This document shows, piece after piece, positions 1-64,000 of a stretch of DNA of 64,000 nt. The notes beneath the pieces were generated by a model that was given only the letters and a program-made list of their open reading frames with translations, was not told the DNA's origin and ran no database searches. Positions within the stretch are counted from its first letter, which is position 1. The number at the start of each line of letters is the position of its first letter. Made by a program: the position numbers and the translations under genes. This DNA comes from Erwinia pyrifoliae DSM 12163 (GTDB taxonomy: Bacteria; Pseudomonadota; Gammaproteobacteria; Enterobacterales; Enterobacteriaceae): assembly GCF_000026985.1 (NCBI RefSeq), contig NC_017390.1, forward strand, positions 2,005,422 to 2,069,421, given 5' to 3'.

Positions 1-62
1 TGTTTACATATGAGTTTATAAAGTAAACAGGGGCTTAAAGGTTTACTGAACAAACAGCTTCC

Positions 63-791
63 TCATGGTGTATCCCAGGCATGAGGGGCAAACAGGTAGC
101 CCTTATTTCTGATGGTTTTGATGCGGTAAGGCTCGATGGCGTTATCGAGCAGTTTTTTTCGCAGGCGTGAAATTGCCACATCAATGCTGCGGTCCATACC
201 GTCGTAGCTGACCCCGCGCAGAGTTTTTAATAACGCGTCACGGTTAAGTACAGAGCCAGCATGGGTTGCCAGTTCCCATAACAGGTCAAAATCGGCAGTG
301 GAAAGGGCGATGATTTCGTCTGACAGTGTGACATGGCGATTGACGGGGTCGATACTCAGGGTGCCAAAGCGAAGTGCTTTTTGACCGGGGATGCCAGGGG
401 CAATCTCATCATGCTGATGGCCCATTCCCGCTTGACGCAGATGCAGGCGCAGACGTGCCAGGAGAACCGCAGGCGGAGTGGTCTTGAGGATATAATCACT
501 AGCGCCCATTTCCAGCGACAAAATATGATTCATATCGCTATCAAGCGAGGTCAACAACACAATCGGGCCTTTCCAGCTATCGCTGCTGCTCAAATCGCGG
601 CACAGCGTCATGCCATCTTTGCCGGGTAGCATGATATCCAGTATGACCAGGTCCGGATCGATGGCGGCGATAGTGGCTTCAGCGCGGTCGCCACGGCTTT
701 CAACAATGACGTCGAAATCATGACGCCCAAGGTAGGCGGCGATCAGTTCCCCGACATCTTTGTCATCTTCAACGAATACAATTTTGTTCAT
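63..791 (-). CDS. rstA: Response regulator RstA (OmpR/PhoB family)
   Basis: Cytoplasmic DNA-binding response regulator of the RstB/RstA two-component system. The protein has a receiver domain (about residues 1-115) with acidic pocket E8-D9-D10, phosphoacceptor D52 in LVILDIMLPGKDG, and the switch-region lysine in YILKTTPP. A winged-helix domain follows (about 140-240) and ends in RNKGYLFAPHAW. Similarity to E. coli RstA is very high along the whole length. An upstream in-frame Met (815) would add eight residues; I chose the Met at 791 because MNKIVFVEDD matches the E. coli N-terminus. rstB would follow to the left, outside the window; the first 62 bases show no start of it. In E. coli this locus lies beside tus in the terminus, which agrees with the dif site found here. 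Confidence 0.96.
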   Translation of the reverse strand: MNKIVFVEDDKDVGELIAAYLGRHDFDVIVESRGDRAEATIAAIDPDLVILDIMLPGKDGMTLCRDLSSSDSWKGPIVLLTSLDSDMNHILSLEMGASDYILKTTPPAVLLARLRLHLRQAGMGHQHDEIAPGIPGQKALRFGTLSIDPVNRHVTLSDEIIALSTADFDLLWELATHAGSVLNRDALLKTLRGVSYDGMDRSIDVAISRLRKKLLDNAIEPYRIKTIRNKGYLFAPHAWDTP

Positions 792-978
792 AGAGCCGAA
801 TATATGGGTTAGCAATAGGCTAGCTTAGCCTTTCCAACGCGCCACGACTATGTTTCAGGTGAAATTATCGTGTTACGGCGCGCGCGGGGGTACAGCGGCT
901 GTGGCGGGCACTGTCTACTGTTGCTACGTGACCTGAGCCGAATTATTTGGAGTATATCTGGTAAAATCCGGGTCGACT

Positions 979-1443
979 ATGTCATCATCATTAGCAGGGT
1001 TGTCAAGGCAAATTCATGAGGAGAAAAGAGTGTTGGAAAAGAAACAGGCTTCAGCAGACTACAGTTCCCCCATCTGCCTTAACTATACTGATTTCCTTTC
1101 CGCATCATGCAAGAAGCAATGGCGTTTTGTTGATGCGATCTACGGCGTTATCCCGTTTTTCGGCATGATAACCCGAAAGCCTGCCGATATGCCCCAGCCT
1201 TCCTCCGAGCGCCTGAAAGCGCTGGCGCTGCAAATTATCTCTACCCAGGTGAGTGATGAAATCAATATTGCGCGCCTGATCACCCTTGCCCGACAGCAGC
1301 AGCTGGAACAATTTGATATTTTGCTGCCTTATCTGCTTTCAGAGCAGCAGCTGGATGCCATCCGTCAGGAATACGCCAGGCCGCTCGATCTCCAGCAGCA
1401 TGACGAACGTCTTAGCGTGAGCATCCTGACAATGGCACATTGA
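979..1443 (+). CDS. Hypothetical protein
   Basis: Not recognised. The protein is about 137-154 residues, soluble, with no signal peptide or clear membrane segment. Its C-terminal half is Gln/Leu-rich and probably helical, with many acidic and basic residues. The ATG at 979 has no ribosome-binding site nearby. The in-frame GTG at 1030 has GAGGAG six bases upstream (1018-1023), so translation may begin there and give 137 residues. It runs away from rstA and its stop abuts the stop of the convergent ydgI-type gene. In E. coli this slot holds ydgC and folM, neither of which it resembles. I assign no function. Confidence 0.6.
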   Translation: MSSSLAGLSRQIHEEKRVLEKKQASADYSSPICLNYTDFLSASCKKQWRFVDAIYGVIPFFGMITRKPADMPQPSSERLKALALQIISTQVSDEINIARLITLARQQQLEQFDILLPYLLSEQQLDAIRQEYARPLDLQQHDERLSVSILTMAH

Positions 1444-2838
1444 TTAACCGTATAGCAGCATCCACATCGCCGGCAGCGCTGCGATCACCAGCAAAACCAT
1501 CATCGCTTTCTCTGTCACGTTGAGTGGCTTGCTTGCTCTTCCACCCCGGCGGGCATAAAGGAACAGCAGTATACCTGGCGCATACAGCACCACCGACAGC
1601 AGCAGATGCAGCGGCCCCGAGGCATACAGCAGCCACAGGCCATAAGCGGTGGCACCCACCGCTACCAGCGTCACTGCCGGTTTTTTTAATCCGCACGCTA
1701 CCTTAAGAAGAAAGGCCCCCACCAGCAGATAAGGCACCAGGATCATTTCTGAGGCGATGGTCAGCAACGTACCGTAGTCGGAGCCGGTCAGACAAATCAG
1801 GATCAAACAGACCTGAACGCAGCTATTGGTCAACCACAATGAGGCTGCCGGAGCGCCACGATGATTTAGGCGGCTCAGACTGCGCGGGAAAGCGCCATGC
1901 TGTGCGGCGATCAGCGGGACCTCGGCGGCCATGATCGTCCAGCTAAGGTACGCACCACACACCGAGATAATCAGCCCGGCAACGATCGTCAGATTTCCCC
2001 ACGAGCCAATCAGGGCGGTCATTAAGCCAGCCATGGAGGGGTTACGCATTTCTGCCAGCTCGGCGCGCGGTACGATGCCCAGCGACAGCAGAGTAACCAA
2101 CAGATAGATACTCAATGCGGCGATAACGGCTATCAGGGTGGCGCGGCCAATATTGCGCTTATCGCGCGCTCGAGATGACACCACCACCGCACCTTCCACG
2201 CCAATAAACACCCACAGGGTGATCAGCATGGTGTCTTTCACCTGCTGCCACACCGGTTTATTTAGCGTCAGGCCGGTGAAGTCGAAACGGAATCGTTCAT
2301 AGTGAAAAGCGGCAATCGCCAGTAAAATAAACAGCCCAAGAGGCAACAGCTTACCGAGGGTTGCCACCAGATTAATGCTGGCGGCCGTCTGCACGCCGCG
2401 CAGTACCAGCGCGTGCACCAGCCACAATAACAGGGAAGCCCCAACCATCGACTGCCAGGTATTGCCATCACCGAAAATCACATGGCCCGGAGAGTCGGTA
2501 AAAAAACTCAGGGCGGAAAAAACGATTACCAGATAGGAGACATTAGCGATCACCGCACAGAGCCAGTATCCCCAGGCAGAGCAGAAACCGATCAATTCAC
2601 CAAAACCTGCCTGGGCGTAGCTGAAAATACCGCCGTCCAGTTCGGGTTTGATCCTGCTGAGCAGCAGCATGGCCAAAGCTAGCAACACGATCCCCACGCC
2701 GGTAACAGCCCAACCAATAAGCAGTGCGGCCGGGCTGGCAACAGCCGCCATATTTTGCGGCAGGCTGAACACCCCGGCACCCAGCATCGAACTGAGCACC
2801 AGTGCGGTAAGCGCACCCAGCCCTAACTTTTTGTCCAA
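1444..2838 (-). CDS. ydgI: Amino-acid antiporter YdgI (arginine/ornithine type, APC family)
   Basis: Inner-membrane amino-acid antiporter of the basic amino acid/polyamine branch of the APC superfamily, probably exchanging arginine and ornithine by analogy with ArcD-type proteins; the substrate is inferred. About 464 residues with roughly twelve hydrophobic segments. The first carries the APC signature GAGVFSLPQNMA, and GGIFSYAQAGFGELIGF follows in helix 2. The reading frame extends to a TTG at 2850. The TTG at 2838 fits better, because MDKKLGLGALTALV matches the start of E. coli YdgI and GGGGTG lies just upstream. It is followed upstream by ydgH in the E. coli order. Its stop abuts the convergent hypothetical gene with no room for a separate terminator. 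Confidence 0.9.
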   Translation of the reverse strand: MDKKLGLGALTALVLSSMLGAGVFSLPQNMAAVASPAALLIGWAVTGVGIVLLALAMLLLSRIKPELDGGIFSYAQAGFGELIGFCSAWGYWLCAVIANVSYLVIVFSALSFFTDSPGHVIFGDGNTWQSMVGASLLLWLVHALVLRGVQTAASINLVATLGKLLPLGLFILLAIAAFHYERFRFDFTGLTLNKPVWQQVKDTMLITLWVFIGVEGAVVVSSRARDKRNIGRATLIAVIAALSIYLLVTLLSLGIVPRAELAEMRNPSMAGLMTALIGSWGNLTIVAGLIISVCGAYLSWTIMAAEVPLIAAQHGAFPRSLSRLNHRGAPAASLWLTNSCVQVCLILICLTGSDYGTLLTIASEMILVPYLLVGAFLLKVACGLKKPAVTLVAVGATAYGLWLLYASGPLHLLLSVVLYAPGILLFLYARRGGRASKPLNVTEKAMMVLLVIAALPAMWMLLYG

Positions 2839-3011
2839 AAAACACCCCAAATACAGAAGAAAATGCCATTAAATGTGATTGATTCAGGTTTAATTTAGTC
2901 AGTGAGACGATAAATAACAAAGAAACCCCTGAAGTGGCGGGCGATTTTACGGAGAGAGGCGGCGGGATGCAATGACTTACTATGCAAAAACTGGCGGGAA
3001 TTATTCATGAA

Positions 3012-3036
3012 GCGGGGTGAGATGCCACCACCCCGC
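3012..3036 (-). terminator. Hairpin downstream of ydgH
   Basis: Perfect 8-bp stem GCGGGGTG/CACCCCGC, nine bases past the ydgH stop and upstream of ydgI. On the minus strand it is followed by an AT-rich stretch but no clean T run, so termination may be partial. Confidence 0.55.
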
Positions 3037-3045
3037 GAACCGGTA

Positions 3046-3996
3046 TTATTTAAACAGATCGGCAGACACCGTCAGGTTACCGCCGCTCTGATTCGACCAC
3101 TGGCGGGTGACATGATAATACTTAGCACCTTTAGCTATCGCCCGACGCCCAACTTCTTCAGAGACCTCGGTGGGGGTGCTGAAGTGGCCGGTGAAGGTAA
3201 TGCTGTCAAATGGCTGCATCTGTGCCGCAGTCACCACATTCACCTCCTGCACGCTTTTGCCTTCCGGTGTGGTTACAGTGTAACGCTTACCGGTAGAGCT
3301 TTGCGTTTCAAAGAAGCGTCCCACCTTATTACTTGGCGTTTCAGCAGAAGCCACGCCGGGGATTTCAACCTTTTTGGCCGCAGCGCCGCCGGTTGCCAGC
3401 GCTGCTTTACCGGCTTCAGAGTCTGCCGGGACCAGGTTCGGCGACTGGATCTGCCGTTCAGGCGCGTCTGATTTGTAGATATAAGCGGTGATAATCTGGT
3501 TGCCGCCGCTGTTGGTGTCAATCTGACGAATGATAAAGAAAGCGGCAGCCCCTTTTTCTTTTGCTGAACGGGTAATCGCGTCATTCACGTCAGGCTGGCT
3601 ACGGAAGAATCCACTGGCACTGACGGTGTCGAAGGGTTCAAGGGTAAAGGCTTCTGCTTTAGTCAGCTCACGTACGCCATTAATAATACGATCTTTATTC
3701 TTTGGTGCTGCCGGAGCATCGGCATGGTACAGGTCAGCGGTCACATTCCAGTTACCCCCGTTGCCGTTGGTATCATTGATACCCTGAATATAATAAGAAT
3801 CAGCACCCAGGGCATCTGCACGCTTTGAAACCGCATCGCTGGCTTCGTAGATCGCGCTGAACCGCCCACTGAGGGTTATTCTGTCGAACGGCTTCAACGA
3901 TGCTGCTTTTTCCGGGGTCAGTTCCTGTGCTGCCTGGGCGGACAATGCTGTGATCGACAGCAGCGCTGATGCCAGAATGGTATTCTTCAGCTTCAT
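3046..3996 (-). CDS. ydgH: YdgH, periplasmic triple DUF1471 protein
   Basis: Secreted protein of 316 residues with a Sec signal peptide (MKLKNTILAS..., cleavage likely after AQA near residue 22). It holds three copies of the DUF1471 (YhcN/BhsA/McbA) fold, seen as recurring motifs LKPFDRITLSGRF (about 35), LEPFDTVSASGFF (about 125) and MQPFDSITFTGHF (about 260). Each is followed by a segment with A.A.GA..Y and an N(L/W).V.A.LY-type strand. The whole protein matches E. coli YdgH. The family is linked to envelope stress, but the molecular role is unsettled. It is transcribed toward ydgI with a hairpin between them. Confidence 0.95.
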   Translation of the reverse strand: MKLKNTILASALLSITALSAQAAQELTPEKAASLKPFDRITLSGRFSAIYEASDAVSKRADALGADSYYIQGINDTNGNGGNWNVTADLYHADAPAAPKNKDRIINGVRELTKAEAFTLEPFDTVSASGFFRSQPDVNDAITRSAKEKGAAAFFIIRQIDTNSGGNQIITAYIYKSDAPERQIQSPNLVPADSEAGKAALATGGAAAKKVEIPGVASAETPSNKVGRFFETQSSTGKRYTVTTPEGKSVQEVNVVTAAQMQPFDSITFTGHFSTPTEVSEEVGRRAIAKGAKYYHVTRQWSNQSGGNLTVSADLFK

Positions 3997-4582
3997 AAAT
4001 TAATCCTTCGCCTTACGCAAAAATGAGTACATTACCTGCCAGACATCTTGATGTGTAACACATTAGCCCACAATTATTACATGTAATAATGTGCTCTGTC
4101 TCCGCGATTTTGTGTGCATTAACCTGTTATCAAAGCGACTCATCTTAATGCACCCGGGCTGTTGACAAGAAGTTATCGAGACGCAATGACCCATACTCTG
4201 ACGCCATAGTCTGTGAAAACAGGTTCCGACCCTGATATTTCAGCGGAGAGGTGACATGCAGAAATGTTCATGGTTCGCAGGAAACATCAGGAATTTGGTG
4301 TTAACTGAAAATATTGAGTTCGGTCAGCCATTTCGCGGTCAGCATGATGCGGAGCGCCGGGGCATGGGCGCATGTTATTGACCGTTCCGTGTTGCAGAAC
4401 CAGGGATGATTGCTCAAAGTCTGTTCAGGACTGATGCCGGTCACGATCGGCTGGTTAATCGCGGTTCAGGTCCGGCGTGAAGGACTCAGCCCGGTCGGAG
4501 ACCGGACTGAGGGGTAGGGAACCGTTAATTTAACCACCGAGGACGATGGTTAAGAGTCACAGACTTGCTCTTTATCTGCCAT
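3997..4582. other. Gene-poor interval; possible pntA leader scar
   Basis: No convincing gene. In E. coli pntAB runs divergently from ydgH at this point. Here only a strong ribosome-binding site (GGAGAGGTGAC) and an ATG at 4257 remain. They open a 41-codon frame that stops at 4380-4382 and resembles nothing I know. I read it as a possible deletion scar of pntA, unproven. GGGTAGGG at 4512-4519 matches the FtsK KOPS motif and points toward dif. Confidence 0.4.
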
Positions 4583-4849
4583 TCAGGACTGACTATCCGC
4601 CGACTGTTCGCCGATGAAGAAATACCATAGCGGAATGGACAGCAGCAGGGTAAATACCGAGCTGTAGATCAGGATCATAAAGAACTCAGACACGTAGAGT
4701 TCAACAGGCCAGCTGGAGAAGGGCATATTGTATTCGTTTATTGCTCCACCAATAATGGCTTTTGTCATCACTATTGCGGCACAAATCAACACGCAGATCT
4801 GAGCAATAAAAAAATTCCGACGCTTCTTGCCTGGAGGAAACATTGCCAT
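4583..4849 (-). CDS. Small inner-membrane protein, DUF2534-like
   Basis: About 88 residues with two hydrophobic segments (roughly residues 13-35 and 55-80) joined by a loop containing NEYNMPFSSWPVELYVSEF. The pattern resembles the DUF2534 family of enterobacterial small membrane proteins; I recognise this only from memory. An ATG at 4867 is possible. The ATG at 4849 is preferred because AAAGGAG sits eight bases upstream, inside the extended N-terminus. It begins some 20 bases after the copper-receptor stop, so the two are probably co-transcribed, which hints at a role in copper handling. Function is unknown. Confidence 0.65.
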   Translation of the reverse strand: MAMFPPGKKRRNFFIAQICVLICAAIVMTKAIIGGAINEYNMPFSSWPVELYVSEFFMILIYSSVFTLLLSIPLWYFFIGEQSADSQS

Positions 4850-4872
4850 ATATCGTACTCCTTTCATTTATC

Positions 4873-6855
4873 TCAGAATTTAACGTTAAGTTTTGCCCAC
4901 CAGGTACGGCCAGGCTCATTGACCGGGGTCGCGCCGGAGTAGCCAAAGGCGCTGTTGCCTGCCAGGTTCAGGTGCTCGCTATAAGTCCGGTTAAAGATGT
5001 TGTCGACGCCGGCACTCACTTTGATGTCATCGGTAAACGCGTAAGCCGCATTGGCGGATAAAATGGCGAACCCATTACTGCGGTCGAAATCTTTACCCAC
5101 CACGTTACCTTCATTGATTGCCACACGATGCTGATGGCTCACCATGCGCAGCAGACCGCTGGTGCTCCAGCTACCATTATGCCACGTCAGGCCAAGGCGG
5201 CTTTCCAGCGGCGGCATTTGTGGCAGCGGGCGTTTATCGGAACGGTTCTGCCCCCAGGAGTAAGCCAGGCTGGCATCGGCGTTCAGGTTTTCGGTCAGTT
5301 TGTAATTTAACCCCGTTTCGCCCCCCATGATGGCGGCGTCAACGTTGCCAACTTGTTTGGTGCCGCCATCGGCATCATCGTAGTTAAACAGCACAAAATC
5401 GCTGACGCGGCCCACATAAGCAGAAACCCAGCCGTCCAGCTTATCACCGCTATATTTTGCGCCTATATCCAGCTGAGTGGTCTTTTCAGGGGCAACCGCA
5501 TCGAATGCACTTGTACGGCCATCGGTAAAGGTGGTTTTAGAAAACAGCTCCCAGAAGTCTGGGAAACGCTCCGTATAGCCCACCCCTGCATACAGCATTA
5601 CGGGCAGGTTTTCCAGCGTATGTTCCAGCCGCACGAATCCGGCAGGCATTATATCGTCTCTTTTTGCCTGACCGGAAGAAGTGGAGTTATCCACCCACGT
5701 CCGGTCAAGGCGTGCGCCGGTTATTAGCTTGTTCCGATCGTCCGTCGCCCAGCTCAACTCACTGAACACGCCCATATTATGGAAGCGCGCATCTTGCGCC
5801 CAGTGGTTGACATCATATTTACGGTAGCTGCTGGTTTGCATGTCCATACCGCTCTGGAGTTCGAAGTCGGACCAGAGCCAGGTCCCCATCATCCGGCCGT
5901 TGACCGAACGCGTATCACGCTGTGCGGTTTTTTCCGCAACAACGCTTGTTTCTTGCATCTTGCTCTGCGGGTCGCGCAGGCTGTGATTATCCATCACATG
6001 GTTGGCATAGTTGTAGTGGATTTTAGCCTCAAACTTATCAAACACCTCACCGATATTTGATTTTTCGAAGCTTGCACCCAGGCTTTGCCGCTTAAACTGC
6101 GCACCGTCCAGCGCTCGCCCGGCGTAGCTCGCTTCACCATCACCGGTGCCGGCCGTTAGCTCCAGCAGGGTATCTTTATCCGGCGTCCATCCCAGCGCCA
6201 TATCGGCGTTCCATTTATCCCAGCGTGATGGAACGCGGGAACCCTTACCATCTTTATAATCGCCAGCGCGTGATTTATTGCCCATCAGCCGCAGATAGCC
6301 GTCTTCATTGCCCATGCTGAAGTTGGCATTTTCATCCCAGCGGCTATTGGCGGCGGCTAGCAAACTGGCATCGCCTTTGAGGCTTGCCTGATCGAAATGA
6401 GAAGGGGCACGGTCGAAGCGGATAGTACCGGCTGAATTTCCCGGCCCCCACAGGACGGTTTGCGGGCCTTTAACGATGTTCATCAGGTCGAAACTTTCTG
6501 GTGAAATATAGGAACTGGGGGCATCCATTCGCCCCGGACAGGCTCCCAGTATCTCCCCGCCGTCGGTGAGTATACGCAGCCGCGATCCAAACATGCCGCG
6601 CAATACCGGGTCGCCGTTAGTGCCGCCGTTGCGAATCTGGGAAAATCCCGGCTGGTTTTTCAAATGGTCGGAGGCATCGCTGGCGGACTTCAGTGACGAT
6701 TTCGGTGATGTCACCACCGTCAGTGGAGAGGTCAGGGGGGCGCTTACAACCATTACCGGCTGCTGATTGTCAGAAGCGCGTTCCGTAGCCGATACCTGGC
6801 AGGCAGTCATCAGCGCAACGCTTAAAATTGATAAGCGAAAATGGCATTCTTTCAT
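4873..6855 (-). CDS. TonB-dependent copper receptor, OprC type
   Basis: Outer-membrane 22-strand gated channel for copper uptake, energised by TonB. 660 residues. A signal peptide ends near residue 24 (ACQVSA). A plug domain follows (about 45-180; DHLKNQPGFSQIRNGG, VLRGMFGSRLRILTDGG), then a barrel ending in the terminal aromatic strand WWAKLNVKF. The plug holds CPGRM (C106, M110), a CxxxM motif of the kind that binds copper in Pseudomonas OprC. This supports copper rather than a siderophore as substrate. The start at 6855 has AAGGAA in front of it. A DUF2946 gene lies upstream and a small membrane protein downstream, the usual company of copper receptors. Confidence 0.88.
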   Translation of the reverse strand: MKECHFRLSILSVALMTACQVSATERASDNQQPVMVVSAPLTSPLTVVTSPKSSLKSASDASDHLKNQPGFSQIRNGGTNGDPVLRGMFGSRLRILTDGGEILGACPGRMDAPSSYISPESFDLMNIVKGPQTVLWGPGNSAGTIRFDRAPSHFDQASLKGDASLLAAANSRWDENANFSMGNEDGYLRLMGNKSRAGDYKDGKGSRVPSRWDKWNADMALGWTPDKDTLLELTAGTGDGEASYAGRALDGAQFKRQSLGASFEKSNIGEVFDKFEAKIHYNYANHVMDNHSLRDPQSKMQETSVVAEKTAQRDTRSVNGRMMGTWLWSDFELQSGMDMQTSSYRKYDVNHWAQDARFHNMGVFSELSWATDDRNKLITGARLDRTWVDNSTSSGQAKRDDIMPAGFVRLEHTLENLPVMLYAGVGYTERFPDFWELFSKTTFTDGRTSAFDAVAPEKTTQLDIGAKYSGDKLDGWVSAYVGRVSDFVLFNYDDADGGTKQVGNVDAAIMGGETGLNYKLTENLNADASLAYSWGQNRSDKRPLPQMPPLESRLGLTWHNGSWSTSGLLRMVSHQHRVAINEGNVVGKDFDRSNGFAILSANAAYAFTDDIKVSAGVDNIFNRTYSEHLNLAGNSAFGYSGATPVNEPGRTWWAKLNVKF

Positions 6856-7066
6856 GGTTAATTCCTTATTAATTTTTTTAATCTTGCTGCGCGCAGTTTT
6901 TCCATGTGCAAGACAAATATTTACAGCCGTGCGCACGAACTACCGTTCGCGACAAATCGACAGTTAAATTATTTTTTCTGCAATTTCTTCTGCGTATTGC
7001 GTAGATCAGAATCGAGTCATCTCCAGGAGGACACAAATTCGAAGGTTAATGTTTTAGATTAAGGAA

Positions 7067-7546
7067 TTAACTTACGGGTGGCGCACGGGGCTGTGAAAGT
7101 CCGGGGAAAAAGGTGAAGTGATAAGGTGGAAAATTGAGCGGGGGTGGGATTCGTGCCGACAACAGTAGCAGGTGAATAACGACAAGAAATATCGCCAGTA
7201 GCAGCGGCAAATTAACCAGTAGCTGGCAATAGCCACAGGCGAAGTGCTCCAACAACTTGCCGCCGCTACGGGTATGATGCTGACCGTTTTCAGCAGGAGC
7301 TGGCGCATGACAGGGTGCGTTGTCAGTTGCCGTCGGCATCTTATCCATCATGCCGTGCTGCGCCATTTCGCTTAAGCGACTCCTGATATTTTCCACAGAC
7401 GTCTTATGATGTTCTGCACTGCGCCGTTGCTCAAGAATAGTCGACACATCGGGCGCAATAAATAGCATCAGAATCGCCAAAATGGCGATAAATGCGGGAA
7501 TGCGTGAATGCGACAGTCGGAAAAACGAAAACACTCTGTGATCCAT
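7067..7546 (-). CDS. DUF2946 family metal-site protein
   Basis: About 159 residues. There is a hydrophobic N-terminal segment (IPAFIAILAILMLFIAP). A His/Met/Cys-rich extracytoplasmic stretch follows (EHHK, MAQHGMMDKM, CHAPA, GQHH) with HFACGYC, then a second membrane helix (LLLAIFLVVIHLLLL). This layout is typical of DUF2946 proteins, which are repeatedly found beside TonB copper receptors and are presumed to bind copper in the periplasm. The frame also opens at a TTG (7555); I take the ATG at 7546. The OprC-type gene follows on the same strand after about 210 bp. Confidence 0.75.
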   Translation of the reverse strand: MDHRVFSFFRLSHSRIPAFIAILAILMLFIAPDVSTILEQRRSAEHHKTSVENIRSRLSEMAQHGMMDKMPTATDNAPCHAPAPAENGQHHTRSGGKLLEHFACGYCQLLVNLPLLLAIFLVVIHLLLLSARIPPPLNFPPYHFTFFPGLSQPRAPPVS

Positions 7547-7703
7547 ACAGAACAAAATAAAGAGGTGTAATCCTAGCGTTTTTTATTCTACTTGTTAATG
7601 AATAACTCATTAAATCCTATTAGTTTCAGTATTTTTCATTATCAGACTCGTGCGAGCGGCGGGGCTGCTTAAGCCACGCCGCCGTTCAGCGAAGCGGATA
7701 AAG

Positions 7704-8654
7704 TCAGTCGTTCTCCTCGTCGTCCAGTACGACTGGTGAAACAAAACCATCTGGCTTGATGGCCAGCAGGTCGCAGCGCAAGTGATCTATTACCTGCTCT
7801 GCGGTGTTGCCGAGAAATGCAGCAGACAGACCGGTACGACCGATAGTACCCAAAACCACAACACCGGCGTCGAGGTGTTCCGCCAGGTCGGGGATGACCT
7901 CTTCCGGCAGACCTTTCTCAACGTGGGTAAATTTCTCGTCAATCGAGAATGACTGGCGCAACGCTTTCATCGCCAGCAGATGCTGACCACGTATTGCATC
8001 GTTATAACTGTTCGGGTCAAAGTCCGGTAGCTCAATGGCAATATTAATTGGCGTAACCGGGTAGGCGCCCACAAGGTGGACTTCGGTATGATTAACGCGT
8101 TCTGCCAGCGCCAACGTTTCTTTTACCAGCTTGGTGTTCAGCGGATCGTGATGGGGTTCTTCACTGGCAAGATTTACCGCCACCAGCGCTTTTCCTCCTT
8201 CTGGCCATGCCTGGTCTTTTACCATCCAAACCGGGCAGGGGCACTTGCGCAACAAATGCCAGTCAGTAGGCGTAAATACCACGGCCTGCAGGCGGTCGTG
8301 CTGGTGAGTCATTTTTATCACCAGGTCACGATGGCCGTTAATCACCTCATGGATAATTGCCTCAAAGGGACGGTTGTGCCAGATAACCTTAATATCAATC
8401 TGCACGCCGGCCAGAAGATAGGCTCGTGCCTGCTCGCGTATCCATTCGGTACGCTGGCTCACCACGCCTTTACGCATGGTAACGCGCTCATCAGGCGACA
8501 GCAGGGTGGTCATTTCATAAGAGAAATCGCAAATGGGCAGAAAACAGGTGATTTTTCCGCCAAGGCGCTGGTTAAGATAGACAGCGCGGCGCAGCGCAGG
8601 CTGGTCATCCTGCTGGGGATCGATGACCACCAGTATATTTTGAAATAGAGCCAT
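7704..8654 (-). CDS. uspE: Universal stress protein E
   Basis: Cytoplasmic tandem-USP protein of 316 residues, the same length as E. coli UspE and near-identical over long stretches ([51 protein letters not shown]). There are two USP domains, residues 1-150 and 155-316. The second carries [20 protein letters not shown], which resembles the nucleotide-binding G2xG9xG(S/T) region in spacing. Known role: stress survival, motility and aggregation phenotypes. AGGAG lies upstream of the ATG. It follows fnr on the same strand, as in E. coli. Confidence 0.97.
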
Positions 8655-8770
8655 AACGTTTCTCCTGAGCAGAGCGTTTCAGCTTAAAAGATAGACTAAT
8701 TACGACAAAGGGCGCAGAGAAAAAAGTTTTGACCCGATCAAGAAACTCACCAATATCGATCCGGCCGGAA

Positions 8771-9526
8771 TCAGGCGGTTGCGTGACCATGGCCGGCAAG
8801 TTCCGCCAGAGTGGCGTGATTTTCAATGGTGATGTATTTGCCCTTTACCGCCAGCATGCCGCTTTTCTGAAACCGACCGAGCAGGCGGCTGATGGTTTCA
8901 ACCGTCAGACCGAGGTAGTTACCAATATCGCTACGGGTCATGGTAAGACGAAATTCACGCTGCGAGAAACCGCGTTGACCAAAACGCTGAGAGAGACCGT
9001 AAATAAAGGCGGCCATTCGTTCTTCCGCATTTTTTTTTGACAGCAGCAAAATCATTTCCTGATCGCCCTTAATCTCGCCGCTCATCAAGCGCATTATTTG
9101 CTGACGCAGGCTGGGCATTTTGCCAGACAGGTCGTCGAGCGTTTCAAAGGGGATCTCACAAACCATAGCGGTTTCCAAAGCCTGAGCAAAGCCCGGGTGT
9201 TGGCTGCCGATAATGGCATCAAAACCCACCAGATCGCCAGCGAGATGGAAGCCCGTAATCTGCTCATCACCCTGTTCAGTGATGGTATAGCTTTTGAGCG
9301 TTCCGGAACGAATGGCGTATAACGACTTCAGTTCGTCACCTGCTTTAAACAGCGTTTGTCCCTTTTGTATCGGCTTTTTGCGCTCGATAATATTGTCGAG
9401 CTGATCCAACTCATGTTCGTTTAGCGTGAAGGGAATACAGAGTTGACTGATGCTACAATCCTGGCAGTGAATGGCGCAGCCACCCGCTTGTATGCGCTTG
9501 GTGAGAATTCGCTTTTGCGGAATCAT
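8771..9526 (-). CDS. fnr: Oxygen-responsive regulator FNR
   Basis: Global regulator of anaerobic gene expression. The N-terminus carries the cysteines that ligate the oxygen-labile 4Fe-4S cluster (C21, C24, C30, plus one near residue 123 in MVCEIP). C17 precedes them. One extra residue near position 9 shifts numbering by one from E. coli FNR. A cyclic-nucleotide-type beta-roll, a dimerisation helix and a C-terminal helix-turn-helix follow, with the recognition helix in [16 protein letters not shown]. 251 residues against 250 in E. coli. A near-consensus FNR box lies 20 bp in front of the start codon, indicating autoregulation. Confidence 0.98.
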
Positions 9527-9545
9527 AATTGTTGCTCGATGATAA

Positions 9546-9559
9546 TTGACTCACATCAA
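9546..9559. promoter_or_regulatory. FNR box upstream of fnr
   Basis: TTGACTCACATCAA matches the FNR consensus TTGAT-N4-ATCAA at nine of ten half-site positions. It sits 20-33 bp before the fnr start codon, where the autoregulatory site of E. coli fnr is also placed. Confidence 0.8.
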
Positions 9560-9871
9560 TTTACATTTTTTAGCTACAAAAGGGAATATCCCCAAATATA
9601 AAAGGCATATAAATCTCAGGGTTGTTATCCCCGATTGGCAATGTCGTAACGGCCGCATAAATAACGTAGCGCTTAACATTTTTTATCGCTAAGTCTTGTT
9701 TGTTAAGATTTTTGTTGCACCTTGATGCTTTAAGGATCCGGCTCTGCTGACGAGGCAGCGGGGTCTGCTTTGTCGGTTTGCGCCAAAGCGAAACGGCGCG
9801 CCGCGAAAACCGTAAAAGACATGCAAAGCGCAGCCGCTGATCGCTTCAACGGTTTGTTAACGTAACATAAG
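9560..9871. other. Intergenic region between fnr and the GH32 gene
   Basis: About 310 bases without a credible gene. The left part is AT-rich and should hold the fnr promoter. The right part, near the GH32 stop, is GC-rich with several CGGCGCGCCGCG-like patches. No further site is identified. Confidence 0.4.
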
Positions 9872-11404
9872 CTACGTTGTCACTTCCCCCGAGCTTGATA
9901 CGGCATGTAACGTTCGGATAGTTAACTCGTGCAGGATCGCCTCGCCGTGCTCTACCAGCAACGTAATGCGGTCGAAAGGCAGGGTCGTATAGTACAGCGC
10001 GGTGCCGGAGGCCGCGCCTTCGTCTGCTATCAGTTCCAGAGACGCACGATCTACCACCAAATGTATGTCCGTATGCGTGGTCGCAGGGGGTAATGCCCAG
10101 GAAAAGCGATCGGTGAAGTAGCGATGCTGGAAGCCTTGCGTTGCATGTCGATCGATAAAAATCCCGCCAAACGGCCCGCTGTCCAGGCCGGCCTCAAGTT
10201 TTTCCCCCTGTTCATTGGCAAAGCGAAGGGTGAAAACGGCATTCACTGTTATTTCGACCGTTAACTGCACTTCGACTGCTTCCCCCGGCGGCAAAGCCTG
10301 AGTAAGAAGTGTGCCACGCGCCGATGCGCGTGGCCCGGATGACAGTGTTTTGTTAGCTAACGGTGACAGATCGATAAAACGCTGTAACAGCCGCCAGTCT
10401 CCTTTAACCTGTCGCAGGCCAAGCGTGCGCGGCAGGGTCATCATACCGCGTGAAGGCGAGGCGGGAACTTCGTTGGCATATTGCCAGTTACTTAGCCAGG
10501 AGAGGCCTACGGGGGCGCTACTGAGACCAGAAAAGGTCTGGAATGCATAAAAATCCTTGCCGAAGTCCATCAGTCGTGTGGCGTGGTCTTCGGCGATAAA
10601 CTGCTGACCGTCAAAATCGCCGACGAAATACTGTATCGTGCTGCCACCCAAAGGAGCGCCAGGATTGATCGACAGGATCAGCACCCAGCGATCACCTCCT
10701 CCTTCTACCGGAACGGAGACCAGATCCGGGCATTCGTAATCAATGCCCAGCAGTCCGGCATCGGCAAACTCACTGAGTTTATGCCAGGTTTTCAAATCAG
10801 CAGAACGGTAAAATTGTACGCGATGGTCGCGCGATGCCACCACCACCATGATCCACTGGCGGTTCGGCTCGTACCAGAATACTTTCGGATCGCGGAACTG
10901 TGCGGAGCCAATATCCAGAACCGGATTGTTGCTGTAGGGGGTAAAGGTTCGTCCCCGATCTGCGCTGCTGGCTATCTCCTGAGTTTGTAGCGATGCAGAC
11001 ACGCGGGTATAAATCACCACCAGGCCTCCGTGCTTATCCTTAAACAGCTTGCTGGTATTTTCCTTATCTACCACGGCACTGCCGCTGAACGCCTGCCCGG
11101 CAGAGGTGCGTGCTAATGCGATGGGCAAAGTATGCCAGTTAAGTAAATCTTTGCTGACGGCATGCCCCCAGTGAACATTGCCCATCGTCGTCGCGGTGGG
11201 GTTGTACTGGTAGAAAAGGTGATACTCACCGTCGTAATACACAAGTCCGTTGGGATCGTTCATAAATCCGTTTATCGGGGCATAATGGATTAGTGGCCGA
11301 TAACTTACGGCAGCCGGTTTTACTGGTTCATTCCAGGGACGGCCAAAAGCGGCACCGGTACTCAGGCATATTGATCCGATAATAAAACGACGTCGGTTAA
11401 CCAT
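9872..11404 (-). CDS. Exported glycoside hydrolase family 32 (levanase/fructan hydrolase)
   Basis: Fructan- or sucrose-cleaving retaining hydrolase of family GH32, 510 residues. The five-bladed propeller motifs are present in order: NGFMNDPNGLVYY (nucleophile Asp, about residue 49), FSGSAV, FRDPKVF (transition-state Asp) and YECPDL (acid/base Glu). A C-terminal beta-sandwich follows. The N-terminus MVNRRRFIIGS is a twin-arginine type signal followed by a hydrophobic stretch, so the enzyme is probably exported folded. A strong AGGAGG site precedes the ATG. Exo-levanase is the likeliest role in a plant-associated bacterium that makes or meets levan. Invertase or inulinase activity cannot be excluded from sequence alone. 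Confidence 0.87.
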   Translation of the reverse strand: MVNRRRFIIGSICLSTGAAFGRPWNEPVKPAAVSYRPLIHYAPINGFMNDPNGLVYYDGEYHLFYQYNPTATTMGNVHWGHAVSKDLLNWHTLPIALARTSAGQAFSGSAVVDKENTSKLFKDKHGGLVVIYTRVSASLQTQEIASSADRGRTFTPYSNNPVLDIGSAQFRDPKVFWYEPNRQWIMVVVASRDHRVQFYRSADLKTWHKLSEFADAGLLGIDYECPDLVSVPVEGGGDRWVLILSINPGAPLGGSTIQYFVGDFDGQQFIAEDHATRLMDFGKDFYAFQTFSGLSSAPVGLSWLSNWQYANEVPASPSRGMMTLPRTLGLRQVKGDWRLLQRFIDLSPLANKTLSSGPRASARGTLLTQALPPGEAVEVQLTVEITVNAVFTLRFANEQGEKLEAGLDSGPFGGIFIDRHATQGFQHRYFTDRFSWALPPATTHTDIHLVVDRASLELIADEGAASGTALYYTTLPFDRITLLVEHGEAILHELTIRTLHAVSSSGEVTT

Positions 11405-12034
11405 GTTTCAAGCCTCCTGGCATAAGAGATAGGGGGAATAATTAATCGCAGGGCTGAGGCCGGGAAATACCGGCGCATATCGCCACAGGATTTCTGACAG
11501 CAAGAAGTGTGTGTGGTAAAGGCCGCTTTAGCACGTTGACGTGTTTTTCAAAATTGAATAACTTGCATTGCTCCACGCGGTCCATTTTACTTAATGTCAT
11601 AAAGATAAACCCAAAGATTTGGGACGGTTCGTATCATAAATTATTCCAGCCTGAGGTCATTCCTGGTACATCAAACAAAACTGTTTTAAAGCTAGCAACA
11701 GAGTGAACATTGCGCAAGATCATGGACAGGGCAGCGGTGAGCAATAGCGGTGAGGATAAACAAGATTGATTATATACTTAACAAAAATTGTTGGGATTAA
11801 ATAAATCTAAAGGCTATAATCCATCCACTTTACTGATTGGTGAAACGTCTGTCACGCTATTGACTGTCTAAAATACGCTTGGCTGATAGTCGTTAACGTC
11901 AATAAATTTGCCAGTTATCTTATGGTGCATTTACCGGCTATTGTCGATCGGGAAGAGGAACCAAGGCAACAGAATGCCCCAGGTAACAGACGGTAATTTA
12001 TCCATATAATTTAATCTATTAGAAAGGCAAGGAA
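11405..12034. other. Non-coding interval between the GH32 and acyltransferase genes
   Basis: About 630 bases. Base composition shifts from GC-rich to AT-rich toward the acyltransferase. The only open frame (11509-11706, GTG start) has no ribosome-binding site and resembles nothing known. AGGCAAGGAA just before 12035 is the ribosome-binding site of the next gene. Confidence 0.4.
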
Positions 12035-13078
12035 ATGCGCATATTGACTATAGATTTTTTGAAGATCTTCTCTATATTTTTTGTTATTACCTCCCACGTC
12101 ACGCTGTTCTTTTTATCCGCTAATGAAAATGATGTTTTCTTGTATTTTTTCAGACAATCAGGTCAGTGGGGCGTGGCATTGTTCTTTCTCTGCAGCGGCT
12201 ATTTTTTGCTGAGCAACAAGCATGAGGATCAGGTGGATTACATCCTTAACAAGGTTAAGGGGCTAATAACGATTTTACTGTTCTGGATAATTTTTTACTA
12301 TTTGTATGATACTTACTTTATCAGTAAGTTCACTGCTGTTGAACATGTCAGTTTCCTGCAATACTTCAATGTCAGCAACAATCTGTCCGATGCCACGCAC
12401 CTTTGGTTTATCTTCTCAATTACCGCTCTTTACCTCTTAACGCCTTTACTACGCTGCGCCTTCACAGAAGTTAATGCCAGGGGAATTTTGAAAATACTGA
12501 TTATGATGGTGGTCGTGGCCAATCTTACCCTTGTTAACGCACTAACAGACTATGAATTTTCATTTAAATCAATCCCCTCTAATATTTTGCTGCCATTTCA
12601 GTCCGAAGGCTTGATAAGCTTCCTCATCGGGGGTTATTTAGCTTTAGCTAAGCCCCAAATCAGGTCTTTTTCTTTTGCACACCTAATGCTCCTGGTCATT
12701 TCTGTTGGTTCATTTACAGCATTATCCTTCATCTCATCCCGTACCGGTATGGTCTTTTTTTATGGCAAGTTTTATAATGTATTTCTCCAGGCTTCATCCG
12801 TTTGCCTGTTCTTATTTATGATCAATATAAATATCAGCAGAATACCTGGCGTGGTTGACGATATCAGTAAGAACGTACTTGGTATTTATCTTGTGCACAA
12901 CATCTTTGTGGTGGAAGTACACAGTGATTTCATACATAATTCGATTCTGAAAACGATTGGCGGGGTAAATAATTATATATATATCATAATCTACTCTTTA
13001 TTTTCTTTCAGCCTTTCGTATATCTTGTGCGTCCTGCTGCGCAAATCAAAATTTACCAAAAAATTCATCACGCTTTAA
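12035..13078 (+). CDS. Membrane acyltransferase, acyltransferase-3 family
   Basis: Integral membrane O-acyltransferase (WecH/OafA class), 347 residues with about ten hydrophobic helices. Family marks: the N-terminal IDFLKIFSIFFVITSH with the conserved His, the FFLCSGYFL helix, HLWFIFSITALYLLTP, and YLVHNIFVVEVH near the C-terminus. Such proteins transfer acyl groups, often acetyl, to surface glycans or lipopolysaccharide. The acceptor cannot be read from sequence. The gene stands alone and is clearly more AT-rich than its neighbours, which suggests transfer from another source. Confidence 0.85.
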   Translation: MRILTIDFLKIFSIFFVITSHVTLFFLSANENDVFLYFFRQSGQWGVALFFLCSGYFLLSNKHEDQVDYILNKVKGLITILLFWIIFYYLYDTYFISKFTAVEHVSFLQYFNVSNNLSDATHLWFIFSITALYLLTPLLRCAFTEVNARGILKILIMMVVVANLTLVNALTDYEFSFKSIPSNILLPFQSEGLISFLIGGYLALAKPQIRSFSFAHLMLLVISVGSFTALSFISSRTGMVFFYGKFYNVFLQASSVCLFLFMININISRIPGVVDDISKNVLGIYLVHNIFVVEVHSDFIHNSILKTIGGVNNYIYIIIYSLFSFSLSYILCVLLRKSKFTKKFITL

Positions 13079-13639
13079 ATTTCCTTTCAGGGTGAGGATG
13101 AGTGGGTACGATGCATCTCTGATTTCAGAGCCAAAGTGTAGGGAGTTTCTGACACCTCACCCGATATCAAACTTCAGGGGCTTTTACTGAGCCTTTGCAG
13201 TCAGGGATATCACGAATAAATAAAATTAATGTCCATTATCCCATGCAGTTTTACAATAAGAACGACGCAAGAAGCCGGGCATTTTGAGCAGGAATGGCTG
13301 AAACTGATTAGCATAAGATGCCTGTTTATTTGTTATTGAAAGAGAGAATGGTTCGGATAATAGCTAACGTTTGTCATAATCGGTTTTTTTTGCAAACATT
13401 CTTGATTTACGCGGGCGATGATGTTGCGCAGCAACAGATTTCATAAAGCTTAAATCCCAATAGTTGAGAAGTAATCAGAATCATCTGAATACACGGCGCC
13501 CCCGCTGAAATATTTCTCTTTTCTGTAGAAAGTGCAGCTATTACCCAAGAGAAATTGATAACAATCCGCTATGATGATGGTCATTTTTTTCGTCAGCGCC
13601 GACGATCGATCAACCTGAATTCGCTGACACTGGCCAGTT
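13079..13639. other. Non-coding interval before the MFS gene
   Basis: About 560 bases, AT-rich. It holds only short broken frames (for example near 13270-13345) that I cannot assign. It presumably contains the promoter of the transporter-esterase pair; no regulator binding site is recognised. Confidence 0.4.
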
Positions 13640-14980
13640 ATGGAGCCTGAAGTGGAGAGTACCGCAGCCATTGACGTCCGAGCGTTAATCAATCAGGGAA
13701 CGTTGAGCAGTTATCAAAAACGCATCATCGCCATAAGCTTTGCCGTCGTCGCTATGGATGGCATGGATATCGCTATGATGGGGTTCATCGCGCCCGCTTT
13801 GAAGAGCGCGTGGGGGGTGACTAATCATCAGCTGGGAGCAGTGATCAGCGCCGCACTAATCGGCCTTGCATTAGGTGCCATGTTTGCCGGCCCGCTGGCT
13901 GACCGTTTTGGACGCCGCCTGATCATTATCTATAGCGTGTGCGGTTTCGGTTTGTGCACGCTGGGAACCGCATTTTCTCAGAATCTCGATCAGATGATGT
14001 TCCTGCGCTTCATGACCGGCCTGGGACTGGGCGCTGCAATGCCCAATGTTGGCACGCTGGTTGCCGAATATTCGCCGGAACGTAAACGCGCTTTCCTGGT
14101 CACCGTTGTGTTCTGCGGTTTCACCTTGGGAGCGGCCAGCGGAGGATTTGCTGCATCATGGCTGATACCTCACTACGGCTGGAATGCGGTGTTGATGATG
14201 GGGGGGATTTTGCCACTGATGCTGGTGCCTTTGTTGCTTCGTTGTTTACCGGAATCCGTGCGCTTTATGATTGCCCGCAATGCCCCCGCCGCGCAGATCC
14301 GCCAGATTGTTGAAAAGATGCGTCCGGGTATTATTTCTGAATCGACGGTTTTTACCCGTAATGAGCTGGCAGCAGGTGAAAGCGCAATAAAAGTGGTGCT
14401 TTCCCGCCGCTATCTTTTTGGCAGCGTTATGCTGTGGGGCAGTTACTTCATGGGGCTATTCCTGGTATATCTGATTGGCTCCTGGCTGCCGTCACTGGTG
14501 AAAGACGCGGGCATGACCGTCAGCCAGGCGGCATTGGTCACCGCTGTTTATCAGGCGGGGGGGACGGCAGGCTCTCTTTTCGCCGGTTGGATGATGGATC
14601 GTTTTAACGCCAACCTTGCGCTGGCCAGCATCTATTTTTGCGGGGCAATAGCCACCGTTTGCATTGGCTACGTGCCTGCGGATACGCTGATGCTGAGTTC
14701 CATCGCCTTTTGCAGTGGTTTCTGCCTGAATGGAGCGAATACCGGGATGAATGCGCTTTCAGCCAATTACTATCCTACCCAAGCTCGCGCTACCGGCTCC
14801 AGTTGGATGCACGGCGTGGGTCGTGTCGGGGCCATCCTCAGTGCTTTTGCCGGGGCGCAGATGCTGTCGCTGGGCTGGAATATAACCGATGTCTTTTCTT
14901 TCCTCGCTATTCCGGCTGTGCTGACCACGCTGATGTTGGTCGCTAAGTATCGCTTTGATTTTCAGCGCGATCGGCCTTAA
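13640..14980 (+). CDS. MFS transporter, aromatic acid:H+ symporter (AAHS) type
   Basis: Twelve-helix inner-membrane major facilitator of 446 residues. Marks of the AAHS group (PcaK, MhpT): N-terminal DVRALINQGTLSSYQKRI, then VVAMDGMDIAMMGFIAPAL in helix 1. GPLADRFGRRLII lies between helices 2 and 3, and GWMMDRFN in the second half. The predicted substrate is an aromatic carboxylate. The ATG at 13640 lacks a ribosome-binding site. The GTG at 13652 has GGAG six bases upstream and may be the true start, losing four residues. A carboxylesterase gene follows on the same strand after 98 bases, so the pair may import and process an aromatic ester or its products. Confidence 0.87.
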   Translation: MEPEVESTAAIDVRALINQGTLSSYQKRIIAISFAVVAMDGMDIAMMGFIAPALKSAWGVTNHQLGAVISAALIGLALGAMFAGPLADRFGRRLIIIYSVCGFGLCTLGTAFSQNLDQMMFLRFMTGLGLGAAMPNVGTLVAEYSPERKRAFLVTVVFCGFTLGAASGGFAASWLIPHYGWNAVLMMGGILPLMLVPLLLRCLPESVRFMIARNAPAAQIRQIVEKMRPGIISESTVFTRNELAAGESAIKVVLSRRYLFGSVMLWGSYFMGLFLVYLIGSWLPSLVKDAGMTVSQAALVTAVYQAGGTAGSLFAGWMMDRFNANLALASIYFCGAIATVCIGYVPADTLMLSSIAFCSGFCLNGANTGMNALSANYYPTQARATGSSWMHGVGRVGAILSAFAGAQMLSLGWNITDVFSFLAIPAVLTTLMLVAKYRFDFQRDRP

Positions 14981-15078
14981 CTGTCCGGCAAGCGCGTTCA
15001 GGTTGCATATGATGACGACATCACGTAGCCATTTAGCACACAGGCTGATCATGCGGTGACACCGGCGTAGATAAGCAA

Positions 15079-16605
15079 ATGAGAAACGATCGACGATTAC
15101 GTATTATGACAGCCGAAGGCATCCTGCTTGGCAAGGTGGCAGAAGGTGTTTTCGTTTTCAAAGGGATCCCCTATGCGGCCCCTCCGGTAGGGGGACTGCG
15201 CTGGAAAGCCCCACAGCCGGTCAAGCCCTGGAGCGGGGAAAAAGACGCCAGCGAATGGGGGGCTGCCTGCTGGCAGAACCGAAACGACTGTCTGGCGATG
15301 GGCGGTGGTGACCCGGGGGAAATAAGCGAAGATTGCCTGTATCTCAATGTCTGGACGCCGGATATTGCCCCTTCGGTGCCGCTACCCGTTATGGTGTGGA
15401 TCCACGGGGGGGCTTATACCATTGGTTCGGGGGGGTTAACCCCGTATAGCGGCGCGCCTTTGGCGCAGCGCGGTGCGGTCGTCGTCACCCTGAATTATCG
15501 TCTTGGGCATTTTGGCTTTTTTGCTCATCCGGCGCTGGACAGTGAGTACCCTCAGGGCGAGGAAACCAATAACTTTGCATTGCTCGATCACATCGCCGCC
15601 CTGCATTGGGTACAGCGTAACATTCATGCATTTGGCGGTAATGCGCATAACGTCACCCTGATGGGGGAATCGGCAGGTGCACGCAGCGTACTTTCACTCT
15701 TTGCGTCACCGCTGGCACAGGGGTTTTTTCACAAAGGGATAGTGCAAAGTGCTTACGCATTACCCGATCTACCCCGCGCCGCCGCACTCGTGAAAGGGCA
15801 AAAGCTGGCTTGTCATTTCAAACTGCCAGCTGCTACGGCAGAACAGTTACGTGACCTTCCTGCCGAAGCATTCTTGCAGCTGGATAACGCCCTGAGTTGC
15901 GGGCCGGTGGCTATCTCTGGCGATCGCGTGCTTCCGGTTCCGATGCTCGATGTGTTCACGGCCGGCAGGCAACATCCTCTGCCGTTAATCATCGGCAGTA
16001 ACAGCGACGAGGCCAGCGTATTAGAATTCTTTGGCGTTGATGCGGCACAGTCTATTGCAGCAATGCGCAGAAAGCATCCGCTGGGTCTGCGGATGATGAA
16101 ATGGTTATATCGCGGCGTTAAGGACGATGCCGAACTGGGTCGGCAAGTGGCACGCGATATGTCTTTTACTATCATGGGGTATTTAGCCTCACGGGCGCAG
16201 CAGCGTATCGCCGTGCCGTGCTGGCGCTACTACTTCGATTATGTGTCTGAAAATTCCCGCGATATTTACCGACACGGCACCTGGCACGGCAATGAAATCC
16301 CCTACGTACTGAATACTCTTGGCCAGTTCACGGCTGAAGAGACAGGGCAACCGTTTACCTCTGGCGATGTTGATTTTGCCGAACGCGTCAGCGAGTACTG
16401 GCTTAACTTTGCGCGCGAAGCGACGACCTGTACCCACTCGATCAGGGGTGAACTGGACTGGCCCGCCTGGCACTCTTCTACCGATCTAACCCTGCGTTTG
16501 GGGCGTCACGGCCTGGCTGAAATTACGATTGAAAAACGCTTTATGCGGTACAGAATGCGGGTCTTTCGCTTCTTGATGAAAGCCTTTGTCCATCTGAATC
16601 ACTAA
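15079..16605 (+). CDS. Type B carboxylesterase (PnbA-like)
   Basis: Serine hydrolase of the alpha/beta fold, family carboxylesterase type B, 508 residues, no signal peptide. Seen: GIPYAAPPVG near the N-terminus, EDCLYLNVWTP, the oxyanion loop WIHGGAYTIGSGG, nucleophile elbow GESAG with S198, an acid residue in the SNSDEASVLEFF region, and the histidine in WHGNEIPYVLNT (H403). Together these form a complete catalytic triad. The paired transporter suggests that the ester substrate carries an aromatic acid; this is inference. The chemoreceptor about 195 bases downstream might sense related compounds. Confidence 0.88.
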   Translation: MRNDRRLRIMTAEGILLGKVAEGVFVFKGIPYAAPPVGGLRWKAPQPVKPWSGEKDASEWGAACWQNRNDCLAMGGGDPGEISEDCLYLNVWTPDIAPSVPLPVMVWIHGGAYTIGSGGLTPYSGAPLAQRGAVVVTLNYRLGHFGFFAHPALDSEYPQGEETNNFALLDHIAALHWVQRNIHAFGGNAHNVTLMGESAGARSVLSLFASPLAQGFFHKGIVQSAYALPDLPRAAALVKGQKLACHFKLPAATAEQLRDLPAEAFLQLDNALSCGPVAISGDRVLPVPMLDVFTAGRQHPLPLIIGSNSDEASVLEFFGVDAAQSIAAMRRKHPLGLRMMKWLYRGVKDDAELGRQVARDMSFTIMGYLASRAQQRIAVPCWRYYFDYVSENSRDIYRHGTWHGNEIPYVLNTLGQFTAEETGQPFTSGDVDFAERVSEYWLNFAREATTCTHSIRGELDWPAWHSSTDLTLRLGRHGLAEITIEKRFMRYRMRVFRFLMKAFVHLNH

Positions 16606-16727
16606 AATCCGTGACGCTGCTCTAATTGTAAGTTTTTCTAAAGTAGCGGTAACCTCATATTTCGTGAGCCACGGGTGAAAAAATATCAATTTAACGCAAG
16701 AAATAACTCCATTTTCTCTTCCATCCT

Positions 16728-16735
16728 GCCGATAA
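16728..16735 (+). promoter_or_regulatory. Candidate flagellar sigma-28 (FliA) -10 element
   Basis: GCCGATAA, an exact match to the sigma-28 -10 element, lies 65 bp before the chemoreceptor start. The -35 side (TAACTCCATTTTC region) is a weak match, so this is only a candidate. Confidence 0.5.
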
Positions 16736-16799
16736 CCCTTGTTGATAAAGCATGTATATAAAAATTTATTAACGGGTATCACCAGGCTACGGGGTCATC

Positions 16800-18434
16800 A
16801 TGAATTTCTTAAAAAACTATACCATCCGCGCCATCCTGCTGTGGATTTTAGGGCTGTTCTGCCTGATGTGGGTAACGGTTGGCGTATACAGCGTCTATTC
16901 ACTGGGCCAGTTGAGTCAAGGCGATGCGGTGGGCCGTGAACTCATCAATCAGATGAACACCCTGAGTAAAGGCAACGACCAGTATTTCCGCGTTATTACC
17001 CGCCTGACAAGGGCCACAGACTCAAAAAAGCAGCAGGATATGGCTTCGGCACAGCAGGCCCTGGATAATATGACAGCCCTGTTGGCAAAGTTTAAGGCAC
17101 AGTCACCCGGGCCAATGGATGCTCAACACGCTTCAGCTGTCATTGAACGCTGGCAGAGGTTGCTGGAAGAGGGGGTTATTCCACAGATGCGGCTGGCTCA
17201 GCAACAGAATCTTGATGGTTATCGCTTACATGCCAGCAGCGTGACTCCGGCATTAAGCCGTGAATTCGGTGTCAGCGTGGAGAAGTTCAACAGCGCCGCA
17301 GCAATGAAACTCGATCAAACCCGAACCAACGGTGACAATCTTATCGGCCGCACCAAAGTTGTTCTGATACTCGCTTTGTTGTTTGGCATTGGCATTTTGC
17401 TGTTTACCGACCGCTATTTGGTGGCGATGATGGTGCGCCCACTGAATACGTTACGCGAACATTTTCGCTTAATTGCCGAAGGCGATCTTACCCACCCGCT
17501 GCGGGATTTAAACCGCAACTGCGTGGGGCAGCTGGTGCCGCTGGTACGGGCTATGCAGGACAATCTGCGCGAAGCCGTGGGTTCCATTCGTAGTGGAACC
17601 GACAATATTCACCGTGGTGCGGCTGAAATCTCAACCGGCAACAACGACCTGTCATCGCGAACCGAGCAGCAGGCGGCAGCGCTGGAGCAGACAGCTGCCA
17701 GCATGGAACAGCTTACGGCCACGGTAAAACTTAACGCTGAGCACGCACGTCAGGCCAGTACATTAGCTGACAACGCGTCGCTAACGGCAGGTAAAGGCGG
17801 CAAACTGGTAACAGAAGTGGTCAGTACGATGGAAGGCATCGCTGACAGTTCGAAGAAAATTGCCGATATCACCTCGGTGATTAACAGCATTGCGTTCCAG
17901 ACCAATATCCTTGCCCTTAATGCTGCGGTGGAAGCAGCGCGAGCCGGGGAGCAGGGGCGGGGGTTCGCCGTTGTCGCCAGCGAAGTGCGTAATCTGGCGC
18001 AGCGCAGTGCAGGAGCGGCAAAGGAGATTGAAACGCTGATCGCTGATTCAGTTGCACGCGTAGACAATGGCTCGAAACTGGTGGGCCAGGCGGGCAGCAA
18101 CATGCAGGACATTATGCAGTCAGTGAATGAGGTTACCGAGATAATGAAGCAGATCTCCAGTGCATCTGAGGAACAAAGCAAGGGCATCGATCAGGTGGCA
18201 TGCGCAGTGTCAGAAATGGACAGCGTAACCCAACAGAACGCCTCACTGGTTGAGCAGGTATCTTCAGCCGCCAGCGCGTTAGAACGGCAAAGCGAAGAGC
18301 TGACTTTGTCCGTCGCCAGGTTCCGCCTGTCAGCAACCGAAGCCGCCGCCGCACGGCCGCTGGCGCGCCGAATAACGGCCGTACCTAAAGCTATGGTTGC
18401 TAAGCCATCTGGCGACGATTGGGTCGCGTTCTGA
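16800..18434 (+). CDS. Methyl-accepting chemotaxis protein with CheR-tether tail
   Basis: Inner-membrane chemoreceptor of Tar/Tsr layout, 544 residues. TM1 spans about 12-32. A periplasmic four-helix-type sensor follows (about 33-187), TM2 about 188-206, and HAMP about 207-262 ([20 protein letters not shown]). The cytoplasmic coiled coil carries the hairpin tip [39 protein letters not shown]. The last five residues, DWVAF, resemble the xWxxF pentapeptide that tethers CheR and CheB, so this should be a self-methylating high-abundance-type receptor. The ligand is unknown. The position after the transporter-esterase pair is suggestive. A sigma-28 -10 match lies upstream. Confidence 0.93.
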
Positions 18435-18648
18435 CAAGATTGATTTAACCAGATAGCGCTCACCCGGCAGCGGGGGCGCATCTGCATATGGGCGACCCGT
18501 TTTCATCCTGCCGGCCAGATGCTGGAAGCCCGTTATCCACCTCATCAGTTTCCAACCTTACACATCAGTTTTTTTTCAATGCCCTACATCAAAATTATCA
18601 TCTCATTCCCTATCGAAAATGATTATCCCCCAATCAACTGAGGTCATT

Positions 18649-21600
18649 ATGGTCAACATAAATGTAGAGGTTCCTGCTCAAGATATATTGCCACCGGGTA
18701 CTGATTACTCCGTCAATCTGGAACAATTCGCCAGGGACGAAAAAAACGCCGCCCTGACTCATCTTTTCGAATCAGCCAACAGCGAAGTCGGGACGCTTTC
18801 AGCCAAATCTTACGGATGCCTTATTAAAGAAGCATCAGGTGCTGTTCTGGCAACGTTAATACATTGGCGCCCCTGGCGCGGTGATGCCGCATGCAGAAAA
18901 AGTGAAGCCCGGGAAGTACTTTTACAAGGAAAAATAATTCAGCTTGAGGCAGAAGAAGCCCGTGTCTCTCTTAACTTACCAGATTGGCCGCAGCCGCTTA
19001 CATTATCGCTAAAGGGTAAAGCCGGGCTGGCTTTGGGCGCTGCTGCTGCACTGACTGGCGCAGGTCTCTGTTTAAGACAGGCAGGCAGAGATGCCCGTAA
19101 CAATCATTTCACACCAGACTATGGTGCTTCAGAAAAAGCCAGGGCTGCACCAGATAATGGGCTGCAAAGAATTTTTCATGGGGTTCCACACGTCAAGAGT
19201 ATCAGGGAGGGATCCGGGCCAGTCAGGCGACACATCGCTGAATCGCCGCCAGTACAAAACTGTTCAGATATCGTGCACGTTAAACCGCAGCGCAGATGCT
19301 ATAAAGTACGTGGTACCCCTTTCAGCCATCCTCCGGGCCAGGCTTCACAACCTGAAATCAGACCGTTAGATAAAAGAAGATTTATTATTGCCCCTTACCT
19401 TGATGACAAGGGCGCAGGCAATATAAGACCGACTACCTTGAAACCGACAGAAAACAACGCAGTCAAAATTGAAAAACTGTATGACTTTTCATGTATTGAT
19501 AAGCGTAAAGACTTATCCTGGGTTGATATCATCAGGCTGGTTGGGGTAACGCTTGGTTCGCCACTGAAAACGCTGGCAGAAGAATCACAAATTATACATC
19601 ACCAAAACACCCTGCATCAGGGGTGCCCCCCCAATGATAACAGTCAGCATCTGGCCGATATCGCGGGGCAAGTTGACACGGTATTAACTCAGGTTTTGAG
19701 TCTTCTTCCCAGTTCGTCTCCTCTTTGTGTACTGCAGCTGATGATTGGTCCGGCACTGGAGGTGTTCGCGAACCAGCTGGACGGAAAGCAGGTGGATTGG
19801 CAAAAAATAACCAACATCAACAAACAGCTAATACTGATGGCTCGTCAGACTATACCCACTCTGGCTCCTGATGAATTGATGATGTTATACGATAAAACAA
19901 AGATGACATCTCACAAGCCGGCATCTGGCGACGCTGAAATAATAAAGAAAAGGTTTGCTATAAAGGACGGGGAACTCACCGTAAAAATTCAGAATCAAGA
20001 ATATCTTTTCAAAGAAGACGCGTCCGGCGTCTCTTATGTTCAAAAGGATGGCGCAGCAGAAATAATTATTTTTAATACTGATACAGACCAATGGGAGTTT
20101 GCGAAAAAAATAAATCATCAAGATGTGTATCAGAAAAAACTAAAGCTTGATTATGGTATGGAAATAAAAAAACTGCCAGAAAACGGTGAATTTACTATCC
20201 ATGATTATGATGCAGTTAATAATTTATTTACCTTCACTAAAGACAAGGTTTCTTGCAAATCGGTACTGATGGATGGGTTTATTATTCCTGTTGAACAATT
20301 TAAGCTGGAGGGCAGGCAAACGGTGACTTTAGCATCACCCTCAAACAGGGCTGAAATGAGAGTTCTGCTAAAAGAAGGCAATAGCTGGTTTTTCGAAGCC
20401 GAATCAACGTTGATAGACGAAAATCTTGGGCTTCTTTTAGCGAGTAAAGGGAAAGGGGCCAGCCATCTCAGAGAGAACATGTTTACTAACATCCAGGATG
20501 ATGGGTTTAGTTACGACAAATTTAACAGGCCACAAATAAAATATAAAAACAAATATAGCCATGTCAGCCGGGTTACGGATTCGATCTATATGATTAATGA
20601 TATCCCGGGTAATTTTTTTGTTAAAGAAAATGGATATTTCACTCTGCAAAGTTCCGACGATATCATCAAAGGCCACGAAAGAGAAATCGCTGGTGACCTA
20701 CGGTTTGATAGCAGAAATAGCGTCTATATAGAGAGAGAGGCGCAGGGTTATCTTTTGGCTCAGGGTAAATTAACCGACAGTTCACCGAAAGTAATAATTG
20801 GTCCTGGTGTTTATCTGGACGCTAAGGGGAGTGTGATATTTTCAACAGCTAACAATAATTTTGAAGTGGCCTACTACAAAGGAGGTGTTCTTGAAGTTAA
20901 AAGGGGATATGATGATGGCAGCAAAAATATAGCGCTATATTTTGATGAGGGAACTTATTTTAGAGTGAGGAAGGAAAATGATATCCTCCCAAAAAAATAC
21001 AAAAAACTCAGTGGTTGTAAGCAAAAGCGCTCACCTGGCGCCTTATCAAAAACTTGCCTTCCAGTAATGATGACAGAAAGTCTAAATAAATTATTAAAAA
21101 ATGAAATTATAAGGGGGAATACAAGTAACAAGACCCTGTTAGATAAAGCTATTACAAGTAGTCAAAACGACGATTTTCCTAATTTAAAATATTCGACTGA
21201 AAATGGAAAGTTTTATTTTCTTCATGAAGGATGTTACTTTAGTGCTGAATGGATCAGCAAAGGCAACACGTTGAATCCTACCGGCAAACCCGCTATAAAA
21301 TTGTACGCCAAAGGTAATATATTTCGCAAACACAGAGATATTGCCATTATTACCAGTGAAATAAAAGATGGCAAGTACGAGCTGAAAACGACTGTTGAAT
21401 ACATCTCGGAGAAACTCAATATCGACGAGATGATGGCTGAGGATTTTAACCACAAACGCAGATACAGACGTATTTCGGGGTTGGACTCTCTTTCCAACGC
21501 AGTCAGGCAGGTTAACTTATCTGGCAAGCATTATTTCTCCAAAACCACGACGAAATTTACTCCTGACACGCCTGACGATACATTAAAAACAATTATACGA

Positions 21601-22482
21601 AAAAAATTCTATCCTGAAAGAGTGGTTAATAATCCAGACAATCTCGTAGAGATTCTGGGCGCAAAGGAGGTTTCACCATCACGGCCGTACTATCTGCGTG
21701 CTGTCGCTGCTGAAATAACTCAACATATTCAATATATCAGAGAAGAGCTATTGCCGGTGGTATTGATCGGGCTAAATAGCTTATCTGAGAATTACAGGGC
21801 CTATTTTGGAAAAATATTCAAAACTGATGATGCTAATTTTCTGATTAATTTTTCCGCCCGTTTATACAGTCGGCTGAGTAAGATAAGTAGCAATCTGAGC
21901 ATGAGTAAAATCTATTTATGCGCGCTTCATAATAATGCAGCCGGACTGCCCTCTGGGCAAAAACCCGTCGAAGAATACAGCTACCAGCAAATTCTAACCG
22001 CTAACGAAAGACAGCAGGGCACTTTTGCCACCACTCTTACCGACAGCAGTAAACGCATTTTCATTAATACAGACAAGCTCTATTTTATTGACCCTACAGC
22101 TGTTGGCCACACGCTGAGCGAAGAGTCATCGACAGATGTTGTCACTACGTTAATCCATGAAGGATCACACATTGGTCTTATGGCAACTGATATTGTTTAT
22201 TTCCCGAGGAATGAGGGCGTTATCGCTCCGATCCTCGATTCTATCGACTATATGAAGCAAGCCATCAGAAACAACAGGATAGTAAACAGGAACGACTTTA
22301 ACCGCCTGAATAATGAATATTTTGGCAGTATCTCAGTTTATAAAGAGATAAAGAATGATATTATGCAAAGGGATGATCTCGTCTATATCATTGAGAACGA
22401 TCCGGCTTATCTGGCTCATTTATTATTGAATAATGCAGATGGGTTAGCCATTTTGGCCAGAGATCTTTACGAACTATCCTAA
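18649..22482 (+). CDS. Giant protein with C-terminal HExxH (M35-like) metallopeptidase domain
   Basis: About 1277 residues, function not established. An N-terminal soluble region holds a hydrophobic glycine/alanine segment (LALGAAAALTGAGL) near residue 130. A conserved block around DKRRFIIAPYLDD to PTLAPDEL follows. The middle (about 420-950) is beta-rich, with repeated FxV/YxxxG-like strands. The C-terminus has HEGSH (H1170, E1171, H1174), then ATD (D1181), and near the end NAD (1262-1264). HExxH with a following Asp and a terminal NADxxxxxA block recalls aspzincins (peptidase M35). I infer a zinc protease-type toxin or effector. No signal peptide is seen. The ATG at 18649 with TGAGG upstream is chosen over the one at 18619, because it aligns with the start of the paralogue. 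The gene is AT-rich. Confidence 0.7.
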   Translation: MVNINVEVPAQDILPPGTDYSVNLEQFARDEKNAALTHLFESANSEVGTLSAKSYGCLIKEASGAVLATLIHWRPWRGDAACRKSEAREVLLQGKIIQLEAEEARVSLNLPDWPQPLTLSLKGKAGLALGAAAALTGAGLCLRQAGRDARNNHFTPDYGASEKARAAPDNGLQRIFHGVPHVKSIREGSGPVRRHIAESPPVQNCSDIVHVKPQRRCYKVRGTPFSHPPGQASQPEIRPLDKRRFIIAPYLDDKGAGNIRPTTLKPTENNAVKIEKLYDFSCIDKRKDLSWVDIIRLVGVTLGSPLKTLAEESQIIHHQNTLHQGCPPNDNSQHLADIAGQVDTVLTQVLSLLPSSSPLCVLQLMIGPALEVFANQLDGKQVDWQKITNINKQLILMARQTIPTLAPDELMMLYDKTKMTSHKPASGDAEIIKKRFAIKDGELTVKIQNQEYLFKEDASGVSYVQKDGAAEIIIFNTDTDQWEFAKKINHQDVYQKKLKLDYGMEIKKLPENGEFTIHDYDAVNNLFTFTKDKVSCKSVLMDGFIIPVEQFKLEGRQTVTLASPSNRAEMRVLLKEGNSWFFEAESTLIDENLGLLLASKGKGASHLRENMFTNIQDDGFSYDKFNRPQIKYKNKYSHVSRVTDSIYMINDIPGNFFVKENGYFTLQSSDDIIKGHEREIAGDLRFDSRNSVYIEREAQGYLLAQGKLTDSSPKVIIGPGVYLDAKGSVIFSTANNNFEVAYYKGGVLEVKRGYDDGSKNIALYFDEGTYFRVRKENDILPKKYKKLSGCKQKRSPGALSKTCLPVMMTESLNKLLKNEIIRGNTSNKTLLDKAITSSQNDDFPNLKYSTENGKFYFLHEGCYFSAEWISKGNTLNPTGKPAIKLYAKGNIFRKHRDIAIITSEIKDGKYELKTTVEYISEKLNIDEMMAEDFNHKRRYRRISGLDSLSNAVRQVNLSGKHYFSKTTTKFTPDTPDDTLKTIIRKKFYPERVVNNPDNLVEILGAKEVSPSRPYYLRAVAAEITQHIQYIREELLPVVLIGLNSLSENYRAYFGKIFKTDDANFLINFSARLYSRLSKISSNLSMSKIYLCALHNNAAGLPSGQKPVEEYSYQQILTANERQQGTFATTLTDSSKRIFINTDKLYFIDPTAVGHTLSEESSTDVVTTLIHEGSHIGLMATDIVYFPRNEGVIAPILDSIDYMKQAIRNNRIVNRNDFNRLNNEYFGSISVYKEIKNDIMQRDDLVYIIENDPAYLAHLLLNNADGLAILARDLYELS

Positions 22483-22839
22483 TAATGAGTGAGGAGCAAT
22501 AATCAGCAATATATCGGCCCAGAGATGACGTGGCTTCCTTTAGCAGTAGATTAGCTTTATCTTCCGCTGCAATATCGGATGAAACTATTTTACCCGGTAC
22601 TTATAGTGGGTATTGCACGCGGAATTCTTTCTTGAAAGAAAAATAAACGGATATTTAGTACAATATGCATCCTGTTCCATTGGTGATTAAAAAATAAATG
22701 GTGGGAATCATCTCAATTAAGTATTGCGAAATTATTAGCGTTATCTTATATCAATTCATCGTTTCCTCGCGTTTAGCACAAGAATATCATTGCTCTATAT
22801 GGTACCCATGGCCACCTTATTATCAAAAGAGGCTGTAAC
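22483..22839. other. AT-rich interval between the two giant paralogues
   Basis: About 357 bases with no gene. AAAGAGG just before 22840 is the ribosome-binding site of the second copy. No hrp-box-like GGAACC...CCAC pair is visible here or upstream of the first copy. Confidence 0.4.
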
Positions 22840-24273
22840 ATGCTTAATACAAACGAAAAGGTTAATTGTCAGGCCACACCTTCTCCCCATGCTGATACGA
22901 ATATAAACCTTGAGTATCACGCTCCTGACGGCAAGCCATCCCCTCTCACCGATCTGTTCGAAACTGCCAATAACAGTACTCAGGCATTTTCAACTTCGGC
23001 CGGTAGGCGTCCTTACATAAATGCAGTCCGTGCTGTATGGAAAGCGGTCGAATGCTGGCGGCCCTGGACCGTCAATAATGCATGCAGCGAGAGCATGGAA
23101 ACACAAGAAGTCCTTTTGCAAGGCAAAAGGCTTTATCTTGAGGCAAAAGAGGCCAGTCGCTCTCTATGCGATAAAGAAGGGATCGAGCCGCCCCCCTTTT
23201 CGCTAAAAGGTAAAGTGGGGCTTGCTTTGGGCGCAGCCGCAGCACTCACCGGGGCAGGGCTGTATTTCTGCAAGGGCACCAGAGACAAGCGTGACGATTG
23301 CTCTTTACAAGGTGGCAGAGCAGCTGGCGCTGTTACTGCGCCAGTGCCATTTTCGACCCGGTTGCAGCGGCCATCACTGCCTTATAACAAGGTCATTAAG
23401 GGTACAAGACATGTCAGGCGGCATCTTGCTGAAAGACAGACGGCTTCTGCACCGAAAAAAGGGCTTGTGGATGATGTCAAACCCGAATCGTTAAAAACAT
23501 GTTATAAGCCTTATGGTCTGTTAAAAATGCCTGTCCTGCAGAGAGTTCCTTGTGGTTTGCTTAACAAGCGTCGCCCGACTTTAAGAAAAAAAGTGACTAC
23601 CCGCCATCAGAGTTCGAAAACAACGATCTCCTCTCAGTCATTGAGCGAAACAACAACTCTCAGTACCACCCGTTTTCATCAAACAAGTGATTCAACCTTT
23701 AACATGAGTAAACCTTACCCTCCCAGGGGTTCAGGTCGGAATATCATGCCAGTTGATAAACGAAAATTTTTTATTTCGCCCGACCTCGATAGTCGGGATC
23801 TAACAGGCGCAGATCCCGTTACCATAACACCGACTAAAAACGGCCATATCAGCATCGAACAATTATTCGACTTTTCATGTGTTGATAAGCGGAAAGACTT
23901 ATCATGGGCAGATATCATCAGACAGATTGGTCTTACGCTGGGTTCTCCACTGAAATTGCTGCTGGAAGAGTCGCAGATTGTTCATCACCATAATACCCTG
24001 CGACAAGGATGTCCCACGGATAGCGAGAGGCAGCACCTTAGTAATATCACAGGCCAGATTGATGCCGGGTTAACACAAATCATGAGTTTCCTGCCTGGCT
24101 CGCAGCCTGTTGTCGTGCTGCAGCTGATCGTAGGGCCTGCGCTTGAAGTGTTCGCGGATCAGCTTGAAGGCAAGCCTACAGATGTGCAGAAAACAAATGA
24201 GCTCAACACACAGTTATTGCTTATGGCCCGACAGACCATCCCCACGCTGTCAGCTAATGAATTAACCCATTGA
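22840..24273 (+). CDS. N-terminal part of second giant paralogue
   Basis: 477 residues matching about the first 420 of the upstream giant protein: LTDLFETANN, ECWRPWTVNNAC, QEVLLQGKRLYLEAKEASR, GLALGAAAALTGAGLYF, VDKRKFFISPDLD, FDFSCVDKRKDLSWADIIR and QTIPTLSANEL. It has an extra Ser/Thr-rich linker (about 245-300) absent from copy 1. It has a good ribosome-binding site (AAGAGG). The frame ends at ANELTH with a TGA exactly where the beta-rich middle should begin. The product therefore lacks both the middle and the HExxH domain. It may be translated as a stub or as a separate N-terminal protein; more likely it is one half of a broken gene. Confidence 0.65.
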   Translation: MLNTNEKVNCQATPSPHADTNINLEYHAPDGKPSPLTDLFETANNSTQAFSTSAGRRPYINAVRAVWKAVECWRPWTVNNACSESMETQEVLLQGKRLYLEAKEASRSLCDKEGIEPPPFSLKGKVGLALGAAAALTGAGLYFCKGTRDKRDDCSLQGGRAAGAVTAPVPFSTRLQRPSLPYNKVIKGTRHVRRHLAERQTASAPKKGLVDDVKPESLKTCYKPYGLLKMPVLQRVPCGLLNKRRPTLRKKVTTRHQSSKTTISSQSLSETTTLSTTRFHQTSDSTFNMSKPYPPRGSGRNIMPVDKRKFFISPDLDSRDLTGADPVTITPTKNGHISIEQLFDFSCVDKRKDLSWADIIRQIGLTLGSPLKLLLEESQIVHHHNTLRQGCPTDSERQHLSNITGQIDAGLTQIMSFLPGSQPVVVLQLIVGPALEVFADQLEGKPTDVQKTNELNTQLLLMARQTIPTLSANELTH

Positions 24274-25447
24274 TACAATAAACAAACATACGGATATTGC
24301 TATTGTCTGCTGTGAGGTTATAAATGACAGGCACGAATTAAAAACGACCACCGAATATATATCGGAAAAGCTCAATATAAATGAAAATATGAGTGAGAAC
24401 TTTATAATAAACAGAAAGTACAATCATCTCTCCGGTTTCAATATTCTCGCCAACGCGGTCAGACAGGTTAGTTTGTCAGGCGATCATTATTTCTCACCGC
24501 TTTTGCTAAAATTTAGCCCGGATATCCCTGAACCCACTGTAACATCGCTTATCAGGAAGATCCTTTACCCTGAAAGAGTGTGTAACAATGATAAAAACGT
24601 CGTGGGGATTTATCGTGCTAAGGATATTACCAGCTCACATCCCTTCTATCTACGTGCCGTCGCACTAAAAATTACACACCATATCAGTCATATCAGGGAA
24701 GTGTTGATCCCGGCCGTGAGCAGAGCGCTTAATGAATTACCCTGGAACTATGAAAGCTATCTTGGTAACGTGCTGGGTACTGATAATATCGATTTTATTA
24801 TCAATTTTTCATCTCAACTGCTCACACGCCTCAATAAAATACGCAATAATTTAAATCTGGATAACGTCTATTTATGTGCGCTTAATAAGGATGCTTCCAG
24901 ATGGGAAACTGCGCAAGGGCCGGTTGAAAGATATTCATATCAGGAAATACTTACCCGGGAGGAGCGACGCGGCGGGACCTTTGCCTCTACTCTCACGGAT
25001 AAGAGCATGAGGATTTTTATTAATACGGATAAATTATATTATATCGATGCACAAAATCCTGACCAATTATTACAAGAGGAGGCAGCGACCGATGTGATCA
25101 CGACTCTGATTCATGAAGCATCTCATGTCGGAACCATGGCTACTGATATTGTTTATTTCCCGAGAAAAGATGGCACCATTGCCCCAATTCTCGATTCAAT
25201 TGGCGATATGAAGGAATTAATAAGAAATAATAAAGTGATAAAAACAAAAGATTTTAATCGCCTGAATAATGAATACTTTACCAGTATATCCGTTTATAAA
25301 GACATAAGAAGTCACATCATGGAGGCAGACAAGCTTGTCTATATCATAGAAAATGACCCTGCTTACCTGGCACATCTGTTGCTTCACAACGCTGATGGCT
25401 TAGCGATTCTGGCAAGAGATCTGTACCTAATCTCCGAAAAGGAATAA
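24266..25447 (+). pseudogene. C-terminal HExxH part of second giant paralogue, out of frame
   Basis: This frame opens at 24266 and aligns at once with copy 1 (NKHTDIAIVCCEV against FRKHRDIAIITSEI), so about 500 residues of the middle are deleted. The junction shifts the reading frame by one base relative to the upstream half. The first ATG is at 24389 (MSENFIINRKYNHLSGF), without a ribosome-binding site. The catalytic-looking parts are intact: HEASH followed by ATD, the block FNRLNNEYF, and the terminal NADGLAILARDLY, close to copy 1 throughout. Either it is a dead fragment, or it is expressed by reinitiation after the upstream stop about 120 bases earlier. Confidence 0.7.
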
Positions 25448-25532
25448 TACATTTTAGATTCAGCGGTTGTCAGGACAAAGTAACCTCGTATTACATGCCA
25501 GCAGTTAGGTAAGGTGTACAAATACCGGTAAT

Positions 25533-25552
25533 AGCCTGCTGGAAAGCAGGCT
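25533..25552. terminator. Hairpin between convergent genes
   Basis: AGCCTGCT/AGCAGGCT, a perfect 8-bp stem with GGAA loop, between the convergent paralogue and pepT-like stops. There is no clear T run on either side, so activity is uncertain. Confidence 0.45.
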
Positions 25553-25574
25553 TAACAGCCATTGATAATAAGGT

Positions 25575-26813
25575 TTAGCGCGACTGCGCCGCCAGCAGAC
25601 AGATTTTCTCCGCCAGCTGATAGGATTTCACAAAAGAGGGTATTGGCAGGAACTCAAATTTTGAGTGGAAGTTATGCGCCCCGGTGAAAAAGTTTGGCGT
25701 TAATAATCCTTTGGCTGACAGAGCAGCGCCATCGGTGCCGCCGCGCATCGGTATGATTTTGGGTTTGATCTCCAGCTGCGCCATCGCAAGAAAGATAAGA
25801 TCAATTGCCCGCCGATCGGCACCAATGGCATTACTGATATTGCTATAGGTATCGCTGATTTTCACTTCGACCTTAGCCGTTGGGTACGCCAGCCGGATTT
25901 TCTCGGCCACCTCGACAATTTGCTGTTTGCGCTGGGCAAATCCGCTCAGGTCGAAGTCGCGGATGCCGGCTTTAAGATGAGCCACGCTGGCATTGGCCTG
26001 TAAATCGTAGAACCAGATATATCCTTCACGCCCGGCAGTATGCTCCGGCGTTTGCAGGCGATCAAAATGGCCAATAAAGTCACAGGCCATCAGCAGGGGA
26101 TTCACCAGTACGCCTTTGCCCGACATCGGGTGAGCCGTGACTCCGGTCAGGGTAATGTCGGCAGCCGCCGCGTTGAAGTTTTCATACACCACTTCACCCA
26201 GCTCGCAGCAGTCGATGGTATAAGCAAAATCAACATCGAACCGACTGCTAAGATCCAGTGCCTTCGCGCCGCGCAGGCCGATCTCCTCATCCGGCACAAA
26301 CGCCACCACAATGTCGCCGTGCGCATCCTCGTCAGACAGGTTTTCCATCAGCGTCATGACTACCGCCACTGCCGCTTTGTTATCCGCACCCAGCACGCTG
26401 GTTCCGTCGCTAAAGATAATATCCTGTCCGTGATAGGCGTTTATTTCCGGGTGCTCCGCGCAACGCAGCCAGATATCTTCTGCGGTATTCAGGCACAGAT
26501 CCTCACCCTTAAAATGCAAGGTTTGCGGGTGAATATGCGGCGAAAGGCCGACATCGACGGTATCAATATGGGTGATAAACCCGATGCGCGGCGCGCCGGG
26601 GCGATGGCCTTTCTTCACTGCGGTGACGGTAGCGAACTCGTCAATCACCACGTCCTTCAGACCCAGGCTGCGCAACTCCGCTGCCAGCAGTTGCGCCATC
26701 TGATGCTGTTCAGTGGTGCTGGGCAACACATTCGAAGCGGCATCACTCTGGCTGCTCACCGCAAGATAGCGATAAAAACGTTGGGTTAACTGACGTGCGA
26801 GTGATTCATTCAT
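25575..26813 (-). CDS. Peptidase T-like tripeptidase (M20B)
   Basis: Cytoplasmic di-zinc aminopeptidase that removes N-terminal residues from tripeptides; 412 residues, close to the family length. Zinc and catalytic motifs in order: THIDTVD, SVLGADNKAAVAV (bridging Asp), VPDEEIGLRGA (general base Glu and zinc Glu), YTIDCCELGEV, and near the C-terminus RGGTDGAALS and TGAHNFHSKFEF (zinc His). It is similar to E. coli PepT but clearly diverged (for instance CCELGEV for GGGVGEL). It may therefore be a second PepT-like enzyme rather than the housekeeping pepT. It is divergent from an orphan dipeptide-binding protein gene, which suggests joint use of small peptides. Confidence 0.85.
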   Translation of the reverse strand: MNESLARQLTQRFYRYLAVSSQSDAASNVLPSTTEQHQMAQLLAAELRSLGLKDVVIDEFATVTAVKKGHRPGAPRIGFITHIDTVDVGLSPHIHPQTLHFKGEDLCLNTAEDIWLRCAEHPEINAYHGQDIIFSDGTSVLGADNKAAVAVVMTLMENLSDEDAHGDIVVAFVPDEEIGLRGAKALDLSSRFDVDFAYTIDCCELGEVVYENFNAAAADITLTGVTAHPMSGKGVLVNPLLMACDFIGHFDRLQTPEHTAGREGYIWFYDLQANASVAHLKAGIRDFDLSGFAQRKQQIVEVAEKIRLAYPTAKVEVKISDTYSNISNAIGADRRAIDLIFLAMAQLEIKPKIIPMRGGTDGAALSAKGLLTPNFFTGAHNFHSKFEFLPIPSFVKSYQLAEKICLLAAQSR

Positions 26814-26851
26814 AAAGTTTCCTTATTTTCTCAGACTAATGGAGTCTTGTC

Positions 26852-27004
26852 ATGTTGCAAAATGTGTTACTTATTAGTCCCTTTCCCATTGAGGCTGACC
26901 GTGCGCTGGCCATCTCAGGCTGGCTGACGATACCCGATAGCCGCCTGACGGGTGTTCAACGGGCGGGAAGTTTACCGCCGTTGATGGTTTACGCAACGCC
27001 TTGA
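26852..27004 (+). CDS. Possible 50-residue ORF before the dppA-like gene
   Basis: A short frame starting MLQNVLLISPFPIEADRA and ending LMVYATP, with GGAG seven bases before its ATG. It ends about 27 bases before the dppA-type start. No homology is recognised. It could be a leader peptide, a remnant, or chance. Confidence 0.25.
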   Translation: MLQNVLLISPFPIEADRALAISGWLTIPDSRLTGVQRAGSLPPLMVYATP

Positions 27005-27031
27005 TAATGTCAAATAAAAGTGAGGATGGAT

Positions 27032-28630
27032 ATGAAAAAAAGCCTGCTGCAGACGGCACTGGCGGCACTGATGTTGAGTATAGCCAGCGGTTCGCTGGCG
27101 AAAACCCTGGTGTATTGCTCGGAAGGTTCACCAGAAAACTTCAACCCGCAGTTGTTTACGTCCGGCATCAGCGTAGATGCCAGCGCGGTGCCGTTGTACA
27201 ACCGTTTGGTAGAGTTTATTCCCGGCACAACCCGGCTGGTACCCAGTTTGGCGGAGCGCTGGGATATCAGCCCGGACGGTAAGGTTTACACTTTCCATCT
27301 GCGCGGCGGCGTGAAATTTCACAGCAACAGGTTTTTCCAGCCTTCGCGTGATTTCAACGCCGACGACGTCATTTTCTCATTTATGCGTCAGAAGGATCCC
27401 GCCAATCCTTACCATAATGTCTCAAACGGGACTTACGCCAACTTCAACAGCCTGGAATTTGGCAGCCTGCTGCAAAACATCGAAAAGGTGGATGATCGTA
27501 CCGTGCGCTTCACCCTGGCACATGCGGAAGCGCCTTTTCTTGCCGACCTCAGCTGGTATTTCGCCTCTGTCCAGTCGGCAGAATACGCCGAGGCGATGCT
27601 AAAAGCCGGCACGCCTGAAAAGGTAGACCATGAGCCGATTGGCACCGGCCCTTTTGAACTGGTGCAATATCAGAAAGACTCGCGCATCCTGTTCCGCGCT
27701 TTCCCGCAATACTGGCAGGGCAGAGCAAAACTGGATCGGCTGGTTTACAGCATCACGCCCGATGCCTCAGTGCGCGCCGCAAGGCTTGAGAAAAATGAAT
27801 GCCAGGTGATGCCGCTCCCCAATCCGAACGATCTGTCACGGCTGCGGGCAAACCCCAATGTTAACGTCATGGAGAAAGCAGGCCTGAATACCGGGTATCT
27901 GGCATTCAATACTAAAAAAGCACCGCTGGACAACGTCAAGGTTCGTCAGGCGTTAAGCATGGCAATCAACAAACAGGCGATTATTGATGCAGTGTTTCTG
28001 GGAACCGGGACCATCGCGAAAAACCTGCTGCCGCCCGGAGTCTGGAGTGCGAATAAAGAATTAAAGGATTATGACTATGCACCGCAGCAGGCGAGAGCGC
28101 TGCTGAAGGAGGCGGGCATCGCGCCGGGAACCACGATCGATCTGTGGGCGATGCCGGTTCAGCGACCGTACAACCCGAATGCACGCCGCATGGCCGAGTT
28201 GATTCAGGCTGACTGGGCAAAAATTGGCATAAAGGCCAATATCGTCAGTTTTGAGTGGGGCGAGTATCTGTCCCGCATTCATCATAGTGAACACCAGGCG
28301 GCGCTAATGGGCTGGACTACCGCCACCGGCGACCCGGATAACTTCTTCAGCCCGCTATTTAGCTGCACGGCGGCGAACGGCGGCGGCAATGCGTCTAAAT
28401 GGTGCTATCCCCCGTTTGAACAGCTGATCAATAAGGCGCGCAGCGAGCAGGATCGGCAGCAGCGCAGCATATATTATCGTGAAGCGCAGCAAATGATGCA
28501 CGATTTGGCACCGGCAGTCATGATCGCTCACTCGACCCTCTTTGAACCGGTACGTAAAGAAGTCACTGGCTACCAGGTGGATCCCTTTGGTAAACATATC
28601 TTCTATCAGGTAGATATCAAACAGCCGTAG
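27032..28630 (+). CDS. Periplasmic dipeptide-binding protein, DppA-like
   Basis: Solute-binding protein of a peptide ABC importer (SBP family 5), 532 residues. A signal peptide MKKSLLQTALAALMLSIASGSLA comes first. Then come the DppA hallmarks: LVYCSEGSPENFNPQLFTSG, FHLRGGVKFH, PIGTGPFELVQYQ, and near the end GWTTATGDPDNFFSPLFSCTAANGGGNASKWCYPPFE. Two Cys residues in that last block match the DppA disulfide region. GAGGA precedes the ATG at 27032; earlier starts at 27020 and 27026 are less likely. No permease or ATPase genes (dppBCDF) follow. It must use a transporter encoded elsewhere or serve as a peptide sensor. It is divergent from the peptidase T-like gene. Confidence 0.9.
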   Translation: MKKSLLQTALAALMLSIASGSLAKTLVYCSEGSPENFNPQLFTSGISVDASAVPLYNRLVEFIPGTTRLVPSLAERWDISPDGKVYTFHLRGGVKFHSNRFFQPSRDFNADDVIFSFMRQKDPANPYHNVSNGTYANFNSLEFGSLLQNIEKVDDRTVRFTLAHAEAPFLADLSWYFASVQSAEYAEAMLKAGTPEKVDHEPIGTGPFELVQYQKDSRILFRAFPQYWQGRAKLDRLVYSITPDASVRAARLEKNECQVMPLPNPNDLSRLRANPNVNVMEKAGLNTGYLAFNTKKAPLDNVKVRQALSMAINKQAIIDAVFLGTGTIAKNLLPPGVWSANKELKDYDYAPQQARALLKEAGIAPGTTIDLWAMPVQRPYNPNARRMAELIQADWAKIGIKANIVSFEWGEYLSRIHHSEHQAALMGWTTATGDPDNFFSPLFSCTAANGGGNASKWCYPPFEQLINKARSEQDRQQRSIYYREAQQMMHDLAPAVMIAHSTLFEPVRKEVTGYQVDPFGKHIFYQVDIKQP

Positions 28631-28816
28631 CTAACACACGTTGATCATAGCGCACTAAGATGACGACCAGACGGCGACAGGTCTCAGGGGAGGCGCTGAC
28701 TTTGAGAATGTTGTGTGGACGATTAATGCACGGTCACTCAGCAATCGGTTCTGGCAAAACCTCTGCCCGTATTCTTTTAACATCGAACAGAACCGACTAA
28801 TAGCGGAAAAGCCAGG

Positions 28817-28855
28817 AGGTGACCCGGGCCAGCACCAAAAACAGCCCGGGCTTCT
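28817..28855. terminator. Candidate hairpin between dppA-like and sotB
   Basis: CCCGGGC and GCCCGGG separated by about 14 bases lie between the convergent stops. The right arm is followed by TTCTT. A possible weak terminator for the + strand gene. Confidence 0.35.
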
Positions 28856-28873
28856 TAACCTGCGATAAGCAGA

Positions 28874-30058
28874 CTATCCGTTCAGGCGCAGCTGCGGATG
28901 GCGCTTCATACTCCAGGCGCACCACAGCAGAGACAGCACGCCAATCGCGCCGCCGACATAACCGACGCTGGCCATATTCAGGTGCAGGCTCACCTGGCCA
29001 CCCAGCAGCGCTCCGGCGCCGATACCGATGTTATAAATACCAGACAGCAACGACATCGCCACGTCGGTGGCATCCGGAGCCAGCGCCAGCACACGCACCT
29101 GTACCGCCAGACCCATTATCATCACCGCCATGCCCCAGACAATGCAGAGCGTGGAAACCGCAATCGTATGTGTTGCGGCGACATAAAGAGACATCATCGA
29201 CAGGGTAATTAAGGCGATGGCTGCGATTAAAAACGTGGCCGGGAATTTATTGCCATAAATGCTGAACAGCACGCTGCCAACAATCCCCGCCGCGCCGAAA
29301 ACTAACAACAGGAAAGTGGTGAAGCCACCACTCAGTCCCGCAACGCTTTGAATAAACGGTTCAATATAGCTATAAGCGGTGTAATGAGCGGTAACGGTGA
29401 TGGCAATCAGCAGATACAACGCCACCAGCGCCGGACGGCGGAACAGCATCGGCACGCTTTTCAACGAACCGGTATGTTCGCTTGGCAGCTTCGGCAACAG
29501 TTTCAGCAGCAGCAACATGGTGACCAACGCGACCGCGCCGATCACGGCGAAGGTGATTCGCCAGCCCAGCAGCTGGCCAATCATCCGCCCGATTGGCAGG
29601 CCAAGCACCATCGCCAGCGCGGTGCCGGTAGCCATCATACTTAATGCCTGAGTCTTCTTACCCTGTGGCGCGACGCGAATGGCAAGAGAAGCGGTGATCG
29701 ACCAGAAAATGGCGTGCGATAACGCAATGCCAATGCGCGAAACCAGCAGGGTAGTGAAATCCCACGCCACGGAAGAAAGCGCGTGACTGGCGACAAACAG
29801 CACAAATATGACCGCCAGCAACAGACGGCGCTCTACGTTACGCGTCAGCAGCATCATCGGTAGCGACATCAGCGCCACCACCCAGGCGTAAATGGTCAGC
29901 ATCAGCCCGACCTGCGCCGTCTGCATGGAAAAACTGCTGCCAATGTCCGACAACAGCCCCACTGGCACAAACTCAGTGGTGTTAAAAATAAAGGCGGCAA
30001 TAGCGAGCATCAGCACGCGTAGCCATGCGGTCTTACGAGAAACGGGAATTGTTTGCAT
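28874..30058 (-). CDS. sotB: Sugar efflux transporter SotB
   Basis: Inner-membrane MFS exporter of the drug:H+ antiporter-1 type, 394 residues against 396 in E. coli SotB (YdeA), and similar throughout: [64 protein letters not shown]. Twelve hydrophobic helices. The known role is efflux of arabinose, IPTG and related sugars. It stands alone; the region upstream to the divergent glutaminase gene is AT-rich and should hold both promoters. Confidence 0.95.
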
Positions 30059-30328
30059 GAAAAATTAGCGTTGTGTTAAGAAAATGTTAGCCTTGGAGCA
30101 GGGGCTGAGAATGAATCAGAGATATTGTCTTTTATTTATTGGCGAGATGAAATAAAAAAATAAACAATTTTGTAAATCAGAATATAAACATCAACAGCGT
30201 TATTAAGCAGTCTGTCATCGTGACAAATACACTTTTATATACTACACGCAGCATTTGACGTAGTGGCGTTCAGGCCTCAGAATTGCGCCGTAAATCAGAG
30301 GTTAACCGCATGCAACAGAGGAACGAAC

Positions 30329-31255
30329 ATGGTAAGCGTTCTGGATAACAGCTTGCTGGAAGAGATTATTCAGCAGGTACGGCCATTGATTGGACAGGGC
30401 CGGGTAGCCAGTTATATTCCTGCGCTGGCCGGTGTTCCGGCAGAACGATTGGGAATCGCCGTGTGTACCCTCGATGGCTCTATTTATCAGGCGGGAGATG
30501 CGCAAGAACGTTTTTCAATTCAGTCGATATCTAAAGTGCTTTCTCTGACGCTGGCGCTGACACGCTATCAGGAAAGCGAAATCTGGCAGCGGGTGGGTAA
30601 AGAACCTTCCGGACAGCCGTTTAACTCTCTGTTACAGCTTGAGCTGGAACAGGGTAAACCGCGTAATCCTTTTATCAACGCGGGTGCACTGGTGGTCTGC
30701 GATATGCTGGAAACGCGACTGACCGCGCCCCGGCAGCGTATGCTGGAGGTGGTGCGCAGGCTTTCACAGCAGCCGGAGATTCACTATGACCGCCATGTGG
30801 CGCGTTCTGAGTTTGAACATTCCGCACGTAATGCGGCGATCGCCTGGCTAATGAAATCATTCGGTAATTTCGCTAACGATGTGCCAACGGTACTGCAAAC
30901 CTATTTTCACTACTGCTCTATGAACATGAACTGCGTTGAACTGGCGCGTTGCTTTCTCTATCTGGCCAATCATGGTCGGGGGCTGGGACAGGAAGACGCG
31001 GTGTTAACCCCGAAACAAACCCGGCAGATCAACGCATTAATGGTCACCAGCGGCATGTATGATGGTGCGGGTGAGTTTGCCTGGCGCGTGGGTATGCCGG
31101 GGAAATCGGGAGTCGGTGGCGGCATTATTGCCGTGGTGCCGGGTGAGATGAGCATTGCCGTCTGGTCGCCGGAACTGGACGGATCGGGTAATTCGCTGGC
31201 AGGCACCGCAGCACTGGAACTGCTGGCTGAACGTATCGGGCGCTCAATATTCTGA
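30329..31255 (+). CDS. Glutaminase (GlsA/GlsB family)
   Basis: Cytoplasmic glutaminase converting glutamine to glutamate and ammonia, of the serine-dependent beta-lactamase-like fold. 308 residues, the same length as E. coli YneH. The catalytic S66-x-x-K69 lies in [13 protein letters not shown]. Also seen: [15 protein letters not shown], a Tyr in TYFHYCSMN, and [16 protein letters not shown]. The frame is open from 30263. The ATG at 30329 is chosen because GAGGAACGAAC precedes it and the length then matches the family. An AraC-type regulator gene converges on it. Confidence 0.95.
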
Positions 31256-31305
31256 TCGGACGCGGCCTGAGTATCTCAAGCCGGTCAGCGAGCCGCGCCC
31301 AGATT

Positions 31306-31647
31306 TCAGGCATGCACGGCAGTACGTACCTGACGCCGCCAGGCCCCCGGAGATTGACCAAACTGGCGTTTAAAACTGCGGTTAAAGGATTGCTGCGAAT
31401 CGAAGCCAAAACTGATTGCCACATCGAGGATCGGCTCCCCGCCGCGTGCGAGGCGCTCTGCAGATTTTTTCAGACGGCGTTGACGAATGTATTCACCCAG
31501 TGCGTAACCGGTATGCTGTTTGAACATGCGCTGCAGGTGCCATTTAGAATAGCCAGCCCGGTCGGCAACCGTATCTAAATCCATCTTTCCTTCAATATGG
31601 TTATCGATCCACTGCACAAGATCGCTAATAAAATCATCATGACTCAT
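31306..31647 (-). CDS. AraC-family regulator, MarA/SoxS/RamA type
   Basis: Single-domain AraC regulator of 113 residues: essentially just the two helix-turn-helix motifs, with no sensor domain. Seen: DLVQWIDNHIEGKMDLDTVADRAGYSKWHLQRMFKQHTG (HTH1) and GEPILDVAISFGFDSQQSFNRSFKRQFGQSPGAWRR (HTH2). The start MSHDDFISDLVQWID resembles SoxS and the length equals RamA, so the precise orthologue cannot be named. Such proteins activate multidrug, oxidative-stress and efflux genes and are controlled by their own level. AGGGG precedes the Met at 31647; earlier starts lack one. sotB is nearby and is a conceivable target. Confidence 0.9.
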   Translation of the reverse strand: MSHDDFISDLVQWIDNHIEGKMDLDTVADRAGYSKWHLQRMFKQHTGYALGEYIRQRRLKKSAERLARGGEPILDVAISFGFDSQQSFNRSFKRQFGQSPGAWRRQVRTAVHA

Positions 31648-31845
31648 CGGTGTACCCCTGATTTGGTGTGACGAATATGGGTTATGGTCAGTTGCCTTGC
31701 GCTCTGTATTACCGATTGGCATAAAAAGCAACTTTAACGAATGCATTTAATTACGGTAAGTCAATCTCGGATATAATGCAAGTTTTATTGATACATTAAG
31801 AGGAGTTTCAGCAACAAGAGATCAATCAGCGGATGCAGGGCTGGA

Positions 31846-31871
31846 AGGGAGAGGGAGAGGGAGAGGGAGGG
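31846..31871. repeat. Short tandem repeat (GAGGGA)n
   Basis: About four units of GAGGGA in an otherwise ordinary intergenic stretch, between the AraC gene's upstream region and the stop of the Rrf2 gene. It is purine-only on the + strand and prone to slippage. Confidence 0.8.
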
Positions 31872-31879
31872 AACGTTGA

Positions 31880-31904
31880 CGTCTCCCCTGTTAACGGGGA
31901 GACG
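31880..31904 (-). terminator. Hairpin after the Rrf2 gene
   Basis: A perfect 9-bp inverted repeat, CGTCTCCCC/GGGGAGACG with a 7-base loop, begins four bases beyond the Rrf2 stop. There is no T run; termination or mRNA 3' protection is inferred. Confidence 0.5.
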
Positions 31905-31908
31905 CCAT

Positions 31909-32367
31909 TCAGGATGTGCAGCGCTGCGGGTCAGGCTCGGCGGAGCCGTGCTGAAGAATGTCGTGCAACGCATCGGCTACGGTGCGTTTAGCCAGTACGT
32001 CTAGCGAGGCCTGTTCGGCTTCTTTGGCCAGCTGTTTAAAGTACCAGCAGGCGTTTGCACTGACGATACAACAAGGTTCTGCTTCGGGGCGTCCGGCCAT
32101 CAAGGGCTTGTCTTCAATCACAGACAGGTAGATATCGCATAAGGTGATCAGGTGCGCGGGCCGCCCAAGGCGGATGGAGCCGCTACGACCGAGCGTGGAA
32201 ATGATAATGCCATCACGCGTGAGGGGTACCATCATTTTACGGACAAAACTCGGGTTAGCCTTCAGCCCATCGGCCAGTATTTTACTGGTGCAGCGCAGAC
32301 CTTCACTATGCGCTCTGGCAATACACAGAACCATTTGCATAGCGGTAGGAAAACGAAAATCAAGCAT
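31909..32367 (-). CDS. Rrf2-family transcriptional regulator
   Basis: Winged-helix regulator of the Rrf2 family, 152 residues. The N-terminal HTH spans about residues 5-60 (CTSKILADGLKANPSFVRKMMVPLTRDGIIIS). It is followed by the wing GRSGSIRLGRPAHLITLCDIYLSV, the family signature. Three cysteines in EPCCIVSANACW could bind a cofactor or sense redox state. The spacing differs from the IscR/NsrR cluster motif and is closer to YwnA-like members. Its target is unknown. It is divergent from an AI-2E-type membrane protein. Confidence 0.85.
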   Translation of the reverse strand: MLDFRFPTAMQMVLCIARAHSEGLRCTSKILADGLKANPSFVRKMMVPLTRDGIIISTLGRSGSIRLGRPAHLITLCDIYLSVIEDKPLMAGRPEAEPCCIVSANACWYFKQLAKEAEQASLDVLAKRTVADALHDILQHGSAEPDPQRCTS

Positions 32368-32678
32368 GATGAGTTCCTTGCTTTTTTCTGTTCATTTAAG
32401 ATGAAGCGTTAAGATAAAAGCATTGAAAATCAATGAATCAGGTAAATAAAGATTCCATATTATACCCAATCAAATTGCACTTTTGAAGACGTGCACTAAG
32501 CGATACGGGCTATTGACCCTATCTTGCTGATTTTTAGCAGTTTATAGAAAGTCGAAGGCCGGATGCCCGCCGAAAATGTATTCTTACTCCATTGCGCTGC
32601 TCTGACATCATTAAAGCAATAAAAACAGGGTATACTGGGGTGATTCGCTTCATCTGAAGCTTCGGACAGGATTCGTTT
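32368..32678. other. Promoter interval, Rrf2 and AI-2E-type genes
   Basis: About 310 bases between divergent genes. TATACCCAATCAAATTGCAC at 32461-32480 resembles short dispersed repeats often seen between enterobacterial genes, but I cannot confirm copies. No operator is recognised. Confidence 0.35.
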
Positions 32679-33698
32679 ATGGAAATAAGGAACTACGATC
32701 GTGTAATGCTTTGCCAGGCCGCCAGTTACCTGTTGGTATTTGCCGCCCTGTATGCTGTCTTCCCGCTGCGTTTGTTGCCCTGTTTTTTGGCCGGCTTTAT
32801 CGTTTATGAAATTATTCTGGCGCTCACGCCGCTGATAGAACGGCTGGTGAAAGGCCCTGTCGCCCGCTGGATCAGCATTATGTTTCTTAGCGTGACGTTG
32901 ATTCTGGCGCTGGTCACCGGCATCACCAAACTGATTGGCTTTATGCTAAACGACTTACAGAATCCTGCCGCTTTCCATGCTACCGCCAGCAAACTGTTGG
33001 AAGACGCCCAGCATACGCTTTCTCCGGTGATTACCCGTTATCTGCCGTCTGACATCGACGAACTACAGACCCGGATGATTGGCTGGCTGCGTGAGCATCT
33101 GGTGGTCGTGCAGACCTTTGGCCGTAACGCCGCGCATACCTTTGCCACCATGCTAATCGGTATGCTGCTCGGTGCGATAATCTCCCTGCGCATCAGCGCT
33201 GGTAAACGCCCCGATGCGCCGCTAAAAGAAGCCATGCTCGATCGCCTGAGCATTCTGGCGGCGGCATTCCACAATGTCGTTTTTGCCCAAATCAAGGTCT
33301 CACTGGTCAATACCGTACTGACCGGGGCATTTTTATTTGGCGTACTGCCGCTATTCGGCCTGCATTTCCCGTTTGGCAAAACCGTAGTGGTGCTGACCTT
33401 CGTCGCCGGACTGCTGCCGATTATCGGTAATCTGATCTCCAATACGGTCATTGTGCTGATTGGGCTATCTATTTCACTTGAAGCCGCGCTGATTGCGCTG
33501 GTTTATCTGGTACTGATCCATAAGCTGGAATACTTTATCAATGCGCGCATTTTTGGCAGTCGTATTAGCGCTAAAACCTGGGAAATCCTGCTGGCGATGC
33601 TGGTATTTGAATCCGCCTTTGGCCTCGCCGGCGTGATCGCCGCGCCGGTTTATTATGCCTACCTTAAGGCGGAACTACGTGCCGCCAGTTTGATTTAA
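32679..33698 (+). CDS. AI-2E family (PerM/TqsA-like) membrane protein
   Basis: Inner-membrane protein of 339 residues with two N-terminal helices, a soluble alpha-helical insert (about 90-155) and about five C-terminal helices. The C-terminal block (GVLPLFGLHFPFGK, AGLLPIIGNLISNTVIVLIG, KLEYFINARIFGSRISAKTWEILLAMLVFESAFGLAGVIAAPVYYAYLK) is the AI-2E/UPF0118 signature. Family members export small molecules, including autoinducer-2 for TqsA, or act as Na+/H+ antiporters. Which applies here cannot be told. ACAGGA precedes the ATG. Confidence 0.85.
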   Translation: MEIRNYDRVMLCQAASYLLVFAALYAVFPLRLLPCFLAGFIVYEIILALTPLIERLVKGPVARWISIMFLSVTLILALVTGITKLIGFMLNDLQNPAAFHATASKLLEDAQHTLSPVITRYLPSDIDELQTRMIGWLREHLVVVQTFGRNAAHTFATMLIGMLLGAIISLRISAGKRPDAPLKEAMLDRLSILAAAFHNVVFAQIKVSLVNTVLTGAFLFGVLPLFGLHFPFGKTVVVLTFVAGLLPIIGNLISNTVIVLIGLSISLEAALIALVYLVLIHKLEYFINARIFGSRISAKTWEILLAMLVFESAFGLAGVIAAPVYYAYLKAELRAASLI

Positions 33699-33831
33699 TA
33701 TGATGAATGCAACCGGCATATCCATCGGGCTGCTGCTGTTCCCGGCGCAGACAAGGGTGACAGCAACGCTTAACAGACCAGATGATGTGCTTTTTCATTC
33801 GACAGGCTTCAGGATTTGTTAAACTGCGCTC

Positions 33832-34302
33832 ATGAATAAAAAACCGATCATCGCGGCAATCCTGGTCATTATTGCCAGCTACGCCGGATTACGAAAGCCC
33901 GGGGAACAGCCCGCGCCCGCCAACAGGCCCCAAACGCAGATCGGCACTGCCCGTTCGCATAGCAGCAATATCAGCGTACTGACGCAGCAGCGGCGGGTGG
34001 CGGATTACCTTCAACAGCATCATCAGCTGCCTGGCTACTATCTGGGTAAGGCAGAGGCACGCCGCCAGGGATGGGATCCGGCAAAGGGTAACCTGTGCAG
34101 CGTGCTGCCCGGTAAAGCGATTGGCGGTGACCGCTTTAGCAATCGTGAGGGCGGGCTACCGGACAGGGCCGGGCGGCGCTGGTTTGAGGCCGATGTCAAC
34201 TACCAGTGCGGCCGTCGTGGCACGGATCGCATGCTGTACTCCAGCGACGGGCTTATCTTTGTGACCAACGACCATTATCGTCATTTCGAGCGAGTGAACT
34301 AA
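33832..34302 (+). CDS. Barnase-type guanyl-specific ribonuclease (N1/T1 family)
   Basis: Secreted or membrane-anchored RNase of 156 residues. The N-terminus has a basic stretch and one hydrophobic helix (PIIAAILVIIASYAGL, residues 5-20), acting as signal or anchor. A Pro/Gln-rich linker follows. From about 52 a domain closely resembles Bacillus barnase: VADYLQQHHQLPGYYLGKAEARRQGW, GKAIGGDRFSNREGGLP. Catalytic residues are all present: E119 (barnase E73), R129 (R83), R133 (R87), H148 (H102). C89 and C126, absent from barnase, could form a disulfide, which suits a periplasmic or extracellular site. The barstar gene begins one base after its stop. Confidence 0.94.
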   Translation: MNKKPIIAAILVIIASYAGLRKPGEQPAPANRPQTQIGTARSHSSNISVLTQQRRVADYLQQHHQLPGYYLGKAEARRQGWDPAKGNLCSVLPGKAIGGDRFSNREGGLPDRAGRRWFEADVNYQCGRRGTDRMLYSSDGLIFVTNDHYRHFERVN

Positions 34303-34303
34303 G

Positions 34304-34576
34304 ATGCAGCGGGTCAGCTTCGATTTACAGCGGGTAGAGGACTGCGCTGACTTCTACCGTCAGTTTGCAATCGCATTTAATCTCAACTTTTTTGGCGCCA
34401 ATCAGGATGCGCTCTGGGATATGCTCACCGGCGGCGTGCCGTTGCCGCTGCGCATCACATTACGCCATCTGCAAGGCCATCCGCAGCAGGCCGAACTGGA
34501 GCGTATTGTGGCAGTGATGAAGGAAGCAGAGCAGGAAACGGGTGGGGCATTCAGCGTTCATATCAGCCCACGCTGA
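34304..34576 (+). CDS. Barstar-type ribonuclease inhibitor
   Basis: Cytoplasmic inhibitor of the preceding RNase, 90 residues as for Bacillus barstar. The binding helix GANQDALWDMLTGGVPLP carries D35, W38 and D39 at the same numbers as in barstar, where D35 and D39 plug the barnase active site. A C-terminal region with MKEAEQE supplies acidic residues near the barstar E76 position. It starts one base after the RNase stop (TAAGATG), so translation is coupled and immunity is guaranteed with toxin synthesis. Confidence 0.93.
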   Translation: MQRVSFDLQRVEDCADFYRQFAIAFNLNFFGANQDALWDMLTGGVPLPLRITLRHLQGHPQQAELERIVAVMKEAEQETGGAFSVHISPR

Positions 34577-34735
34577 ATGCCCAGAGGGTATCAGTAACAA
34601 CAGACAAAATATCTGGCCGCAACCGCACAGCAAGCCAGGCTTAGCCAGATAACTGGATGACCTGCCCACAGCGCAGTGGAAATATAAAACGATGCCCGGT
34701 AACGCAGCGGACTACCGGGCGGCCTCGAACTGATC

Positions 34736-37135
34736 CTAAGGGGTCAGCTGCGTTAATATCTGCGCCAGCTTTTCGCGCTGCTGCGGGCTGATTTCGCGTG
34801 AGGCACCATAACCGGCATTTTGCACTATCATCTCATTGAGACCCACCAGCCAGTCGTAGATATAAAACGCGGCATGATTGTTCGGCTTCAGCGCCAGCCG
34901 GGTTAAACGCTGGCCCGGTCCCAGACTGACGGTCTGCGCTTCAGGTTTAGCAAAAATTTTCTGCCCACGATTGATCCGGCTGTCCGGCCGCTGTGATTCT
35001 GGCAGCTGCTGGAAACCGAGCCACGCAACAAAATCTCCCAGTACGCTCAGCGCGCGTGATACCTGACGATCGGCGATCTGTTCGGCGGGCAGTCCGTGCG
35101 TGTCGTTGTCGGCCAATACGTGCACCAGCGCATTTTCCAGCTGCTGGCGCACGCTGGCGGTGATCAGCTCTTCGGTTAACCTCTCCAGCGTCGGTTTACT
35201 GACGCCCAGCAACGTTAACAGCGGGCCGTTATCCGGCAGCAGGCGCAGCTGATTAACCCAGTGACGATAGACGCTTTGCGCAAATTCCACTTCATGATCG
35301 ACCGGCGGCGCGCTGTGATAGCTGCTTTGTACCGCTGTCAGCGGCTGGTCGCTCAGCAGGTCGATGGCCATACCGATCCCGAACGGGTCGTCCTCACTGA
35401 GGCTGTATTCATCGGCCACGGTGCGGTTGTGCTGATGCTGGCGTTGCAGAAACAGATGACGCAGCGTATCGCGCAGCGGCACCAGACGCTCCAGCAGTTC
35501 ACCGTGAACGCCGGTACGCGTCTGCAATGCTTTTAGCAGCGTTTCAGCAATGCGCATGCGCTGCGTCGGATCTTCTCCATCCGCCTCCTGATGCCAGCAG
35601 CCCAGCTGGTTGTCCGTCAGTTCGCGCTGGATCTCAATACGCTGGCTGGCAATGCGTTGCAGCTTGCCGCCGCGCTGCACTTCATTAACCAGGTAACCCG
35701 TCATCCGCTGTAGGCCTTTTTCATCCATCGCCAGCAACGCGCCCCAGGCGTCGCCCGGATTGCCCACGAAGCGTTGCACCGCCGCATCGCAATGATGGCC
35801 GTGGGTTATACGCTGATCGAATGGCGTCATCGCCCAGATCAGGCCCGGCTTGCGTCCGCTGCGTAATGCACGGGTTTCTCCCTGGGTCTGTTTCACCCAG
35901 AAGTCGAGCAGGAGACCCACCTGGCGGGTCTCATTGCGGTGAGCCGCTGCGCTGCATACCAGCAGATGGGTGACGTCCTGTTGTTGCGCCGCGCGCTGCA
36001 ACAGAAACGGACGGCGTGCCTGTAAAAACCGCAGCGCCAGCGCGTACTGCTCATCATCCGGTAGTACCGAAGGGGTGGTAAATCCGGGGTAATCAAGCAG
36101 GTCGACCTCGCTGAACAGCTCTTCACGCGGTGCGCTGTAAAGCGGCAGCATGATTTCCCGGCTCAACAGGGTTAATTCTGCCATCGCCACGCTGACCGGG
36201 GCCAGCCCGCGCCCGTTGTGGCGTGGCAGCACCTGTATTATCAGGTCGGTGGCGGCATTGAACTGACTGATCCCGTTTTTGTACAGCAGGCTGTAGGAAG
36301 GCTCATCCAGCACGCTAAGCGGAGCCAGCACCTGCTCCACGCAGGAGAGATGATGTAAAACGTGCGCCAGCTGACGGTAAAGCGCGGTGATCTGCCGGTC
36401 TTCGCCCCACAGCAATGAAAACAGTCGTGCACGTTCGTCCACGCCCAGCAGCGGGGCCAGTTCTGTCGCCTGCGGCCAGAAATGACTCTCCAGCGCGGAG
36501 TTGGCCGGCAGGATCAGACGGAGCGTATCCCACAGCGCCACCATCTGGTGACGGTTAATGCCGTCGGTCCCCCCCGGCTGGCGATACATCGCCACATTCT
36601 GCACTTTATCTTCCAGCTGCTGCTCGTCAAAGCCCGCAGCATCTGCCGGACGGGAACCATAATTTTGATGATATTGCAGTGCGAGGATGGCCACCAGTTC
36701 ACATTCGGTGAGCAAGTCCAGCTGAACCGGCCAGCTACTGTCGCTGCTGTGCTGCCGACCACTGAAGCGCAGCACCAGGTTTGCCGTCTGCTGCTGCGGA
36801 TTCAGCTGGCTGGCGTAATCCAGTACGCTGTTACCGAGCGCGCATTCGACGCGTCCTTTACCGCTGGCGGCCAGCGCCCCCACCAGATACGACTTACCGG
36901 CCTGAGCCAGACCAAACAGCCCGATGGCGCAAGGCTGTTCAGCCTGGCGCGCCAGCACACTGGCCCGGTTATGCTGGCGCAGCAGTTTGATCGCCAGACG
37001 GTCAGCTTCCCGGTTAAGGCGCGGAGCCAGCTGACGGTTCACCTCCAGCCACTCCAGCGCCTGGCTGATGCCCTGTGTCAGGGCATCACGTTGGTTTTTA
37101 GCCTGTGCTGACAGGATGTTATTCAGAGATTTCAT
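34736..37135 (-). CDS. srfC: SrfC family protein, dynamin-like P-loop GTPase fold
   Basis: Third product of srfABC, 799 residues, cytoplasmic. An N-terminal helical stretch precedes a Walker A motif, GLAQAGKS (G75-S82). A candidate Walker B/G3 is LLDYPGFTTPS, near 347. A helical C-terminal half follows. This is the arrangement of large dynamin-type GTPases; the guanine-specificity motif is not obvious. It is named after Salmonella SsrB-regulated factor C and often annotated as a putative virulence factor, with no established activity. Its ATG overlaps the srfB stop as ATGA, so the three genes form one translationally coupled operon. Confidence 0.88.
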   Translation of the reverse strand: MKSLNNILSAQAKNQRDALTQGISQALEWLEVNRQLAPRLNREADRLAIKLLRQHNRASVLARQAEQPCAIGLFGLAQAGKSYLVGALAASGKGRVECALGNSVLDYASQLNPQQQTANLVLRFSGRQHSSDSSWPVQLDLLTECELVAILALQYHQNYGSRPADAAGFDEQQLEDKVQNVAMYRQPGGTDGINRHQMVALWDTLRLILPANSALESHFWPQATELAPLLGVDERARLFSLLWGEDRQITALYRQLAHVLHHLSCVEQVLAPLSVLDEPSYSLLYKNGISQFNAATDLIIQVLPRHNGRGLAPVSVAMAELTLLSREIMLPLYSAPREELFSEVDLLDYPGFTTPSVLPDDEQYALALRFLQARRPFLLQRAAQQQDVTHLLVCSAAAHRNETRQVGLLLDFWVKQTQGETRALRSGRKPGLIWAMTPFDQRITHGHHCDAAVQRFVGNPGDAWGALLAMDEKGLQRMTGYLVNEVQRGGKLQRIASQRIEIQRELTDNQLGCWHQEADGEDPTQRMRIAETLLKALQTRTGVHGELLERLVPLRDTLRHLFLQRQHQHNRTVADEYSLSEDDPFGIGMAIDLLSDQPLTAVQSSYHSAPPVDHEVEFAQSVYRHWVNQLRLLPDNGPLLTLLGVSKPTLERLTEELITASVRQQLENALVHVLADNDTHGLPAEQIADRQVSRALSVLGDFVAWLGFQQLPESQRPDSRINRGQKIFAKPEAQTVSLGPGQRLTRLALKPNNHAAFYIYDWLVGLNEMIVQNAGYGASREISPQQREKLAQILTQLTP

Positions 37136-40122
37136 TTCTTGTAGACGCTCCCGCTGTCAATCCAGTAATGCGCGATGCCGGAGCCACTGCTGGCCAGCGT
37201 ATTTAGCCGCAGGCGCAGGTGCTCAAGCGGCACCTGACTGCCGTCATCGAGGCTGGCTTCGGCAATGGCGAAACGCTCCGGGCCGAACTCGCCAAACGGC
37301 CGACTGACCGCCAGCTTGATGCGTAATACGTTATCTCCCGCCACGCTGCGAGCCAGCTGTGAATCAACAATGGTCAGGGTATATAGCGGCGAGGCGGGCC
37401 AGCGGTCATTGTCCAGCTGGCGAAAGCCGAGCGTTAACGCGCCGCGCACCTGGAAACGGCTGCGCACGTCGAGATTGAAACTTTGCTTGTCGAGATCGAT
37501 ATCGCTATACCAGACGTTATCTGCCGTCAGCGCGCCCGTGCCGTCCAGCATTCCCAGATAACGGATGGTCGAGTAGGGCTGGAAATCTCCGGCTTTAAAC
37601 CAGAAGTTACCCAGCCGCAGATCGAGTGAAAGCAGGCACAGCATCGCCCCGACCGCCGCCGTTGATTTCGGGTTTTCAATTTTTCCCTGCTTGTTAAACG
37701 GATACCAGTCATTGGTGTGGTAGCCGTCAAGCGACAGAATACGACTGACAGGCAGCGGTTGCAGGTGGCGGAACAGGGCCTGTACCCCGGGGAAGCGTGA
37801 AGGGCGGCCGGTTAGCAGCAGCACATCGCAGTCATATACCGCAACCACTTCAGACATTGAGCGCAGGCTGTGGGTGATGTTCATGCGCGGCGACAGGAAC
37901 TCGCCGTGCAGCTTGCTCAGTCGGACTATCAGCGGCACGTCGAGAATATCAAAGGCTGGCGCATCACCCGGCAGTTCGCCCTGGATTTCACGGTTGATAT
38001 AGTCCAATAGTTTATCCGTCGGCGGCTGGGCCAGCAGTTCGGCAAAGCGTGCGTCAATTTCTGCGTTGAGATCGAGCGGATCGACGTTTTCATAGGCGGA
38101 CAGGATCGCCTGACCCAGGGGGATAAACAGCTGTAACGTGACCTGCTGACGCAGCGTGGAGTGGCCGTCCATATGGCCTTCATGGCCAAACAGACGCGTC
38201 ATCACCGCTTCCGGGTTGACGATACCAGCCTGTTTAAAGGCAATCAGTAACGCTGGCAGCACATAAAGCTGGATGACGTCCAGCAGGATATCGTCTCCCG
38301 CCAGCTTAAAGCCTTCGCGGAACAGCAGGCGCGGCGAAATTTTCACGTTATTGCCAACGCCGTCATCAAGGCGATACTGGGTGATGGCAAGGTCGGTGGT
38401 GCCTCCGCCGATATCAATTGAGGCGATGCGCAGCGTTTTACCGGCCGGTTCATCGGCGGCTCGGTCGCAGTCGGGGCGCGCCATACTGGCAAAGAACGCC
38501 TCGGCACGACCGCCGAAATTAACCTGTGTTTCGTTATACAGATAAACCATCTGGCCACAGGTCGCTTCATCCCACTCCATCTGTACCTGGGGGACCGGGA
38601 CAAGGCTTTTCGCTCGATCCACAGCGAGGGTGAAATCGTCGTCCTGCGGATGCCAGCCCATCGCTTTCCATACCAGCGCAATCGCTTCCTGCATGCGGCG
38701 GCGGAAGATTTCGCGTTCCGGTTTTGGCATTGCCGACGGCAGGGTGAGGATAATATTGCGCAGCTGACGCGGCGCGCTGCCGTGTCGCATTTTCTGACGT
38801 TGCATCGGGCTGTTGATCTGCAATAGCGCCTGTGCCAGCAGCTCAGACAGCATCAGGCTCATCAGCGAACTGCGGCTGTAATGCGCGGCAAACACCGGCA
38901 GACGATCCTCCAGCGCCATGCTGTACAGCGGCTGTCCTTCATCATTAATCAGATTGGTTAGCGGCCGGGCGATGGCCGGCCGCTCCTGCATCAGGTTGCC
39001 CGCAGTACGACTGAAACGCCAGCCCGGCGTGTAGCTCTCTTCATCCCACAAATAGCGGCGCGGACTGGAAAGCCCGGTCGCGCCTTCGGTGCCGAGGCGC
39101 TGCAGCGCCAGCTGACCCGCTTCACGACCCACCCGGGTGATTGATGGCCAGATAAAGGCATCATCGCGTCCGCTTTCCAGCGAGAAATTCTGTTTACCAA
39201 AACTGGCCTGAGCAAACTCGACCCGGCTTTCAAACAGTTCGTTGTACAGCTGATGCGGCTGACTGAGATTGCGCATCTGCAACTCGTAGGTGTGCCTGAG
39301 GCCCTGGTGATCGTCCGTGTGGTCTTCGACCATGATGCCGCAAGTGTGTGAATTGCCCACGTCAAGGATTAAATCCACGGCAATTGCCGGCTCCTGCAGC
39401 GAGGCGGCGCTGATCTTCAGTTCAGGCAGCGACAGCTGATGAGCAAGAAAATGCAGGATATTGAGATAGTGAGCCTGATACTCGAATTCGCGCAGTGCGG
39501 TTTTGATATTCACCTGTGGGCGCTGCTCCAGCTGGGAAGCACTTTCGCTGAAGACTTCGCGCAGCCAGCCATCCACCCAGGTATGATCGAGGAATTCTCC
39601 CAGCTCATCGCTGTGGTGAGCCAATGCAAAGCTGACCCCGTTCTTACCGTCATTCTCATTCAACGCCAGCGATTCGTCTTCGCCATCGGCCCAGACTTTG
39701 GTGTCAAACGCCAGCACGACGCGATGCGTGTTACCGCTGGCATCGGCCTTATCTAACTCGACGACTTGCGCACGCGCCCAGTTATCAGGGCCGCCAATAA
39801 AAGTGCGCGGTGGGTTAAAGCGGAAATAAGGCAGCGGAAGCCACTGTGCGTTAAGCAAAGCGAGCGACTGCTCCAGCGGGAAGCTGAATTCGGGCTTCAC
39901 CACTTCGGCAGGCGCACTCGCCACCTGAGGAAGCAGGTATTTTCCGCTCTGCTGATGATAGTGGAGCCGTAGCAGGGGGCCGTTTGCCGTCTGGCGCACG
40001 AATTTACCCGGCCAGTCGGTAGCGAGATCCGGCTTGACAGCAAAGTCGAGGAACTGAATGCCGCTATTCTGTATCAGCGTCATATTGGGTATAAAGTCAG
40101 TCATTGTCGCCAGCATCCTCAT
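37132..40122 (-). CDS. srfB: SrfB family protein, actin/Hsp70-like ATPase fold
   Basis: 996 residues, middle gene of srfABC. The protein shows two ASKHA-type phosphate loops. One is VDLILDVGNSHTCGIMVEDH (about 252-272). The other is RIASIDIGGGTTDLAITQY (about 560), with a further glycine-rich loop CDVLLLTGRPSRFPGV. That suggests an ATP-driven conformational machine like Hsp70 or actin. Family annotation is virulence factor SrfB; biochemistry is unknown. The start is uncertain among Met at 40122, 40116 and 40104. I keep 40122, which overlaps the srfA stop as ATGA. Pairing of an ASKHA ATPase with a dynamin-like GTPase is the striking trait of this operon. Confidence 0.88.
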   Translation of the reverse strand: MRMLATMTDFIPNMTLIQNSGIQFLDFAVKPDLATDWPGKFVRQTANGPLLRLHYHQQSGKYLLPQVASAPAEVVKPEFSFPLEQSLALLNAQWLPLPYFRFNPPRTFIGGPDNWARAQVVELDKADASGNTHRVVLAFDTKVWADGEDESLALNENDGKNGVSFALAHHSDELGEFLDHTWVDGWLREVFSESASQLEQRPQVNIKTALREFEYQAHYLNILHFLAHQLSLPELKISAASLQEPAIAVDLILDVGNSHTCGIMVEDHTDDHQGLRHTYELQMRNLSQPHQLYNELFESRVEFAQASFGKQNFSLESGRDDAFIWPSITRVGREAGQLALQRLGTEGATGLSSPRRYLWDEESYTPGWRFSRTAGNLMQERPAIARPLTNLINDEGQPLYSMALEDRLPVFAAHYSRSSLMSLMLSELLAQALLQINSPMQRQKMRHGSAPRQLRNIILTLPSAMPKPEREIFRRRMQEAIALVWKAMGWHPQDDDFTLAVDRAKSLVPVPQVQMEWDEATCGQMVYLYNETQVNFGGRAEAFFASMARPDCDRAADEPAGKTLRIASIDIGGGTTDLAITQYRLDDGVGNNVKISPRLLFREGFKLAGDDILLDVIQLYVLPALLIAFKQAGIVNPEAVMTRLFGHEGHMDGHSTLRQQVTLQLFIPLGQAILSAYENVDPLDLNAEIDARFAELLAQPPTDKLLDYINREIQGELPGDAPAFDILDVPLIVRLSKLHGEFLSPRMNITHSLRSMSEVVAVYDCDVLLLTGRPSRFPGVQALFRHLQPLPVSRILSLDGYHTNDWYPFNKQGKIENPKSTAAVGAMLCLLSLDLRLGNFWFKAGDFQPYSTIRYLGMLDGTGALTADNVWYSDIDLDKQSFNLDVRSRFQVRGALTLGFRQLDNDRWPASPLYTLTIVDSQLARSVAGDNVLRIKLAVSRPFGEFGPERFAIAEASLDDGSQVPLEHLRLRLNTLASSGSGIAHYWIDSGSVYKK

Positions 40123-41483
40123 TTACTCTCACGCTTCATGGTCATTGGCAGCACCGTATCGTTGTTATAACGGCCGCTGCACTCGGCGGCGCCGGTCAAA
40201 CCCTGTTTACAGACCAGCTCCGGCATCTGATAGCGCGAGCCGTCGCTACAACGCGCTTTGCTGCGGCTGTTGATCACCAGGTTGCCTGACTTCATCAGTC
40301 CGGCGAACACCTCAACCCGGCAGCTTACGCCGTCGCCCTGAATCATACGGGCGCTGCCTTTACCATTCTGTAGCTGATATTTCAGCATGGGCGGTGTGCC
40401 GGTCAGCGGATTTTTCACCTGTACCCGAACGCGCCAGTTTCCGTTGAGGAACTTGACGGAACCGATTTTTACCGCGTTTTGCGGCATCACCAGGTCATCT
40501 TTCCCTGCCGGGCGTACATCCGCTAGCGGGGCGGCAGCCGGTGCAGGCGCTGGATCAGGACGGGGCGTGGGTACGACGATGGCGGAAGTCAGCGGTAGCG
40601 CACTCAACACCGCCGGTGCAACCGTGGGGGCTGGCGACCGTGCTGGTGGCTCTACAGCGGGGGGAGTGGCCGGGGGCGATGTGGCGATGGATCTGTCGCT
40701 GCATGCTTTTAACTGTATGCCAAAAGCGACCAGTAATACGGCGGCTGGCAACAGCCAGCCATATCGCAGCCAGGATCGGGCGGCTGGTTTTTCCTCGACT
40801 AACGGCACCGCCGGAACAGGTTCTGACGTCGGTTCATCTGTCGGTTCATCTGTCGGTTCAGGTTCATCAGCCCGGTCTTGCGCAGTCATAGACGGGATGA
40901 CCAGAGCCGGTTGCCGGGCGGGTAATGGCTCGGGCTTCGCCACGGAAACGCTGGAGACAGTCACCGGGGCCAGGCGCGACAGGGCAATCTGGGGATCAAC
41001 ATCATCGAGTGTTAAACAGTCAAAAGCGTTCTGACGGGTCTTTTTATCCAGACTGATAAAACCCCAAAAAGTGATGACCGGCTTGCCATCAACAAGATAG
41101 ACAAAGTTCTGGTCCGGGAATTGCAGTGCCTTGTTCAGCAGAGCGCCGAACAGTTTCTGGCCTGGTTTTTCCGAGCGCAGGGCGCGTTCGCTAATTTCAG
41201 CGAAAGTGCTCTGGCATACCAGCAGCTGATTAAGCGCTGCGCTTCGTGCGCTGTTACTGGCAGAAGCCCAGGTAGTCACTTTACCCGCTACGGGGGAATA
41301 CCAGTCAAGACGGTTGCCGGCATCGTTCGGCTGAGGGATAGCCAGGCAGTCGGCTATCTGTGACTGTTTTCTCAGGCGCAGGGTTTCGCGCAGTTGCAAA
41401 GCGGAGAGATAAACCGGTTGACCGCTTTCACCGAGGGCAAGAAGCGCGTCCAGATTTCCACTGCGTAAGAAGATTTTTGCCAC
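40119..41483 (-). CDS. srfA: SrfA family membrane protein
   Basis: First gene of srfABC, about 454 residues. The N-terminal domain starts VAKIFLRSGNLDALLALGESGQPVYLSALQLRETLRLRKQ, matching Salmonella SrfA. Then comes a low-complexity acidic linker with DEPT repeats, a single membrane helix near residue 245 (LLPAAVLLVAFGIQL), a long Pro/Ala-rich tether, and a small C-terminal domain with two Cys pairs. This predicts a bitopic protein with a periplasmic C-terminus that could anchor the SrfB-SrfC machine. GTG at 41483 is chosen over the ATG at 41570, because the family begins with xAKI and AAGG lies upstream. Confidence 0.85.
   Translation of the reverse strand: MAKIFLRSGNLDALLALGESGQPVYLSALQLRETLRLRKQSQIADCLAIPQPNDAGNRLDWYSPVAGKVTTWASASNSARSAALNQLLVCQSTFAEISERALRSEKPGQKLFGALLNKALQFPDQNFVYLVDGKPVITFWGFISLDKKTRQNAFDCLTLDDVDPQIALSRLAPVTVSSVSVAKPEPLPARQPALVIPSMTAQDRADEPEPTDEPTDEPTSEPVPAVPLVEEKPAARSWLRYGWLLPAAVLLVAFGIQLKACSDRSIATSPPATPPAVEPPARSPAPTVAPAVLSALPLTSAIVVPTPRPDPAPAPAAAPLADVRPAGKDDLVMPQNAVKIGSVKFLNGNWRVRVQVKNPLTGTPPMLKYQLQNGKGSARMIQGDGVSCRVEVFAGLMKSGNLVINSRSKARCSDGSRYQMPELVCKQGLTGAAECSGRYNNDTVLPMTMKRESK
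40831..40868. repeat. 12-bp coding repeat in srfA
   Basis: GGTTCATCTGTC occurs twice in tandem and then partially twice more. It encodes the DEPT repeats of the SrfA linker on the minus strand, so length variation between strains is likely. Confidence 0.75.
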
Positions 41484-41897
41484 GCAAAAGGCCTTATATT
41501 CAGGATTGGATTTAACAGGCGGGTAATAACAGCATAGTCTAGTGCCGTTTGACTTAAACCAAATGCGCAAACAAGCTATAAATTAGTTGGGTATTTTGAG
41601 CATAGAAGGGAACGGAACATTGAGCCGTGTCAACCCATAAAGAACAACCGTCATTTTGACCTGCCTGGCCATCCGCTATCGCAAGGCCGGACGATGAGAT
41701 GATTAACATAGGCTTATGTCGGCAGCAAGACTGGCGTTGCCATCGTTATGACGTTGATTGCCGGGTAGAGCGATACGCTGGCGCTGCGACTGTAAAACTC
41801 TGGTAAATAGGAACAACCCTAAGCAGGAACGGCTGTTTTTATCAGCACGCAACGCTATGATATCCGGCTTAAACCACACTGAGGAAATAGCGTCATT
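41484..41897. other. Intergenic region between srfA and the lipoprotein gene
   Basis: About 410 bases between divergent genes, where the srfABC promoter should lie. No specific regulator site is recognised. Open frames here are antisense to the lipoprotein gene. Confidence 0.35.
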
Positions 41898-42332
41898 ATG
41901 TTTTATCGTTCCACTCTTGTCACTCTTGCGGCCACGCTGGCGCTTGCAGGCTGTAGCCATAAAGCGGCTGAAGCCCCTGCCACCGTGGAGGTAAGCGCTG
42001 CTGAAGCCACCCCTGCCGTATCTGAATTTGCTGCAGGGCCAACGCAGATTAATGTCTCGCACATCCTCACCCGCGCCGATGACGGCTCGACGGTGATCCT
42101 GACTATCGACGATAAAGAGGCGGGAATGTTGGGTCGCGGAGACAGCAAAGCGCTGTTTGTCTCTGCCGGAAAACATAAGGTCGGGGGCTATGTGCAAACG
42201 CTTTTTGGCCTTGGCCGGGTCAGTATTCAGTCTGTTGACGTCACCACTAACACCGATCAAGCCGTTCACGTTGCCTATTCAGTGACGAGGAACAAACCGG
42301 CTTTTGCCGTCACAAGCTCCACTGCTGGCTAA
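41898..42332 (+). CDS. Small putative lipoprotein
   Basis: 144 residues. Signal peptide with lipobox LALAGC (acylated C about residue 19), then an Ala/Pro/Glu-rich linker and a compact domain (INVSHILTRADDGSTVILTIDDKEAGMLGRGDSKALFVSAGKHKVGGYV). That domain resembles small PEGA-like beta folds used in envelope lipoproteins, but the match is by eye only. Position 2 after the Cys is Ser, which favours the outer membrane. It is a single gene, divergent from srfA and ended by a strong bidirectional terminator. Function unknown. Confidence 0.8.
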   Translation: MFYRSTLVTLAATLALAGCSHKAAEAPATVEVSAAEATPAVSEFAAGPTQINVSHILTRADDGSTVILTIDDKEAGMLGRGDSKALFVSAGKHKVGGYVQTLFGLGRVSIQSVDVTTNTDQAVHVAYSVTRNKPAFAVTSSTAG

Positions 42333-42383
42333 TATCGCCTTACAGCTGCTGTCCGGGCTGATAACCTGTTCTGCAAAATAAAA

Positions 42384-42410
42384 AAAGCCCGGTGATAGTC
42401 ACCGGGCTTT
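42384..42410. terminator. Strong bidirectional terminator
   Basis: AAAGCCCGGTGA/TCACCGGGCTTT, 12-bp stem and 3-base loop, A-rich on the left and T-ended on the right. It serves both the lipoprotein gene and convergent mqo. Confidence 0.92.
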
Positions 42411-42431
42411 AGCCGTTACATGCGTTACAAA

Positions 42432-44087
42432 TTACAGCGCCATATCATGTTGTGCGCTTTCAACGTGCTTTTCTTGCTGTGGTGCCACATCGGTGGCTTT
42501 ACCGGTTTTGCTATCAATTACCGGGGGTTTAGTCAGTTGCAGCGTCGCTGCGGTGTCGTTCCAAACCTGCTGGGTTAAGGACACGTTGCCATTCAACTGC
42601 TGGCCATAGCTTGGCACGATAGCGCGGATCTTGCTCTGCCACTCTGGTGAGTTGAACTCCTCAGGGAACAGTTTCTTAATGACGTTCAGCGCGATAGGAG
42701 CCGCTGTTGATGCTCCCGGCGATGCGCCCAACAGAGCAGCAAGGGTTTTCTGCTTGTCGGTAACAATTTCGGTACCCAACTTCAGCACGCCACCTTTGTC
42801 AGCGTCCTTTTTAATAATCTGAACGCGCTGGCCTGCCTGAATCAGCTTCCAGTCTTCCTTACGCGCATTCGGGTAGTACTCTTTCAGCGCAGCGAAACGG
42901 TCATCGTCGCTTAGCATCACCTGACCCACCAGGTATTTCACCAGGTCAAAGTTATCGAGGCCCACATGGGTCATCGGCATCACGTTGCTGGTGGTGGTGG
43001 TGCTGAGAAGATCGAACAACGAGCCATTTTTCAGGAACTTGGTTGAGAAGGTGGCGAAGGGCCCGAACAGTACTACGCGTTTACCGTCAATAAAGCGGGC
43101 ATCCAGATGCGGTACTGACATTGGCGGTGCGCCAACGGAAGCCTGACCATACACTTTTTCCGTATGCTGTTTGGTCACTTCAGGATGTTCGCTCACCAGG
43201 AACGAACCGCCCACCGGGAAGCCAGCATAGTTATCCGCTTCCGGGATGCCGGTTTTCTGCAACAGCTTCAACGCGCCGCCGCCAGCACCGATAAACACGT
43301 ATTTCGCATCAACGCTGTGCTTATCACCGCTTTTAACAACGGTAATGGTGACATGCCATGAGTTATCGGCATTACGTGTAAACCCGGTAGCTTCAGATGA
43401 GGTTTCCAGCGTGAAGTTTTTATCTTTCTTCAGACTGCCGATCAGCTGACGGGTGATTTCGCCGTAGTTCACGTCGGTACCAACCGGAGTCCAGGTTGCT
43501 GCAACTTTCTGCTGCGGGTCGCGGCCTTCAATGATCAGCGGTGACCATTGCTTGATCTGGTTTTGATCGGTTGAGAATTTCATTCCCTGGAACAGGGTAG
43601 TCTGCTGCAGCGCCTCATAGCGTTTGGTCAGGTAGTTAACGTTATTATCACCCCAGACAAAGCTCATATGCGGGGTCGAGTTGATAAAGGAGTGCGGGTC
43701 GTTGAGGATGCCGCGCTTCACCTGAGTGGTCCAGAACTGGCGGGAAATCATAAATTGCTCGTTGATTTCCAGCGCTTTGCTGACGTCAATGGAACCGTCC
43801 GCACGCTGGGGCGTGTAGTTCAGTTCCATGTTGGCCGAGTGGCCCGTGCCGGCGTTATTCCAGCCGTTAGAAGACTCCAGGGCAACGCCATCGAGCTTTT
43901 CCACCATCAGCTGCTTCCAGCCTGGCTGAAGTTCCTGGAGAAAAGTGCCCAGTGATGCACTCATAATGCCGCCGCCAATCAGCAGCACATCCGTTTTCTG
44001 TGGGGCAGCGTTTTCAGCCCAGCTACTGCTACAAACAAGCAGAGCGGACAAGGAGAGAACAGGGATCGTTTTTCTGATGTTAGACAT
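42432..44087 (-). CDS. mqo: Malate:quinone oxidoreductase
   Basis: Peripheral membrane FAD enzyme oxidising malate to oxaloacetate and passing electrons to quinone; part of the TCA cycle. 551 residues against 548 in E. coli Mqo. The dinucleotide-binding motif [18 protein letters not shown] begins near residue 33. Also seen: [39 protein letters not shown] and [26 protein letters not shown] cleavable-looking hydrophobic N-terminus ([19 protein letters not shown]) precedes the FAD domain, as in some enterobacterial Mqo. It is a monocistronic gene ended by the shared terminator. Confidence 0.96.
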
Positions 44088-44538
44088 ATCGAATATCAGT
44101 ATTAGTTAAAGAATTGAAAATATATTTTAGCGCAATTTAACCATAAGTTAATAACTATTTTCACAACTTAAGCTAAATCTGGTTTTTTTTAATTCCTGAT
44201 TGGTTTCTTTAATTGCACAGATAATTTTTTTAGTTAAAAAACCTGCGGGTTAATTTACAGAAGTGCGAAAAGTTGGTTATTTTTCAATGAAATCAGTTAT
44301 CACGCACCCTTTAAGTGGTTAATCTGGCGTGTTGTCTATATGTTTTTGGAAAAATAGCACATTATTGTCAATAATAATCACCGCTCAGGCGGCATTTTGG
44401 CCGGGTTATCAGTTGGTGCAATGAGCCGGCTGCACTGTCTGGTGGCGATTAACTATCATACTGATGCCGTTAACTGGGCATATGCGCTGGATGTGCCAGG
44501 ATTATTCACTATCGCCAACTTAACGGAATATAGCGCTA
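44088..44538. other. AT-rich promoter interval of mqo and the DUF4385 gene
   Basis: About 450 bases. The left half is very AT-rich with T runs and should contain the mqo promoter. The right half contains a 43-codon frame (44421-44552, MSRLHCLVAINYHTD...) overlapping the next gene. I do not consider it real. Nothing else is recognised. Confidence 0.4.
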
Positions 44539-44988
44539 ATGAAGGAATTTGATTATCAGCAGGATTTTAAGGGCATCAATTTTCGCCAACAGCCTGAAAA
44601 ATATCAGGTAGGCCGGGGGGAGCAGGGCGTATTGATAGTAGAGCCTTATAAAAGTGAGATACTGCCCCACTGGCGCTTTAAAACTCCCGCTATTGCCGAT
44701 ATTTCCGCCAAAAAGATTATGCAGCTTTTTGAAGCCTACCGCGCAGATGATGATTTCGTCGGCATGGATATGGCACGTAAATTTATCCAAATGGGTTATA
44801 CGCGGGCGCGCCGCTACGCGAATCACAAAGGTGGGCGTAAATATGATGCCGATAAGCAGATCCTGCCTTATCAACTCAATGAAGAAAAAGCCGCAGCGGC
44901 CGCTATTTTCAAACACTGCTGGGACCAGATCCGGGAGGATAAGGATTATCTGTCACGTAAAAAAAAGCATCAGTTGCTTTATGGTTAA
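44539..44988 (+). CDS. DUF4385 family protein
   Basis: 149 residues, soluble, basic C-terminus. Matches the DUF4385 pattern as I know it: FDYQQDFKGINFRQQPEKYQVGRGEQGVLIVEPYKSEILPHWRFKTP, then a helix, VGMDMARKFIQMGYTRARRYANHKGGRKYD, ending in DYLSRKKKHQLLYG. The conserved Arg/Tyr/His-rich block suggests nucleic-acid or phosphate binding; this is inference. Function is unknown in the whole family. The gene stands alone, between mqo and the carbonic anhydrase gene. Confidence 0.85.
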   Translation: MKEFDYQQDFKGINFRQQPEKYQVGRGEQGVLIVEPYKSEILPHWRFKTPAIADISAKKIMQLFEAYRADDDFVGMDMARKFIQMGYTRARRYANHKGGRKYDADKQILPYQLNEEKAAAAAIFKHCWDQIREDKDYLSRKKKHQLLYG

Positions 44989-45076
44989 CGTTGATGGCGG
45001 CGGCAGCCTGAAATGAACTCGCACAAGTCAGTGCAAGGGGAATGGGGAAAATGCAGGGCATCCATGCCGCTGAGAA

Positions 45077-45712
45077 TTACTCGAAATGAACCTGCGGGTT
45101 ATCAGATAACAGAACGAACCGTTTGCTGTTTTTATCCAGCGCCAGAATGACACCGCTTTCAATATCATAAACCCAGCCATGCAGGCGTAACGCATTGTTA
45201 CGTAAGCCAACAGCAACAGATGGGTGCGTTTTGATATTGTTTAGCTGCGCAATGACATTCTCCTGAACCATGGCCTTCACTTTTTCCTCTTCGCTGCCGT
45301 AGGTTTTTTTCTCGATAACCGCCTTAGCCGCATCGGCATAGCGCAGCCAGTGTTCAACGGCCGGCATCGGTTCAAGACACTGGCAAGTAGCTATTGCTTT
45401 CATGGCACCACAGTTTGAATGCCCACAAATAACAATATCGCTTACGCCCAGCGCAACGACTGCGTATTCGATCGTTGCAGATACGCCGCCCGGTTCCGGT
45501 CCGAAGGAGGGCACAATGTTGCCGGCATTACGAATAACAAAGAGCTGCCCGGGATCTTGCTGGGTGACCAGCTCCGGCACCAGGCGGCTATCTGAACATG
45601 AGATGAACAACGCTTTGGGATTCTGACCAGAGGCAAGGCTGCGGAACAACTCTTTTTGTTCCGGGAAAATCTCTTTCTGGAAGTTCAGGAAACCTTCGAC
45701 AATGTGTTGCAT
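45077..45712 (-). CDS. Beta-class carbonic anhydrase (CynT-like)
   Basis: Zinc enzyme interconverting CO2 and bicarbonate, cytoplasmic, 211 residues. The beta-class zinc ligands are C39, H98 and C101, with the D41-R43 dyad ([10 protein letters not shown]) and [30 protein letters not shown] forms the dimer core. The closest match by memory is E. coli CynT, but no cyanase or cyanate transporter gene is adjacent. It may therefore serve general bicarbonate supply. Gene symbol left open for that reason. Confidence 0.93.
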
Positions 45713-45853
45713 AGCGATATCTCTTTTTAGTAGTGATGGTACAACTCAGATAACATTCTGCATTTTATCAGTGACGGCTACAACCGCCATGCTGGTGCGC
45801 GGGTCACCCGTCGGCCAGAAGCGGAAAACCCGCCGTGGCCGACTTTGCGATAT

Positions 45854-47791
45854 TTAAATGGTTGCCGTGGTACGGAAAACAGCAACCATATCGAGTAACT
45901 GGATGGCTCGGGCAGCGAGATCTCCTGCTGATGAGGCTGATTGTTCAACCATAACCGCATTCTGCTGGATTGAGCGATCCATTTGGCTTACGGCAATATT
46001 CACTTGTGTCACACCGGAAGTTTGCTCCTTAGAAGAGGTTGAAATTTCATTCACCAGTCGCGCCGTTTGCGCAATGGCCTTAACGCTTTGCTTGACCTTA
46101 TCCCCTGAGTCCTGGGCTTGCAGAATCCCCTGACGGGCAATGTCAACCGATTGTCCTGTCAGCAGTTTGATATCCTTGGCAGCTCTTGCCGACCTTTGGG
46201 CAAGCGCTCTTACCTCCTCAGCGACGACGGCAAACCCTCTGCCATGTTCTCCAGCTCTTGCCGCTTCTACGGATGCATTCAATGCCAGAATATTGGTCTG
46301 AAATGCAATATGATCAATAACGCTGGTGATTTCCTCAATCTGGCCAGCGCTGGTGCTGATTTTCTGCATCAAACTAAGCACGGATTCCATTGATTCTCCC
46401 CCCATAAGCGCAGATTCGGTAGCCGAGCTTGCCATAACGGCGGCATGACGAGTATTTTCGGCGTTTTGAAGTATGCTGGACGAAAGCTGCTCCATGCTTG
46501 CGGCTGTTTCCGCAACAGAGGCAGCCTGTTCCTCTGTACGAGATGAGAGGTCATTATTCCCTTTGGCTATCTCTTCAGATGAGGTCGCGATGGTAGCCGC
46601 ATGATGCTTAATATCTGCAACTAGCGATGAAAGACGTTGACGCATTTTCATCAGTGAATGAGTCAGATCTGCCACTTCATTAGTGCCTGTTTGCACAAGG
46701 TGAGAAGTTAAATCTCCAGAGGCCACTTCGCTGGCAACTTTAGTCGCTTCACTGACCGGGCCGGTAATCGAATGACTAATACAGATACCCATAACGATGA
46801 CCATAATGGCAATGACAATAAGCCATGCTAAAAGCTGCAATTGATTTAATCGATGCTGTTTAATCTGTTCGGAAAGCATAAACATCAATTCATCGCAGCC
46901 TTCATTAGCCAATATCGCATAGTCATTAATAGCCAGAGTCAATGCTGCCGCATAATCTTCAGCTTGAGGGCGCTTTCCGTGTTTTAGAAAACCGTCTTCA
47001 GTCATCGCTAACGCTTCATTATATTTTTTCAAAGCGATATCAGACAGAGGATTAAGCTTCATACATAACGCGTTGTCAGACTGACAAGATTTCACAAGTT
47101 CCGCGTTGAAATTTTCGAACGCAATTTTACCATTATTTATCAGCACCTCCATGCGCACCAAATCACTGGCACTGATAGCGTCTTTCTTAAGCAGCGAGGA
47201 AACACCAACAGCTTGCATCTGAGCAATAGCTTCTGTTAAAGTCGGCAGGCGATTTAGCATGGCTATTATAAGCTGATAACTGCGAAGATCGGGGTCGAGA
47301 GATAAATTATGATAATCGAGTATATGCGTGTTTATATCAAGGAGCATGCGTATTAAATCAGTGTGGCGCTTTAAATTTCCCGAAGTTGTGAGGTTTTTAT
47401 CATCGATATCGCTTTGCAATTGATTCCACAAAGCAGTTAGTTCACTAAATCTCTGTTGAACATGATTGTCAATGGAAGTTGTACGCAAATACGCCCCAAT
47501 GGCATCTGCTTTTGAATTCACCCGATCTCTCGATGCGATGCGGGTTGGACTTACCGGGTTATTTGTAGCAATGGCAAAAGCCGTTTCAGTCCGATGACGC
47601 TGCATAAGATTTAACAGGTCGAACACCTCTTTTTCTACAGGCACGCCTTTTAATTCAAGTATCTTGGTATTCACATCCGCGTTCCCTTCTTGAATATACA
47701 TCCAGGTAGGGACAGCAAAGAGCAATAAACCGAATACGCCAAGAAGCAGGAGCTTTGCAGGCAATGAGATGTGATTCAATATTCTTTTCAT
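45854..47791 (-). CDS. Methyl-accepting chemotaxis protein, large sensor, no CheR tether
   Basis: Chemoreceptor of 645 residues. TM1 spans about 13-30. The periplasmic domain is large (about 31-318, all-helical, resembling helical bimodular or nitrate/nitrite-type sensors). TM2 spans about 320-342. HAMP follows ([24 protein letters not shown]), then the signalling coiled coil with tip [39 protein letters not shown]. It ends [10 protein letters not shown] and lacks the xWxxF tail present in the other receptor, so its adaptation depends on neighbours. Two Cys in [13 protein letters not shown] may form a disulfide. Ligand unknown. It is more AT-rich than flanking genes. Confidence 0.92.
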
Positions 47792-47898
47792 GTTTCAAAT
47801 CATCTCGTCGAAATCAATTAAAATTAAATATGCATAATGATTTGATAATTCACTATTTAAAGATAAACTCCGCGAGGTTATTTGACAGGCAATGGAAA

Positions 47899-47906
47899 GG
47901 GCAGGG
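47899..47906 (+). promoter_or_regulatory. KOPS motif pointing to dif
   Basis: GGGCAGGG matches the FtsK-orienting consensus GGGNAGGG. It reads rightward, toward dif 0.8 kb away. Confidence 0.55.
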
Positions 47907-48060
47907 GTGGTATTATCGATATAAGTACTGATCATTGCTTGAAGTTCCCGATGGTGAAAAAAGTAAAAAAAAGGCATCAATTTATTTTTAATCACCTGAA
48001 ATAGTATATTTTTTCTATCACCACTTCATGCCAACTAATGATGATTAACCTAATTTTAAT

Positions 48061-48657
48061 TTAAAAAACCTTAATTTTAGCCATTAATAACCCCGTTCCT
48101 GTACATAACGACCGACCATAGCGGCTCCAGGACATTACGTGTTCCTGTAGTCGGATGGATTCCAGCAGGCAGCACTTCGGTGCACGGCCTTCAAACCAGT
48201 CGTGGTGTGAACCGTCAATCTGAATGAGTTCACCCAAACAGTCGCGGCGATACCGGGGCTGATAGACTCGCGATCGCCGATGGGCATGCGGCACCCAGAG
48301 AGCATCGGCAGTCATCCAGCAGCGCAGCGTCTCGACTGAAACAGAAATCCCGTGACGCCCCTGAAGCTTTTCTGCGGCAAATGTGGGCCCGAAACCGACG
48401 TAATTTTCACGTAGCAGCGTCAGTATCCGATGGCGCAGTGCAACATCAATGCGATGAGTTCCAGGCATACCGCGACGAGTGTTCGTCAACCCGGCAGCAC
48501 CGGATTCCCTGAAGCGGTTCATCAGACGTTGTACCTGACGTTCTGTGAGATCCAACTGAGAGGCGGTATCACGGCGACGCAGGCGCTTTTCAACAACGGC
48601 CTGGATCACCGGCAAGCGGTGGAGTTCTTTAGAAGAGATCTCCCATAAAGGTGGCAA
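48061..48657 (-). mobile_element. Truncated ISNCY-type transposase remnant
   Basis: 198-codon frame. It contains the N-terminal HTH (ASQLDLTERQVQRLMNRFRESG), a second helical domain (YVGFGPTFAAEKLQGRHGISVSVETLR) and the beginning of the DDE domain (ELIQIDGSHHDWFEGRAPKC). After that last motif the sequence changes to unrelated residues (CLLESIRLQEHVMSW...). The catalytic core beyond the first Asp is missing, so it cannot be active. The left boundary appears deleted. On the right, TGACATTAT occurs twice about 25 bases apart (from about 48677), as at many IS ends. It lies about 70 bp from dif. Confidence 0.8.
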
Positions 48658-48726
48658 ATGCGCCGTATCTGGGTGACATTATAAACTAGCTAAAAAGTGA
48701 CATTATCAAATGGGACTTACAACATT

Positions 48727-48754
48727 GGTGCGCATAATGTATATTATGTTAAAT
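48727..48754 (+). other. dif: dif: XerCD chromosome-dimer resolution site
   Basis: 28 bp identical to the E. coli dif core as I know it: XerC arm GGTGCGCATAA (48727-48737), 6-bp centre, XerD arm TTATGTTAAAT (48744-48754). XerC and XerD recombine sister chromosomes here under FtsK control. It marks the replication terminus of this chromosome. It lies between an IS remnant and a phd-doc pair, in non-coding DNA. Confidence 0.97.
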
Positions 48755-48785
48755 TGAATAGACTGGGGCGAGGATAGCGCTTTTG

Positions 48786-49157
48786 TCATGCAGACTGTTT
48801 TAGTGCTTCAGCAATATGCCATACATCCAGGCTCCCCTGCGCTGCTGCGACAGCCAACTCTTCATGGCTTGGAGAAAACCGAAGAAGAATCCCATTACGG
48901 CGCAGAAATAATGCCGTTGAAGCAAATGCGGTTCTCTTATTTGCATCATTGAAACAATGCCCCCGCGCGATGGCCAGCAGATATGCAGCAGCCAGAACGT
49001 ATATATCAACCTCGCCTTCGTACATGTGGCGGTTCAGAATTCGTGTTGCCATACTTTCTATCCGACCAGGATCAGCATAACCGGCCAGACCTCCGTAAGC
49101 GACAATCATACGCTCATGAATGCCGATGATGTCTTCACTGGTTAGAAAATTGATCAT
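48786..49157 (-). CDS. doc: Doc-type toxin (Fic fold, death on curing)
   Basis: Toxin of a type II toxin-antitoxin module, 123 residues. The Fic motif HCFNDANKR (H67-R75) matches HxFx(D/N)xNKR. In phage P1 Doc this motif phosphorylates elongation factor Tu and halts translation. Also seen: the N-terminal FLTSEDIIGIHERMI and GGLAGYADPGRIES, which shape the Doc fold. Its ATG overlaps the phd stop as ATGA, so translation is coupled. The catalytic motif is intact, so the module could be active. The last residue lies about 30 bp from dif. Confidence 0.94.
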   Translation of the reverse strand: MINFLTSEDIIGIHERMIVAYGGLAGYADPGRIESMATRILNRHMYEGEVDIYVLAAAYLLAIARGHCFNDANKRTAFASTALFLRRNGILLRFSPSHEELAVAAAQGSLDVWHIAEALKQSA

Positions 49158-49375
49158 CGGTTCTTAAGAGCCTCAAGTGTCTGCCCATGTTCAGTAAACA
49201 ACCAATCAAAGTCCGATTCGGCCTGAATCTTTTGCATTTTTTCATACTGCCCGGCATCAATCACTATAACGGGCTTTGCCGATCTGCGTGTGATCATTAC
49301 TGGCTTACCGTTGGCAACGCTATCAAGAACGGATGCCAGTTCATTACGGGCTGTTGTAAAATTTATAGCTTGCAT
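49154..49375 (-). CDS. phd: Phd/YefM-type antitoxin
   Basis: Antitoxin and repressor, 73 residues. The N-terminal DNA-binding Phd fold is MQAINFTTARNELASVLDSVANGKPVMITRRSAKPVIVIDAGQYEKMQ. The C-terminal tail (FDWLFTEHGQTLEALKNR) is the helix that neutralises Doc. The ATG at 49375 is preferred to the one at 49381, because AAGG lies at the right distance (8 bases). Three tandem 12-bp repeats lie about 20 bp upstream and are the probable operator. Confidence 0.92.
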   Translation of the reverse strand: MQAINFTTARNELASVLDSVANGKPVMITRRSAKPVIVIDAGQYEKMQKIQAESDFDWLFTEHGQTLEALKNR

Positions 49376-49394
49376 AGTCATAGCCTTATTGAAA

Positions 49395-49430
49395 TGTACA
49401 ATCCAACATACACTCCAATGTACACTCCAA
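49395..49430. promoter_or_regulatory. Three tandem 12-bp repeats, probable phd-doc operator
   Basis: Contiguous units TGTACAATCCAA, CATACACTCCAA and TGTACACTCCAA start 20 bp upstream of the phd start codon. They overlap where its promoter should be. The TGTACA core is itself palindromic, as expected for Phd dimers. Confidence 0.7.
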
Positions 49431-49588
49431 AGGTGTTTATTTCAATATGGGGCACTCCATCATGGCATAACGCGATGCAAAAAAATGCTGTCAGATGATT
49501 AAAAAACCACCGAATCCCCCATCCTTATCAATGTTTATGTACTACGCTTAGTGTCGAAAATAACCATTTAAACATGGAGAGTATGGCG

Positions 49589-51061
49589 ATGAGCGATGAT
49601 GTGCGTAAACCAACAACTACAGACGCGGGGATCCCGGTAGCCAGTGATGAGCATTCATTAACGGTTGGTCCTGATGGCCCTATCGTGCTGCATGATCATT
49701 ACCTGATTGAGCAGATGGCTAATTTCAATCGTGAACGTATTCCTGAACGCCAGCCGCACGCAAAAGGCAGCGGTGCTTTTGGTCACTTTGAAGTGACCGA
49801 AGATGTCAGCCAGTATACCAAGGCCGCCCTCTTCCAGCCTGGTGTCAAAACCGATGTGGTTATGCGGTTCTCAACGGTGGCGGGTGAACGTGGCAGCCCG
49901 GATACCTGGCGTGACCCACGCGGTTTTTCAATTAAGTTTTACACCAGCGAAGGTAACTACGATATGGTCGGGAATAACACTCCGGTGTTTTTCATTCGCG
50001 ACCCGATGAAGTTCCAGCATTTCATCCGTTCCCAGAAACGTCGTGCGGATAATAATCTGCGCGATAACGACATGCAGTGGGATTTCTGGACCCTGTCTCC
50101 AGAATCGGCTCATCAGGTGACCTGGCTGATGGGCGATCGTGGGATCCCTAAAAGCTGGCGCCATATGAATGGGTATTCGAGCCACACTTATATGTGGGTC
50201 AATACCCAGGGCGAGAAGTTTTGGGTGAAATATCACTTTAAAACCGATCAGGGCGTTGAGTTCCTGGCTCAGGAAAATGCCGATACGCTAGCCGGTCAGG
50301 ATGGCGATTATCATACCCGCGATCTGTTTGAAGCAATCAAAGCAGGAAATTCACCAAGCTGGACGCTTCATATGCAGATTATGCCGTTCGCTGATGCTGA
50401 AACCTATCGTTATAACCCGTTCGATCTCACCAAGGTCTGGCCGCACAGTGATTATCCGCTGATCAAAGTGGGCAAACTGGTGTTGGACCGCAATCCTACC
50501 GATAACTTCGCGCAAATTGAGCAGGTTGCTTTTGAGCCAAATAATCTGGTGCCCGGCATTGGCTTAAGCCCGGATAAAATGTTGATGGGCCGTATATTCG
50601 CTTATGCTGACGCTCACCGCGCGCGGCTGGGTGTTAACTACAAGCAGATCCCGGTGAATGCGCCTAAGTCCCCGGTGAACAGTTACAGCAAAGATGGTGC
50701 GATGCGTATTCATCTCGCCTCTGACCCAGTCTATGCGCCTAATTCAAAAGGTGGGCCGGCGGCGGACGGTGAACGCTATCCGACAGATACAACCTGGGAA
50801 TCTCAGGGAAATCTGGTGCGCTCGGCTTACACACTGCGTGCAGATGACGATGATTACGGTCAGGCGAATGACCTGGTAAATAAGGTCATGGATGCCGCCG
50901 CTCGCGATCGCCTGGTGAACAACGTCACCGGCCATCTGTTGAAGGGAGTCGAAGAACCGGTTCTTTCACGCGCGTTTGAATACTGGCGCAATATCGACAG
51001 GGCAACAGGCGATCGTATTGCTGCTAACGTATTGCAGGAAAGAGCGAAACGTGATCAATAA
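49589..51061 (+). CDS. Monofunctional haem catalase (KatA type, small subunit)
   Basis: Decomposes hydrogen peroxide; 490 residues, typical of small-subunit clade 3 catalases. The distal His is H57 in [19 protein letters not shown], and the distal Asn is in [16 protein letters not shown]-binding residues lie around the SHTY and KYHFK regions. The proximal haem Tyr is in [17 protein letters not shown]. There is no signal peptide, so it is cytoplasmic. Met codons occur at 49574, 49583 and 49589. The last is preferred, since GGAG at 49576-49579 is then nine bases upstream. It is monocistronic, with a clear terminator. Confidence 0.95.
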
Positions 51062-51071
51062 CGCCTGAATG

Positions 51072-51095
51072 AAGCGCCTTTAAGGCGCTTTTTTT
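51072..51095 (+). terminator. Terminator after the catalase gene
   Basis: AAGCGCC/GGCGCTT stem followed by a run of T, starting 11 bases beyond the catalase stop. Confidence 0.9.
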
Positions 51096-51142
51096 ATGAG
51101 CCATGCGGTACTCAAGACGGGATTGATTAAGTGGTGCATGCG

Positions 51143-51892
51143 CTATTTAATCTCTTTCCAGCCTTCAGTGTCATAGGTCGACCAGGCGCCATAGGCAGAA
51201 TTTGGCAGCACGAACCAGTCATCACCAAAATGTGCCGCGCTTTCACTAACCAGCTGGTGTTGCGATTCGGCACTTTTTTTCGCTTTAAACTGGGCGGCGA
51301 AGTCTGGCAGGCTGTCGCCTAACAGCATGATTATCTGATAGTCCCGCATTATCTTCGCCCGGCGTTTCTCTTTGGATTCTGTATCCAGCAGGACATTCTG
51401 TTCAGAAACCTGGGGCAGCCCCAATTTTTTTAAGGTTGCCATGGTCTGGGCCTTATTTTTTTCAAAACGATCTGAAACGTAGAAAATACGGACTTTTTTG
51501 TTGTTCACGTTTTCGAGAAAGGCTTTCGCGCCAGGGATTAACCTGGGATTGCCGTGTTTTTCCCAGCTGTCCCAGGTGTCCCATTGGGTATAGTCATGGC
51601 ATTCTTTAGCGTCCCGTACCAGCAATGCGCTGTTGTCGATAACGGTTTCGTCCAGGTCCAGCACAATTGCGGCTTTTTCCGGAGCACTTAACTGGCCTAA
51701 TTTTTGGTCAAAACGCGCCTGAGCGAAGCGGTAAGTCTGTAGCTGTAAAGCCATGACTTCAGCGGACTTTTGTTGATAGCGCAGTGCCATTTCATAATTC
51801 TGCGCCGGGCAGCTCGATGACGCCGCTGCGGCTAAAACTGCAGTGCTGGTGAATGACAATGTCAGGAGTACCGCTTTTTTTAGTACGTGCAT
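51143..51892 (-). CDS. Periplasmic class C (HAD) acid phosphatase
   Basis: Phosphomonoesterase of the e(P4)/class C family, 249 residues. The N-terminal signal peptide is KKAVLLTLSFTSTAVLAAAA. HAD motif I is IVLDLDETVIDNS (nucleophile and acid Asp), motif II is IFYVSDRFE, and motif IV is IMLLGDSLPDFA. A Cys follows the signal (SSSCPAQNYE) but the lipobox is poor, so a soluble periplasmic form is more likely than a lipoprotein. The family releases phosphate or nucleosides from nucleotides outside the cytoplasm. It stands alone and is convergent with the catalase gene. Confidence 0.9.
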   Translation of the reverse strand: MHVLKKAVLLTLSFTSTAVLAAAASSSCPAQNYEMALRYQQKSAEVMALQLQTYRFAQARFDQKLGQLSAPEKAAIVLDLDETVIDNSALLVRDAKECHDYTQWDTWDSWEKHGNPRLIPGAKAFLENVNNKKVRIFYVSDRFEKNKAQTMATLKKLGLPQVSEQNVLLDTESKEKRRAKIMRDYQIIMLLGDSLPDFAAQFKAKKSAESQHQLVSESAAHFGDDWFVLPNSAYGAWSTYDTEGWKEIK

Positions 51893-52036
51893 ATGATCCC
51901 TTTATAATAAGAAAAATCAAAAACCAAGAGGTGCTACCTCTCCATTACGCCTTGGTGAGGTCATCATGTCTACCCTATTTTGATTGAGAATCAGTGACAG
52001 TAGCGCAAATGTAGCAACGGATAAGCACGTCCGCGA

Positions 52037-52222
52037 TTGTCAGTCGGTGAGCGTCCTGTAATAACAAATTTAGCCACCTGGTGGGAGGATCTGGAGGCGA
52101 TTAAGGCGTTTGCCGGGGAGAATTACCCTGTTGCAGTGACTTATCCGGATGATGAACAGTTCCAGCTGCTTTCAGACCCATACGTTTTTCAACACCACGT
52201 TGAGGCGGTATTCCGGCTTTGA
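52037..52222 (+). pseudogene. C-terminal remnant of an antibiotic-biosynthesis-monooxygenase-like gene
   Basis: About 55 codons open from a TTG with no ribosome-binding site. ITNLATWWEDLEAIKAFAGENYPVAVTYPDDEQFQLLSDP strongly resembles the C-terminal half of small ABM/DUF proteins (W.....I.AFAG.....A.YYPED..FL). The N-terminal half is absent; only AT-rich intergenic sequence lies upstream. I take it as a decayed gene end. Confidence 0.6.
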
Positions 52223-52228
52223 ACCCGT

Positions 52229-52705
52229 CTACGTACCCTTCCCGATCAACCCTTTACGCATGCGAAAATTGATAAAGTACTGGCCACGTACCGCTACGCT
52301 CTGCTGCGCCACCAGTTGATAGCCTCGCTGCATAAAGAAAGACTTTGCCGTTATACTTGCTTCAGTATCAACCTGTTTTAATCCTTTTTCAGTGGCTGCT
52401 TGCTCTAGCGTATTCATCAGCAATGTCGCCACCCCGCAGCGCTGGTAGCCTGCATCGGTGAATAACAGGTCAAGATGGCCATGAGCTTCCAGCAAAGTGA
52501 AACCAATGATCTTATTATTGTGGCAGGCCACCCACACATCACCGTTGTCCAAACGCCGCTTCCAGTCGGTGCGATCAGCATGGCTCCAGGCTTCGGTTTG
52601 TTGCTGACTGTAATCCCGTGCCGCAATTAGCCGTACTGCCCGTTGGAAAACGGCAATAACGGTTGTCAGGTCGGCGGGTTGGTATTTTCTGATGGTGATT
52701 TCCAT
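52229..52705 (-). CDS. GNAT N-acetyltransferase, YafP-like
   Basis: 158-residue GNAT-fold acetyltransferase. The beta4-alpha3 acetyl-CoA pocket is seen in LDLLFTDAGYQRCGVATLLMNTLE (Q/RxxGxA-type loop). It is preceded by VWVACHNNKIIGFTLLE and followed by VDTEASITAKSFFMQRGYQ. It resembles E. coli YafP, including the VxASITAKPFF block. The acceptor is unknown. The start is taken at the Met 52705, since upstream residues are unlike the family. Confidence 0.85.
   Translation of the reverse strand: MEITIRKYQPADLTTVIAVFQRAVRLIAARDYSQQQTEAWSHADRTDWKRRLDNGDVWVACHNNKIIGFTLLEAHGHLDLLFTDAGYQRCGVATLLMNTLEQAATEKGLKQVDTEASITAKSFFMQRGYQLVAQQSVAVRGQYFINFRMRKGLIGKGT
52236..52243 (-). promoter_or_regulatory. 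KOPS motif pointing back to dif
   Basis: On the minus strand GGGAAGGG, reading leftward toward dif 3.5 kb away. This is opposite in orientation to copies left of dif, as expected for FtsK guidance. Confidence 0.5.
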
Positions 52706-52819
52706 ATAAATAGCCCAATCGCAGTAAAAAAACGGGGTCAACGGGATGGTATGTCAATTGCGGGGGGAAGTGAAGATGGGTACCGCAGAGCAGATCAACC
52801 GTCTGCGGCACCACCTGAA

Positions 52820-53029
52820 TTAGCGGCTAACCTGATGACCGACAACACCACCAATCGCCGCACCACCGAGGGTGCCCCATGTGCTACCGCCCGTTAATAC
52901 GGCCCCGCCCACTGCGCCAACACCCGCGCCTATAGCGGTGTTTCTACCGCGATGAGACATGCCACAAGCCGACACGGCGAAGGTTATCAGCAGAACAATT
53001 GCCATAGTACCACTGCGTTTTAACAGCAT
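52820..53029 (-). CDS. osmB: OsmB-like glycine-zipper lipoprotein
   Basis: 69-residue lipoprotein. Signal ends at lipobox AVSAC (Cys 22), followed by a glycine-zipper segment RNTAIGAGVGAVGGAVLTGGSTWGTLGGAAIGGVVGHQVSR. That segment is nearly the same as E. coli OsmB. OsmB is an osmotically and stationary-phase induced outer-membrane lipoprotein of unclear role. GlyZip segments can self-associate in membranes. It stands alone, downstream of a long interval without genes. Confidence 0.88.
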   Translation of the reverse strand: MLLKRSGTMAIVLLITFAVSACGMSHRGRNTAIGAGVGAVGGAVLTGGSTWGTLGGAAIGGVVGHQVSR

Positions 53030-53676
53030 TTTTATCTCACCACACTTGAGTTATGGAATGTCAGAGTCAGCATCTGACTCTAAGTATTTAGTACAAAGCC
53101 CAACATCTGTCGTGACTCAGGCAGAATATAATGCTTGCTGTGTGCACTTGACAGGTAAAAACTCTGATATTGCCTGCGCCTGTTGCGCTAAAAAATGTCA
53201 ACGATGATTAAGACGGCTGACAAGTCGGTCAGATGTTTCTTGATTAGCATTATCTGGCAGCAATAAGCAGGCTATCAGCCCCGCGCACAGGTAACAGGCA
53301 CCGCGTAGCATAGAGTGACTGGCAAGCCCACGGTTGACGGCACGGCGGATTATTTAACCGGCGCGGGGAAGGATGTCGCAAGTATGGCATTTTAACTCTT
53401 GGTGCAAACAGATGATTATTTTATTGCGTATTGTCCCGTCTTCTAAAACTGGATAAAATGCCAGAGCATTGTCGAATGTTCTTTCGCTTACACAACATGT
53501 TTAAATTGTATTTAATTATATCCACCCAATTAATTTCAATACTGCCACAATAAAACAATAAATCTACAAATACCGAAAAAATAAAATGCACGGATAGTAA
53601 ATAATTCATTGACCAGCACTAAATTATATATACACTCAAGTCTCACTTACACCAGCAAGAAAAGAAGAGAGCTAAA
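53030..53676. other. Interval without assigned gene; possible decayed minus-strand tail
   Basis: About 650 bases. On the minus strand 53347-53198 is open for about 50 codons. It ends in a hydrophobic tail (MLRGACYLCAGLIACLLLP) like the last helix of a transporter, but it has no start and an upstream stop. From 53400 on the DNA becomes very AT-rich up to the PI-PLC-like gene. No operator is recognised. Confidence 0.3.
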
Positions 53677-55080
53677 ATGCATAATAAAGGAACTTATCTA
53701 AACCCGAAAAAATGGGCAGATAAAGGCGTGGAAGGAGACATCTACTATAATCCCGCCAATTCTCTGTACTATGTTTTCAAAAGAGAAGGAAGTCCAGGTG
53801 ATAACAAATGGTATTACCCTTCAGGAAAAGAAGACAATAAATACTTTCTTTTTGGGGGTATGAATGCCGGCACGCGTGAACAGCCAAAGACGTGGTCGGA
53901 ATATGGAACATCAGGCTGCATTTATCACAAGCCAGAATTTGGATATATGAAGTTAATAATGAATGGAAATCCATCCCGAAATAAATGGTATTTTCCAGTC
54001 AATGGTGAATCAAATAGTTACTGGGACTTTATCGGTTGGAAAGTCGGAACTTTTATGGATGCTAAATCATACAATGATGATGGCGAAGAGGGAGATATTT
54101 ACTACTCTCCTAAATGGAGTTATTTTTATGAGTTAAGACATCGTGGCAATCCATCAAAAGATCAGTTATCTTTTCCTCCTCATCGTGAAGATACTGAACA
54201 CTGGAAGTTCAAAGGATTTATCTCCAGCAAAAACTGGCTTAATTTTATAGACGATAAGCATCCAATTAACCAACTATCCATACCGGGAACACACAACTCT
54301 GCAACTTACACCATCGGTAAAAACGCGGTAATTAGTGCCTGGGTTAAAACCCAGTATGAATCGGTATGGGATCAGCTTCTCGATGGCGTAAGGTTCATTG
54401 ACGCGCGCTGCCGCCATATTTCAAATGTGTTTACCATGCATCATGACAAGTTTTATTTAGATGTTAACTTTGGCACAATCCTCAATGACTGCTACAGATT
54501 TCTTGAGAAATATCCCAGTGAATTTATATTCATGTCCGTCAAAAATGAACATACAGAAGAGAACTGTTCTCGCAGCTTTGCTAAAACATTTGAAGAAAAA
54601 TATTATGACCCCAAAAGATGGTTTGTAGAAGGCCGCTTCCCCAAGCTGGAAGAAGTCAGAGGAAAGATAGTCTTGTTAAAACGCTTTGATGGCAGCACTG
54701 TTGGAAAAAGTCTTTATTGGGGGGATAATACAACATTCGACACTACGAATGGCTCCATGAAAATACATGTACAGGATAAATATAATGAGCGCAATGAGTC
54801 AGAAAAATGGTGCGCCATCAAATCTGCCTGGGATTTCTCAGAATCTAATTCCAGAGCAGGTTGGTTGACGATCAACTACACCAGCATTGCTGCAGATACG
54901 TTTACATCAGCAAAGTCATATGCGCGTGATAAAAATCCCGAGCTGGCTAATTACATCAGGAAACGCAAGAATTATGGGGGAATTATTGCTTCGGACTTTT
55001 ATCCGATTGGAGATTTAGCAAGGCGCGTCATTGAGACTAATTTCAAGAGCGTCAATGAATTACAAAATTTGCGTTCTTAG
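53677..55080 (+). CDS. PI-PLC X-like protein with three N-terminal repeats
   Basis: 467 residues. Residues 1-181 consist of three tandem repeats of about 60 residues, each with a GT...(P/A)K.W/Y...G..G.IY..P core and a W.F.G.. end. The C-terminal part is a bacterial phosphatidylinositol-specific phospholipase C barrel: INQLSIPGTHNSATY (H206), GVRFIDARCR (D242, R244) and VFTMHHDKFYL (H256). H206 and H256 are 50 apart, exactly as H32 and H82 in Bacillus PI-PLC. It should cleave phosphoinositides or their glycan-linked forms. There is no signal peptide, so export, if any, uses another route. AT-rich and flanked by ordinary genes, so probably acquired. Confidence 0.85.
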   Translation: MHNKGTYLNPKKWADKGVEGDIYYNPANSLYYVFKREGSPGDNKWYYPSGKEDNKYFLFGGMNAGTREQPKTWSEYGTSGCIYHKPEFGYMKLIMNGNPSRNKWYFPVNGESNSYWDFIGWKVGTFMDAKSYNDDGEEGDIYYSPKWSYFYELRHRGNPSKDQLSFPPHREDTEHWKFKGFISSKNWLNFIDDKHPINQLSIPGTHNSATYTIGKNAVISAWVKTQYESVWDQLLDGVRFIDARCRHISNVFTMHHDKFYLDVNFGTILNDCYRFLEKYPSEFIFMSVKNEHTEENCSRSFAKTFEEKYYDPKRWFVEGRFPKLEEVRGKIVLLKRFDGSTVGKSLYWGDNTTFDTTNGSMKIHVQDKYNERNESEKWCAIKSAWDFSESNSRAGWLTINYTSIAADTFTSAKSYARDKNPELANYIRKRKNYGGIIASDFYPIGDLARRVIETNFKSVNELQNLRS

Positions 55081-55100
55081 CTGTACCCGGTAAATCAATA

Positions 55101-55124
55101 ACAGGCGGCTTTAATGCCGCCTGT
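55101..55124. terminator. Bidirectional terminator
   Basis: ACAGGCGGC/GCCGCCTGT, a perfect 9-bp stem with 6-base loop, between the convergent PI-PLC-like and DUF3313 genes. Confidence 0.85.
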
Positions 55125-55144
55125 ATTCTGGCGTCGGAAACAGG

Positions 55145-55807
55145 TTACTTCATCTCAGACAATAACTCATCGGCGCCCTTATCAATCCCCGCTCTGGCGG
55201 CGGCGAGCGAACCTATACTGGCGCTGATGTTCATTGCATTAGGGTATTGTTTGGTAATATACGCCTTTAACAACCGATTATTATCAGCCTGATAAATTTC
55301 CACTGCATAGCTGACCCAGCCATTCATTAATCCTTCCCGTCCGCGTACCGCCTGCACGATGTTATATGGCCCCCCCGCCAGGTCAAATTTAGTGAAGGTC
55401 CCGATGACCGGGGTGGTCGTTTCAGCCCCCGTTAACGTCAGCCTGATGCGCAACCCATGCGCAGACGGCGGCTGTGCAAAGCTGAAGCGCGTTTTGAGCG
55501 CCTCCGCGTTACGCTGATAAAGGTAATCGGCCAGCTCATTTCGGTCAGCCGGGCTGAGATCGCCAAACTGATTATCTGCTCCGCTATAAATGACTACCGG
55601 GTCCAGAGTGACTTCGCGGTACTTATTCCATTCAATCGGGCTGTTGGTGCGCCACGGTTGACGGTAAGCCTCGTCGCCAATGTTTGGCTGCAGCTGTTCA
55701 GCAGAAGATAAGCCTGCATAGCGAGGTAGTTGAGTTCCTGCACACCCGGCTAATGCCAGTGACAGCAGAATAATGCTAACGCGAAAAGGTCCGATCTGGT
55801 TCAACAT
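55145..55807 (-). CDS. DUF3313 family lipoprotein
   Basis: 220 residues. Lipobox LALAGC with acylated Cys about residue 22, then AGTQLPRYAGLSSAEQLQPN. A globular domain follows with REVTLDPVVIYSGADNQFGDLSPADRNELADYLY and VRGREGLMNGWVSYAVEIYQADNNRLLKAYITKQYP, the DUF3313 pattern. Function is unknown in the family. The Met at 55807 is used because GGGA precedes it and a proper signal peptide results. It is divergent from a TetR regulator, with a palindrome just upstream of this start, so it is probably repressed by that regulator. Confidence 0.85.
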   Translation of the reverse strand: MLNQIGPFRVSIILLSLALAGCAGTQLPRYAGLSSAEQLQPNIGDEAYRQPWRTNSPIEWNKYREVTLDPVVIYSGADNQFGDLSPADRNELADYLYQRNAEALKTRFSFAQPPSAHGLRIRLTLTGAETTTPVIGTFTKFDLAGGPYNIVQAVRGREGLMNGWVSYAVEIYQADNNRLLKAYITKQYPNAMNISASIGSLAAARAGIDKGADELLSEMK

Positions 55808-55826
55808 AGTAAAATCCCATAAATGC

Positions 55827-55841
55827 ACCGTACTGTACGGT
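55827..55841. promoter_or_regulatory. Palindrome between DUF3313 and tetR genes, candidate operator
   Basis: ACCGTAC-T-GTACGGT, a perfect 7-bp inverted repeat, 20 bp before the DUF3313 lipoprotein start and about 70 bp before the TetR start. This is a typical TetR-dimer site. Confidence 0.65.
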
Positions 55842-55912
55842 TTATTTATGCCCTGGCAGGATTTTTCTGTCAATAGAATGTACACTCTGATTTATTTTTC
55901 TAGAGAAACCCG

Positions 55913-56545
55913 ATGAAAGTTCGTACTGAAGAGCGCCGTGAGGCGATTGTCGAAGCTGCCGCACAGTTGTTCCAGCAGATGGGTTACGAACGTGCCTCAA
56001 TGAACGAGCTGGCAAAACGTTTGGGCGGTTCGAAGGCCACGCTATATAACTATTTTCCTTCGAAAGAAGAGCTGTTCAGCGCAGTGATCCGTACTTACGC
56101 CACCCGGCATCTGACCGACGCCGCCAGCGCACTGGACACCCCTTTAAGCAAAAATGTCACGCTGGAGGAGAAGCTGCAACACTTTGGCGAGCAAATGCTC
56201 AAGGTTATGACCACCGATAATACCGCCCTCGCGGTCTACCGCATGGTGGTGGCAGAAGCCGGTCACTCCGAAATGGGTATGCTGTTTTATGAATCAGGTC
56301 CGCGTGAGAGCGTGGAAAAGCTGGCGCGGGTGTTTTCATCCGCGATGGATAACGGCGTGCTGCGTATTGGCGATGCGCGCATCCGCGCACTGCAATTTCT
56401 GGCTTTACTGACGGCAGAAATCGAAATACGCATTTATCAGCGTGCGGCACCGCCGTTGAGCGTGAAACGCGTGCAGGAAATGACCGCCTGTGCGGTAAGA
56501 ATGTTTATGGCTGGCGCGGCTAATCCGTCTCTCTCGGTGAGGTAA
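55913..56545 (+). CDS. TetR-family transcriptional regulator
   Basis: 210 residues. The N-terminal HTH is REAIVEAAAQLFQQMGYERASMNELAKRLGGSKATLYNYFPSKEELF (about 8-55). The ligand domain has the AefR/TetR_C type helix FGEQMLKVMTTDNTALAVYRMVVAEAGHSEMGMLFYESGP. Proteins of this type repress efflux or envelope genes and release on binding hydrophobic compounds. The probable target is the divergent lipoprotein gene and itself, via the palindrome at 55827-55841. A DUF1345 reading frame follows after seven bases. Confidence 0.9.
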   Translation: MKVRTEERREAIVEAAAQLFQQMGYERASMNELAKRLGGSKATLYNYFPSKEELFSAVIRTYATRHLTDAASALDTPLSKNVTLEEKLQHFGEQMLKVMTTDNTALAVYRMVVAEAGHSEMGMLFYESGPRESVEKLARVFSSAMDNGVLRIGDARIRALQFLALLTAEIEIRIYQRAAPPLSVKRVQEMTACAVRMFMAGAANPSLSVR

Positions 56546-56552
56546 CGCCTTG

Positions 56553-57214
56553 ATGACTTTCCCGCCCCCGTTTCGGCATCTTTACCGGGCGCGCCCTCAC
56601 CTGCTGGTTGCCTTTTTGCTGTCCGTGGTCAGTTTTTTCTTCATTCCTGCCAGCCGTTGGCACAGCGCCTGTTAATCTGCTGGAATGTGCTGGCCTGGCT
56701 ATATTTGCTGTCACTGTGGTGGCTGATGCTGCGTACGCCGGCAAAAGACATTGCCCGTATTGCTCGTGCACAGGATGAATGCGCCGGAACCGTGCTGGCA
56801 TTAGTCTGTGTGGCCTGTCTGGTCAGTATTCTGGCAATCCTGTTTGAACTTGGCGAAGTGAAACAGCTTAAAGATGCGGCCCAGGCGCGGCATATTGCCC
56901 TCACTGTGGCAACGTTGGTGGTATCCTGGTCGTTACTGCCAACGGCATTCGCCATGCATTATGCGCATATGTTTTATCTGAGCAAGACGGAGTCACATCA
57001 GGCCCTGCTGTTCCCCGACAAGCTGCACGAGCCAGGCTATTGGGACTTCATTTATTATTCATTTACCCTTGCGCTAGCGTCACAAACGGCCGATGTAGCT
57101 ACCGGCAATACCACCATCAGGCGAATTACCACCTTACAGGCAGTCCTGTCGTTTATCTTTAATCTGACCATTCTCGGCCTGTCGATTAATGTGGGTGCTG
57201 GCTTGTTAAGCTGA
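56553..57214 (+). pseudogene. DUF1345 membrane protein gene with frameshift
   Basis: The first frame reads MTFPPPFRHLYRARPHLLVA...FFFIPASRWH and stops at 56675. The second begins around LAQRLLICWNVLAWLYLLSLWWLM (56657) and runs to 57214. Together they rebuild a normal DUF1345 protein of about 215 residues with five or six helices (IYYSFTLALASQTADVA is the conserved late motif). A small deletion near 56655-56665 explains the shift. Either the gene is dead, the shift is programmed, or the base call is wrong. It follows the tetR gene closely and was probably co-transcribed. Confidence 0.75.
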
Positions 57215-57264
57215 TTGGCGTATGAAAGTGTTCGAAAAGAAGTCATCTCTCCTGTGAGGCTACT

Positions 57265-57561
57265 ATGTTAAGACCTTTGCCCGTCGTCACCATTCACTAT
57301 TGTTCCCAATGCAACTGGATGCTGCGCGCCAGCTGGATGGCCCAGGAGTTACTGCACACTTTCAGCACAGACCTCGGCGCGGTTACGCTCGTCCCCGGCA
57401 CGGGTGGGATTTACGAAATCACCGTCAACCAGCAGATAATCTGGAACCGTAAAATTGATAATGGCTTCCCGGATGCTGCCGAAATCAAGCGACGCGTGCG
57501 CGCCGTCTGTTTCCCGCAGCGCGACCTGGGGCATATTGATCGTCACGCGGATAAATCGTAA
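57265..57561 (+). CDS. SelT/SelW/SelH family CxxC protein
   Basis: 98 residues with a thioredoxin-like fold of the selenoprotein W (Rdx) family. The redox motif is C13-S-Q-C16 in VTIHYCSQCNWMLRASWMAQELL. It is followed by VTLVPGTGGIYEITVNQQIIWNRKIDNGFPDAAEIKRRVR. Bacterial members use Cys where animals have selenocysteine. They are thought to act in redox handling; partners are unknown. TGTGAGG lies six bases before the ATG. Confidence 0.9.
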   Translation: MLRPLPVVTIHYCSQCNWMLRASWMAQELLHTFSTDLGAVTLVPGTGGIYEITVNQQIIWNRKIDNGFPDAAEIKRRVRAVCFPQRDLGHIDRHADKS

Positions 57562-57568
57562 TAAAATA

Positions 57569-57585
57569 GCCGCGCGGCGCGCGGC
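57569..57585. terminator. GC hairpin between convergent genes
   Basis: GCCGCGC/GCGCGGC stem with 3-base loop between the SelW-like and haem-receptor stops. The minus-strand side continues into TATTTTATT, which suits termination of the receptor transcript. Confidence 0.7.
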
Positions 57586-57596
57586 CTGGTCAAGCC

Positions 57597-59984
57597 TCAG
57601 AAATCAACATTAACGCCCAGCTGGAAATTACGCCCCGGCATAACGGCCAGTGCACGGTCATTCATATCGCGCGTTGTCTGCCCGGAAAGAGTGCGGCTGC
57701 TCAGGTAATCCCGGTATTTACGATCGGTCAGGTTATAAATACCGCCATTCAGTTTAACCTGCTTGCTGACCTTAACCCAGGCGCTGAGATCCACCACACC
57801 ATAGCCCGGTACGCGCGTATACTCACTGCTGGAATCGGTCAGGTCGCTGCCGTTATTGAGCCAGGCTTCGCGATTGGTGGCATCTGCCTGTTTACCTTTG
57901 ACAAAGGTTGCGGTGACCGCAGCCCCGTAGCGCTGTGCCGGGTCATCCCAACCCATGCCAATTATGGCTTTCATTGGGGCAACGCTGTCAAGATCCACAT
58001 ACTTGTCGCCGCTGTAACTGGACTTAGATTTGCCCTGACTGTAGCCGAGCGCAAAGGTGGTATTCAAACCATTCACCTCTTTTAACCAGGTACCGTAGTT
58101 AATTTTAGTACTGATTTCACTGCCCCAGAGATACGCATTGTCACGGTTTTCCGCCTGAAAAATCGTCGCAATATTTGCAGGGACATTGGCGAACCTGTCC
58201 GGACTCCTCGCCCTGCTGTAACGGGTGTAAGCAATAAAGTTTTTGTAGGTGTTGTAGAACAGTGAGGCGTTGAGAGTCACCCCTTCATTGACCTGGCCTT
58301 TTATCCCCCACTCTACGTTATTGCTGGTTTCAGTATTCAGATCGGTATTACCAATTAACGCGTATTGCGCCCCCGGAATATAGTTACTGCCCAGGTTCCA
58401 GGAACCATATAGCTGGCTGGCATTGGGGAACTGCACCCCACGCCGGTACTGCAGGTAAGTCATCAGCCCTGGGGTTACCTCGTAATTTAAGCTGATGGAT
58501 GGCAGCAGCTGGCTGTCAGTGCTGGTTTTCCCGTACAGCTTTTGCGCATCCTCGGGGGTCAGTACGTCGGTACCGGTAGCCATATTCGCCAGGTTTTGTG
58601 GTTTCGTTTCCTGATGTGCCACGCGTACGCCCGGCACCACGGCAAAACCGTGGCCAGCAATGTCAAACTGCAGACTGTCCTGTAAAAAAGCCCCCAGCGT
58701 CAGGGTACGGCTGTCGGCCTGCGGTTTAGTAACTGATTGCGCTGGCGACTGGCTGAATGGCCGTTCGGTGTCGATAAGCCGGGCGTTAACTCCCGCCAAA
58801 AACGCATGGCGGCCCAGCGTTTTCGCCAGCTGCGCTTCATAACCCCATGTTTTTACGTTGTAGTCGGAATAAGTGCGCAGATATCCCGTTGACGGCGATT
58901 CCTGCGGACTTAACGTATTATCATGCGCTTGGGTTTGCTGGAGATAGATTTTGTTGCTCAGACTGTCGATCCAGTCAATGTCTGGCGTCCATTCATCCTT
59001 CAGGGTTATTCCCCAGCGACGCGTGTTGCTTTGCTGATCAGCGTCACCCAGCGGCTCCTTGAAACGGTCGGTCCAGCTTGCATAGCGGCTATGATTTACT
59101 TTGCTATAGAAATCGAGCGTAGCGGCCAGTTTATGCTGTTCATCGGGCTGCCAGATCGCTGAAGTGAGCACGGCATCCGAATGCCAGTTGGCGGGGTAGG
59201 CATCCAGCACATCGCTGTTATTACGCGTTTGCTGCCCATCGCGGCGGCTGTAAGCGATCAGGCCGCGCAGATTCCGATCCCCGGCGGCTGCGGTGATGCC
59301 ATTGTGCCAACTGCGGTTGGCAGAATCGTAGTCGCTCTGATAACCAAAATAGCTCTGTTTATCCGGCAGCAGATAATCATCTGCCGATTTTGGCAGAAAG
59401 GAGACCGAACCGCCCATCGCGGTATTGGCGCGAGATGTCGCCGTGGCTCCGGCTTCAATATCTACCCGGGCATAAAGATACGGGTCAATATAATCGCGCC
59501 CGATGCCAACGGTGTTAACCCCTGAACGGCTGCCGTAGCCTCGGCCGGTGGCGTCCGGCTGCGGGATGCCATCTACGCTGAGCGCTACGCGGTTACTTTC
59601 CAGGCCTCGGATGTTGTAGCCGGCGTAACCCGCGCGGTCGAAGCCGCTTTTTCCGCTGCCTGAACCACTGCTGCTGCCCACCGCACCGACCAGCGGCTGA
59701 TAGCGCATGATGGAACCAAAGTCGTTAGCGCCGCGTCGCTGCATATCAGCAACGCTAATACTTTCCGTGCTTCCGGCCGCCTGCATAACCGGGGGGGATA
59801 GCACGGTCATTAGCGCATTATCCTCTGGCATAGCAAACAATATTTGTTGCTGGCCGGAGCGGTTTTCCGCCAACGCGCCGCTCGGTTGAGCAGCGGAGCT
59901 GGTGGTGGTAACGGCAACGCCAAACAACGTCCCCATCATCAGTGACCTGTGAAAAATACCCTGACGGTATGAAAAATTGGACAT
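57597..59984 (-). CDS. TonB-dependent haem/haemoglobin-type receptor
   Basis: Outer-membrane receptor of the haemoglobin/transferrin/lactoferrin-binding family, about 795 residues. Signal peptide up to SSAAQ. The plug has GSIMRYQPLVGAVGSSSGSGSGKSGFDRAGYAGYNIRGLESNRVALSVDGIPQPD and the barrel-entry DIEAGATATSRANTAMGGSVSF. The barrel ends GRNFQLGVNVDF. A FRAP/NPxL-type haem signature is not clearly visible (QFPNASQLYGSW sits in that region), so the exact ligand is open. The ATG at 59984 has AGGTG in front. A strong Fur box lies about 120 bp upstream, so it is iron-repressed. No haem transport genes are adjacent. Confidence 0.88.
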   Translation of the reverse strand: MSNFSYRQGIFHRSLMMGTLFGVAVTTTSSAAQPSGALAENRSGQQQILFAMPEDNALMTVLSPPVMQAAGSTESISVADMQRRGANDFGSIMRYQPLVGAVGSSSGSGSGKSGFDRAGYAGYNIRGLESNRVALSVDGIPQPDATGRGYGSRSGVNTVGIGRDYIDPYLYARVDIEAGATATSRANTAMGGSVSFLPKSADDYLLPDKQSYFGYQSDYDSANRSWHNGITAAAGDRNLRGLIAYSRRDGQQTRNNSDVLDAYPANWHSDAVLTSAIWQPDEQHKLAATLDFYSKVNHSRYASWTDRFKEPLGDADQQSNTRRWGITLKDEWTPDIDWIDSLSNKIYLQQTQAHDNTLSPQESPSTGYLRTYSDYNVKTWGYEAQLAKTLGRHAFLAGVNARLIDTERPFSQSPAQSVTKPQADSRTLTLGAFLQDSLQFDIAGHGFAVVPGVRVAHQETKPQNLANMATGTDVLTPEDAQKLYGKTSTDSQLLPSISLNYEVTPGLMTYLQYRRGVQFPNASQLYGSWNLGSNYIPGAQYALIGNTDLNTETSNNVEWGIKGQVNEGVTLNASLFYNTYKNFIAYTRYSRARSPDRFANVPANIATIFQAENRDNAYLWGSEISTKINYGTWLKEVNGLNTTFALGYSQGKSKSSYSGDKYVDLDSVAPMKAIIGMGWDDPAQRYGAAVTATFVKGKQADATNREAWLNNGSDLTDSSSEYTRVPGYGVVDLSAWVKVSKQVKLNGGIYNLTDRKYRDYLSSRTLSGQTTRDMNDRALAVMPGRNFQLGVNVDF

Positions 59985-60099
59985 GGTAAACACCTGAATA
60001 GTTTATGAGTATAGGCTCAGGCATGGCTTCCATACGGGAATAGAGGGTCCCAAACACAATTTGACGGGACAAAACTAAAGATGACATTCGCTATCATAT

Positions 60100-60118
60100 A
60101 CAAATGATAATCATTATC
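60100..60118. promoter_or_regulatory. Fur box
   Basis: AATGATAATCATTATC (60103-60118) matches the last 16 of 19 positions of the Fur consensus. It sits about 120 bp before the haem-receptor start and about 205 bp before the RNA-ligase-like gene. Confidence 0.88.
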
Positions 60119-60324
60119 AATAAAAGCATGCACAAATTTACCGCTGTACACAATCTGAGGCATTAAAAAAGCGTTCAGCCGTGATGGGTAAAGGCGTGAC
60201 AGAGGAGGTGACAGGATACGAAAGTGTCATAACTTGATCAGTTTCAGCGATAAACCGTTTAATGATAGCCAACAGAGGATGCCCGCTATTAAGGTATCAA
60301 TTCTATCATTTAAGGAGAGAGTTT

Positions 60325-61644
60325 ATGCTACCTGGCGTCTCGGCTGGAATTCCACAAGTTACCCCGTCAACTACAAATATTACTGATAATATAAGTCGCA
60401 ACGGGGAGGGTTCCAAGGTGTTAGAAAATGTGTTAGGTACAGAAAGCACGAATACTGAATTTCATACTGCAAAGAGTTCCCAAGAAACAACCTTTCTGCA
60501 TTACCCTGAAATACAACGAGGTGACAAAGCTGCAGTAAAATTAATAAATTTTGTTAACGACGGAACATTAACTGAAAACGTGAAAATTGAGGGTACGGTA
60601 AAGTTAGACGGTAGGAATAGTTCTGTAGCCGTTGATTTTCGGACGGGAAAAATGTGGGGTCAGACCCGTAAACATGTTATCGATACAAATATTGATCCAA
60701 ATATTGATCCAAAAAAAGATCCAAATAAAGGATTTATGTTATTTGTAAACGATGGGAAAATTAATGATATATTTAAAAAATCATTTGAACAAATTAATAA
60801 ACATAAATTATCTGGAGAAAATCATGCCGCAATATTTGGTGAGTGGTGCGGAGTTGGGGTTATGGATACTGATTCTAAAGATTTCGCCATTAATAAATTG
60901 AAGCCTTTATTCGTTGTTTTCGATATTGCATTCTTTAAAGAAGGAAGTAAAAAAGGAAACAAAGCAAGAAATCAGGAATGTCGTTTTTTGCCAGCCAAAA
61001 TAGTCAACGACATTATAACCAGCGCAAGAAATGGAGGCCAAAGGAATTCATCAGACAATGATCCCTCAACAGCTCAAGAAAGAGTTTTCTGCACAAATGA
61101 ATTCGAAACCTATGAGCTAACCATAAATCCTCTTACTTTTCAAATAGAAGGCAATATTTCTGCAGGATCAAGCAAATTCCTACGACATAAGGTGCCTGAG
61201 CGATTGCTCGAAATCACAAATGATATAATTGAGCAATGCCCTGTAGCCCATAAGCTTGGCCAAAAGGGGCGAGGAGAAGGCGCGGTATGGAGAGTCGTTT
61301 CTGATAATCCAAAAACAAACGGCCTGATGTTTAAAGTTAGTGAGACAAAAGACACAGAATCGAAAGCTGGTAACTTGCCCCCTGAGCAGAAAGAAAAAAT
61401 AAATAGTAAAAACGTATTTATTACAACATTTTTAACGAAAGAACGCATGGAAAAGGTGTGGTCTGAAACGCCGAAGAATCGTGTGTCCCAACCCATCTTT
61501 TGTCAGGCAGTGAAAAAGAATATCGGCCTTGAACAACCAGCCAGTGTGGAAGCAAGCGGATTAAAGACGAAAGAAATTCATAAGATAATTACAAGCGTGG
61601 CTGGTGATTGGTATATGCAGCACCAAGGCAATGAACAAAAATAA
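60325..61644 (+). CDS. RNA-ligase-like nucleotidyltransferase, orphan
   Basis: 439 residues, function not established. Covalent nucleotidyltransferase motifs appear in order: I, KLDGRN with candidate nucleophile K93; III, FGEWCGVGV (171-179); IIIa, FVVFDI (196-201); IV, GEGAVW (317-322); V, LMFKVSE (334-340) followed by a SK-containing helix, as in phage-type RNA ligases (PF09414-like). This predicts lysine adenylylation and RNA end joining or repair. The first 60 residues are Ser/Thr/Asn-rich and disordered-looking, as in secreted effectors. The Met at 60325 is set by TAAGGAGAGAG; the frame is open from 60262. AT-rich, single gene with its own terminator, hence probably acquired. No partner genes. 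Confidence 0.75.
   Translation: MLPGVSAGIPQVTPSTTNITDNISRNGEGSKVLENVLGTESTNTEFHTAKSSQETTFLHYPEIQRGDKAAVKLINFVNDGTLTENVKIEGTVKLDGRNSSVAVDFRTGKMWGQTRKHVIDTNIDPNIDPKKDPNKGFMLFVNDGKINDIFKKSFEQINKHKLSGENHAAIFGEWCGVGVMDTDSKDFAINKLKPLFVVFDIAFFKEGSKKGNKARNQECRFLPAKIVNDIITSARNGGQRNSSDNDPSTAQERVFCTNEFETYELTINPLTFQIEGNISAGSSKFLRHKVPERLLEITNDIIEQCPVAHKLGQKGRGEGAVWRVVSDNPKTNGLMFKVSETKDTESKAGNLPPEQKEKINSKNVFITTFLTKERMEKVWSETPKNRVSQPIFCQAVKKNIGLEQPASVEASGLKTKEIHKIITSVAGDWYMQHQGNEQK
60689..60727 (+). repeat. 12-bp in-frame repeat in the RNA-ligase-like gene
   Basis: Three consecutive 12-13 bp units ending in GATCCAAA encode NIDP-NIDP-KKDP around residues 123-133. This is a slippage-prone loop between motifs I and III. 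Confidence 0.7.
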
Positions 61645-61667
61645 TCACCAGGAGTTGGTGATTTTTC
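61644..61667 (+). terminator. Terminator after the RNA-ligase-like gene
   Basis: ATCACCA/TGGTGAT stem with a 5-base loop followed by TTTTC, overlapping the stop codon. Confidence 0.8.
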
Positions 61668-61786
61668 ATCATTGATCATCACGCTGATTATAGCCCGTTG
61701 CTAAGAAGGTCAACGTATCCGACAACCGGATATCGCTTAATCGTGCTGTTCTTTACCATCCTGTCGATTTGTTTTTTAACCGATCA

Positions 61787-61814
61787 AACCGCTGTCTTAA
61801 AGAGCACAGCGGTT
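61787..61814 (-). terminator. Hairpin downstream of the truncated LLM gene
   Basis: AACCGCTGT/ACAGCGGTT, a 9-bp stem, followed on the minus strand by a TTGATCGGTTAAAAAAC stretch. Confidence 0.7.
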
Positions 61815-61828
61815 ATTTACTTCAGATT

Positions 61829-62353
61829 TCAGTAACCCGCAAAATCGCCTGACGCCTGCCCTTCCAGACGATATGCACCCACTTCGATATATTCCCCGGC
61901 TACCTGGTAGCGCTGACCATGTTCGGGATGTTCTCTGCCGAAGTTTCGTGCCGATCCTTCAGGCGGCGAGGTCACCACATTCCAGCCGGCTCGGCCGTTA
62001 CTTAGCAGATCAAGCGAAGCAAGCTGTCGTGCCTCGGTAAACGGGTCGCTGTAAGAAATGGAAACCGTTCCGGCCAGCCCGATACGTTGCGTGACCGCCG
62101 TCAATGATGAGAGTAGCGCCAGCGGCTCGAAGCGATTAAGGAAATGCGGCAGCGATTTTTCATTAATGTGCAGCCCGTCAGCGACAAACAGAAAATCGAG
62201 TCCGCCATATTCCGCCTGGCGTGCCAACTGGTGATACCAGTTAACATTAACGCTGGCATCGGCAGGCACGCTATGATGACGCCAGGCGTTCATATAGCCG
62301 CCTGCGCCCTGTAACATCAGGCCGAGTTTAATCCGACGTGGGGTTTGACTCAT
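61829..62353 (-). pseudogene. Truncated LLM-class flavin monooxygenase (NtaA/SnaA/DszA type)
   Basis: 174 codons covering only the N-terminal 40 percent of a roughly 440-residue FMN-dependent monooxygenase. Seen: [80 protein letters not shown] and [21 protein letters not shown]. After YIEV the expected continuation is missing, and an unrelated-looking dozen residues lead to a stop. The family oxidises organosulfur compounds or chelators with FMNH2. The enzyme cannot fold fully, so this is a gene remnant; a functional short form is unlikely. Confidence 0.85.
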
Positions 62354-62576
62354 GATATAACTCCGTGCTGATAGAATATGACGTCAGATTTTCTTAAAAA
62401 CAGCGCGGGTTTAAATACGAAAATCCCCTTTGCAATGCGGCTTTATGGCTACAGCCGTTGGCCACCCGGCGCAATGATTACCTGATGAAGCGTATTGCGT
62501 CCTGTGCGCCGGGCGTATGAGGGTGCGCTTTAATGCGATTGGCTGGTTAGCCGCCGTGACCAGGGTTCATAAAAAA

Positions 62577-62597
62577 GGGGCAGCCAACGGCCGCCCC
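62577..62597 (-). terminator. Terminator after fabV
   Basis: GGGGC..GCC/GGC..GCCCC hairpin ending 22 bases beyond the fabV stop. On the minus strand it is followed by TTTTTT. Confidence 0.85.
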
Positions 62598-62618
62598 TGC
62601 ATTTTGTCCGGCAGAGAA

Positions 62619-63818
62619 TTACATCTGCACCAAATTTTTGATTTTTACGTCCGGATTAACATCCGCTTCATAGTCCACACCGTCCTGCCCGAAGCCAAAC
62701 AGATGCATAAATTCGGTTTTATAACCGACAAAGTCGGTCAGCTGGTTCAGGTTTTCATTGGTCACGGTTGGCCACAGTGCCGAGACTTCATCCTGAACTT
62801 CTGGCTGTAACTCTTTATAGTCCGCGCGCAGGCGACCGGTTTCATCAACAATCGGCGCGGCGTTGTACAGGCTGTCTTTGAACAAGCCGTATACCTGCTC
62901 AATGCAGCCCTCGTGGGTGCCTTTCTCTTTCATTACCTTGAACAAAAGGGAGAGATAGAGTGGCATCACCGGGATCGCCGAGCTTGCCTGAGTGACGACC
63001 GCTTTCAGCACGGAAACGCGGGCGTCGCCGTTGCCGTGTGCGGCCAGGGTGTCACGAATGGCCAGAACACGCTTATCCAGATCCTTTTTCGCTTCACCGA
63101 TTGAACCGTTCCAGTAGATATCGTGCGTAATCTTCTCACCCAGATAGGTGAAGGCGGTGGTCTTAGCCCCTTCCGCCAGCACGCCGGCTTCCAGCAATGC
63201 ATCAATCCACATCTGCCAGTCTTCACCGCCCATTACCGCGACGGTGCCGTCGATCTCTTTCTGTGAAGCGGGTTCCAGCGAGACGTCAGTAATGGTCTCT
63301 TTGTCGGTGTTCAGACCGCGTGTGGTCAGCGGTTTGCCAATCGGCTTCAGCGTAGAGTTGAACACTTCTCCGGTTTTCGGATGGGTGCGGCGCGGTGCAG
63401 CCAGGCTGTAAACCACCAGGTCAACCTGGCCGAGATCCTGTTTGATCAGTTCTATCGTCTTTTGCTTAACCGCATCGGAATAAGCGTCGCCGTTAATGCT
63501 TTTCGCATACAGTCCTTTTGCCGTTGCCAGCTCTTCAAACGCAGCAGAATTATACCAGCCAGCGGTCGCCGGTTTGTTCGCTTCGCCCGGGCGCTCAAAG
63601 AACACGCCCAGCGTGTCTGCAGCGCAACCAAATGCGGCAGAGATACGGGCAGCCAGTCCGTACCCCGTAGAGGCACCGATCACCAGCACTTTTTTCGGGC
63701 CGGAGGTAATCGCGCCCTGAGCAGTGACGTATTCGATCTGTTTTTCCACGTTAGCTTTACAACCCGCCGGATGGGCAGTAACACAGATGAAGCCACGGAT
63801 GCGTGGTTTAATAATCAT
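62619..63818 (-). CDS. fabV: Trans-2-enoyl-CoA/ACP reductase FabV
   Basis: NADH-dependent enoyl reductase completing each fatty-acid elongation cycle; it is naturally tolerant to triclosan. 399 residues, the usual length. Seen: N-terminal [20 protein letters not shown], Rossmann motif [18 protein letters not shown], and the active-site Tyr-x8-Lys with Y235 and K244 in [13 protein letters not shown], at the same numbers as characterised FabV. Also seen: [18 protein letters not shown] and C-terminal [19 protein letters not shown]. Whether a FabI also exists cannot be seen. It is monocistronic, with a terminator; the promoter lies in 63819-64000. Confidence 0.97.
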
Positions 63819-64000
63819 GTCGACCTCAATGTTGAAACTTTTTTCATGAACTTATTGATTAAATACGGCCGCTAGAATACCGCTTATGCCGGTTCAGGCA
63901 AAGTGCGGAAACGCGTAAATCACTGTCCAGCCGCTTTTTTGTTATCCAGTGGAAATCAAGCTTATCCTTTCGACATGCGTACAAGTAGTTACTTTTCCGC

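Follow-up and report, generated by a model that had tools for sequence, protein, structure and literature searches.

The chromosomal dif site of Erwinia pyrifoliae is adjoined by the dead remnant of an IS1202-family element that very probably targeted it

We analysed a 64,000-nucleotide stretch of the Erwinia pyrifoliae DSM 12163 genome (contig NC_017390.1, positions 2,005,422 to 2,069,421; hereafter the window) and are highly confident that it contains the chromosomal dif site of this bacterium, adjoined by the dead remnant of an IS1202-family insertion sequence that had used dif as its target. The site itself is an ordinary and well-supported chromosomal dif. In Escherichia coli, dimer resolution at dif involves FtsK, KOPS, XerC and XerD; the site lies mid-chromosome, with KOPS and skew converging on it, and is served by XerC, XerD and the FtsK gamma domain. 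By analogy with E. coli, FtsK of E. pyrifoliae would move along KOPS-polarised DNA to dif at the division septum, where XerC and XerD would occupy the two 11-bp arms and recombine across the 6-bp centre, thereby resolving chromosome dimers.

A pattern search of the window recovered the E. coli dif 28-mer at 48727..48754 on the forward strand. This was the sole match in the window with up to three mismatches, and none of 100 dinucleotide shuffles gave any match. The E. coli K-12 MG1655 record carries the same 28-mer on its reverse strand, and the agreement of all 28 positions, in both arms, that the original prediction had stated was upheld against it without a single mismatch. With limits as drawn for dif in PMC10132070 (Table 5 for the arms), the site comprises, on the forward strand, the XerC arm GGTGCGCATAA (48727..48737), the central region TGTATA (48738..48743) and the XerD arm TTATGTTAAAT (48744..48754); its arms and 6-bp centre fit the gammaproteobacterial dif consensus. 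Across all 5 contigs of the genome, 4,072,827 bases in total, there is one dif copy with up to three mismatches and no second, better-placed site at this threshold of the kind that the prediction had named as a counter-argument.

The site lies at position 2,054,148 of a 4,026,286-bp contig, i.e. 51% along it. According to PMC2827408, strain DSM 12163T has a circular chromosome (4,026,286 bp) and four plasmids (35,901, 4,960, 3,070 and 2,610 bp), which sum to exactly 4,072,827, the genome total obtained here. A protein encoded in the window, SrfB, has its nearest named relatives in Erwinia. On the strength of this published set the contig is the chromosome, and a plasmid nature of the dif-bearing contig, the other counter-argument named beforehand, was rejected. 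GC skew and KOPS (GGGNAGGG) were tallied over sampled stretches of about 0.98 Mb, roughly a quarter of the chromosome, including contiguous 200 kb on each side of dif (L012, overlapping another stretch, was left out of the totals; L090 was unused; L061, with its start 147 bases to the left of dif, was assigned to the right). All 29 stretches on the left have a positive GC skew and 26 of the 29 on the right a negative one, and 39 of the 44 left and 35 of the 40 right KOPS point to dif. Within the contiguous 400 kb the KOPS polarity flips between -828 and +3509 bp of dif, the nearest left KOPS (GGGCAGGG; 47899..47906, forward strand) and the nearest right one (52236..52243, reverse strand) both pointing to it; three contrary KOPS lie at -121 kb, -61 kb and +11.7 kb. 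The skew reversal foreseen at dif is seen as a change of sign in the sampled stretches, with the cumulative skew of the 400 kb forming a nearly flat plateau from about -10 to +15 kb and culminating away from dif, at +14.9 kb. A profile search of the genome found XerD and an FtsK_gamma domain above their curated cut-offs, as well as an XerC-like recombinase, whose assignment as XerC comes from the second-best match to the XerD model and not from a model of its own. The single copy, skew reversal, KOPS switch, mid-chromosome position and these three components all support the placement of the window at the replication terminus, and the dif of the window fixes the terminus of a fire-blight relative. 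The skew sign also flips at the contig ends, so the replication origin is probably near them; dnaA is at 3,996,100, and the last 300 bases of the contig hold three DnaA-box-like words, which are suggestive only. As a separate observation, six XerD-like tyrosine recombinase genes, 6.5-7.7 kb apart, occur at G000:C3:3445796-3482085, a possible tandem array of integrated elements.

With up to three mismatches and with the own genome in each count, dif was recovered from 34 of 40 genomes, from 36 of 37 genomes of the genus, G052 giving no match, and from 99 of 150 genomes of the order. When 22 window ORFs were compared with the 20-kb dif loci of 20 genus members, the gene order on both sides of dif was found to be common to G016 only. 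Two further genomes (G009 and G017) share the left side as far as a carbonic anhydrase gene that lies 0.8-1.1 kb away from dif; in G010 the shared genes are the more distant srf genes, and the remaining members share at most scattered single genes. Since shared gene order is limited to so few relatives, dif lies at a synteny break in most of these 20 loci. Elsewhere, in another family, two loci (L265 of G163 and L266 of G096) have paired inverted dif sites, about 0.7 and 1.4 kb apart respectively; in L265 the ORF flanking the paired sites is duplicated as a mirror image.

The end of a truncated IS1202-family (ISNCY) element lies exactly 5 bp outside the XerC arm, the junction reading ...TTACA (element end), ACATT, dif. 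The remnant occupies 48104..48721 on the reverse strand; its far end is lost and its left boundary is approximate, homology to related elements running from about 48164 to dif and the element-free closest relative, G016, being homologous up to 48103. Its dif-side terminal 26 bp (48696..48721, reverse strand; outer end 5'-TGT) recur unchanged in G012 and G045, and the 5-bp spacer ACATT between the element end and the XerC arm (48722..48726, forward strand) is presumably the surviving copy of the target site. The remnant's transposase fragment, a 198-aa ORF at 48061..48657 on the reverse strand, reads away from dif, and about 160 of its residues align with the N-terminal part of the transposase of G014. 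It matches the NCBIfam model ISNCY_2 with E = 1.2e-54 over model positions 2-152 of 368, its score of 185.9 falling below the curated cut-off of 250 as expected of a truncated protein; the intact G014 transposase scores above this cut-off, and Pfam recovers only helix-turn-helix domains from the fragment. We envisage that dif served as the target of an IS1202-family element, which inserted at a distance of 5 bp from the XerC arm, and that a later deletion would have taken more than half of the element, with it the remainder of the transposase's catalytic part. Judged from its sequence, the window copy is a dead remnant that has left dif intact.

One dif locus from each of 36 genus genomes, with 1.5 kb on either side, was surveyed for related elements (the second G041 locus was excluded, G013 offered 213 bases on the XerC side and G004 935 on the other). 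A transposase match or fragment was found in ten of the 36 loci (G000, G005, G007, G008, G011, G012, G014, G045, G047 and G050), in every case lying on the XerC side and directed away from dif. In nine of the 36, the window's included, such a transposase is accompanied by ACA or ATA exactly 5 bp before dif; the G047 element lacks this end at 5 bp, and two loci without a transposase match (G006 and G020) have an ACA end. These transposases are diverse, their aligned stretches being 37-85% identical to the G014 transposase. Among 11 relatives checked, 5-bp target duplications were detected in two, G005 (CCATC; an element of 1526 bp) and G008 (ATGTC; the far end 2.6 kb off); the intact 1549-bp element of G014 is bounded by unequal 5-mers, without a target duplication, and none of the other eight gave a convincing far end. 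The outer ends expected of the family are TGT...ACA with terminal repeats of 24-26 bp; where both ends could be seen, these are alike in 19 of 26 bp (G005) and 16 of 26 bp (G014). Thus, dif-hunting insertion sequences have repeatedly hit chromosomal dif in Erwinia while sparing its 28 bp.

IS1202 elements and Xer sites were reportedly also the subject of work by Siguier and colleagues in Plasmid in 2023. Harmer, Pong and Hall (2023, PMC10132070) describe IS1202-family elements of 1.5 kb in Acinetobacter that adjoin dif on plasmids as well as chromosomes, 5 bp from the XerC arm, in one orientation and with 5-bp target duplications; the Erwinia elements show this behaviour too. The enterobacterial cases in Table 8 of PMC10132070 place ISKpn21 and other elements beside dif-like sites, one ISKpn21 site (CP024290) having the chromosomal-type TGTATA centre; going by that table, Erwinia may not be the first enterobacterial chromosomal case of IS1202 elements adjoining dif. 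An open-access literature search combining Erwinia with dif and XerC or IS1202 returned, among the best 12 matches for each combination, no title or abstract opening on such elements. On present sequence evidence the remnant is a new instance of a known dif-targeting habit.

Could the transposase fragment instead lie beside dif by chance, as one of the insertion-sequence remnants that accumulate at the terminus, with no targeting involved? Terminus regions do gather mobile DNA, and about 14% of the 161 proteobacterial dif sites covered in PMC2731167 adjoin insertion-sequence, transposase or integrase genes. Set against this are the same 5-bp spacing, side and orientation in nine of 36 Erwinia loci with diverse transposases, the 5-bp target duplications of two relatives, and the fact that the G014 transposase finds the remnant beside dif and nothing else in the window's genome, which together leave a chance placement very unlikely.

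We give even less weight to the idea that the dif-like site is the attL or attR scar of a Xer-dependent integrated element and not the native dif. As a known integration site of filamentous phages and islands (PMC2731167, in its treatment of such elements), dif invites this explanation, which we nevertheless regard as extremely improbable: there is no second dif in the genome with up to three mismatches, XerD-arm matches in the window (four including dif, against 1.76 expected) yield no significant second site, and the synteny with G016 runs on across both sides of dif. Least credible of all, to the point of being nearly negligible, is a fossil dif, with dimer resolution taking place elsewhere; this analysis found no evidence in its favour, and both the convergence of skew and KOPS on the window site and its single copy, again with up to three mismatches, speak against it. 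The site is best read as the native dif of the chromosome with an IS1202-family remnant beside it.

The original prediction had further held that the position at the terminus explains a clustering of mobile and decaying genes. A Pfam scan of 50 of the 99 window ORFs of at least 90 aa gave mostly ordinary metabolic, transport, regulatory or uncharacterised genes, and the only recognisable mobile-element gene among these 50 was the transposase fragment beside dif, which was named by NCBIfam. One such fragment is indeed present, but with a single mobile ORF in 50 the proposed clustering is weak; the presence of this sole mobile gene is better attributed to IS1202-type targeting of dif than to a general property of the terminus. 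Nor did decay hold up for the neighbours on the XerD side. There lies a phd-doc toxin-antitoxin pair, both genes of which are intact: a doc-type (Fic/DOC) toxin gene of 123 aa (48786..49157, reverse strand), recognised above cut-off by Pfam Fic and NCBIfam TIGR01550, and a Phd/YefM-type antitoxin gene of 75 aa (49154..49381, reverse strand), an open frame whose stop overlaps the doc start. An initial reading of the latter as a decayed antitoxin was dropped, the correct reading frame being intact. Doc is shared with G016 at 90%, and the pair has a relative on a Rahnella plasmid, with 85.7% DNA identity, where the paired arrangement is annotated. Neither the surroundings of dif in the window nor six related loci gave an Rfam family. 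Farther from dif, three adjacent ORFs (1287, 477 and 352 aa) at 18619-25447 have no Pfam matches and lie in DNA of mostly low G+C (0.39-0.44 from 20 to 26 kb), and this stretch is possibly acquired DNA. Likewise, a 174-aa luciferase-like monooxygenase ORF at 61829-62353 covers positions 21-138 of a 314-position profile only and is probably a gene fragment.

Beyond the 28-mer, we observed conserved T residues on the XerD flank. They were counted in 92 dif loci with enough flank (36 from the genus, 18 from other enterics and 38 from farther members of the order), the 99 matching genomes of the order being represented by those with an available locus or sequence stretch; L236, whose flank on the XerC side is too short, and the inverted pairs of L265 and L266 are omitted from the set. 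A T occupies the fifth base beyond the XerD arm (+5) in 80 of the 92 loci, the seventh (+7) in 77 and both in 67, against a T background of 0.26-0.32. One locus, L132, has the same XerC-side flank as the genus member G044 and is probably of the same species; without it the counts are 79 and 76 of 91. In the window itself (flank at 48755-48761) the T at +5 is present, but a G replaces the usual T at +7. Viral dif-like sites were taken from at least 120 loci, with 4 short and 10 repeated rows dropped; among the matches listed, those with other centres have T at +5 and at +7 in 46 and 46 of 92, and those with the TGTATA centre in 10 and 6 of 14, against a T background of 0.29-0.30. The viral sites thus show the T residues more weakly than the 92 loci do, yet also above background, so that the signal extends beyond chromosomal dif. 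High variability outside the 28-mer is described by Carnoy and Roten (PMC2731167); among the matches listed in a literature search, no title or abstract opening treats the +5 and +7 bases, and neither do flank-related passages of PMC3025954 and PMC7062461. Tentatively, and as something we would call possible but short of probable, conserved dif may be longer than 28 bp and extend, throughout the order, to the T residues at +5 and +7, which XerD or FtsK gamma would then likely contact and which would set FtsK-controlled sites apart. This role of the T residues is one that we infer from their conservation. The dif-hunting insertion sequences were seen only on the opposite (XerC) side, so the T extension on the XerD side would be spared by them. 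The residues provide an easy way to probe whether dif exceeds 28 bp.

Another element recurs around dif in Erwinia, a 57-bp inverted repeat (CGCTACGTGAAWTC-N29-GAWTTCACGTAGCG) with conserved arms and a variable centre. Searches of whole genomes with up to three mismatches, using a pattern drawn from copies near dif, gave 31 copies in 19 of the 37 genus genomes, the window's genome having none; the reversed control pattern had no match in the same 37, and an early exact version of the pattern had matched 1 of 24 genomes. On the contig with dif lie 23 of the 31 copies (two like copies in G041 being counted twice), none of them farther than 61 kb from dif and 17 no farther than 5 kb; the other 8 are on other contigs. 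Near-dif copies are seen in loci L094, L095, L096, L098, L100, L101, L103, L105-L108, L111 and L112. Weak BLAST matches (E 0.008 to 4) led to similar 57-bp repeats near a tyrosine recombinase gene and repB on the three IncFIB plasmids examined, and to one on a small plasmid with neither repB nor a tyrosine recombinase in the stretch shown. Exact copies are also present in four viral contigs (L387, L388, L389 and L390), flanked by tail genes in L387 and adjacent to terminase genes in both L389 and L390, L388 repeating the L387 layout in mirror image as judged by ORF layout only; no exact XerD arm was found near them in the stretches examined. Given these viral copies beside tail and terminase genes without an XerD arm, the repeat is not dif-specific; its inclusion as a part of dif was dropped, and we retain only that it clusters near dif in Erwinia. 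Its interpretation as an integron attC-like or Xer site was rejected, there being no sequence match. In many Erwinia loci (e.g. L110, L102 and L103) a box like CAGAWTTCACGTA, which resembles one arm of the repeat, stands at a fixed distance of about 20 bp on the XerC side of dif; it is missing where an insertion-sequence end abuts dif. In the flank set, a CAGAWTYC box on the XerC side, about 22 bp away from dif, is present at one offset in 12 of 36 genus and 5 of 18 other enteric loci and one base nearer in 2 of the 18; the 38 farther loci have it at neither offset. The case for this box as an essential part of dif is weakened by the insertion-sequence end that takes its place in 10 to 12 of the 36 Erwinia loci.

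Two known systems serve as points of comparison. The dif of E. coli K-12 (NC_000913.3, between yneL and hipA) has 28 of 28 bases as in the window, and the window's genome likewise has its site mid-chromosome, with KOPS and skew converging on it, and encodes XerD, a XerC-like recombinase and FtsK gamma; the neighbour genes and flanking sequence in E. coli are unlike those of the window, where the XerC side is adjoined by an insertion-sequence end. The element itself resembles the ISAjo2-type subgroup of the IS1202 family, as described by Harmer, Pong and Hall (2023, PMC10132070), in lying 5 bp from the XerC arm with the outer end TGT and in its ISNCY-type transposase reading away from dif, and its Erwinia relatives do so in their lengths of 1526 and 1549 bp and, in two of them, 5-bp target duplications. 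It differs from the subgroup so described in its host, the chromosome of Erwinia as opposed to Acinetobacter, and in that the window copy is truncated and, to all appearances, dead.
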